This document shows, piece after piece, positions 1 to 41,201 of a stretch of 41,201 nucleotides of DNA (positions are counted from its first letter, which is position 1; every line of letters begins with the position of its first letter). Source of the DNA: an uncultured Methanobrevibacter sp. Lineage in GTDB: Archaea; Methanobacteriota; Methanobacteria; Methanobacteriales; Methanobacteriaceae. The stretch spans positions 1-41,201 of the forward strand of contig CADBPS010000050.1 of NCBI GenBank assembly GCA_902796575.1, written 5' to 3'. A program made the position numbers and the translations under genes. The notes beneath the pieces are model-generated. The model made no database searches, was not told where the DNA came from, and was given only the letters and a program-made list of their open reading frames with translations.

Positions 1-1
1 A

Positions 2-532
2 CAAAACGGATTACTGTATGAATTTATTAAAGCATTTATCATGTTTGGTTTAATAGAGGAACTAATGAAATTTTCCGCAGGATCTTTTTCTTTGAAAAAA
101 TCACGCTTCCAATCAAAATTTGATTATATAATTATTTTTTCTTTGGTGGCATTTGGATTTACTCTAATTGAAACCACAATAGCTTCATCTACAGGAGGCT
201 TAGCTGGTGTAATCAGAGCATTCTTCCCATTCCACATAATGTGGCAAATTTTCATGGGAGCGCATTTGTATGAGTACAAAGTTGCTAAAATGAATAATGA
301 TTCTAAAACAATGAAAAAAGAATTGGCACTGGCTTTTGCAGTACCAATATTAATGCATGGCTGCTGTGACTTTTCAACAACACTGATTGGAAGAGCCTCC
401 ACTTTAATCCAATCATCAATGGGTACATTTGACATTATAAGTTTGATACTTCCGTTAATTTATATGATTGTCCTGATAGTTTTCACAATCATGACAGAAA
501 TTAAGTTTTATAAATACTGTAAAAACTTATAA
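2..532 (+). CDS. PrsW-family intramembrane protease, 5' end outside window
   Basis: The reading frame is open from the first bases of the window, so the start lies upstream; an internal ATG at 41 is not the real start because conserved sequence precedes and surrounds it. The visible 176 residues are mostly hydrophobic and carry the PrsW signature set: a Glu-Glu pair followed by Lys (IEELMKF, near position 50), a membrane segment ending in FGFTLIE, a His in FHIMW, and a His-x4-Asp motif (HGCCDF) near 355-372. In this family such residues form the active site of a membrane-embedded protease; the substrate here is unknown. The gene ends just before a short CCTCC/GGAGG hairpin. Family assignment rests on motifs only, but their order and spacing fit well. 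Confidence 0.75.
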   Translation, partial: QNGLLYEFIKAFIMFGLIEELMKFSAGSFSLKKSRFQSKFDYIIIFSLVAFGFTLIETTIASSTGGLAGVIRAFFPFHIMWQIFMGAHLYEYKVAKMNNDSKTMKKELALAFAVPILMHGCCDFSTTLIGRASTLIQSSMGTFDIISLILPLIYMIVLIVFTIMTEIKFYKYCKNL

Positions 533-535
533 ATC

Positions 536-566
536 CCTCCCCATTGATCAGGAGGTACATGTTTTT
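536..566 (+). terminator. Possible hairpin terminator after the PrsW-like gene
   Basis: CCTCC (536-540) pairs with GGAGG (551-555) around a 10-base loop, followed shortly by a TTTTT run near 562. It lies between two convergent genes and could end transcription of the upstream one. The stem is short, so the call is tentative. Confidence 0.35.
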
Positions 567-579
567 AAAACATTAATAT

Positions 580-1317
580 CTACTCCGGATATGTGCTTAC
601 ACTATCACGCATGTTTTCAGGACCAGTATAATAATCTCCCTGGCCTAATGTTCTGTCATGAACATCCATCTCACTGGATGAAATTATTCCATCTCCATCA
701 GTATCCCACCGGGAATATATATCTGATGGTATCTCATCAGGATTAACCTTACCCTGAGTATATTCTAAATCTACATTATTCTGTTTTACCTCAGCGTTAT
801 TTGCATTATTATTTGTAATGTCTTCTACAGCTGCAGTATTATTTGTATTAAATTTTGCTGAGGATACAATCTTTTTAAGCAAATCCAAATTCTTGCAAAC
901 TATTACGATATTGTCATGTGTACTATTATTAACTAATTTGGCACTATAATATCCATCACATTTGTATAATAAAAAGCCGTTAAGATCATCTATATTTTCT
1001 CCAATTGTCAATGCATCACGAATCCCGGCAAATGCAACGGCTCCACCCAGAGCATTGTCTGTACCTTCAAAAGCTTCTTCACTGTTATATGATATGATTT
1101 CTATTTCATTTTCAGTATCATTGTAGAGTTTTATGGTGTCTGCATATGTTGTAAAATTTACATCTGATTCTGTTACATTAATAGTGCATGTATTTGATAA
1201 TGCGATTGTTTTCATGGTATCTGTCTGTTTTAACAGCCCTGATGTGAATAATATTCCTATTGATAACATTATTATCACAGCAATCAGTGCAATTATTATT
1301 ATGTTCTGTTTTTTCAT
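580..1317 (-). CDS. Secreted or membrane-anchored protein with EF-hand-like calcium loop
   Basis: A 245-residue protein of no family I recognise. Residues 5-28 form one strongly hydrophobic segment, which fits a signal anchor with the rest of the protein outside the cell. The middle is a small globular region (about 45-155), followed by an Asn/Thr-rich linker. Near residue 208 the sequence DTDGDGIISSSE matches an EF-hand or dockerin-type calcium loop, with Asp and Asn/Asp ligands at alternating positions and a Glu at the end. The start at 1317 is well supported by GGGAGGAT upstream. It is transcribed alone and convergent to the PrsW-like gene. A role at the cell surface is inference. Confidence 0.7.
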   Translation of the reverse strand: MKKQNIIIIALIAVIIMLSIGILFTSGLLKQTDTMKTIALSNTCTINVTESDVNFTTYADTIKLYNDTENEIEIISYNSEEAFEGTDNALGGAVAFAGIRDALTIGENIDDLNGFLLYKCDGYYSAKLVNNSTHDNIVIVCKNLDLLKKIVSSAKFNTNNTAAVEDITNNNANNAEVKQNNVDLEYTQGKVNPDEIPSDIYSRWDTDGDGIISSSEMDVHDRTLGQGDYYTGPENMRDSVSTYPE

Positions 1318-1445
1318 GATTTTTATCCTCCCTCATAATGATATTAATATTGTGTTTATTTAGTTTATATTTTTATCACAAATTTTGATAAAACTCTTAA
1401 AGTTTATAACGTAAGCTGCCAAATAATAGATTATAAGGAGATTTT

Positions 1446-1838
1446 ATGAAAACATTAAATGTTGTAGCAGCTATTATAAAAAAGGATAGTAAAATCCTTG
1501 CAACAAAAAGAGGATATGGTGAATTCATAAATATGTGGGAGTTTCCCGGCGGAAAAATAGAAAAATCAGAATCTAAAAGGGAAGCTATAGTACGTGAAAT
1601 CAAAGAAGAGCTCGACTGTATTATTAGACCTACAAAATTTGCTCTGGATTTGGAATATCAGTATCCTACATTTTATCTTAAAATGAGCTGTTTTGAGGCG
1701 GAAATAATTGAAGGTACACCAAAGCTTCTGGAGCATAATGATGCAAAATGGCTTTCCAAAAATCAGCTTGATGATGTCAACTGGATTCCTGCAGATATTG
1801 AAGTTGTAGATTATTTAAAGAAAACTATGGATGATTAA
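1446..1838 (+). CDS. mutT: MutT-like Nudix hydrolase (8-oxo-dGTP diphosphatase type)
   Basis: This 130-residue protein contains a complete Nudix box: GGKIEKSES followed by REAIVREIKEELD, i.e. G-x5-E-x7-R-E-x2-E-E, which binds Mg2+ and hydrolyses a nucleoside diphosphate linked to another group. Length and the N-terminal VVAAIIKKDSKILATKR match MutT-type enzymes that clear oxidised dGTP. The start is set by AAGGAGA four bases before ATG. Its last codons overlap the next ORF by 8 bases, and that ORF overlaps the PLD-helicase gene, so the three are probably one transcript and translationally coupled. Pairing with a DNA-acting helicase suggests a role in DNA damage or defence; the actual substrate cannot be read from sequence. 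Confidence 0.85.
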   Translation: MKTLNVVAAIIKKDSKILATKRGYGEFINMWEFPGGKIEKSESKREAIVREIKEELDCIIRPTKFALDLEYQYPTFYLKMSCFEAEIIEGTPKLLEHNDAKWLSKNQLDDVNWIPADIEVVDYLKKTMDD

Positions 1839-2013
1839 TATGGATATTAATGAAAAAAGATTAAATGATGCTATTAATCTTAAGGCAAGTTTGAAATCTA
1901 AAATAGAAAAACTTGGAGATGATCCAAGAGCTGAAAGCTTTAAAGTACAGTTGGATAAAGTTAACGAGCTAATTGACTATTTAAAAAAAGAGAATTTAAA
2001 TGAACAGGAATAA
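1831..2013 (+). CDS. Small helical protein between Nudix and PLD-helicase genes
   Basis: A 60-residue, highly charged, predicted all-helical protein (heptad-like Leu/Ile spacing with Lys/Glu), no family recognised. It starts at ATG 1831 or at ATG 1840 two codons later; both are in frame. It overlaps the Nudix gene by 8 bases and the helicase gene by 14 bases, which is the main argument that it is real and co-translated. It could be a small adaptor for the helicase, but this is only inference from position. Confidence 0.6.
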   Translation: MINMDINEKRLNDAINLKASLKSKIEKLGDDPRAESFKVQLDKVNELIDYLKKENLNEQE

Positions 2014-4963
2014 TATTATTGAAGGAGCAAGGACGGCATTTATTGATGGAAGCATTAATTCCAGTGATGATTTCAGGCCCAAATTACTATATAACAGCAA
2101 AAACAGTAAAGTTATTAATTCAATCAGAGATGAGCTTAAAGACTGTGATGAGTTTATTATTTCATCTGCATTTATAACTTTGGGAGGAATCACACCCCTT
2201 CTGGAAGAGTTTAAAAATCTCGAAAAGAACAACATTAAAGGTAAAATTTTAACAACAGATTATCTGAATTTTACAGAACCTAAAGCTTTAAGAAAACTTG
2301 ATAAATTCAAAAATCTTGAGATTAAGTTATACAGTCAGAAAAAGGAAGGCTTTCACACTAAAGGTTACATTTTCAAAAAGGATGACGTTTACAGAGGCAT
2401 TGTTGGAAGTTCCAATTTAACCATGAACGCATTAACTGTCAACAAGGAGTGGAACGTTGAATTCACATCCTTAAGTGAAGGTGAAATGCTTTTGGAAATC
2501 AAAAAGGAATTTAATGAATTATGGGATAGTGCAGATTCACTAAAAAATGTTCTTCCGATTTATGAAAAAATTTATGAAGACAATAAAAACTTCAAAAAAT
2601 TAAGAAAAATAACCGAAAAGTTAAAAAAAGACAATGTCACTAATCTGGCTCCCAATATAATGCAGGAAGATTTTATCAATAATTTAAGAAAATTAATTAA
2701 ACAGGGCGAATCCAGAGCTATTCTGGTTTCAGCAACAGGTACAGGTAAAACTTATGCATCGGCTTTTGCCGTGAAGGATTTTAATCCCAAAAGATTTCTA
2801 TTTTTAGTTCACCGTGAACAGATTGCAAAACAATCCATCAATGCATATAAAAATGTTTTTAAAAATCATGAAAACTTCGGACTGCTTTCAGGTAATTCCA
2901 AGGATTTTGATAAAAATTATCTTTTCTCCACTATCCAGACTATGAGCAAGGATGATGTTTATACCAGATATGATCCAGATTATTTTGATTACATTATTAT
3001 TGATGAGGTTCACAAGGCAGGTGCCTTAAGTTATCAGAAAATATTCAATTATTTCACACCAAAATTCTATTTGGGGATGACTGCTTCACCTGAACGTACA
3101 GACGGATTTAATATCTATGAATTATTTGACAATAATATTGCTCATGAAATAAGACTTCAAGAAGCTTTGGAAGAAGATCTTCTCTGTCCGTTCCATTACT
3201 TTGGAATAAGTGATGTTGAATTTGAGGATAATACCTTTGATGATGATTTTAAGGATTTCAATCTTTTGGCTTCACAGAAAAGGGTTGATTATCTTCTGGA
3301 AAAATCCGAATTTTACGGGTATTCCGGAGATAGAATTAAAGCTTTAGTATTCTGTTCCAGAAAAAAAGAAGCTGAATTGTTATCAAAGGAGTTTAATAAA
3401 AGGGGCCATCCTTCAATGGTATTGACAGGTGATGATTCCCAGAAAACCCGACTCGAAGCCATTGACAGACTTACCAATGACAAAAATCCCAATAAAATTG
3501 AATATATTTTCTCTGTTGATATTTTCAATGAGGGTGTTGATATTCCGGAAATCAACCAGGTTTTACTTGTAAGACCGACTGAATCACCAATCATTTTTAT
3601 TCAGCAGTTAGGAAGAGGTCTAAGAAAATATAAAAACAAGGAGTTTGTTGTTATTCTTGATTTTATCGGTAACTACAAGAACAATTTCATGATACCTATC
3701 GCCCTTTCAGGTGACAATTCATATGACAAGGACAGATATCGAAAATATGTAATGGAAAGTAACCGTATTATTCCGGGAGCTTCTTCAATCAATTTTGATG
3801 AAATTTCACGAAAGCGTATATATGAATCTATTAACAATACTTCATTTTCCAAAATAGCACTGTTTAAGGAAAAGTATAATCATTTAAAATATAAGTTAGG
3901 TAAAATTCCAATGCTGATAGACTTCCTTAATCAGGCAGAATTCAATCCTGAATTGATAGTGAATCATAATAAATTTAAAACCTACCATAAATTCCTTGAA
4001 TATGCTGAGGATGACTATACTGGATACCTGTCTGATGAGGAAAATGCCTCCTTAAAATTCATATCTTCAAAGATAATAAAAGCAATCAGGCCTCATGAAA
4101 TAGCTATTCTTAAATGCCTTAAGTATAACGGATATTTCACAATAAATACAATTGAAAGAATACTGAAAGAAAAATATGGTCTTTCAAATCAGTTTGAATC
4201 TGTAAAAGGTGCGATTAATTTTTTAAGCACACAATTTTACAAAAAGGAAACAAGTGATGATTACCAGGCGAATACTGTAACCAGCTGTATCGGCAAGTTC
4301 AGTGATGAATTTTATCAGAATATGTTTTTTAAATCACCTGATTTAAATGTTCTTAAAAATTTAAAAGACAATAAGGATTATAAGTTTGAAATATCACATT
4401 ATTTTAAAGGATGTCTGGCAAACAATACATATTTAAAACATATGGAAGATGCACTTGATTATGGACTTTTAAAATATAAAAATGTGTATTTGGATAAAAA
4501 TCCATTTAAATTATATGAAAAATACTCAAGAGAAGATGTTTTAAGACTCCTGAATTGGAAGCACTTTATGAACGGTCAAAATATTGGTGGATATAAGATT
4601 AAATATAATACATGTCCTATTTTTGTAACTTACAATAAAAAAGAAGATATTTCAGAAACTATCAACTATGAAGACCAGTTTATTGACAGGGAAACATTCT
4701 CCTGGATGAGCAGAAACAACCGTAGGACATCATCACCTGAACTGGAACCATTAATTAATTATAATGGGATTAATACTCTTTTATTTATACAGAAAAGCAA
4801 TGATGAGGGAATTGAATTTTATTACATTGGTAAATTAACTCCTTTAGACTACAATCAGGTTTATAGGACTATAAATGATAAAAAGCAGCCAATTGTTAAT
4901 TTCAAATTTAAAATAGAAAATGAAGTTAAAGATGAACTGTTCAACTATTTTGTGAATGACTAA
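2000..4963 (+). CDS. PLD nuclease-like / superfamily II helicase / DUF3427 protein
   Basis: This 987-residue protein has three parts. Residues about 25-165 form a phospholipase D-like domain with HTKGYIF (about 119) and GSSNLT (about 136), the pattern of PLD-type nucleases. Residues about 220-590 form a superfamily II helicase: Walker A ATGTGKT near 246, DEVH box near 335, TASPERTDG, and motif VI QQLGRGLRK near 535. The C-terminal part (about 600-985) fits the DUF3427 region found in proteins of this layout. The only PLD HKD motif seen is a single one, so a nuclease would need a dimer. It is third in an operon with a Nudix hydrolase and a small helical protein, overlapping the latter by 14 bases. 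DNA repair or antiviral defence is plausible but unproven. Confidence 0.88.
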   Translation: MNRNNIIEGARTAFIDGSINSSDDFRPKLLYNSKNSKVINSIRDELKDCDEFIISSAFITLGGITPLLEEFKNLEKNNIKGKILTTDYLNFTEPKALRKLDKFKNLEIKLYSQKKEGFHTKGYIFKKDDVYRGIVGSSNLTMNALTVNKEWNVEFTSLSEGEMLLEIKKEFNELWDSADSLKNVLPIYEKIYEDNKNFKKLRKITEKLKKDNVTNLAPNIMQEDFINNLRKLIKQGESRAILVSATGTGKTYASAFAVKDFNPKRFLFLVHREQIAKQSINAYKNVFKNHENFGLLSGNSKDFDKNYLFSTIQTMSKDDVYTRYDPDYFDYIIIDEVHKAGALSYQKIFNYFTPKFYLGMTASPERTDGFNIYELFDNNIAHEIRLQEALEEDLLCPFHYFGISDVEFEDNTFDDDFKDFNLLASQKRVDYLLEKSEFYGYSGDRIKALVFCSRKKEAELLSKEFNKRGHPSMVLTGDDSQKTRLEAIDRLTNDKNPNKIEYIFSVDIFNEGVDIPEINQVLLVRPTESPIIFIQQLGRGLRKYKNKEFVVILDFIGNYKNNFMIPIALSGDNSYDKDRYRKYVMESNRIIPGASSINFDEISRKRIYESINNTSFSKIALFKEKYNHLKYKLGKIPMLIDFLNQAEFNPELIVNHNKFKTYHKFLEYAEDDYTGYLSDEENASLKFISSKIIKAIRPHEIAILKCLKYNGYFTINTIERILKEKYGLSNQFESVKGAINFLSTQFYKKETSDDYQANTVTSCIGKFSDEFYQNMFFKSPDLNVLKNLKDNKDYKFEISHYFKGCLANNTYLKHMEDALDYGLLKYKNVYLDKNPFKLYEKYSREDVLRLLNWKHFMNGQNIGGYKIKYNTCPIFVTYNKKEDISETINYEDQFIDRETFSWMSRNNRRTSSPELEPLINYNGINTLLFIQKSNDEGIEFYYIGKLTPLDYNQVYRTINDKKQPIVNFKFKIENEVKDELFNYFVND

Positions 4964-4989
4964 TTCCCAGATGAATACTGCATTTTATA

Positions 4990-5024
4990 TAAAAAAAAGT
5001 TTTAGAGGATTGATTTTAATCCTC
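4990..5024 (-). terminator. Hairpin-poly(T) terminator of papain-type ALP
   Basis: On the minus strand GAGGATT (plus 5018-5024) pairs with AATCCTC (plus 5005-5011), followed by a run of eight T (plus 4991-4998). The stop codon TAA of the ALP gene is inside this hairpin. Confidence 0.7.
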
Positions 5025-8000
5025 TTTTGCAAAAACAGTTATTTTATTTGAAATCGCCAGACTTTCATACTGTGATGTAATAATATATTCACCAGGCATC
5101 AGATTAATGCTTAAACTGGCTATTCCTGATGAATTTGTGTTTTTCGTAAATAATGTTCCATCAATATTGAACGTTATTTGAGCATTTCCAAGGGGACTGC
5201 CTGTACCGTCAAGGAGTTTTACTTCAAAACTGCTTCCATCTCCATAGGTCATGTTGACGTCACTTGCATTTAAAACGGACAATACTGTAATATTATAAGA
5301 AATCATAAGGCCTGTCAATGGATCGGTAGCGGTTAGTATATACTCACCAGGTGATAAATTAATGTTTAATTTAGCGGTTCCATTTTCATTTGTTGTGTGG
5401 GTATATAAAACACCGTTGATATTCATTGTAACTTTAGCATTTGAAACTGCCTGACCAGTTCTGTCAATCAGGGAAATATAAAACTGTGATTCGTTTTTAA
5501 AGTATTTAACCAAATTATCTCCGATTAATGTCGGCAATACCTCAATGCTGTTTTCAATGCTTGATTCGTTAAATGAAGTTTTAATAGTGTAATTGCCAGG
5601 ATTTAAGTTTATGGCCATTTTAGCTATTCCATTTTCATCCGAAGTTCTTGCGTAAACAATACCGTTGATTTCGAATTTAACAGTTTTATTTGCAATACCT
5701 ATATCTGCTTCAAATTTGGAATCGTTTTTGTAGATTTTAACCAGATCTTCGCCATAAATAGCCGAATCTTTTGTATAGACTTTTAATACTACAGTCATAT
5801 TGTCAAGAGTAACATCCCTCCATCCGTCACCAACATTTACAAATGAGGTATTTTGAGGGAAGTGTATTCTTGAAACATTCAGTATAGGCATTGAACTGGT
5901 AGTCATTATAACGGTAAAGTTATCATCGGTTTTAACGAGAATTTCCTTTGTCAGTCTGATTGTGTGGAATCCGGAAAATGGAGAAGTTCCGTTTTGGGTT
6001 AATTTCAAAACATTGTTTACATAGATTTCAAGGGAGTATTCCTGGCTGGCATTGTAGAAGTAGGTTCCCACAGCACTGATTAAATCGTTGCCCTGTGATT
6101 TGAATGAATTTTTATAGGAGTAATTGTCATAATCTGTTTTATAGAATACCTCTCCTCCCATGTCTGTCTGATAATTTTTAGTGTAGTTTTCAGTGTTTTC
6201 AACTACAAAAGCAACACCTATACTTTTTTTTATTACCATTGTATCATAGTATGATACATATATGTATCCGTTGTCATAGCTTTCATTTCCATAACTGTTT
6301 TTTATAATCCATGCTCCGTTTCCATGTGGTGTAATCAGGAAATTATCGGCAGGGTAATTGTCATCCCATCCGACTATTGCAACTGCATGATTAGGTTCCA
6401 GTTCTTCTTCTATTTTATTGTAGTAAAGTGCATTTGTAATGTTGTTGAAATATGGTGCACTGTTATCTATTAAAATATCAGTTGTAACAGATCCGTATTT
6501 TAAAATAGTTTCCTTATAATCATTGATGTCTGATTTTTCAGGATGGAGGAGTACTGCATCCTGAATATGAATATTTTCCGGTGTCTGAATGAATCTTGTT
6601 ATTTTTCCATACATGTCAAATGTATCATATTCTTCCGGAAATACACCGAACCATGAAAGCACATACTGCAGGGCAATATCGGTCTGGCCGGCTTCAACCA
6701 TTTGATGATTTCCGTATTTTGAGTATATCAGGAGCATTTTCTGTGTATTTTGAGTGGACAGCGAATATTCAACACCGGTTGCTTTCAGTAATGCAGTTTC
6801 CAATGCTGCTAATGTTGAAAAGCACCAGCATGCTCCTGCTGCTCCCTGATTTTTTATTGATGAAACCCATCCCCAGTCGGCTGAGTTATATCTTTTCGGA
6901 AGATTGTCCACATCAATTGTATTGTTCAGCAATACCAGCTTAATTCCCGTTCCGTTTACAATAAGATTAAGGAATTTATCAGTGTCATTTTTAATCACAG
7001 TGTCATTATTATATGTATTGTTGTTTAAATCAATGGATTTTGTGTAAATACTTGAAATAGCTTCACCGTTATCTTTAAAAACTGAATTGTAGACTTCAAC
7101 TTCACAGTCATAAAGGTACAATCCCCTGGAATTGTTTGTAAATTCTGTGCTGTTGATATGTACGGACATAAAATCGGCATATACTGCTCCGCCAAATGAT
7201 AATCCTTCAATATCTGCATTGATTAATTTATTGTTGGAAAATATTGAATCAATGATATACATATCATATAAACTGGATGTATAGACTGCTCCGCCACTGT
7301 ATGTTGCGGTGTTATCTGTAAAATTAGAGTTATAAATATTCAGACATCCCCCTGCCTGAGCTATTGCTCCTCCAAAATCTGAAGAACAGTTGCTGAATCT
7401 GGAATCATAAATATCTATTGTTGAAGGACTTCCTCTGTTCCAGCTGTTTTCATCAATATAAAGAGCTCCTCCGTTTTTATTTGCTTTTGTATTAATAAAA
7501 CTGCAGTTAACTAAAGCACCGTTTACACTGCTTATGAATGCAATGGCACCGCCGCTTTTATTTGCAGACAGATTTATGAATTTTGTGTTTGATATATTGA
7601 AGAAAACATACATGTCCAGATATATTGCAGGGCAATACTCGGAAGAAAGGTCAGTAAAAACAGTATTATTAATTAGGGTATTTGTTTCATAACCTATAAA
7701 AATTGCACCCAGAGTATAATTGCTGGAATTTTTAAAAATTACTCTGTTGATATGAGTATCAAAATTAGGAGTTGAATCATCATCTTCTGTATCATCATCC
7801 AATGTATCATTATCTAAGGTATCATTATCATTAAACGTGTAATTATAATCAAATGTATCATTGTATGATTCATTATAGGGTGTATCGTTTCTTGGCTGGA
7901 ACTTTGATTTGAGATATAATGATGCTCCATTAACAGCCCAGTTTCCATCAAAAATACAGTCCGTCAGATTTACATGCTTAACAACATAAAGAGCACCGCC

Positions 8001-8453
8001 GTAGTTTGTTGCATAATTATTTTCAAATGTCAGATTGTTACATGAAATGGATTGATTAACAAAAACAGCTCCTCCATTATCTGAACGTCCATTAATCAGT
8101 CTAAGATTATTAAGAGTTACGTTTTCAGCAAGAACATTAAATATTCTTGACTGCCCATTACCATCAATTGTGAAATTGTTACCGTTGATAGTAATTGGCT
8201 TTGAAATTTCAATTCCTTCAGCTGAAGAATTTGAATATCTGTAATTTTTAGTTAAATTTAAAACTTCACCTGATTCAATGGAATTTATTTCATTTTGCAG
8301 TTCATCAAAGTCTGCAGGTGAATCTTCTGCTATAATATCATTATTTGATTCACCGGCTTGAATTATATTATCTGTACTATCTTCCCCGCAGACTGCAGAC
8401 ACAGTAAACAGGGAAATAATCAGTATTAAAAACAGGTATCTTTTTTTAATCAA
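5016..8453 (-). CDS. Adhesin-like protein with papain-type (C1) protease domain
   Basis: A 1145-residue secreted protein. A signal peptide (about residues 1-23) ends near SAVCG. Residues about 45-500 are parallel beta-helix repeats (many short NNxF, GGAIY-type rungs) with an Asp/Asn/Thr-rich stretch near 200-225. A C1A peptidase domain follows with an intact triad: Cys542 in GACWCFS, His689 in NHAVAIVGW, Asn719 in WIIKNSYG. The last 250 residues hold three Ig-like repeats of the type shared by the other ALPs here. No C-terminal membrane anchor is visible. The start is TTG, supported by AGAGGTGA four bases before it. Protease activity is expected from the triad; whether it cuts itself, wall peptides or host protein is unknown. 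Confidence 0.9.
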   Translation of the reverse strand: MIKKRYLFLILIISLFTVSAVCGEDSTDNIIQAGESNNDIIAEDSPADFDELQNEINSIESGEVLNLTKNYRYSNSSAEGIEISKPITINGNNFTIDGNGQSRIFNVLAENVTLNNLRLINGRSDNGGAVFVNQSISCNNLTFENNYATNYGGALYVVKHVNLTDCIFDGNWAVNGASLYLKSKFQPRNDTPYNESYNDTFDYNYTFNDNDTLDNDTLDDDTEDDDSTPNFDTHINRVIFKNSSNYTLGAIFIGYETNTLINNTVFTDLSSEYCPAIYLDMYVFFNISNTKFINLSANKSGGAIAFISSVNGALVNCSFINTKANKNGGALYIDENSWNRGSPSTIDIYDSRFSNCSSDFGGAIAQAGGCLNIYNSNFTDNTATYSGGAVYTSSLYDMYIIDSIFSNNKLINADIEGLSFGGAVYADFMSVHINSTEFTNNSRGLYLYDCEVEVYNSVFKDNGEAISSIYTKSIDLNNNTYNNDTVIKNDTDKFLNLIVNGTGIKLVLLNNTIDVDNLPKRYNSADWGWVSSIKNQGAAGACWCFSTLAALETALLKATGVEYSLSTQNTQKMLLIYSKYGNHQMVEAGQTDIALQYVLSWFGVFPEEYDTFDMYGKITRFIQTPENIHIQDAVLLHPEKSDINDYKETILKYGSVTTDILIDNSAPYFNNITNALYYNKIEEELEPNHAVAIVGWDDNYPADNFLITPHGNGAWIIKNSYGNESYDNGYIYVSYYDTMVIKKSIGVAFVVENTENYTKNYQTDMGGEVFYKTDYDNYSYKNSFKSQGNDLISAVGTYFYNASQEYSLEIYVNNVLKLTQNGTSPFSGFHTIRLTKEILVKTDDNFTVIMTTSSMPILNVSRIHFPQNTSFVNVGDGWRDVTLDNMTVVLKVYTKDSAIYGEDLVKIYKNDSKFEADIGIANKTVKFEINGIVYARTSDENGIAKMAINLNPGNYTIKTSFNESSIENSIEVLPTLIGDNLVKYFKNESQFYISLIDRTGQAVSNAKVTMNINGVLYTHTTNENGTAKLNINLSPGEYILTATDPLTGLMISYNITVLSVLNASDVNMTYGDGSSFEVKLLDGTGSPLGNAQITFNIDGTLFTKNTNSSGIASLSINLMPGEYIITSQYESLAISNKITVFAKED

Positions 8454-8465
8454 AATTTCACCTCT
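8451..8465 (-). promoter_or_regulatory. Shine-Dalgarno and TTG start of papain-type ALP
   Basis: On the minus strand AGAGGTGA (plus 8458-8465) stands four bases before TTG (plus 8451-8453). No in-frame ATG lies near, and TTG gives a full signal peptide. The spacing equals that of the two transglutaminase ALPs and of ATG-start genes in the window. Confidence 0.75.
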
Positions 8466-8623
8466 TGCTATTATATATTAAGATAGATTGTTATAAAGTT
8501 GATTTAATGGATTATTGTAATTTTTTTTTAAAAAAACAGCTATTCTGTTTTAAAGTTAATGTGGTTTTGCCGTGATGCAACATTATATTTAACCAATATT
8601 GAATTTAGCTTTAAAATAGCGGA

Positions 8624-10165
8624 TTATATTTTCTTTACTTTTTTTAGCTCATCCCACATTGCCGGTCGATTTTTGTATTTAATCTTCCATTCATCAAGGA
8701 TTTTTAAAACAGTATTTTTACCATTTGGTATTGTAATCATTTCATTTAACAAATCAGCAATTTTTTGATAATGCTTTCTGGAACCTGATTTAATTACCAT
8801 TTGATTGACAATTTCTGAATATTTTTCCAGTAATTGTGAAGAATAATCTTTGGATAACAGGTTTTTATATTGGTACAGTTCATATTCATGATCTATATTA
8901 TTTATTAATCTGTCATTTAATTTTTCAAAGGCATAACATTCATTTAAGAAATTTCTGTTATTGGAACAGCTTTCAAATATTTCTTCTCTAATATCTGTCC
9001 ATTCATCTGAATTAAACTGTTTTTTGAATTCCTTATAATCATCAATTTCATTATATTCTATGATTAGTTTGTACAATTCCTTTTTATAATTGCCCTGGGC
9101 ATTGATTTTTAAGTACAATTCCTTTAATTGAATTTGGAAATTTTTCTTCCCGTATTGGCTATTTAAAATAGCTTTTTTAAGTAGCTGAATTGCTTTTTCA
9201 TAGTCCTTTTCATCAATAGCCTGTGAAATAAATTGCTGCTGCACTTTAGGATAGTTTATATTTTTTAATTTAAACTCATCTATTTCACTTTCAGGACAAT
9301 TTAAATCATTCATCAGCTGGATTTTGTATAAAATATATTTTTCCCTTGAATATGAATCTGTTTTAGTTAGTATATATTCTGTCAGTTCATATTTCTCTTC
9401 AAGATGATATTTTGAATTAAAATTATCAAAAAGAATAGGGACAAACTCATCTATCCAGTATTTGTCAAAATTATACCTGACATTATCTACTAACCAGTCA
9501 AAAACATTTTCGAAGGCATTAATGTCTTTTAATTTGGAAATCACATCAATAATTTCATCCAGATTACTTTCATATGAATAATTATCATAATGATTATCCA
9601 GTTTTTCACAAACACAGTATAATGCATCATCCATTAATTCTAAAATTAAATTATATTCTTTTTTATTAAAAAGTAAATTTACCTCATCTTTGATAAAAGA
9701 AGATAAGTGATATGAAAAATCATCTGCATAAATAATTTTATCCAAAAGAGATTTATAATAATCTTTATCAACATTGAAATCAAATTCAAGACGGAATTTG
9801 TTTCTTAATTCATAATTGGCTGACAGTTCATTCAAAAGGAAACTTTTCAGATTTTCATCATCAACACTGTTGAAGAGTTCCTCAATATCATCATCTTCAA
9901 AATCCACCTTATTTTCTTCTAAATAATATAATAAAGCTGCAAGATGTTTACAATTATCTATTTCAAAATAAGGACAGGTACAGCTCATTGAATCAACATC
10001 ACTGTCACTGTCAAATATTATTTTAACGTCATAATCAAAAGTTCCACTAACTATAGCATTTACTTCACGGGAGCTCTTATTCAATACTTTAACATCATCA
10101 GTGATGTAATAACCCCTGTCCAAAATTTTTTCCTCAAATAAGTATTCCCAGCTAGCCATAGACAT
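8624..10165 (-). CDS. SWIM zinc-finger protein with long helical C-terminal region
   Basis: A 513-residue protein. Residues 62-74 form a SWIM finger, Cys-x-Cys-x7-Cys-x-His (C62, C64, C72, H74), within a typical leading segment (SWEYLFEEKILDRGYY). SWIM fingers bind nucleic acid or protein. The rest is acidic and predicted almost wholly helical, resembling the TPR-like tails of other SWIM proteins; I see no helicase motifs. The ORF starts at ATG 10165, with a second ATG two codons later at 10159. It overlaps the upstream gene by 14 bases, so the two are probably co-translated. The function is unknown; pairing with the upstream acidic protein suggests a two-component unit. Confidence 0.8.
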   Translation of the reverse strand: MSMASWEYLFEEKILDRGYYITDDVKVLNKSSREVNAIVSGTFDYDVKIIFDSDSDVDSMSCTCPYFEIDNCKHLAALLYYLEENKVDFEDDDIEELFNSVDDENLKSFLLNELSANYELRNKFRLEFDFNVDKDYYKSLLDKIIYADDFSYHLSSFIKDEVNLLFNKKEYNLILELMDDALYCVCEKLDNHYDNYSYESNLDEIIDVISKLKDINAFENVFDWLVDNVRYNFDKYWIDEFVPILFDNFNSKYHLEEKYELTEYILTKTDSYSREKYILYKIQLMNDLNCPESEIDEFKLKNINYPKVQQQFISQAIDEKDYEKAIQLLKKAILNSQYGKKNFQIQLKELYLKINAQGNYKKELYKLIIEYNEIDDYKEFKKQFNSDEWTDIREEIFESCSNNRNFLNECYAFEKLNDRLINNIDHEYELYQYKNLLSKDYSSQLLEKYSEIVNQMVIKSGSRKHYQKIADLLNEMITIPNGKNTVLKILDEWKIKYKNRPAMWDELKKVKKI

Positions 10166-10592
10166 TCATTATCTTTTTCATTTTCCCGATTAAAAACTCA
10201 TGAAGATTTGCATTATCCGAAAAAAACAGGTGATTATTGTCAAATTCTTCAAATTCACCATATTCTTCAGCACCAAGAATAATTTCATTATTTTTAATTT
10301 TAACACCAAAATTAAAGTATTCCAATTCACTGTCATCACCAACAGGCAGATTAATTTTCTCTGCAGGTGTTATTATGACATAGTTATACAGTTCATTGTA
10401 GAAATCATTATCCACGATATAGAAATCAAATTCATCACAGTTCAAACAGTGCCCTTCTTTAATAGTTATCAATCTGATATAAACGCCATTATGATTAATT
10501 TCATAATTGACAGCCAAATTATTATCAACCAAATTATCGTTGGAGTCGAGACAGTAAATTTTAAAATTCTGCATTAATTTGTCTGTATTCAT
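10152..10592 (-). CDS. Acidic protein of unknown function, co-transcribed with SWIM protein
   Basis: An unrecognised 146-residue protein, rich in Asp, Glu and Asn, predicted to be mainly beta strands (YEINHNGVYIRLITI; FNFGVKIKNNEIILG). The frame opens at 10631, but MNTDKLMQNF at 10592 (or an ATG at 10601) is a more natural start because the upstream residues lie close to the promoter and look non-protein. It has no signal peptide or membrane segment. Its end overlaps the SWIM gene by 14 bases, which points to a shared role. One Cys pair in CLNCDEF is visible but is not a complete metal site. Confidence 0.6.
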   Translation of the reverse strand: MNTDKLMQNFKIYCLDSNDNLVDNNLAVNYEINHNGVYIRLITIKEGHCLNCDEFDFYIVDNDFYNELYNYVIITPAEKINLPVGDDSELEYFNFGVKIKNNEIILGAEEYGEFEEFDNNHLFFSDNANLHEFLIGKMKKIMNVYG

Positions 10593-10732
10593 ATCAATCA
10601 TCAACCGTAAATAAATAACATTACAAAACATTCTTGTATTTGATTAAAATAAATTTTATGATTTTTGATTCAATCTTTTAGCCAGTCATATAACAGAAAA
10701 TATTTTAAATTTTCAAAACAAAACTTCATGTA

Positions 10733-11923
10733 ATGAGTAATGATGCCACTGAGGAAAAAATTTTTACAAAAGCATTCTTTTTAGTTTTTGGAGCTCTGCT
10801 TTTCTCATCTCTTGTAATGTATGCATTGATGTCAACTGTAACTGAATATGCTACATCTTTAGGTTCATCAGCTACTGTTGCAGGACTTGTATCCGGAATT
10901 TATATTTTTGGAGGATTATGCTCAAGAATATATTCCGGAAATGCACTGGAAAAGGTAGGATGGAAAAAAATAGCTTTAATATTTATGAGCATCCATTTTC
11001 TCTCCTGTCTTTTGTATTTCATTGTTAATGATGTTACTCTTCTTTTAATAGTTAGATTTATTCATGGAATCGGTTTTGGAGCAACTGCCAATGCCATAGT
11101 TACAATAGCAACTGATGTACTTCCTAAAAAACGTTTTGGAGAAGCATTCGGATATTTCATGCTTGGAACTACAATCGGTGTCGGACTGGGACCTTTTATA
11201 AGCGGATTTTTATATGACAGTGTGGGATCTTCAGGCTGTTTTCTGGCGGCAAGCATATTTGCAGGATTGGCACTGATTTTCATTTACTTTGTTGATGTAA
11301 GTAAACACGACCCTGGTAACAATCCTGATAAAATTGAAAGCAGTGATAACAGTCAGTGCAGCGGTTTAAAAAAGGTTTTTGAATATAAGGCAATTCCTGT
11401 TTCGATTTTCACGGCACTTACAAGCTTAGGTTACGTATCAATTCTTTCTTTTTACAGGCTTTATGCATCTGAAGTTAATTTGACAGAAGCATTTTCATGG
11501 TTTTTTATAATATATTCTGTTGTTCTGGTTTTATCAAGACCTATTGCAGGTAAGCTGCAGGATAAACACGGGGATTTGCTGATTTGTGTTACGGGCATTA
11601 TTGCACAGGCCGTCGGTTTGTTTTTAATTGCATTTGCTCCTTCAGCATTTACTGTTATTATCTGTGCTGTATGTGCCGCTTTAGGTTTTGGAACCCTTAA
11701 TTCTGCATGCACCACTATTGTTACAAGGAATGCATCTAAACATCGCCGTTCATATGCAGTTTCAACATTCTATATTTTCTGTGATGCAACAATGGGATTT
11801 GGTCCGGCTCTGCTTGGAAGTTTTGTAACTGCAGGCAGCGGATATGCACCTGTTTATTATATTTCATCTTTTATAACAATATTGGCCTTGCCGATTTGTC
11901 TTTATTCACTTAGGAATAGCTGA
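10733..11923 (+). CDS. Major facilitator superfamily (MFS) transporter
   Basis: A 396-residue membrane protein with about 12 hydrophobic segments in two halves, separated by a charged loop (about 195-225). Motif A of MFS proteins is visible in relaxed form in the loop after helix 2 (SRIYSGNALEKVGWKK), and its second-half counterpart is RPIAGKLQDKHGD. The IGFGATANA helix and GLGPFISGFLYD match the drug-efflux-like branch. The substrate cannot be predicted. There is no good ribosome binding site before ATG 10733, so the message may be leaderless or have a short leader. It is divergent from the SWIM operon and followed by a 31-base palindrome. Confidence 0.85.
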   Translation: MSNDATEEKIFTKAFFLVFGALLFSSLVMYALMSTVTEYATSLGSSATVAGLVSGIYIFGGLCSRIYSGNALEKVGWKKIALIFMSIHFLSCLLYFIVNDVTLLLIVRFIHGIGFGATANAIVTIATDVLPKKRFGEAFGYFMLGTTIGVGLGPFISGFLYDSVGSSGCFLAASIFAGLALIFIYFVDVSKHDPGNNPDKIESSDNSQCSGLKKVFEYKAIPVSIFTALTSLGYVSILSFYRLYASEVNLTEAFSWFFIIYSVVLVLSRPIAGKLQDKHGDLLICVTGIIAQAVGLFLIAFAPSAFTVIICAVCAALGFGTLNSACTTIVTRNASKHRRSYAVSTFYIFCDATMGFGPALLGSFVTAGSGYAPVYYISSFITILALPICLYSLRNS

Positions 11924-11958
11924 TATTTAAAAAGTTATAATCCTCCTTTTAAAAACAT

Positions 11959-11989
11959 ATGGATTTATAATTAATGAATTATAAACCAT
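11959..11989. repeat. 31-base imperfect palindrome between MFS and transglutaminase ALP genes
   Basis: The arms are ATGG-A-TTTATAATT (11959-11972) and AATTATAAA-CCAT (11977-11989), around the four-base loop AATG, with one unpaired A. No T run follows, so it looks less like a terminator than an operator or an RNA hairpin. It sits 68 bases before the ATT start of the next gene. Confidence 0.5.
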
Positions 11990-12044
11990 TATCCATTCAT
12001 TGTGAATACTGCTTTTGCTTTTATTTAAATTTTAAAAATGTATA

Positions 12045-12059
12045 AGAGGTGAAAAAATT
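12045..12059 (+). promoter_or_regulatory. Shine-Dalgarno and ATT start of first transglutaminase ALP
   Basis: AGAGGTGA (12045-12052) is followed by four A and then ATT (12057-12059). There is no in-frame ATG, GTG or TTG between the upstream stop TAA (12033) and the TTG at 12102, which lies in the middle of the signal-peptide hydrophobic core. Starting at ATT restores a complete signal peptide. Confidence 0.65.
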
Positions 12060-14837
12060 TTCAATAGTAAAACAATAATTATATCAATTTGTCTGCTGTT
12101 TTTGATTATAGGTTTTGTTTCAGCAGCAGATACTGATAATATCACTGATGATTCAGATTTCCTGGATATATCAGCCACTGATTTTAATGATAATTCTCAA
12201 TTTCAATCAGATGATGGGGTTGATGAGAAAAATTCCACAACTTTAACTGGAAACGACACTGAAATATATTATTCCAGCCAGAGTGCATATCAGGTTGAGC
12301 TTACAGATAATAACGGTATAGGGCTTGCTAACCAAAGCATCATTTTTTCCGTTAACAATCACAACTACACAAGAAGCACTGATGATAACGGTATTGCAGC
12401 CATCAGGCTCAGTTTAACTTCAGGAACATATAATATCACTTCATATTATTCAGGCAATACTGATTATGAAAGCTCACAGACAAATAATCTTGTCACGATA
12501 CTGCCGACTGTCTATGGATGGGATATTCAAAAATACTACAAAAACAATACACAGTATTATGCTACTTTTTTAGACAGTGACGGAAATCCGCTCAACCACA
12601 GTGAGGTTACATTCAATATAAACGGTGTTTTTTATAAAAGATACACTAATCAGAGCGGTGTTGCAAAGCTCAATATTAATCTTTTTGCAGGCAGCTACAT
12701 TTTAACAGCCATTAACACTGCAAACAATGAGACCCGTTCAAATTCCATAACTGTTCTTCCGACAATTGAAGGAGAGGATATTGTAAAGTACTACATGAAC
12801 AGCACCCAGTATTATGCCACATTCCTTGATGATACAGGCGATCCCCTGGATGAGCGTAATGTTTCATTTAACATTAATGGTGTTTTATATAAAAGACACA
12901 CAGATCAGAACGGCAGGGCAAAACTGAACATTAATCTTAACCCGGGCACATACATTATTACTGCAATCAATCCGAATAATGAGGAAAATGCAGCCAACAC
13001 GATTACTGTACTTCCCACAATATCAGCAGAAAATCTGACAATGATTTATAAGGACGGAAGCAGGTTTAAGGCACAGGTCCTTGATGATATTGGTAATCCG
13101 TTAGCAGGCAGTAAAGTTACATTCAACGTTAACGGAAGATTTTACAACCGCACAAGCGACAGTGAAGGTAATGCCTATTTGGCTATTAACCTTAACTGTG
13201 GAGATTATATTGTAACCGCCACCAATGAAAAGGGACTGTCCGCTTCAGATACCGTTACAATATACAAATGTGATTCGAAACTTGAAGGAGAAGACATTCA
13301 TGCTATATCTGATACCTACAGAAGTTTTACCGTAAAATTAACAGGCCTCAACAACAAAACTATTGATTCAGCCACAGTTCACTTTATATATGCAGGTCAG
13401 AATGTAGCTGCCGCAACAGATAAAGACGGCAGGGCAACCCTTACAGTCATGAAACTCAAGGAAGGAAATTACACCATTGAATATTTCTTTGAAGGAGACT
13501 GGAATTACCATTCCTCAAAATCAAGCAGCAGGATGGTTGTGGAAAATTCAACGGTATCCCTGACAGGTCATGATTTGACCATGTATTATAAAGACGGTTC
13601 AAGATTCAATGTTACGTTAACAGATTTAAACAATACTCCTTTAGTTAACAGGACAGTAACCTTTATGATAAACCGTGCAGAATATAACCGCACAACAGAC
13701 AGTCAGGGAAATGCCGGTTTAAATGTTAATCTGATTCCGGGTAGCTATGATATTTCATACTCCTATTCCACAGAAAATGAAACAGATTATAATTATAAAT
13801 CAAACAAAATAACTGTTTTAAAACTTCCTGCAACATTAACCGCAAAGGATTTGACAATAAAACACGGCAGCGGAGGAGCATTTAGTGTAAGTTTAACCAA
13901 TTCTACCGGTGCAGGAATTGAAAACTCCCGTATCATATTCGATATAAATGGTGCTTCATATAAAAGAACTACAGATTCATCAGGTGTTGCTAAAATAGCT
14001 GTTAACCTTGGTGTAGGATATTATGAAATTAAAACTTCAATGGAAGATTCTATCTACAGTGCAGGCAGCATTTCCAATCATATTTTAGTAGACGGATTCA
14101 TAATAACTGCAGGTGAAAAAGCAAGTGTTGCCGGAGCAACCGATCATTTTTCTGTTCATATAAAAGACCCTTATGGTCAGCCGGTAGCAGGTGCTGAAAT
14201 TCTATTCAGTTACGCCGGAATAACTGATTCGGCAGTCAGTGATGAAAACGGTAACGCGGAAATTTCATTCAATCTGGCCCAGGGCGAATATCCGATTGTT
14301 TATAATTATGCTGCCGGAGATACTGTTGGCCAGTCAGTTATTCATGTATCAGACAGGTCATTAAGTCCCGCAAATACAATTACTGATTTAACTCCTTATC
14401 TGGTAAGTTCAAGCAACTGTCTGGTTTCAGATCCTGCCATTGTTTCACTTGCATCCAGGTTAACTGCAGGTTTAACCAGTCCAATGGACAAGGCCAGGGC
14501 GATTTATAACTATGTAAGGGACGGAATTTCATACAGCTATTACTATGATACTAAAAAGGGTGCTGTAGCTACTATGAACTCTGGATCCGGAAATTGTGTA
14601 GACCAGTCACATCTTGTTATTGCATTGTACAGGGCATCAGGTCTTCCTGCAAGGTATGTTCATGGAGTATGTACATTTGGTGATGAAAGAATAGGTCATG
14701 TATGGTCACAGGTATTGGTTGGTGATATGTGGATTGTATCAGACCCGATAAACGTCAGAAATTCATTAGGCAGAGTTGTTAATTGGAATAATTATGATTA
14801 TACCTTTAAATCATATTATGCAAGTCTTCCATTCTAA
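12057..14837 (+). CDS. Adhesin-like protein, Ig-like repeats plus C-terminal transglutaminase-like domain (copy 1)
   Basis: Counting from ATT 12057, this is a 926-residue secreted protein with a signal peptide (SKTIIISICLLFLIIGFVSA). After an acidic linker come eight Ig-like repeats of about 85 residues, most with a YxxATFLDxxGNPL / FNINGxxYxR / LNINLxxGxYIITA pattern. The last 130 residues are a transglutaminase-like fold with a full triad: Cys847 in GNCVDQ, His881 in GHVW, Asp896 in SDPIN. That fold includes crosslinkers and also the C71 pseudomurein endopeptidases of methanogen viruses, so acting on wall peptides is a fair inference. No C-terminal anchor is seen. A close paralogue follows directly downstream. 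Upstream lies a palindrome; transcription probably starts after an A/T-rich box near 12020-12035. Confidence 0.88.
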   Translation: MFNSKTIIISICLLFLIIGFVSAADTDNITDDSDFLDISATDFNDNSQFQSDDGVDEKNSTTLTGNDTEIYYSSQSAYQVELTDNNGIGLANQSIIFSVNNHNYTRSTDDNGIAAIRLSLTSGTYNITSYYSGNTDYESSQTNNLVTILPTVYGWDIQKYYKNNTQYYATFLDSDGNPLNHSEVTFNINGVFYKRYTNQSGVAKLNINLFAGSYILTAINTANNETRSNSITVLPTIEGEDIVKYYMNSTQYYATFLDDTGDPLDERNVSFNINGVLYKRHTDQNGRAKLNINLNPGTYIITAINPNNEENAANTITVLPTISAENLTMIYKDGSRFKAQVLDDIGNPLAGSKVTFNVNGRFYNRTSDSEGNAYLAINLNCGDYIVTATNEKGLSASDTVTIYKCDSKLEGEDIHAISDTYRSFTVKLTGLNNKTIDSATVHFIYAGQNVAAATDKDGRATLTVMKLKEGNYTIEYFFEGDWNYHSSKSSSRMVVENSTVSLTGHDLTMYYKDGSRFNVTLTDLNNTPLVNRTVTFMINRAEYNRTTDSQGNAGLNVNLIPGSYDISYSYSTENETDYNYKSNKITVLKLPATLTAKDLTIKHGSGGAFSVSLTNSTGAGIENSRIIFDINGASYKRTTDSSGVAKIAVNLGVGYYEIKTSMEDSIYSAGSISNHILVDGFIITAGEKASVAGATDHFSVHIKDPYGQPVAGAEILFSYAGITDSAVSDENGNAEISFNLAQGEYPIVYNYAAGDTVGQSVIHVSDRSLSPANTITDLTPYLVSSSNCLVSDPAIVSLASRLTAGLTSPMDKARAIYNYVRDGISYSYYYDTKKGAVATMNSGSGNCVDQSHLVIALYRASGLPARYVHGVCTFGDERIGHVWSQVLVGDMWIVSDPINVRNSLGRVVNWNNYDYTFKSYYASLPF

Positions 14838-15029
14838 TTAACATCTTTTTATTTTTTAACCAATAATTATCACTTTATATTATTTTTCAAAATAGGATAT
14901 TCAAATTTAATTATCACCGATTTTAAAAAGTATTACTCTTGAATTTTAAAAAAATGTATATATTAATAAGTCATATAAAGTTACACATGCATTTAGAATG
15001 CTTAATATTAATATATTCAATCAAATAGT

Positions 15030-15043
15030 GAGGTGAAAAAATT
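15030..15043 (+). promoter_or_regulatory. Shine-Dalgarno and ATT start of second transglutaminase ALP
   Basis: GAGGTGA (15030-15036), four A, then ATT (15041-15043). An in-frame TGA lies at 15029, and no ATG, GTG or TTG occurs between it and TTG 15080, which lies inside the signal peptide. The arrangement is the same as in the neighbouring paralogue. Confidence 0.65.
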
Positions 15044-17848
15044 TCGCAAAATAAAACGATAATCATATCCATCGTCTGTTTGCTGTTTTTAATGATAGGT
15101 TCACTTTCAGCAGCAGACCCGGATAATACAATTGATGAATCTGAGTTAAGTGTTTCAAATTCCAATTCACTTTTAACAGCAGATTCAGATGATGATTCTC
15201 AATTCCTCCTGCAGGATGAGGATGTCACAGACAATGAAAAGAATTCAACAACTCTAAGGGGAAACGATACGGAACTGTACTATAAAAACGGAACTGCCTA
15301 TCAGGTTGAATTATTGGATAACAGCGGTTCTCCGTTAAACAATCAGAGCATTATTTTTTCAATAAACGGCAATAATTATACCCGACACACCAATGATAAT
15401 GGTATTGCAAGTATTGCACTTGATTTGAGCTCCGGAACCTATAATATTACATCATACTATAAGGGCAGTACCGACTATGAAAACTCAACAGCCGTTAATC
15501 TTATTAAAGTACTTCCTACCCTATACGGAGAGGATGTTGAAAAGTACTATAAAAACGATACACAGTATTATGCTACTTTTTTTGACGGACAGGGAAATCC
15601 GTTGAATAAAAGTGAAGTTACATTCAATATAAATGGTGTTTTATATAAAAGATACACTAATCAGAATGGTGTTGCAAAGCTTAACATTAATCTTTTTGCC
15701 GGCGAATATATTATAACGGCCATTAACACTTTTAACAATGAAACCCGTTCAAATTTCATCACAGTTCTTCCGACTATTTTCGGTGATGATATTGAAAAGT
15801 ACTACAGGAATAATACGCAGTACTTTGCCACATTCTTTGATGGTACAGGCAATTCCCTAAATAACAAAGAAGTTACATTTAACATTAACGGAGTATTATA
15901 TAAAAGATACACCAATTCCGACGGCACTGCAAGATTAAACATTAATCTTAACCCCGGCACATATATTATCACCGCAACAAATATGTACAATCAGGAAAAT
16001 GCAGCCAACAGCATTACCGTACTGCCTACAATATCAGCTGATGACCTAGCTATGACTTACAAAGACGGCAGCAGATTTACAGCACATGTCCTTGATGATA
16101 CAGGCAATGCATTAGCCGGCAGTAAAGTTACATTCAATGTTAACGGAAGATTCTACAACCGCACAAGCGACAGTGAAGGTAATGTCTACTTAGCCATTAA
16201 CCTTAACAGTGGAGATTATATTATAACCGCCACCAATGAAAAGGGACTGTCAGCATCAAATAATATTATTATAAAAAAATGTGATTCAGTGCTTGAAGGT
16301 GGGGATATTCACGCTGTTTCAGATACATACCGCAGATTCAGCGTTAGATTAACAGGCCTTAACAATAAAACAATCGAATCAGCTACTGTTCATTTCTCAT
16401 ATGCCAACCAGGCTACAACTGCTCTAACAGGTAGTGACGGTGTGGCAACGGCTGTGATTTCAAAACTTGAAAAAGGAAACTATATTATAAATTATTTCTT
16501 TGAAGGAGACTGGAATTACCACTCCTCTAAATCATCCAGCATACTGGTTGTGGAAGATTCAACTGTTTTATTAACAGGTAATGATTTAAACATGCTTTAC
16601 AATGACGGCTCTATGTTCAATGTTACTTTAACTGATTTGAATCACAATCCATTAGCTAACAGAACAGTAACATTTATGCTGAACGGTGCAGAGTACAATC
16701 GCACAACTGACACTGATGGAGCTGCCGGTTTAAGCATCAATCTGAATCCCGGAGTTTATACTGTTTCATATTCCCACTCGACAGAAAATGAGACGGATTA
16801 TAATTTCAAATCAAATTTAATAAATGTTGCAAAACTTCCTGCTGCCTTAAATGCAAATGATTTAATTATAAAAGCAGGCAACAGCGGAACATTTGATGTA
16901 ACATTAACAGATTCAAATAATGCTCCAATTGAAAACAAAAAAATTAATTTCAATATAAATGGCGCTTCATATAAAAGAACCACAGATTCATCAGGTGTTG
17001 CAAGATTGACTGTTAACTTAGGTGTCGGATATTATGAAATTACAACCTCCTTTGATGATTTAATATACAGTGCAAATACGATTTCAAATCATATTCTGGT
17101 AGACGGTTTTATAATAACTGCAAGTGACAAAAATACTATTGCAGGTGTAACGGATTATTTCTCTGCCCGCTTACTTGATCCATATGGCAGACCGGTTTCC
17201 AATGCTGAAATTCTATTCAGCTATTATGGAGTTACCTCTTCAGCCATTACAGACGGAAATGGAAAGGCTACAATTTCCTTTAATTTACCTGAAGGAGATC
17301 ATGTGATTGTTTATAATTATGCTGCAGGAAATACTGCAGGACAATCTGTTATTCATTCAAAAGGCAGTGTATTGAACACCAGAAATACTATTTCAGATTT
17401 GGGTCCTTATCTGGGAAATTCCAATAACTGTCCGGTTACAAATCCAATCATTGTTTCACTGGCAGCTCAGTTAACTGAAGGATTGACCAGCCCTATAGAT
17501 AAGGCTATGGCGATTTACAATTATGTAAGGGATGGTGTTTCATACAGTCATTACTATAATACCAGACATGGTGCTTTAGGCACTCTCGATTTAAAATCCG
17601 GAAATTGTGTAGACCAGTCACATCTGCTGATTGCTCTATATCGTGCTTCAGGCCTTCCTGCAAGATATGTTCACGGAATATGTGAATTCGGTGATGAAAC
17701 ATCAGGTCATGTATGGGTACAGGTACTGCTTGACAATACATGGGTTGTATGCGATCCGATAAACGTTCGAAATTCAGTAGGTAAAGTTGTTAATTGGAAT
17801 AACTACAATTATAATCTTAAAGGATATTATTCTAGTCTTCCGTTCTAA
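15041..17848 (+). CDS. Adhesin-like protein, Ig-like repeats plus C-terminal transglutaminase-like domain (copy 2)
   Basis: From ATT 15041 this is a 935-residue paralogue of the preceding protein, with the same order: signal peptide (NKTIIISIVCLLFLMIG), acidic linker, eight Ig-like repeats, and a C-terminal transglutaminase-like domain with Cys856, His890 and Asp905. Spacings between triad residues are identical to copy 1 (34 and 15). Some repeats are nearly identical in DNA between the copies, for example around 13150-13250 and 16150-16250, which suggests recent duplication or gene conversion. The gene ends in a T-rich stretch (17852-17875) that probably terminates it against the convergent surE. 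Surface location is expected; how it is held without an anchor is unknown. Confidence 0.88.
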   Translation: MSQNKTIIISIVCLLFLMIGSLSAADPDNTIDESELSVSNSNSLLTADSDDDSQFLLQDEDVTDNEKNSTTLRGNDTELYYKNGTAYQVELLDNSGSPLNNQSIIFSINGNNYTRHTNDNGIASIALDLSSGTYNITSYYKGSTDYENSTAVNLIKVLPTLYGEDVEKYYKNDTQYYATFFDGQGNPLNKSEVTFNINGVLYKRYTNQNGVAKLNINLFAGEYIITAINTFNNETRSNFITVLPTIFGDDIEKYYRNNTQYFATFFDGTGNSLNNKEVTFNINGVLYKRYTNSDGTARLNINLNPGTYIITATNMYNQENAANSITVLPTISADDLAMTYKDGSRFTAHVLDDTGNALAGSKVTFNVNGRFYNRTSDSEGNVYLAINLNSGDYIITATNEKGLSASNNIIIKKCDSVLEGGDIHAVSDTYRRFSVRLTGLNNKTIESATVHFSYANQATTALTGSDGVATAVISKLEKGNYIINYFFEGDWNYHSSKSSSILVVEDSTVLLTGNDLNMLYNDGSMFNVTLTDLNHNPLANRTVTFMLNGAEYNRTTDTDGAAGLSINLNPGVYTVSYSHSTENETDYNFKSNLINVAKLPAALNANDLIIKAGNSGTFDVTLTDSNNAPIENKKINFNINGASYKRTTDSSGVARLTVNLGVGYYEITTSFDDLIYSANTISNHILVDGFIITASDKNTIAGVTDYFSARLLDPYGRPVSNAEILFSYYGVTSSAITDGNGKATISFNLPEGDHVIVYNYAAGNTAGQSVIHSKGSVLNTRNTISDLGPYLGNSNNCPVTNPIIVSLAAQLTEGLTSPIDKAMAIYNYVRDGVSYSHYYNTRHGALGTLDLKSGNCVDQSHLLIALYRASGLPARYVHGICEFGDETSGHVWVQVLLDNTWVVCDPINVRNSVGKVVNWNNYNYNLKGYYSSLPF

Positions 17849-17876
17849 TTAACTTTTATTTTTTATTTTTATTTTA
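17849..17876 (+). terminator. T-rich terminator between ALP copy 2 and surE
   Basis: Long T tracts (several runs of four to five T with single A) follow the ALP stop codon directly. Archaeal transcription commonly ends at such tracts without a hairpin. Confidence 0.45.
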
Positions 17877-18689
17877 CCAGTCTTTTAAGTCTCTGCAAGT
17901 CATATTAACGTTAAGAGGCGTTAAACTTGGCTGTTTATCAATTAAAAGAGCATATCCGTCACTGCCCTTTTCATAATCCGTGATGAGATTTGATGTAATC
18001 ATAATCAAATCATCACTGTCCTGATTTTCTTCCAGCGGATAGTTGAACAGATCCTCTTTTTCTTTGGTGGTGTTGTCAATGACTTTTTTATCAAGCATTT
18101 TATGTGAAAGGTGAGTGATTTTAACATCTTGTGAAGCATAATTGGAAGGAACGTTTAAGTTAAACAGGTCAACTCCTTCCGGAAATCCTTTATTTATTAT
18201 TTTCAAAACAAGTTCATGCAGGACTTTCTTGGCCAGGGTAAAATCAAAATCCAAATACCATTCACCGTTTTCATCCTGTTTATATGATGTTTCCGGATCC
18301 ATAAACAATGAAACTGCAATTGCAGGGATACCTAAACTGACGGCTTCAAAGGCTGCGCATACAGTACCTGAAGATGTAATATCACAGCTTATATTAACAC
18401 CGGCATTTATTCCGGTTATCACCAGATCAGGTTTTTCATCCATAATATAATCCATACCTGCAATTACACAGTCTGCAGGACTGCCGGAAATGGAATATCC
18501 CTGACTGCCGTCTTCAAGTTCACAGCTATTAATTTTTAAATGTTTAAATAATGATATGCGACGGCCTACACTGCTGTTGTTTTTGTCGGGAGCTACAACA
18601 TAAACATCGGCCAAATCTTCAACTGCCTGTTTTGCAGCCAATATTCCGGGTGCAAAAATACCGTCATCATTGGATATTAAAATTTTCAT
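17874..18689 (-). CDS. surE: 5'-nucleotidase SurE
   Basis: A SurE-family phosphatase that removes phosphate from nucleoside monophosphates in the cytoplasm. The N-terminus MKILISNDDG carries the Asp-Asp metal site; YSISGSPADCV and ITGINAGVNIS follow at the usual positions, with SSGTVCAAFEA after that. The length (271 residues) is normal. The frame extends upstream to 18731, but the family always starts near MKILxxNDDG, so the start is ATG 18689, or ATG 18695 two codons earlier, which has GTGGA before it. The gene is convergent with ALP copy 2 and lies downstream of the radical SAM gene on the same strand, with about 70 bases between. Confidence 0.92.
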   Translation of the reverse strand: MKILISNDDGIFAPGILAAKQAVEDLADVYVVAPDKNNSSVGRRISLFKHLKINSCELEDGSQGYSISGSPADCVIAGMDYIMDEKPDLVITGINAGVNISCDITSSGTVCAAFEAVSLGIPAIAVSLFMDPETSYKQDENGEWYLDFDFTLAKKVLHELVLKIINKGFPEGVDLFNLNVPSNYASQDVKITHLSHKMLDKKVIDNTTKEKEDLFNYPLEENQDSDDLIMITSNLITDYEKGSDGYALLIDKQPSLTPLNVNMTCRDLKDW

Positions 18690-18758
18690 AAGCATCAAGT
18701 CCACATAAAAATAACTACTAATCCCTATCAATATTATCCTATTTAAATTTTATTGGCA

Positions 18759-19847
18759 TCATTTTTTTAATAACATTTCAACATCTTCCTTTCGGTTGAA
18801 TAATACACAACCACCTTCATGATTGTCAACAAGAAGACCATTATCCCTTAGAGAAGTAAATAAGTTAGAATTTAATGCATCAATAAGTGATGTATCCTTA
18901 ACATTAATATCGGAGTATGGAGAAGCCGGGCAGGGTTCAGCTCCTCCATGAGAATTAATATGGAAAAATCCTCTTCCTGCTGCTAAACAGCCCCCTGAAG
19001 TCTTTTCATCTCCCGGAAATGATAGGAATAACATTTCCGGATAATTTTGACGCAGATGATTAATTTCACTTAACAGGAATTCTCTTTCCTCATCACCGGG
19101 CGCTATATTCCTAGTTTCTTCATTAACCGGAACATATTCAATAAAAAACACTACTTTACAGCCAAAATCCTTTAATTTTTCAATATATTCATTTGAAAGC
19201 AGTGAATATAAATTTCCTTTTGTAAATGTAAGTGAAGCACCAAAAATTATATTGTTTTTACTCATCAATTCCATTGAATTAATTATCTGATCATAAACAC
19301 CACTTCCCCTTCTGGAATCTGTAGTTTCCCGGTTTCCCTCAATGGATATAATAGGAACAAGATTTCTGTTTTTGTCAAACAGATTTAAATACTTATTATT
19401 CAGCATTGTTCCGTTTGTAAATATTGGAAATAAAATTTCAGAATGATTGCTGGCTTTTATTATTACATCTTCTCTAATCATTGGCTCTCCACCGGCAAGA
19501 ACAATAAAACTTATTCCCATTTCCTTTGCCTGATTAAAAATATCATCCCAATCATCATCTGAAAGCTGATTTAGATTATTATCATCACACAGGCTGTTGG
19601 CCCGTGCATAGCATCCTCTGCAGTGGAGATTGCACTGACTTGTAATACTTGCAATTAAAAAAACCGGAATATTCTGCCCTTTTTTGCTATATTTTTCTCT
19701 GATAGCTGTAGCTTTTTTGGCATCTTTGGAAAACTTAAGCAAAAAGAGACTTTCCTTAGGATTTTTTAGAGAAGCTCTGATTGCATCTTTTACAATGATT
19801 TCAACACCATCTGCCAGATATTCCTGTATATTAAAATTATCTTCCAT
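18759..19847 (-). CDS. Radical SAM protein with extra C-terminal cysteines
   Basis: A 362-residue radical SAM enzyme. CNLHCRGCYA (about residue 72) is the CxxxCxxC motif that binds the 4Fe-4S cluster and S-adenosylmethionine, and GGEP follows as expected (about 119). C-terminal cysteines in GGCLAAGRG, EPCPASP and GGCVLF suggest a second cluster of SPASM or twitch type. The substrate is unknown. It starts immediately after the stop codon of the TetR gene, whose last bases (GGTGAAATAA) supply the ribosome binding site. Control by that TetR protein is therefore likely. Confidence 0.85.
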   Translation of the reverse strand: MEDNFNIQEYLADGVEIIVKDAIRASLKNPKESLFLLKFSKDAKKATAIREKYSKKGQNIPVFLIASITSQCNLHCRGCYARANSLCDDNNLNQLSDDDWDDIFNQAKEMGISFIVLAGGEPMIREDVIIKASNHSEILFPIFTNGTMLNNKYLNLFDKNRNLVPIISIEGNRETTDSRRGSGVYDQIINSMELMSKNNIIFGASLTFTKGNLYSLLSNEYIEKLKDFGCKVVFFIEYVPVNEETRNIAPGDEEREFLLSEINHLRQNYPEMLFLSFPGDEKTSGGCLAAGRGFFHINSHGGAEPCPASPYSDINVKDTSLIDALNSNLFTSLRDNGLLVDNHEGGCVLFNRKEDVEMLLKK

Positions 19848-20474
19848 TTATTTCACCCTGACTGAATCCAACAGGAATTTTGCATGTTCTTCTGTCTGTC
19901 TGAATAAGTTATCCATCGAACTTTGGGGAATATCATCATATTTAACACTAATTTCTAAAAGCAGATATATTGGAAAGCTGTAATACTCCTTGGCCAGTAA
20001 TTCAGGATTGGAGTCACTGCGTATAATTCCCTTTTCTTTTAAAACTGTGAAAAATTCTCTCCAGAAAACTAATGGTTTTTCAAGTATTTCTTTTTGGAAA
20101 AATTCCCTGATATTTTCATTGTAATGCATCTGGATAAAGATTAATCTACAGATTTTAAGATTTTTCTCATTGGACAGCATTTTTTTTACGGCTTCTGATC
20201 CTTTATGATAAAATAATTCGGGATTTTCAATTAACATTTCATTGCTGTCACTTAAATTTAAATCTTTGCTGTTGAGTAAGTTGTCGTATTGAAAAAGATT
20301 AGTGAAATACTCAAATATGTCAATCAATATTGCATTTTTAGAGGGATAATGACTATATATTGAGCTTTTTTTAATTCCTACTTCTTCAGCTATTTCTCTA
20401 AGTGAAACAGAATCATAACCTTTTTTAGAGAACAAATCCAGTGTCACATCAAAAATTTTTTCTTTAGTATTCAT
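19848..20474 (-). CDS. TetR-family transcriptional regulator
   Basis: A 208-residue TetR/AcrR regulator. The helix-turn-helix VSLREIAEEVGIKKSSIYSHY is at residues 23-43, followed by the usual KNAILIDIFEYF. The C-terminal ligand domain is not conserved enough to name an effector. It is the first gene of an operon with the radical SAM gene, with no gap between them. A palindromic site sits 7 bases before its ATG, between a TATA-like box and the start, so autoregulation by repression is likely. Confidence 0.9.
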   Translation of the reverse strand: MNTKEKIFDVTLDLFSKKGYDSVSLREIAEEVGIKKSSIYSHYPSKNAILIDIFEYFTNLFQYDNLLNSKDLNLSDSNEMLIENPELFYHKGSEAVKKMLSNEKNLKICRLIFIQMHYNENIREFFQKEILEKPLVFWREFFTVLKEKGIIRSDSNPELLAKEYYSFPIYLLLEISVKYDDIPQSSMDNLFRQTEEHAKFLLDSVRVK

Positions 20475-20480
20475 ATTCCT

Positions 20481-20498
20481 ACCTATCGTTCGTTAGGT
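20481..20498. promoter_or_regulatory. Palindromic operator of the TetR-radical SAM operon
   Basis: ACCTA-T-CG-TT-CG-T-TAGGT is an 18-base site with perfectly matching outer arms (ACCTA/TAGGT) and inner CG/CG, the form typical of TetR-family operators. It lies directly upstream of the TetR start and next to an A/T-rich TATA-like box (plus 20499-20511). Confidence 0.75.
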
Positions 20499-20604
20499 TT
20501 ATTATATTTTTCATCACATATAAATATTTCATTTATTTCACAACATTCAGTTCATTTTGTTAAACAATTGCTTGAACACATAATTGAAAAAAATAGCTAT
20601 TACA

Positions 20605-21195
20605 TCACTTCTTATAAAAATTATCGATTTTTTCGTTGATAACTGTTTTCAGTGCTTTGGAATTATATGTTCTAAACTGTATTGCTTCATCTTTGAGTGT
20701 TAAAGTAAGAATTTCACCCGGACTTGAACTGACAAGTTTTATTTCATCAAATCCAATTGAATATTTTCCTGAAATTACCAGTTCATCGTCCCATAAAAAT
20801 AGTTCTGCAGGAATCCATTCAACATCATTTGAATTTTTAGCTATCAAACCGCCAAGCAAAGCCCCAGCTCCGGCGACAATTAAACCAGTGCCTAATGTAG
20901 TTCCAATAACTCCAACTGTTGCTGCAGCACCTATTAACCCCCCTGCGCTACCTACAACATCCGGTGAAAGCAACTTGGATAATTTGTCTTTCGACGATTC
21001 ATCAGCGGGAAATTCAATTTTAGTTTTTCTATTTAATCGGATATATTCTAAAGATTCATCATATCCTTTTTTAGGAAAATCCTCTTTTTTTGAAAAAATC
21101 GAATTTGCCGTATCGTCAACAAATTCTTTAGTATGTCTGGTGAAATCTGTGGCATCATCTTTTAATTTACCAAGCTTATTTAAACCAAATAACAT
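20605..21195 (-). CDS. Glycine-rich membrane hairpin protein with PH-like C-terminus
   Basis: A protein of about 196 residues of unknown function. It has a charged N-terminus (lysine-rich, with DFTRHTKEFVDD), then a long Gly/Ala-rich hydrophobic region (GLIGAAATVGVIGTTLG and on through GAGALLGGLIAK) like glycine-zipper membrane hairpins, then a beta-rich tail (WIPAELFLWDDELVISG; FDEIKLVSSSPGEILTLTLK) that resembles bacterial PH-type domains. The frame opens at 21261, but a TATA-like box at about 21264-21271 would place the transcript start downstream of that codon, so ATG 21195 (or 21225) is preferred. Confidence 0.6.
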   Translation of the reverse strand: MLFGLNKLGKLKDDATDFTRHTKEFVDDTANSIFSKKEDFPKKGYDESLEYIRLNRKTKIEFPADESSKDKLSKLLSPDVVGSAGGLIGAAATVGVIGTTLGTGLIVAGAGALLGGLIAKNSNDVEWIPAELFLWDDELVISGKYSIGFDEIKLVSSSPGEILTLTLKDEAIQFRTYNSKALKTVINEKIDNFYKK

Positions 21196-21350
21196 AATTT
21201 TATTTTCACGATCTGGTTTTTTCATTTGAACCACATCAGTACTGATACATTTAATGAACATAATATAAACAATTTGTTGATTGAATTCATAATACCTTCA
21301 ATGATTTTAAACTGCAGTAAATTAAGATTTGAATCTACATAACAGATATT

Positions 21351-22073
21351 TTATCTTTTGTTATTCTGATAATGCTTAATTGATTTTGAAATTCCTAATG
21401 CAGATACATTATTAAATCGTGATTTCTTAAGTTTTTTCTTGAAAAATTCTTCTTCATCAAAAGTACCATTCTTTTTTTCTTCATTAATTTCTCCAGCAAT
21501 TTCATTTGCCAGATTCTCATAGAACTTTACTGCTTCAGCATGATTCATATCTTTTGTTGGAGTATACACCTGGGATACCACAACCCCCAAAACACTTCCG
21601 CTGTTAGTCATCAGATTCCTCTCGAGAAGAAGAATCATTTTAACATACTCATCATCAATTGAATCATATACTTCAAGAAATACCGGTTCGACTTTAGCGT
21701 AGTAGTTTCTATTTGCATCGATGTTTGTATCTTTTGAAAAGTGATTATACTTAATAGATGATGTCTTATCCATAATATCATTCATAACTTTATTTTTTCC
21801 AAAAAATCTGCCAAGTTTGGAAGAAATACCATCATCAAATTTAATTACCGAATCAAAAAATGAATCTTCAGTCGAATTATTATTTGAAGAAGGATTGGAA
21901 TTTTCACTAGTATCTGTTTTATGTCCGCAATTAGGACAAAATAATGATCCGGCCAATTCATTTCCACAGTTGGAACAAAAAGATTTAGGCGGATTTTTTT
22001 CTACTTTAGTACTGCAATTAGGACAAAAAGAACCATCACCCGCCTCTTTTCCACAATTATTACAGATAACCAT
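21351..22073 (-). CDS. Double zinc-ribbon protein of unknown function
   Basis: A 240-residue protein. Two zinc ribbons stand at the N-terminus: CNNCG/CPNCS (about residues 4-20) and CSNCG/CPNCG (about 32-49). A Ser/Asn-rich linker follows, then a mixed helical and beta domain (about 95-235) that I do not recognise. ATG 22073 is preceded by GGTGA four bases away. It reads in the same direction as the glycine-rich membrane protein downstream with about a 90-base gap, and the two may share a function or a transcript. Zinc binding is clear from motifs; the partner is unknown. Confidence 0.75.
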   Translation of the reverse strand: MVICNNCGKEAGDGSFCPNCSTKVEKNPPKSFCSNCGNELAGSLFCPNCGHKTDTSENSNPSSNNNSTEDSFFDSVIKFDDGISSKLGRFFGKNKVMNDIMDKTSSIKYNHFSKDTNIDANRNYYAKVEPVFLEVYDSIDDEYVKMILLLERNLMTNSGSVLGVVVSQVYTPTKDMNHAEAVKFYENLANEIAGEINEEKKNGTFDEEEFFKKKLKKSRFNNVSALGISKSIKHYQNNKR

Positions 22074-22416
22074 TAAATCACCAACTAAACCATTTTTTTA
22101 AGTTAATCTTTACAGTACAAATTTGGACTGATACTCACTCGTGATTTTATAGTTAAAAATATATAAAAGTTGTGTATAAAAATTGATAAAAAATTCCGAA
22201 TTGTATAAATCCCGTTAAAAAGAAAATAAGCATTCATCAATTCAATTTAATCTGTCAAAAAACTCATATAAAACTTAAAACAATAGTTATTCCTTTAATT
22301 AGTAAAACATTAATTTTGACATATTGCAGTTGGAATAAAATTATTATCATAAATTCTATCAATATTGACATTAATTAAAATTGCCTTTAAATATTATATC
22401 TGATAAATATTCAACT
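22074..22416. other. Intergenic region, divergent promoters
   Basis: An A/T-rich gap between divergent genes. It carries a TATA-like stretch near 22386-22396 about 25 bases before the likely start of the small secreted protein, and the upstream region of the zinc-ribbon gene. I see no convincing further gene or repeat. Confidence 0.5.
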
Positions 22417-22797
22417 ATGAAAACTAAACACTTACTAATTCTGGTTGCATTATGTATGATCTGCTTTTCAATATTTGCCTACCAGTTCACTAATGACATA
22501 TCTACAATTATTGTCATTAATGAAACTGAAGTAAAGGAAAACGGTACTTTTACCGGTTTTCTAATGGACTCCTACAGTAGAGGTGTTGAAAATCAGACAA
22601 TTTACTATCATCAGGCAGGAGACGATAAAAATACATTTGTAAATGTTACAACAGGTCCTGAGGGCATTTTTAAAATAAAAAATGTTAAAAACGTTCCTGA
22701 AAGTGGCAGTAACAATTATTACGGGGATATTACATTTAAAGGTGATGAAAAATATCAGCCCTGTGTATATGAATACAACCTGACTGTGAAAAATTAA
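22417..22797 (+). CDS. Small secreted protein with one Ig-like / carboxypeptidase-regulatory-like domain
   Basis: From ATG 22417 this is a 126-residue protein with a signal peptide or N-terminal anchor (MKTKHLLILVALCMICFSIF) and one beta-sandwich domain (VKENGTFTGFLMDSYSRGVE; FVNVTTGPEGIFKIKNV; GDITFKGDEKYQPC). This layout, a default phrase followed by substitution and growth terms, is like single Ig-like or regulatory-like repeats in methanogen surface proteins. The frame extends to 22381, but the signal peptide argues for 22417. There is no Shine-Dalgarno; a TATA-like box about 25 bases upstream suggests a leaderless message. Confidence 0.7.
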   Translation: MKTKHLLILVALCMICFSIFAYQFTNDISTIIVINETEVKENGTFTGFLMDSYSRGVENQTIYYHQAGDDKNTFVNVTTGPEGIFKIKNVKNVPESGSNNYYGDITFKGDEKYQPCVYEYNLTVKN

Positions 22798-23243
22798 TAG
22801 GAAATACCAACTTTTTTTATAATTAGCCGTCACTATCAACCTATCTGAGTGCGGAGATATGCTGCTCCGTATGGATTTTAGCATGAAAAAGATAAAAAAT
22901 ATTGTTTTAGTACTGGGACATGTAGATGCCAATACAAATAAAATTCAATAAAATCTTATAATATATTATATTTATATTTACGATTATTATTTGTAGTACT
23001 ATAATGATTTTTATAAAATATAATTAACGCTGTAATGAATAATATTTGATGAATGAAATTAGCTATTAATTCCAAATCTTTTCCGGGAAATTACAAAAGC
23101 ATTATAACTATCTTGAAAAATTCAAATTCGGAGGTGATTCTTGACGTTTTAGGTTATTTTTTTATAATTAATCAGTGAATAGATACAAAATTAATGCTTA
23201 CATTGAATAAAATTTATTTACTAATAAAATAATATTAAATAAT
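22798..23243. other. Intergenic region with short remnant-like ORFs
   Basis: 446 bases without a full gene. It holds a 7-bp stem (TGCGGAG 22850-22856 with CTCCGTA 22865-22871, one G-T pair), a 22-codon ORF at 22883-22951, and a 41-codon ORF at 23053-23178. A strong GGAGGTGAT (23130-23138) lies before a TTG that stops after two further codons. These look like debris of lost genes or unrecognised small genes. Confidence 0.4.
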
Positions 23244-24395
23244 ATGAATACAAGTAGGTTCGAAACATTTTACGATGCAGTTTTAGCAATTGTTATAACA
23301 ATTTTGGTGTTGAAGATTCCGCAGCCCCTGACTCCGGAGTGGGGATCTTTTTTTTCAAATTCTTTAAGTTTGATAACATATTTCATAGTATTTTTATCAA
23401 TTATAAATATCTGGTACAGTAATCAGAAATTATTCAACTATATTGATGAAATAAACAATAAGGCAATATTTACGTATGGTTTTTCAATATTTATATTCTC
23501 TCTGTTTCCCTATTTTGCATCATGGCTTTCACAAAATTTGTATTCACTAACTGCAGAGACAATTTTCGGATTAATCATATTTTTTGGCAGTGTTTCACAT
23601 GTCATTTCAATTGTTGTACTCTTTGGAGCTAATAAATCAAACGAAAAATTAAAAGAATTGAATATTAAAAAAATTCACTATTTAATGCCCTTAATCATTA
23701 TAATAATTGGTTTTATAATATCCTATACAGTTTTTGTTCCGGGAATTTATTTAGCCTGTTTGATTTCGGTATTTTTAAGTATTATTTATAATAGAGTACA
23801 AGGCAGGGAATTCGAAGATACTGAAAGATTTGAAGCATTAATTGATGCAATCATAGCTATTATTATTACTATCATTGTGCTTGAGATTCCTATTGCGGCA
23901 AATGGTGATCTGGCAAGTTTATTAAATTTGAGACTTGAATTTATAGCATATGCAATTAGTTTTATTGTCTGTTTTAATGTCTGGAATTTTACATATAATC
24001 TCTTCAGCATTGTCAATAAAATCAATTATAAATCAATCTGGGCTATAGCTGTTGGACTGTTATTTTTATCGTTGATTCCATATTTAACAACATTTGTTTC
24101 AAAAAATTTCTATAGTTTCGTCCCGCAATGTTTGTATGGTATAGATTTTATTATTATCAATTTATGTTCTATTGTTGCCACTTATCAAATGAAAAAAATT
24201 GATAAATCAAATTCATTCCTGCAGGCAGCATTCCAGAATTATAATACGTATATTTTAAATATCATATTCACATGTATCTTCATGATTATTGGTTACTTAT
24301 ATTATCCTCCAATAATAATGATATCATGTCTGCTTTCAATTATTATAACTTGGACATTTATGCTTAAAAAAATAAATCTGCTTAAACTTATTTAA
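23244..24395 (+). CDS. Two-repeat TMEM175-like (DUF1211) potassium channel protein
   Basis: A 383-residue membrane protein of two homologous halves. Each starts with the TMEM175 pattern: RFETFYDAVLAIVITILVL at residue 5 and RFEALIDAIIAIIITIIVL near 198; helix 1 of this family lines the ion pore. About six hydrophobic segments follow in each half, giving around 12 in all. Known prokaryotic members usually have one repeat and form tetramers, while animal TMEM175 has two. The usual F-S-D of helix 1 is F-Y-D and L-I-D here, so ion selectivity may differ. No ribosome binding site is seen. Family fit is good; channel activity is inferred. Confidence 0.8.
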   Translation: MNTSRFETFYDAVLAIVITILVLKIPQPLTPEWGSFFSNSLSLITYFIVFLSIINIWYSNQKLFNYIDEINNKAIFTYGFSIFIFSLFPYFASWLSQNLYSLTAETIFGLIIFFGSVSHVISIVVLFGANKSNEKLKELNIKKIHYLMPLIIIIIGFIISYTVFVPGIYLACLISVFLSIIYNRVQGREFEDTERFEALIDAIIAIIITIIVLEIPIAANGDLASLLNLRLEFIAYAISFIVCFNVWNFTYNLFSIVNKINYKSIWAIAVGLLFLSLIPYLTTFVSKNFYSFVPQCLYGIDFIIINLCSIVATYQMKKIDKSNSFLQAAFQNYNTYILNIIFTCIFMIIGYLYYPPIIMISCLLSIIITWTFMLKKINLLKLI

Positions 24396-24542
24396 ATCCG
24401 TATCTTCATGGTGAGTGCTAATAATTAATATCATAGGAATTGATTATTCTCCAAGAATATAGAGATTATTAAACCTTAACGATTAATTTTCTCTTTCCTA
24501 ATTTTAACTTTCATATTTTTTGTAATTTTTCAATCAAGCAAG

Positions 24543-25241
24543 TCATGGTTCATAATCTATTCCGGCTTCATCCAATATTTGTTCATTAATTGTTTTTTCA
24601 AAGCAATTATTACCATCCGGAAATTCATTCAAAATATCGTTTAAAGATTCTTTTTCATCAATATAATAGTGTTCAATTAAATAATCTGTGTGCCTTTTTT
24701 CAGTGTCATTATATTCCAAAAAACTATCCTCCAGTTCAAAATCCTCATAACTTATTAAAATATCATCTGTTTTATATTCTATAAACGAATCATCCATTTC
24801 AAAATTAAATGTAGAGCGATAATGTTCATCAAAGAGCACTCCCTCTAAATTCTCATCAGGCCCATCCGGATAATCTATATAATCATTAACATCATTAATC
24901 TGTCTTTGATATTCAATATCACAGTATTCATAATGTAATTCTTCTAATCTATTATACTGTGGAGATGATGCAAAATAAAAATTATCCTCAATAAATTCCG
25001 TTTTTGGATAATGAAGATTAAATAGCCTATCCTCAATTACATCTTCAATTGTATCTTCAAGATCCTTTTCGAGTTTTCTAACTTCCTCCATCAGTTTTTC
25101 ATCACGGTCATCTTCAATAATTTCCTTAAAATATTTTTCTTCATATTTTTCATATTCTTCTATTAATTTTTTATCACGCATATATTCTAAATCATCCATC
25201 ATTACTTCCCCTAAATTCCTAATATAATCCATATTATTCAA
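24543..25241 (-). CDS. Acidic protein of unknown function
   Basis: A very acidic protein of 232 residues (many Asp and Glu with Tyr), with no signal peptide, no membrane segment and no family I recognise. The first half looks helical and coiled (KKLIEEYEKYEEKYFKEIIE), the second has repeated short acidic phrases (EDFELEDSFLEY). The frame opens at TTG 25241; ATG 25232 or ATG 25202 (after AGGGGA) are possible starts. It stands alone on its strand. No role can be suggested. Confidence 0.55.
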   Translation of the reverse strand: MNNMDYIRNLGEVMMDDLEYMRDKKLIEEYEKYEEKYFKEIIEDDRDEKLMEEVRKLEKDLEDTIEDVIEDRLFNLHYPKTEFIEDNFYFASSPQYNRLEELHYEYCDIEYQRQINDVNDYIDYPDGPDENLEGVLFDEHYRSTFNFEMDDSFIEYKTDDILISYEDFELEDSFLEYNDTEKRHTDYLIEHYYIDEKESLNDILNEFPDGNNCFEKTINEQILDEAGIDYEP

Positions 25242-25434
25242 ATTTTCTCATCATATTTCTAATTAGATTAATTTTAAATTTTCTTTTGGTTTAAAAGAAT
25301 TAAAACCTTAAAATTAAGCGATGCTATGTTATTTTATTGTTATAAAAAAGTATTTAAAATTATTTGAACCAGTAAAAATCCGTGCTACATAGTATAATGG
25401 TGAATCTATAAAAAAAAGAAAAGTATTGACAAAT

Positions 25435-26034
25435 TCATTTTGTTGAATTCATCATTGAAGTTACCTTATTAGAGTTTACAGTAGAATTAAACTCTTCCAA
25501 CACAGTATTATCCTTAATGACCTGTACTTTAACATGATCAACATCCAAATAATTAGGAGTGTCATAGTAACTGATTAAAGATGGAAAATCATATCCTTCA
25601 TCACTTTTGAAAAAAGATAACTTTTCCGTTGTGGTTGTCAATTCTTTGCCGCTGGAATCATAGTATATTGTTTTTAACATGTATTTTTCATAGTCATCAG
25701 GATAATTAGAGATATATCCGTTTACATTGTAGCAGTATAGAGGTTTACCTTCCAATGTATCCTCCCATATTTCAACTTTATCAAATGTTATTTGAACATT
25801 TCCATCACTGGCCTTATCGTCACCGCCGAAGCCTGAAAAGAATACTCCGGCAGCTACAATAACTACAACAACTATGGCAATTAACACAATGCAGCTTAAT
25901 TTATAGCTATTTCCACTGTTATTAGATTTTTCATCTTCATTAACAGGAACATCAGATAAGTCATGTGCACATTCAATACAAAACTTTGCATTATCCGGTG
26001 AACTGACACCGCAGTTAGGACATGTTTTACTCAT
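25435..26034 (-). CDS. Zinc-ribbon protein with one membrane segment
   Basis: A 199-residue protein with an N-terminal zinc ribbon (CPNCG ... CIEC, residues 5-22), a linker, one membrane segment (about 45-68, LSCIVLIAIVVVVIVAAGVFF), and an outer beta-rich domain (about 80-190). This layout is common in methanogens and Gram-positive bacteria, where the outer domain may bind ligand or wall. The start is supported by GAGGGGGAT. No enzyme motif is seen. The function is unknown. Confidence 0.75.
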   Translation of the reverse strand: MSKTCPNCGVSSPDNAKFCIECAHDLSDVPVNEDEKSNNSGNSYKLSCIVLIAIVVVVIVAAGVFFSGFGGDDKASDGNVQITFDKVEIWEDTLEGKPLYCYNVNGYISNYPDDYEKYMLKTIYYDSSGKELTTTTEKLSFFKSDEGYDFPSLISYYDTPNYLDVDHVKVQVIKDNTVLEEFNSTVNSNKVTSMMNSTK

Positions 26035-26147
26035 TCTTTATCCCCCTCTATAATTATGTTCTATTTGAACAATGGTATAAATATTGTGTTAATCTTCAAA
26101 TTTTATCCAATAATAGAAAATGTTTAAAGTTTAATCACCATTCATTA

Positions 26148-27019
26148 TTAAGAGTTACTCTCTTTATTTTCTCTAAAACCGAACCAGTTAAACTTATAAT
26201 CCATGAAAATGATTATTGCAATTATGATAATTGGCAGAACAATGTACATCAAATAATCTAAATTGGAATTCGGAAGAAAAGATCCGGTAGTGAAACCTGT
26301 GGATAGAATCAGAATATAATTAAATGAAAAATGCATAGCCGATGAAATTTCAAGGCCTTTGCCGTACCATGCCATGAAACCGAATAATAATCCTATGACA
26401 AGTGTCACAAGCATCATTATCCAGTCAAACTGCGTATGTAAAAAGAATAATGACTGTAAAACAATAGCTATTATAGGTACCTTAATCCATGATCCCAATG
26501 CCTGCATTAAAAATCCGCGATAAACATATTCTTCAGCAAAACTTTGTGTCATAGTTAAAAGTAAACATACAACAAAAGTGATTATCGTAAAATTATTTGT
26601 AAAACTGTATCCGTTGACAAATGTTTTAATTAAAGCATCAGCCCGTAAACACATAATGCAATAAAAACCACTTTTAAATAAACATCCCATTTCCATCCGC
26701 CGGTTGAGGATACCTGAGAAGAAAATGAATTTTTATAGATAAGTTTTGATGCAATGTAAAAAGAAGGAATTAAAAGTGTATTCATAAGTGTAGGATACAT
26801 TGCTCCTAAACTGTATGGTTCTGCACTGTTATAAATTTGATAATAAAATCCTGGTATCAATTCCAATGCGTAATTTAGAGCCATAGTCAATGCAAAATTA
26901 ATTAAAGCACCTAAAGCAAGAACCAAAATAGGTTTATACCATCTGTAGTTCTCAAATGTTCTGAGATAGGTGGTGTATTCTTTCTCATCAATAATTTTGT
27001 TAAATTTAAACAGATTCAT
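26148..27019 (-). pseudogene. CPBP (CAAX-type) intramembrane protease gene, frameshifted
   Basis: Two overlapping minus-strand frames make one CPBP-family protein. The first (26630-27019, 129 residues) starts well after GAAGGTGA and ends at TAA after YGLML. The second, in the other frame, carries the active-site motifs EEYVYRG, FLHTQFDW and SAMHFSFNYI. Joining them would need one extra base (or two fewer) near 26630-26640; an added T in the CTTTAA run gives YGLMLLIKTFVNGYS, a smooth join. So the gene is probably broken by a 1-base loss, though a sequencing error or programmed shift is possible. CPBP proteins cut peptides in the membrane; substrate unknown. Confidence 0.75.
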
Positions 27020-27099
27020 ATAAAATCACCTTCAGTGTAAATTATTAATCTCTAACATTATTAAAGTCTTTGAAATTCAAGACTTCATTAATAATATTT

Positions 27100-27132
27100 A
27101 AAAAAAGTAAGTTTGAGGAATTTAATCCTCAA
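27100..27132 (-). terminator. Hairpin terminator of CAP-type ALP
   Basis: On the minus strand TTGAGGA-TTAAAT-TCCTCAA (plus 27113-27132) is a perfect 7-bp hairpin followed by a T-rich tract (plus 27100-27106). The ALP stop codon TGA lies in the stem. Confidence 0.65.
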
Positions 27133-29765
27133 GCAGTTATATTAATCTTATTTGAAATACTGGAACTGCCATATGTGGAAGTTATAGTATATTCTTTAAC
27201 AGGTAAATTAATATTCAATCTTGCAAAACCGTCATTGTCAGTGGTACGGTTGTACATTATTCCGTTTATATTGAATGTAACATTGGCATTATCTAACGGT
27301 GCACTTGCTGAAGTGGCAAAATCAAGATCCACAAATACCTTTAATAAGGATTCACTAAGCTCAGAAGCTAAAAGATTAATAGCAAATACATCACTCTCAT
27401 CCTTAGCAGTGATAACCTGGCTGGATAAAGATTCGATGCATTCATTAGCCTCATCAATATCTTCCATAAGATTTTTGATGGATGTATGCAGGTATGGAAT
27501 TGAATCACCCATATTTGAAAGTGTGTGTGATGTTTCAGATAAAGCAGCTGTTGTTTCATTTAAATTCAATTCAGAAACATCAGTAATGTTGTATTTGGAG
27601 AAATAATCGGATAAATTAGTCAATTTATCTTTATAATCATCAAAATCATGATTACATGTACCATTAACAACAAAAACTTCAAATGGAGTTGTATTACCAT
27701 ATTTTTTAGTTAAATTCTCGGCAATGAGTGTTGGCATTACATAAATCTCACTGGCAAATGTCTGATTGTTATACGGACTATATGCTGTAATGATATAAGT
27801 GCTCGGAGGTAAATTAATTTCTACTTTAACAGTACCATTTTTAATTGTACGATAGTAAAATTTACCGTTAACATTGAACTTTGCAGTACCGTTAGTCAGC
27901 GGATTACCTTCTCCGTCAAGGAATGTAGCATAGTATTGGGTGCCGTTTAGGAAGTACTTGGTAACATCCTCTGCATTAATGGTTGATAATACTTCAATAT
28001 TACTTGCAGAATTTTCACCTGTGAAAGGATTATTAACAGTTATAGTGTAATTTCCGACAGGCAAGTTAATGTTTAATTTGGCAGCTCCATTTTTAATAGC
28101 ACGATAGTAGTTTATACCATTAACATTATATGATGCAGTACCGTTTTCAAGAGGTTTACCTTCAAAATCTTTAAACTCAGCAATGAATTGTGATTCATTT
28201 CTGTAATATTTTGTAAGATTATAACTTTCAACGGTAGATAGTATTTCAACTGTTGCAAAAGCAATTTCATCATCAAGAGTTACATTAACAGGATATACTC
28301 CGCTTGAAAGAGTTAAATCAAGACTTGCAGTACCATTTTCGTTGGTTGTTCGGCCATATTTTGCACCATTAATCCAGATTACAACGGTTTTACCTGTAAG
28401 AGGAATACCTTCTGAATTTGTTACATTAACAATAAATTTTTCAGGACCATGATAATATTTAACAACATCCTGAACGGAAAGTGAAGCATTTCCTGCTTTA
28501 TTTCCACTGAAAACACAATTTGTAACATTATCACAGCCATAAATAGCAGCACCATATTCAGCAGTATTGTTAATGAAAGAGGAATTAACCAAATTGTTAC
28601 ATCCGTAAGCTGCACCACCATATTCGGCAGTATTGTTAATGAAAGTGGAATTGATTACATCATCACAGCCGTTGACTGCACCACCATTAATTCCAGTATT
28701 GTCCATGAAACTACAGTTCAAAATATTACCTTTACGATTACCTGTAACTGCACTGTTGTTTGCATTTTTAAAGGTTAATCCAATTACATTTGCAGCACCG
28801 GTAATATTGAATATGGTGTTTTTATTTTCTCCGTCAAAGATAACATCACCGGATGTCCAGTTTGTAAGATTTACAGCTTTATTTATTTCTAAATTGGTAT
28901 TGTTCAATCCTGTGTATTGGCCTGGTGCAATGTATATTGTATCTCCAGATTCTATTTTGTCAAGTGCTGATTTTAAATTATTAAACGGACTGTCTTTGGA
29001 ACCGTTACCGTTTTCACTTAAACTTCCGTTGACATAAATTCCATTGTCAGTAGTATTATCATCAGCTCTTTCAATGTATCCGAAATCCTGTACCCAGTAA
29101 ATAGTACCGTTTGCCCTGTATGCTGCAATTCCAACAGAGTTGAACTGGGAACGGAGCATGTTACGTCTGTGTCCCTGTCCGTCATAGGTATAATTGGTTT
29201 CTTTCCATGCTTCAGTTACATCGGCACATGTAGTATATCCCATTGCAATATTTTCTCCCACTGCTGTGTAACCGTCAGGAAATGCAGTAAAACAGGGACT
29301 GTCGTCTGGACGTGTGTGTGAATAAAGCTGTACAAGTTCTTTTGCCCTTGTTTTTGCGGTTTCTTCAAGAGCAGTATCTCTTACTAGAGGTTTGAGCTGA
29401 TTGGTGTCATTGGTATTGAAAACAGTTTTAGTTGTATTATCTTTATTCCACTGCCATACACCATCCTCTAATCTGAATTCATTCAATAAATCATAAGCTT
29501 CAGATACATTGATAAATTCGCCGTCATCAGCCAGATTATCAGCATTATTATTTTCTGAAATTATATCTCCATCACTGTTTGGAGAAGATAAAACGTTATT
29601 TACATTATTATTTTCATTTGCAGATGAACTATCCGCAATAACATCATCACTACCTACCGATAAAACAGTATTATCAGCATCATTTACATCAACTGCACTG
29701 ACAGCACTTAAAGAAACAAAAAGACAAAGTGCGCATGCAATTAATATCATGAATTTCGTTTTCAT
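27129..29765 (-). CDS. Adhesin-like protein with CAP/SCP domain
   Basis: An 878-residue secreted protein with a signal peptide (FMILIACALCLFVSLSAVSA) and an acidic linker. Residues about 85-230 form a CAP (SCP/PR-1) domain with its hallmark His and Glu: SHTRPDDSPC, GENIA and GHRRNML. A beta-helix region follows (about 250-420; GGAVNGCDDV, GGAAYGCNNLV rungs) and then Ig-like repeats as in the other ALPs. The last repeat is split by a helical stretch of about 118 residues (704-821). ATG 29765 follows GGGAG. There is no C-terminal anchor. CAP domains in bacteria and fungi bind lipid or act in wall contexts; the role here is unproven. Confidence 0.9.
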   Translation of the reverse strand: MKTKFMILIACALCLFVSLSAVSAVDVNDADNTVLSVGSDDVIADSSSANENNNVNNVLSSPNSDGDIISENNNADNLADDGEFINVSEAYDLLNEFRLEDGVWQWNKDNTTKTVFNTNDTNQLKPLVRDTALEETAKTRAKELVQLYSHTRPDDSPCFTAFPDGYTAVGENIAMGYTTCADVTEAWKETNYTYDGQGHRRNMLRSQFNSVGIAAYRANGTIYWVQDFGYIERADDNTTDNGIYVNGSLSENGNGSKDSPFNNLKSALDKIESGDTIYIAPGQYTGLNNTNLEINKAVNLTNWTSGDVIFDGENKNTIFNITGAANVIGLTFKNANNSAVTGNRKGNILNCSFMDNTGINGGAVNGCDDVINSTFINNTAEYGGAAYGCNNLVNSSFINNTAEYGAAIYGCDNVTNCVFSGNKAGNASLSVQDVVKYYHGPEKFIVNVTNSEGIPLTGKTVVIWINGAKYGRTTNENGTASLDLTLSSGVYPVNVTLDDEIAFATVEILSTVESYNLTKYYRNESQFIAEFKDFEGKPLENGTASYNVNGINYYRAIKNGAAKLNINLPVGNYTITVNNPFTGENSASNIEVLSTINAEDVTKYFLNGTQYYATFLDGEGNPLTNGTAKFNVNGKFYYRTIKNGTVKVEINLPPSTYIITAYSPYNNQTFASEIYVMPTLIAENLTKKYGNTTPFEVFVVNGTCNHDFDDYKDKLTNLSDYFSKYNITDVSELNLNETTAALSETSHTLSNMGDSIPYLHTSIKNLMEDIDEANECIESLSSQVITAKDESDVFAINLLASELSESLLKVFVDLDFATSASAPLDNANVTFNINGIMYNRTTDNDGFARLNINLPVKEYTITSTYGSSSISNKINITA

Positions 29766-30056
29766 TTTTAATCTCCCATATTTACTATAATATCTTGGAT
29801 TTATGTTGTATTTAAATATTATCTAAGGATTATTTAAAAAAAACAACAAATTAAGCCATGTTTACTTAAATAAATAATATTGTAAAAACATCAGGTAATG
29901 ATATAAGAAATTCAGAAATAATGAAAATATAAAAACAGTATTGCTTATAAAGATGAAAATATTCAATAATTATCAATAGCTGTTAACTCAAGTTAAAAAT
30001 AAGAAAGAACAGTTTTGGATTTTAATCTAAAACATATTCTTTTACATTGAAATAAC
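29766..30056. other. Intergenic region between CAP-type ALP and symporter pseudogene
   Basis: It holds the ALP promoter region (TATA-like stretch near 29800-29815) and, at 30012-30033, an imperfect hairpin GTTTTGGA/TCTAAAAC that could end the minus-strand symporter gene. I see no gene. Confidence 0.4.
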
Positions 30057-31340
30057 CTAGTTATATTTTTCAGGCTCTTTTTTGCCGTTATACACATCTA
30101 AATCAATTGCTTTGTTTTTAAATGAAACGATTATTGTACAAACTGCATCTCCGGTTACGTTAACCGCAGTTCTAAACATATCTAGAAGATGATCTATTCC
30201 AAAGATTATTCCAATTGCATCAACCGGCAATCCTACTGAATTAAATACCATTGTTAAGGTAATCATACCTACAGATGGAATACCTGCAGTTCCGATTGAA
30301 GCAGTTACTGCGGTAAAAATCACAGTTATCAATGCAGATGCACCTAAATCAATACCATATGCCTGAGCTGCAAACATAACGGCAATACCCTGCATAATAG
30401 CTGTACCGTCCATATTAATTGTAGCACCTAATGGGATGGTAAATGACGAAACATCTCTCGATACTCCCATTTCAGACTGTTTTTCCAAATTTAGAGGAAT
30501 TGTTGCATTTGACGTTGAAGATGAAAATGCAAAGAACATAACAGAAAAAAATCTTTTAAAGAATTTAACAGGGTTTAAGCGGGTGAATATTACAAGTAAT
30601 GCCGGATAGACAATGAATGCCTGTATGGCCAATCCTATTAATACGCAGATTATAAATTTTGATAATGGCAGTATCCCTTCTATTCCCAAATTTCCAAATG
30701 TTCTTGCCATAAGACAGAATACGCCTATTGGGGCAAATTTTATTACAATTGATGTCATTTCCATCATAACTTTATTTGACTGAGTGAAAATCTCATTAAT
30801 TGTTTGTGTCTCTTCCTTTAATTTTGCTAAAATAATACCCACTAAAAGTCCGAATATAATAACCGGCAGCATATCTCCATTAGCCAGTGAACTGAAGGGA
30901 TTTTCAGGAATCATGTTTAAAACCGTATCAGATACTGTCTAATTTACTACAACGTTGGATGAATTAGTAGCAACTGCCATATTTAAACCTACACCAGGTT
31001 TTAGAACAATGCCTATTGCTAAAGCAATGCTTACTGCAACTGCAGTTGTTAGAAGATAAATCAATATTGTTCTACCACCGATTGAACCGATTGTTCTGAC
31101 ATCTGAAATTGATGTAACTCAAACAACAATTGAGCAAAAAACAAGTGGTACAACAAGCATTTTCATTAATTTAATAAAAAGATTCCCTCCTAAATAGAAG
31201 ACATGGTTTATTAAAATTGTATCTTTTAAAAACGAATCTGTAACAAAGAAATTTAAAATCAGGCCTGTAACTGCACCGAATATCATTCCGATTAATATCC
31301 AGTTTCCAAGACTTATTTTCTTAAGTTTATCAATCATCAA
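30057..31340 (-). pseudogene. Dicarboxylate/amino acid:cation symporter (DAACS) gene with two in-frame stops
   Basis: One continuous frame of 427 codons, the normal length for DctA/GltP-type symporters, but with TGA at 31119-31121 and TAG at 30939-30941. The parts around the stops match the family: MKMLVVPLVFCSIVV, then (stop) VTSISDVRTIGSIGG, then (stop) TVSDTVLNMIPENPFS. Further conserved points are SSTSNATIPL, TINMDGTA and DMFRTAVNVTGDAV. Everything else is intact and in frame, so inactivation looks recent. The TGA is at a place where a Gly is usual, one base from GGA; the TAG is one base from CAG. Selenocysteine or pyrrolysine decoding is unlikely at these spots. Confidence 0.85.
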
Positions 31341-31484
31341 ATCTCACCTTCTACCTATAACATTTGACGATAAAACGTATATTACTTTTTATCACCGAAA
31401 AATCTGTCTGATAATACAGCAAAATTTTTAAATAGAATTTCTTATATACTAAAATATGTGAATATCTTGTGAGTAGGGATTAAA

Positions 31485-33128
31485 TTGAGTGATAAAAACA
31501 ATAATTCTAACTTGGACTGGATGATTCATTGGTCATTAACTGGACATACGCCAAGAAACACCCAAATCAAATTAATAAACAAAATCAACTTTGCAATTGG
31601 CGAAGGATATAAAAATATTATATTGGAAGCAGGAACAGGTATAGGTAAATCAGCTATTGCTACAACTCTTGCAAATATGTATGAAGACTCCTATATTTTA
31701 ACCATGACCAAACAGCTTCAGGAACAGTATCTGGATGATTTTGAAGAAATGCTTGTTGAAATTAAGGGAAAAGGAAATTATAAATGCAATTATGAAGGAA
31801 GCTGTGATTTCTGTATAAGGGCTGTGTATAATCTTAACAAATGTAAGGACTGTGATTATTTAACCGCTTTTAGAAAAGCCAAAAAATCCAAAAATGTTAT
31901 TACAAATTATGATTTTATGTATAGAGTTGGCGTTGATGCCCGAATGCTTGATCCAAGACAATTACTGATTTTAGATGAGGCACATAACCTGGAGCGAAAA
32001 ATGCTTGCCTTATCTTCACATACACTGAACCGTGAGTATATTTCCACAAAATTTGGTATAGATATTTTTGAAGCATTAATGGAAAAAGAAAAATCATATC
32101 GCGGTTTAAGAGAATCCGAATACTGGATTGAAGTATCAAGTGAACTGATGAAAGCATGCGGTGAAAGTATCAAGGAAATTGAAGGTCCCGGAAAGGATGT
32201 TCAGGTTACACTGGATGAGTTTGAAAGTGACCCTTCAAAATATTCAAATGATGATTATATTGAAAAACAGATTCTTGAAAATGATTTAAAAGAATTTAAT
32301 TCCATAAGATTAGGTTTAAAAAGTGGAGATTTAATTATTGATTTGCCGAATCCCAAGTCTATTAAAGATAACCGGATGGATATTTCTGCTGAATTCAAAC
32401 CTTATTCAGTTTCGGATGCCACTCAAAAGTTACTGGAATTTGGTAATGTCAGAATATTCCTGACAGGTACTTTAGGCAACATGGAGAAGTTCTGTGAGTG
32501 GAACAACATCAATCCGGACAATACTTATTATATTTACGAAAAAAGTCCATTTGATGTTTCCAAAAGACCTATTTATGGAGATTTTGTTGGAAATATGTGT
32601 GGATTTGTAAGAAAGGTTCCCAGATGGAAAAATAAAAAAGCTATTTTAAAAATTAAGGAAATCATTGACAAGTATCCTAATAAAAAGGGAGTGGTCCATA
32701 CTTCAAGCAACAAACAGGCATTCTGGATTATGGACAATTTAAATGAATATAATTTTATGTTTGTCGGTGGAGAAAACAGAAATCAAGTTTTAAAAGAATT
32801 TTATGAAACTAAAGATGATGCAATTCTTATAGGTGCCTCAATTAAAGATGGTGTTGATTTAAAAGGAGATTTATGCAGATTCCAGATTATTTTCAAGGTT
32901 CCATATCCCCAACTGAATGAACAGGTCAAATATCGTAAATCATTGGATGCTTCATGGTATTACTATCAGGCAGTAATGGCAATAATGCAGGCATACGGAA
33001 GGGGCATTCGTGACAAAGAAGATTATTGCGATATGTATATTATTGACTCCAGCTTTAAGACATTATTTAATAGAAACCGTAATTTTTTCAATGAATACTT
33101 CACCGAAGCCTTAAAGAAAAGCAGATGA
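31485..33128 (+). CDS. DinG/XPD-like ATP-dependent DNA helicase with iron-sulfur cysteines
   Basis: A 547-residue superfamily II helicase. Walker A AGTGIGKS is at about residue 49, DEAH at about 164, motif VI AYGRGIRDK near 505. Between Walker A and DEAH lie four spaced Cys (CNYEGSCDFC, NKCKDCDY, about 100-124) in the position of the 4Fe-4S cluster of XPD and DinG. It unwinds DNA 5' to 3' in family members. The start is TTG 31485 with AGGGAT before it; the protein begins SDKNNNSNL. It is divergent from the symporter pseudogene, not in an obvious operon. Repair or replication support is the likely role. Confidence 0.85.
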   Translation: MSDKNNNSNLDWMIHWSLTGHTPRNTQIKLINKINFAIGEGYKNIILEAGTGIGKSAIATTLANMYEDSYILTMTKQLQEQYLDDFEEMLVEIKGKGNYKCNYEGSCDFCIRAVYNLNKCKDCDYLTAFRKAKKSKNVITNYDFMYRVGVDARMLDPRQLLILDEAHNLERKMLALSSHTLNREYISTKFGIDIFEALMEKEKSYRGLRESEYWIEVSSELMKACGESIKEIEGPGKDVQVTLDEFESDPSKYSNDDYIEKQILENDLKEFNSIRLGLKSGDLIIDLPNPKSIKDNRMDISAEFKPYSVSDATQKLLEFGNVRIFLTGTLGNMEKFCEWNNINPDNTYYIYEKSPFDVSKRPIYGDFVGNMCGFVRKVPRWKNKKAILKIKEIIDKYPNKKGVVHTSSNKQAFWIMDNLNEYNFMFVGGENRNQVLKEFYETKDDAILIGASIKDGVDLKGDLCRFQIIFKVPYPQLNEQVKYRKSLDASWYYYQAVMAIMQAYGRGIRDKEDYCDMYIIDSSFKTLFNRNRNFFNEYFTEALKKSR

Positions 33129-33344
33129 TGGGCTTTAAAGAAAGAATCTTATCAGTCCAGTTTTTTCAGTAAAATCATTTTTAAGCAGAAGTGATGTTAA
33201 ATCCTCACTGCAGGCATAATACTGAAATCCATTACCCTATGTATTTTCTAGACATTTTAATTTTTATTTACCGTGAGCTAGAATATCCTCGGCGGGCATA
33301 TTTTAAATATAACAGTTGATTGTGAATGATTTTTTAACTAAAGA

Positions 33345-33352
33345 TTTATATA
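33345..33352 (+). promoter_or_regulatory. TATA box of amtB-glnK
   Basis: TTTATATA stands about 25 bases before the expected transcript start near 33375, just ahead of the NrpR-type operator. Confidence 0.55.
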
Positions 33353-33384
33353 CTTTGAAATCCAATAGATATATGTCGGAAACC

Positions 33385-33398
33385 GGAAGCCATATTCC
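33385..33398. promoter_or_regulatory. NrpR-type nitrogen operator
   Basis: GGAAGCCATATTCC is GGAA-N6-TTCC, the operator known for NrpR in methanogens. A wider TCGGAA...TTCCGA (33376-33400) surrounds it. It sits downstream of a TATA box and upstream of amtB, so repression under nitrogen sufficiency would block the promoter. NrpR itself is not in the window. Confidence 0.8.
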
Positions 33399-33437
33399 GA
33401 CTAAATATTTATAAATTAATTTAACGGTAAAGATAAA

Positions 33438-34652
33438 ATGGATGTTTTTAGTACAGGTGACACAGCATGGATTCTAATATGTACTCTTCTTGTATTATTA
33501 ATGAGTATTCCCGCTGTGGCATTTTTTTACGGAGGATTAAGTAAAAGAAAGAATGTTTTAAATACAATGTTTTTAACTTTCATTGCATTTTCAATACTAA
33601 GTTTAATATGGGTAATATTCGGATATCAGTTTGCATTTGGTGAACCGTCAATATATGGATTTATAGGTTCTCCATCCAATTTCTTCCTGAGAGGAATCGG
33701 ATTAGACAGTTTAACGGGATCAATTCCAACATTATTGTTTGTAATGTTTCAGTGTGCCTTTGCAGGACTTACTGCAGCATTAATATCAGGAGCACTTGTT
33801 GGAAGAATGAAAACAAAGGCATGGGTATTATTTGTTCCAATATGGGCATGTCTCGTATATATTCCTATCGCACACTGGGTGTGGGGAGGAGGATGGCTGA
33901 TGCAGATTAATGCATTGGACTTTGCAGGGGGAACAGTTGTCCACATTAATTCCGGTGTTTCAGCATTAGCTGTAGCATTAGTTCTTGGAAAAAGAAAAGA
34001 TGCAACATTAATTCCACATAACCTCGGATATGCAGTTCTTGGAGCAGCATTACTCTGGTTTGGATGGATGGGATTCAACGGAGGATCAGGTCTTGGAGCA
34101 AACGGTCTTGCAGCAAATGCAATTATCGTTTCAAATGTATCAGCTGCCACAGCATTAATCGTATGGACACTGCTTGATACATATATTGTTGGAAAACCAA
34201 CAGTATTAGGCGCAATCTCCGGTGGAGTAGCAGGTCTGGTAGCTATTACTCCTGCAGCAGGATTTGTTGATGTATTTGGAGCATTATTTATTGGAGCAGT
34301 AGCTCCGCTTGTTTCATACTTTGCAATATACATTCTTAAAGCAAAAATCGGTTATGATGATGCTTTGGATGTATGGGGAATTCACGGTATGTCCGGAGTA
34401 TGGGGTGCTATTGCAACAGGAATATTTGCAGTGCCTGCAATCGGCGGAACTGCAGGATTAATATATGGAAACCCCGGACAGGTCGTTATCCAGATTATCA
34501 GTGTAATAGCAACAATGGCATATGCATTTACTATCAGCTTTATACTTGCTAAAATAATTGATAAAGCTATTGGAATAAGAGTCGATGAATCAGAAGAAAT
34601 CGGAGGATTAGATTCAAAAATCCACGAAGAATCAGCATACAATTTTAACTAG
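33438..34652 (+). CDS. amtB: Ammonium transporter Amt
   Basis: A 404-residue protein of about 11 membrane helices that conducts ammonium. The family signature [20 protein letters not shown] holds the first pore His; [19 protein letters not shown] holds the second. The start at ATG 33438 fits the membrane topology ([15 protein letters not shown]). It is followed by glnK after 10 bases, the usual pair, and preceded by an NrpR-type operator. Expression should rise when nitrogen is scarce. Confidence 0.95.
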
Positions 34653-34662
34653 GATGATATAA

Positions 34663-35001
34663 ATGAAAAGTGTAGTTGCAATAATAAGACAGGAAAAATA
34701 TACGGATGTAAAAAATGCCCTTCTTGAAGTCGGCTGTGAAGGAATGAACATTTCCGAAGTAAAAGGAAGGGGAAGTCAGCGTGGTATTAAAGAATCATAT
34801 CGTGGATCAAGCTTTTGTATTGATTTAATTCCAAAAACAAGAATTGAAACAATTGTAAAAGATGAAGGTGTTGATTTAATTGTTGATGCAATAAAAAAAT
34901 CCGCCTACACCGGAAATATTGGAGACGGAAAAATATTTATTTATCCGGTTGACAATGTAATCAGAATAAGAACAGGTGAAGAAGGTGATACTGCAGTTTA
35001 A
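34663..35001 (+). CDS. glnK: Nitrogen regulatory PII protein GlnK
   Basis: A 112-residue PII protein that senses nitrogen status through 2-oxoglutarate and adenine nucleotides, and blocks Amt. The T-loop reads GRGSQRGIKESYRGSSFCID, with the Tyr that is uridylylated in some bacteria. The C-terminal IGDGKIFIYPVDNVIRIRTGEEG is the PII signature. ATG 34663 follows AGGATGAT, 10 bases after amtB, so both are co-transcribed under the NrpR-type operator. A short GCAGTTT/AAACTGC hairpin at its end (34993-35007) may act as terminator. Confidence 0.95.
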   Translation: MKSVVAIIRQEKYTDVKNALLEVGCEGMNISEVKGRGSQRGIKESYRGSSFCIDLIPKTRIETIVKDEGVDLIVDAIKKSAYTGNIGDGKIFIYPVDNVIRIRTGEEGDTAV

Positions 35002-35007
35002 AACTGC
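34993..35007. terminator. Short hairpin at the end of glnK
   Basis: GCAGTTT and AAACTGC (34993-34999 and 35001-35007) form a near-perfect palindrome spanning the glnK stop codon. There is no strong T run, so termination is uncertain. Confidence 0.3.
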
Positions 35008-35010
35008 ATT

Positions 35011-35376
35011 TCATATATAATATTCTTCAGAACTTATAGGATTACCATCACCATCATAATACTCTTCATATATTACTCCATCACTGCCCTGATAAGTGTG
35101 AACTGTATTTCCACGGCTATCCTTTTCGTACTGACCCGACGGATCAACATATTCCCCTTTTTGAGGAGAATAAACAAGCCCTTTATCACTATTATCAGCT
35201 AATGAATCAACAGTATTGTTCGTAATGTTTGTAGTGTTATTCACCATGGAATCATTAACAGAATTATTCCTTATATTAGTATTATTATTTGACAATCCGA
35301 AATAGATTCCAGCAGCTATTATACATGCAGCAATTAAGATTACTGCACATATAATAATTAATTCCCTATTTTCCAT
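35011..35376 (-). CDS. Small membrane-anchored protein of unknown function
   Basis: A 121-residue protein with one N-terminal membrane segment (about 8-27), an Asn/Thr/Ser-rich linker (NITNNTVDSLADNS), and a Tyr/Gly/Asp-rich C-terminus (YSPQKGEYVDPSGQYEKD; YEEYYDGDGNPISSEEYY). No family is recognised. The end lies 10 bases from the glnK stop, on the opposite strand. It probably faces outward. Confidence 0.6.
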   Translation of the reverse strand: MENRELIIICAVILIAACIIAAGIYFGLSNNNTNIRNNSVNDSMVNNTTNITNNTVDSLADNSDKGLVYSPQKGEYVDPSGQYEKDSRGNTVHTYQGSDGVIYEEYYDGDGNPISSEEYYI

Positions 35377-35422
35377 TTTTTAAACCACACTTTTTTGTGT
35401 ATTAATTCATTTATTACATTTG

Positions 35423-35824
35423 TTACAAAAATCTTTGTTTTAAACAATCTAGTCTAATCAGTTTCATTGGATTATAGTTTTCCCCTACAGTCTCATTACC
35501 TATTCCATAATACTCCCTGTAGCGTCTTTCCTCATCTGACATGTGAAGATTATAATCCTCAACTTCTTCATCAAGGGTCTTGAAATCATTACTTTGTTTT
35601 TCTTTTAACTGATTTAACTCAATAGCCATTGGCAGCATCTGAAAAAATATTAAATATAACAGTATAATAATCAATAATATAATTATTATTTTACTTAACC
35701 AATTACGTGATTTTTTAGGAATATACTTGCACTTTTCACATCGGGTACACTCTTTTCCATCCAAATGACAGTATTTGTTTTCGGCAAAAAATGCAATTCT
35801 GGACTTGACTGACATATTTATCAT
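35423..35824 (-). CDS. Small membrane protein with cysteine cluster
   Basis: A 133-residue protein (start 35824, or ATG 35815 three codons later). Cys residues in CHLDGKECTRCEKC (about 19-32) could bind a metal. A membrane segment (KIIIILLIIILLYLIFFQML, about 45-64) follows and then a charged, mainly helical tail. Its gene lies 46 bases before that of the other small membrane protein on the same strand, so a two-gene unit is possible. Unknown function. Confidence 0.6.
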   Translation of the reverse strand: MINMSVKSRIAFFAENKYCHLDGKECTRCEKCKYIPKKSRNWLSKIIIILLIIILLYLIFFQMLPMAIELNQLKEKQSNDFKTLDEEVEDYNLHMSDEERRYREYYGIGNETVGENYNPMKLIRLDCLKQRFL

Positions 35825-36222
35825 TAATCTTTTGATGTTTCATTATAAATTAAAATTTCAATTTTATTTCTAATATTGCTTTGAAAAACATTCGTTTTTA
35901 ATAAAGATTCTCTGCATTTCGCACAAAACATATTCAATCCCCGCAAACCATTTTTTGTATATATAACAGACGTTTGGTAGAAAGTCTTCCGTCTAATATT
36001 ATACTTGTCATTGAGGACATATAAATATTGTGTATAAATTATTATTAAAAAGTAATTAACATATTATTATAATTATTAAAAACAAATTTTCTGAAAAGTA
36101 GTCTTATCAATCCTATTGTACTGCTTATTTATTAATTTTTATTATTACTAGATTTAAGCTAAACTCAGTAATGCTATATCAAAACAGCATAAATTAATAA
36201 TATAACCCGAAAAGCATTACTT
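35825..36222. other. Intergenic region with dispersed repeat and an inverted repeat
   Basis: It contains copy 3 of a dispersed 37-base repeat (35867-35903) and a perfect 9-base inverted repeat AGTAATGCT / AGCATTACT (36167-36175 and 36213-36221) that ends next to the stop of the NSS transporter gene, possibly part of its terminator. No gene is evident. Confidence 0.45.
35867..35903 (+). repeat. Dispersed 37-base repeat, copy 3
   Basis: It shares TTTC-n-AATATT and AAAACATTCGTTTT with copy 2 (38570-38606), about 29 of 37 bases by hand alignment. All copies are in the same orientation. Confidence 0.5.
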
Positions 36223-37683
36223 CTAAGCTGAATTTTGGACTGACTTTTTCCTATAAAACATTGCGGAAAATGCTAAAACCAGTATAGTGATTATTATGTC
36301 GACAGCCAATTCAAACTGATTTGCATGTATGAACAAATCGATTATGCCGATTAGCCAGATGATTACTAATAATGCCGGGAGAAGGTATTTGATGATTGCC
36401 GTCCATATAAAGCCAACTTTAATCCTTGATTTTTCATTTAAAACAGGAATGACTTTTTCAGCCCCATAATACCATCCGAATATTATACATTGAATTGCAA
36501 TTAGAAGCAATATCCCGAACTTGTTAACGAATCCGTCAACGATTTCAACAAGATAGCTGCTTATTCCACATGTGAAAAGCAGTGAAGCCAAACATCCGAC
36601 AACACTTAAAATTGTTACCAGTTTTTTACGGCTCATGTTGGTTTTTGATGAAATCGAAGATATTATCGGTTCAAAAAATGCGAATGCAGAACTTATTCCT
36701 GCAAATAACACTGCTAAAAAGAATAAGGGTGCTAGAATATGTCCGATAACTCCCATTAAAGTGAATATTTTTGGAAATACCACGAAAATCAATCCGGTTC
36801 CTTCACTGACCAGTTGGGTAAGGGGGATTCCGGATGTTGCTGACATATATCCCAGGATTGAAAATACTCCAAATGCTGTAAATATTTCAAAACTGGAGTT
36901 TGATGCGACAACGAAGAATACGTTATCGGTTAAATTATTATTGTCTGCCAGATACGTTGCATATGTCAGTGCCAGGGCTTCGCCTATTCCAAGTGAGAAA
37001 ATTATTTGTGAAAATGCGACAATCCATATGTTGATGTTCCAAAGGAGATTCCAGTTGGGTTCAATCAAAGCATTGATTCCGATGCCCGCTCCGGGAAGCG
37101 TTAATGCGTAGATGACAATGATTGCCATCATGACAAAAACTGCAGGTATTAGAATCTTTGATGCAAGCCCGATTCCCTTCTCGATTGAGCGGTGTGATAT
37201 GAACCATAAAATGAACCATGAGACTATGACTCCAATCCCTATGGGAATGAAGAAATTGCTGATATCTGCGGGATTTCTGCCTCCTCCAACATTTTGAACA
37301 AAGTATGTTGCGGTATCGTTTCCCCAGCTGAAAGTAAAGCTTTTAATCAGATAAAATAAATCCCAGCTAATGATGACCATGTAGTATATCAGTACAATAG
37401 CTATTGTGAAAATAAGAATCCATGCTATATATTCGAATCTGGGATTAATCGATTTGAAAATCTCGCTGAACGATCTTTTGAATGAAAATCCTATTCCATA
37501 CTCCAATATCAGAAAGGGAATTCCCATAAGTACTATTGCAACAAAGTAAGGGATGAAAAAAGATCCTCCACCATTGGAGTACACGATATAGCTAAATCTC
37601 CATATGTTCCCGAGGCCTATTGCCACACCAATCATCGCAAAAATAAATGTCAGTGTCGAATCCCATTGCGCACATTCATCCAT
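36223..37683 (-). CDS. Sodium:neurotransmitter symporter (SNF) family transporter
   Basis: A 486-residue membrane protein with about 11-12 helices. The N-terminal GVAIGLGNIWRFSYIVYSNG is the family hallmark that forms the sodium and substrate site, and GGGSFFIPYF follows. FSLGIGEALALTYATY and SEGTGLIFVVFPKIF match family positions in helices 6 and 7. In microbes these carry amino acids with Na+; the exact substrate is not readable. ATG 37683 lacks a ribosome binding site but has TATA-like sequence before it. It stands alone. Confidence 0.92.
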   Translation of the reverse strand: MDECAQWDSTLTFIFAMIGVAIGLGNIWRFSYIVYSNGGGSFFIPYFVAIVLMGIPFLILEYGIGFSFKRSFSEIFKSINPRFEYIAWILIFTIAIVLIYYMVIISWDLFYLIKSFTFSWGNDTATYFVQNVGGGRNPADISNFFIPIGIGVIVSWFILWFISHRSIEKGIGLASKILIPAVFVMMAIIVIYALTLPGAGIGINALIEPNWNLLWNINIWIVAFSQIIFSLGIGEALALTYATYLADNNNLTDNVFFVVASNSSFEIFTAFGVFSILGYMSATSGIPLTQLVSEGTGLIFVVFPKIFTLMGVIGHILAPLFFLAVLFAGISSAFAFFEPIISSISSKTNMSRKKLVTILSVVGCLASLLFTCGISSYLVEIVDGFVNKFGILLLIAIQCIIFGWYYGAEKVIPVLNEKSRIKVGFIWTAIIKYLLPALLVIIWLIGIIDLFIHANQFELAVDIIITILVLAFSAMFYRKKSVQNSA

Positions 37684-37848
37684 GGAATTATATATGATTA
37701 TCTTCTATTAAAAATTTCTTTATATGAAAGTATATATTTTAAAGTTAAATACAATCTAAAATGATGGCAGACCTAACAGGATAATTTTTTATAAACCCTG
37801 ATGTCTCTACATCTGAAAAACCATTAAAGGAAAAAAATGAGGATTTAA

Positions 37849-37923
37849 ATGAATTATAATTATGATGCAGTAATCGTAAGGGTAGGACCCCCATCTACCA
37901 TAATTCTAATAGATAAATCATAA
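37849..37923 (+). pseudogene. N-terminal remnant of an FAD-binding oxidoreductase (geranylgeranyl reductase-like)
   Basis: After GAGG and a correct spacing, ATG 37849 opens MNYNYDAVIVRVGPPSTI and stops after 24 residues. The start resembles the DAVIVGAGPAGST nucleotide-binding motif of geranylgeranyl reductase-type enzymes, with one Gly changed to Arg and a likely deletion after it. Confidence 0.5.
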
Positions 37924-38072
37924 TACATCACAGATTTGTATATGGATTAATAATCATTTTAATTAAAAAATAGTGCAATAATTATAAAATTTAATAACAA
38001 CTAATTACGCTATTTATTTGGTGAATAAAATCCAACCCTGATTAAACTATGATAAACATGACCCTAATTTTA

Positions 38073-38109
38073 TTTCAAATATTACCTCGCAAAGTATTCG
38101 TTTTAAACT
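38073..38109 (+). repeat. Dispersed 37-base repeat, copy 1
   Basis: It matches copy 2 at 31 of 37 positions by hand alignment; the core ATTCGTTTTAAACT is identical. Confidence 0.6.
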
Positions 38110-38569
38110 GTTTTTCCCCACAATAATATTAAATGGAAAAAAACTGAAAGTGAACTTTTAAATATTAGAAATTTACATAGCATCGTATAGCAATAAACCC
38201 TATAATTCATGTAGTATACTATTGGTTCTGTTGCTATTCTGTTTCATCAACATTATTTTAAATGATGAAATGTTTCTGTGATTAGTTGCCATTGAATATT
38301 AGGTGAATTCATACTTGTATGGATTTATTTAATGGCAACAATTATTATGCTTATTTTTTTATCTACTTTACTACAGATAATGTTAAATTTAATAATGAAT
38401 TTTTATATAATAAGAAGAACAATAAATATAGCTAGAAATAACATTACCTCCAAAATATCACAGAAACAAGGTAATAAAAATGAGTTTGAAACAATTAACC
38501 CCCCTTGTTTACTAAATTTGGAGGGATTATCCTTGGATAATAAGTATGAGTTTTTAATTCATATTGCTG

Positions 38570-38606
38570 TTTCGAATATTACATTACAAAACATTCGTTT
38601 TAAACT
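38570..38606 (+). repeat. Dispersed 37-base repeat, copy 2
   Basis: Direct copy of 38073-38109, 497 bases away. The pair could mark the ends of a lost element. Confidence 0.6.
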
Positions 38607-39079
38607 TAAAAGATTTTAATTATTTTTTGTATTCGAACCATTAAATATATAAATAACCGTAATATTTATTTAAATAGTTTTCTTCTTGATATAGTTTATT
38701 GTTTTTAACCATATATTATAAATTATTTTTAGAATAAGTTTTTAATGATTTTAAGTTAGTAATATTTATATAAATCTTTTTTTTATCCCATAAAGTATTT
38801 TACATTGTCTCTACAGCAATATATTAGAAAAATTGGTTTTTAAAAAATTTCAATAAATCTACCAATATGTATAAGTCAAAAAATCGAATTTAAAAAGATT
38901 TCATTTGAAACTAAATGAATAGGGTGATGGTATCTAATTAATCAAAATCCTCGAAGTTTTTGAAGGAACCTAATTTGGAGAAAATTATTATATGCTAAAA
39001 TTAATAAACATACCTATAAGTGTATAATCAATGTGTAATCCGAACACTATTTTATACACAAAATCATTTGCCGAAGGCA

Positions 39080-39622
39080 ATGTTTAAAAAATACAAGTAT
39101 GTTTGTGCTCTTCTGATTATGTGGTTATTCCTAACAGTAATGACTACTGCATCATCTACTGATGTAAATCAAACAAATAATGTTGATTTATCAACAAATA
39201 ATGATGTTATTGTGGATACAGTGTCTACAAATGAAAATGATGAGTATATTAGTTTGGGGGATAGTATGGGAAGTTTAGATGATAAATGTTGTAATGAAAT
39301 TTATGTGAATGGTAGTATAGCTGAAAATGAGGATGGTTCTAAAAATAATCCATTCAAAGACATGAAATCGGCTATTAATAAATCTAAAAATAGAAATACA
39401 ATTTATATTCCTTTAGGATTATGTTCAGGTTTAAGTAATAAAAATTTAACCATTATGAACTCATTAAATATTCTAAATTGGACAACTGGTGATGTAATAT
39501 TTGATGGTAAAAATCAGGATAGTGGATTAAGATTTGACAACCCCTCTGGCGGTGAATTGATTACGGCAATCTATGGACTAACATTTAAAAAGTTCACATT
39601 CGACATGGTGGTTATATGTTAA
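39080..39622 (+). pseudogene. Truncated adhesin-like protein, N-terminal part only
   Basis: From ATG 39080 (after GAAGG) this gives 180 residues: a signal peptide (VCALLIMWLFLTVMTTASS), an Asn-rich linker, and the first turns of a beta-helix. IYVNGSIAENEDGSKNNPF and TTGDVIFDGKN closely follow the CAP-type ALP of this window (IYVNGSLSENGNGSKDSPF, TSGDVIFDGEN). After LTFKK the homology stops and the frame ends in nine unrelated residues. So it is an ALP cut off by deletion or recombination, joined to the upstream region of the next gene. The frame could also start at GTG 39020, but the signal peptide favours 39080. Confidence 0.7.
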
Positions 39623-40915
39623 GTTTTTTTAGAAAATTAGTTAACAAGAATAGGGAAATACTGGGCAACAGAGAGAGAGAGAGCTTATGATGAATCTTTC
39701 ATCAGGATTGTATCTATTCAAAAATCTACAAACAAAATAATAGTTAATTTTAATCCTTCTGATAATCTTAAAAAGTATTTTAATTTTTTCAATCAGGAAA
39801 TTTCGTATCGGGGGTTGGAATCAGATTTAAGTAATTTTCCTGATGGTATTGTTGTTATTCCTACAATTTCTAATTTATTACCTTTAATTTGGTTTTATGA
39901 TGTTAATCTTGTAGTGGATGAGCTTGATAAAACTTTTTATGATAATATATCTGAAATAAAAAAGGGATATTCTAAAATGTTTCCATTCATTGAGTTCAAA
40001 GGTAAAGTTTCCTGCAAAAACATAGTTGATTATTCTTATGATGTTAAAAATAATTCTGTTGTTCTTTTTTCACAAGGTTTGGATTCTTCAAACACTGTTA
40101 TAAATAATTTAGATAAAAATTTATTTTTACTTACATTACATGGTGCAGATCTTCCTTTAGAAGAAATTGAAGGATTAAAAAATCTTTCAAACTCTATTAC
40201 TGATTTTGCTTCGTCCGTAAATTGTGAAAATATTTTTGCCAGGTCTTCTTTTAGAAAAAATTTAAATTATGCTGCTCTTGATAATACACTACCTAATGAA
40301 ATGAAAAAAAGCTGGTGGCATCAATTTCAGCATGGAATTGCTATTATTGGTCATGCAGTTATAGTTGCATATGCCAAAAAATCTAACAATATTCTTATTG
40401 CAAGCTCATTATCTGATGAATGTGCAAAATTCAATAATGTGGAGTATAATCGTTGTGCATCTTCACCAATTATTGATAATAAATTTAAATTTTCAAGTTG
40501 TGGAGTTATTCATGATGGATATGAATACGAAAGATTAGATAAACTTAAAAATGTAATCGATTATTCTAAACAAAAGGGATTTGTCAGATTAAGGGTATGT
40601 TATACATCAAGGAATGGGGATAATTGTAGCAAATGTGATAAATGTAGCCGTTTAATTTTAAGCTTAATTTCTGAAAACGAAAACCCACTTAATTATGGTT
40701 TTAATGTCACTGATGAATCATTACTTGATATTAAAAACAATTTAGACAATCTGAAAGAAGGAATAGAAACCTGGGGTTGGTCACGCATCAGTTTCAGAAA
40801 CTTTTTTTGGATTCAAATTCAGGAAAATTTTCGAAATAATGCTGATAAATATGATTATAATGAGAATGTTAAATGGATTTTAGATTATAATTTTGAAGAT
40901 ATGAATTGGAAATAA
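39616..40915 (+). CDS. QueC-like PP-loop ATPase family gene, frame interrupted at an (AG)7 tract
   Basis: Downstream of 39671 one frame encodes a protein with a PP-loop-like motif SQGLDSS, a WWHQFQHG phrase, and a C-terminal CSKCDKC metal site, as in QueC-type ATPases that modify small molecules. That frame has no good start before TTG 39815, yet coding-like sequence (DESFIRIVSIQKSTNK) runs upstream of it to 39671. ATG 39616, with GGTGG before it, opens another frame (MLSFFRKLVNKNREILGN) that runs into the (AG)7 tract and stops after it. One more AG would join both into 433 residues. The start overlaps the stop of the truncated ALP. The canonical SGGxDS has Gln for the second Gly here. Role unknown. 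Confidence 0.65.
39670..39683 (+). repeat. (AG)7 dinucleotide tract at the 5' end of the QueC-like gene
   Basis: Seven AG units sit exactly where the two reading frames of the gene must be joined. Eight or five units would give an open frame; seven do not. Such tracts are prone to slippage. Confidence 0.8.
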
Positions 40916-41201
40916 TTATATTGGGACAGTCCTATTTTAACTTTTTTGTTAGGACTTTGTCAATAAATCCATAAGTTCTTAATTTTTCTTATTTTTATAA
41001 TTTTCATTATTTATTTATCATTATTATTAGTTTTAAAGAAATTTTTATTTTTAAGGTTTTTTTGTATTTTCCATCTGAAGAAGTAGCAAAATTTGTGAAA
41101 AATCTCAAAAGGACTTTGATAAAACAATAAACCGCATCTGAAGAAAAGACATTCTCAAAATCAACAATTTACTAGAAGGATTCTTCAAAATAACATTTCT
41201 A
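40916..41201. other. Intergenic stretch at the window edge
   Basis: It holds an inverted repeat (AGTCCTA 40928-40934 with TAGGACT 40950-40956, extended by GACA/TGTC), likely a terminator for the QueC-like gene, then A/T-rich DNA and a decayed coding fragment. Confidence 0.5.
41071..41201 (+). pseudogene. Decayed transposase-like fragment, cut by window edge
   Basis: Reading across one frame change gives PSEEVAKFVKNLK, then KDFDKTINRI, a stop, then RKDILKINNLLEGFFKITF. One missing A near 41115 and a TGA separate the parts. The phrases look like transposase sequence of the kind found in gut methanogens, but this is from memory of style, not a match I can show. Confidence 0.35.

Follow-up and report, generated by a model that had tools for sequence, protein, structure and literature searches.

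Conserved ATT codons behind strong Shine-Dalgarno sequences as probable start codons of secreted transglutaminase genes in Methanobacteriaceae

The window, a 41,201-nucleotide stretch of DNA from an uncultured Methanobrevibacter sp., comes from a draft genome of 1.97 Mb in 161 contigs, where it is contig C50. Its forward strand carries two tandem paralogues, gene 1 (12057–14837, 926 aa) and gene 2 (15041–17848, 935 aa), whose products are 71% identical and share one architecture: a signal peptide (about 12057–12125 in gene 1), Ig-like repeats, and a C-terminal transglutaminase (TG) domain. Pfam identified Big_1, Big_3_5 and Transglut_core, with the Ig-like repeats N-terminal to the TG domain, confirming the proposal of an earlier note on this DNA that both are TG-type adhesin-like proteins (ALPs). 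The TG domain matches PDB 3isr (E 3.7e-6), and the catalytic triad Cys847, His881 and Asp896 is conserved in both copies. Group-III TG-type ALPs of M. smithii and Methanosphaera stadtmanae have an N-terminal membrane segment, Ig-like repeats, a C-terminal transglutaminase and, often, a pseudomurein-binding repeat (PMC11532034). The window pair shares this architecture, with an N-terminal hydrophobic segment apparent from sequence and hydropathy when ATT is taken as the start, but lacks a detectable pseudomurein-binding repeat: Pfam found no PF09373 across 12057–17848. Elsewhere in the window, positions 2000–4963 encode a helicase with a PLD-like domain and DUF3427, possibly a restriction-type defense protein.

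Upstream of gene 1, an in-frame TAA at 12033–12035 is followed by AAATGTATAAGAGGTGAAAAA and then, separated by AAAA from the Shine-Dalgarno sequence (SD) GAGGTGA at 12046–12052, by ATT at 12057–12059. An ATG within AAATGTATAAGAGGTGAAAAA is in another frame, which a stop inside the SD closes. Upstream of gene 2, an in-frame TGA at 15029–15031 is followed by GGTGAAAAA and then by ATT at 15041–15043, again with AAAA between the SD (GAGGTGA, 15030–15036) and the ATT. The first conventional codons in frame after these ATTs are TTG at 12102–12104 (codon 16 of gene 1) and TTG at 15080 (codon 14 of gene 2), both located in the hydrophobic core and lacking an SD. Our rereading of bases and frames agrees with the earlier note on the coordinates, SD, AAAA spacer and ATT of both genes, and on its claim that no ATG, GTG or TTG lies between the upstream stops and the signal core. 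The comparison gene it had cited, a third ALP starting with TTG at the same SD distance, is also present on the minus strand (8453–5016, start codon 8451–8453) and is papain-type.

The complement of the anti-SD is AGGAGGTGATC. For ATG starts with a good SD, sampled from two genomes, the aligned SD-to-start distance peaks at 13–14. Both window ATTs lie at an aligned distance of exactly 13 behind a 7-base SD match, a placement that exceeds chance. Non-canonical starts of this kind are rare. We scanned 800 kb from genome G033 and about 250 kb from that of the window for near-perfect SDs with no usable conventional start. The credible cases were both window genes, coaB (ATC) and two genes of the CobN region (ATT), in one of which an ATG follows five codons on. 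General use of ATT as a start in these genomes was ruled out, as non-canonical starts are very rare in this ~1 Mb of two genomes. The complete G033 genome contains nine copies of GGTGRAARRATT, of which only two mark the starts of long ORFs with no other start; both ORFs encode large secreted proteins, namely the TG gene and a 1,608-aa CobN/Mg-chelatase-like protein. Among the 30 of 34 G033 tRNA loci scanned, methionine and isoleucine were represented only by tRNA-Met(CAU) and one tRNA-Ile(GAU), and no odd initiator tRNA was present.

Related TG genes occur throughout the genus as a core orthologue, present almost exactly once per genome and followed, in complete loci, by a coaD-like gene and a 4Fe-4S protein gene. 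Genomes carrying it include Methanobrevibacter thaueri, M. millerae and many uncultured rumen and gut Methanobrevibacter, and the proteins have a median identity of about 49%. A PF09373 repeat lies just before the TG domain in two core orthologues (L136 and L129). One of these, L129 (also L011), is a third copy in the window's own genome, on contig C81, with ATT in the same place and an in-frame ATG 21 nt upstream.

We searched 67 genus genomes with a pattern that leaves the start triplet fully open, TTCRTAATGAGAN{1,8}GAGGTGN8H. It matched 55 sites in 54 genomes, and the triplet was ATT at 55 of 55, a count drawn from related species and hence from non-independent observations; partial selection of loci by the pattern inflates leader conservation, not the open triplet. 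The pattern had no match in 72 genomes of 16 other genera, and control matches were nil. ATT was also present in four genomes missed by the strict pattern (L183, L184, L188, L192), and of the window-pair orthologues in four other genomes, L059, L061 and L068 have ATT and L060 (genome G041) has ATA. From stop to ATT, 52 of 56 fetched loci contain no conventional codon. Codon periodicity in the core orthologue begins at the ATT: conservation of codon positions 1, 2 and 3 is 0.75, 0.89 and 0.60 over codons 2–21, and is flat at 0.96–0.98 upstream. The earlier note had proposed AUU starts for both window genes and an orthologue alignment as a check, and the orthologues strongly support such starts. 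By exclusion and conservation, AUU is most likely the codon at which initiation occurs.

Standard gene callers would instead place the start at an internal TTG or ATG downstream of the ATT, and such codons are indeed present in most of the genes, TTG 12102 and TTG 15080 among them. We consider an internal start improbable: the codons lie in or at the hydrophobic core without an SD, and starting there would remove the charged n-region. Their positions, including those of the internal TTGs that the earlier note had weighed as possible starts, are not conserved among orthologues. In the 56 loci, the first downstream conventional codon ranges from codon 3 to codon 32 or is missing from the first 60 codons altogether, as in L093 and L125.

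An ATG upstream of the ATT, in frame or else joined by programmed frameshifting, could likewise serve as the start. The core orthologue has a conserved AATGAGA 18–22 nt upstream of the ATT, and four loci (L091, L116, L129, L143) carry it in frame. However, the spacer between AATGAGA and the SD is 2, 3, 4, 5 or 6 nt, differing among species, so that no upstream frame is conserved; a stop intervenes in most loci, window gene 2 and L059 lack any upstream ATG, and the element is absent from other genera. An upstream start is thus very improbable, and the upstream in-frame ATG that the earlier note had envisaged in orthologues did not emerge as a conserved feature. A conserved upstream peptide was ruled out, because the upstream ORF beginning at AATGAGA differs in frame and length. 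AATGAGA may lie at the mRNA 5′ end.

The draft state of the window's assembly raises the question of sequencing error, which the earlier note had also considered, or of pseudogenes. Yet the same bases are found in the finished, single-contig genomes G011, G013, G028 and G033 and in tens of others, the ORFs, roughly 900 to 1145 codons long, are uninterrupted, and both window copies keep the catalytic triad. Error or gene decay therefore retains next to no probability. In one genome (G047, L115), the core TG gene has a deletion or frameshift inside the signal peptide with leader and ATT intact, perhaps a recent inactivation or an assembly error.

The sequence in front of the ATT is itself strongly conserved. 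Conservation of the genus leader over −20 to −1 reaches 96%, compared with 78% for the neighboring coaD-like gene, a contrast that partly reflects selection of loci by pattern. A stretch of about 35 nt in front of one core ALP gene, TAAAATTTTCGTAATGAGAACCAAGAGGTGGAAAA, hardly varies (for example L136, upstream of 523). Such conservation might mean that the leader is maintained as a promoter, 5′UTR or RNA element and that AUU is a tolerated relic, with no selection for weak initiation. We regard this as rather unlikely, although it deserves more weight than the alternatives above. ATT persists in genera with a different leader, the leaders of the core orthologue and window gene 1 fold no more stably than shuffled sequences (z about 0), and switches to AUG are the favored direction in closely related prokaryotes, where a change from AUG to AUU was seen once in 61,358 (PMC5622118). 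Only the leader of window gene 2 folds moderately, with a z of −2.0.

To follow the start codon through the family, we searched 44 genomes from 16 other genera at the protein level and fetched the genes. The resulting TG set comprises 84 protein-selected ORFs, genus ORFs included, each with a hydrophobic segment and a stop upstream. The triplet behind the best SD was ATT in 57, ATC in five, ATA in one, ATG in five and TTG in one; among ORFs with no conventional codon, 25 of 29 scored ATT. In twelve further ORFs the scored triplet was AAG, TCG or AAT and the adjoining codon is ATT (ATC in two); most of these have a double SD such as GGAGGCGGTAARATTAAG. In one other ORF, a canonical ATG precedes the scored site. 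Reading the codon beside the ambiguous double SDs yields about 67 ATT, 7 ATC, 1 ATA and 6 ATG, and ATT, ATC or ATA therefore stands at optimal SD distance in about 75 of the 84 genes. In some TG genes a conventional codon is nearby (for example ATT TTG), and the start is ambiguous there. About a dozen of 17 genera provide ATT examples, while the examples from one genus (g6) are ATG. Leaders in other genera differ (GGAGGCGGTAARATT, GAGGTGAAAAAATT), yet ATT is present. Taken together, AUU is most likely the conserved start of a family of secreted, transglutaminase-bearing and often pseudomurein-binding envelope proteins in Methanobacteriaceae.

A second TG-ALP subfamily (L186, L187, L195, L207, L196) places ATT directly before TTG (GGAGGTAAAATATTTTGAAC). 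In one L196 gene of this subfamily the TTG is replaced by TCG, and ATT is the sole candidate start.

The CobN-like proteins provide a second family. Nearly all of the 28 genus orthologues have an SD with 8–9 matches out of 9. At distance 13–14 their triplet is ACG, ATC or ATT, with one ATA and one TTG, but never ATG; five of these orthologues carry an in-frame GTG inside the SD. Near-cognates make up 4–7% of neighboring codons in CobN-like genes, a figure uncorrected for relatedness. Because the triplet varies only among codons one base from AUG, it is strong evidence of a start site. Elsewhere, CobN-like genes have ATC (L422) or ATT (L439, L440), and many, from several other genera, have conventional starts. 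Judged from these two families, the non-canonical start is a family-wide feature that extends to other near-cognate codons, well beyond the window genes described in the earlier note.

Two further cases are less clear-cut. On the minus strand of L232, a 1895-codon ORF adjoining the CobN-like gene has GGGAGGTGAAAAT-ATT with an ATG five codons later, leaving its start ambiguous. In about 22 of 30 genus genomes, coaB (L293–L322; the G033 copy is L228, minus strand) has no ATG, GTG or TTG ahead of its conserved N-terminus. The gene lies closely behind the coaC stop. In M. smithii-like genomes, with ATC at SD distance 13, it shares the frame of that stop, and in the others its frame differs; reinitiation, a non-AUG start and recoding are candidate readings.

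How might an AUU be used in these genes? The ordinary initiator Met-tRNA (anticodon CAU) would read AUU, and the protein would still begin with Met. A strong SD at optimal distance would hold the 30S subunit over the AUU and offset the mismatched third base. The inefficient start may in turn limit how much of a large wall-acting enzyme is made, or allow that amount to be controlled, and excess exported transglutaminase could be harmful to the wall. We think it probable that these elements hold jointly, namely that AUU is the start used by Met-tRNAi, rescued by a strong SD, conserved in the family, and kept because a weak start limits or controls output.

Lowered output from a weak start, as the earlier note had suggested, would fit with how deeply a non-AUG codon is conserved here after a strong SD. 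None of the 55 genus sites has switched to AUG, though one base would suffice, which suggests selection against a strong start of the kind demonstrated for sigR (PMC5472188). The conservation is compatible both with selection for weak initiation and with long-term tolerance. A weak start is not essential, because six TG genes of the family use ATG. The further idea that output is tied to initiation-factor levels would extend to these genes only by analogy with infC.

In bacteria, infC, which encodes IF3, has a conserved AUU start, and this codon sets infC expression by way of the initiation fidelity factor (PMC5472188 and references therein). The conserved AUU start is common to both cases, but infC is autoregulated and encodes the fidelity factor itself, whereas the window products are secreted Ig-like/transglutaminase envelope proteins of archaea that lack IF3. 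Archaea have no IF3, and their relevant fidelity factor would be aIF1 (PMC7531240, PMC8211752). In Streptomyces, sigR has a conserved GTC start whose canonical replacement causes overproduction (PMC5472188). Like the genes described here, sigR has a conserved non-canonical start, is not a translation-factor gene, and is invisible to gene callers; unlike them, it is bacterial, uses GTC, depends on IF3 and has been proven by mutation, while the archaeal AUU, AUC and ACG starts are predicted from sequences. As in infC and sigR, a codon other than ATG, GTG or TTG stands at the correct SD distance with no usable alternative and is conserved across species.

Eukaryotic near-cognate initiation uses codons one base from AUG (AUU, AUC, AUA, ACG, UUG) and depends on scanning and context. 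The archaeal genes resemble it in placing near-cognates at a fixed start position, but here the dependence is on a strong SD. To our knowledge, very few non-canonical starts have been proven to matter, and these are bacterial (infC, sigR).

Exported transglutaminases of orthologue group OG0000044 have been proposed as pseudomurein cross-linkers (PMC11915815). The window pair is akin to these in being exported transglutaminases of pseudomurein-walled archaea, a likeness of type. Neither "start codon" nor "signal peptide" occurs as a term in PMC11532034. A gene caller that accepts only ATG, GTG and TTG will inevitably cut short the signal peptides of these proteins, among them candidate pseudomurein cross-linkers of gut and rumen methanogens.

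More tentatively, Methanobacteriaceae may possess a program in which AUU, AUC, AUA or ACG behind a near-complete SD throttles a few large envelope enzymes, the transglutaminase/pseudomurein-binding proteins and the CobN-like surface proteins, with output tied to aIF1 fidelity. Such a program would be an archaeal counterpart of infC and sigR, a possibility that we would not yet favor. If the starts proposed here are used, an AUU/AUC family in most genera and an ACG/AUC/AUU family would together form a natural system for studying how aIF1, aIF1A and aIF2 handle near-cognate codons, and for asking why selection keeps a weak start.
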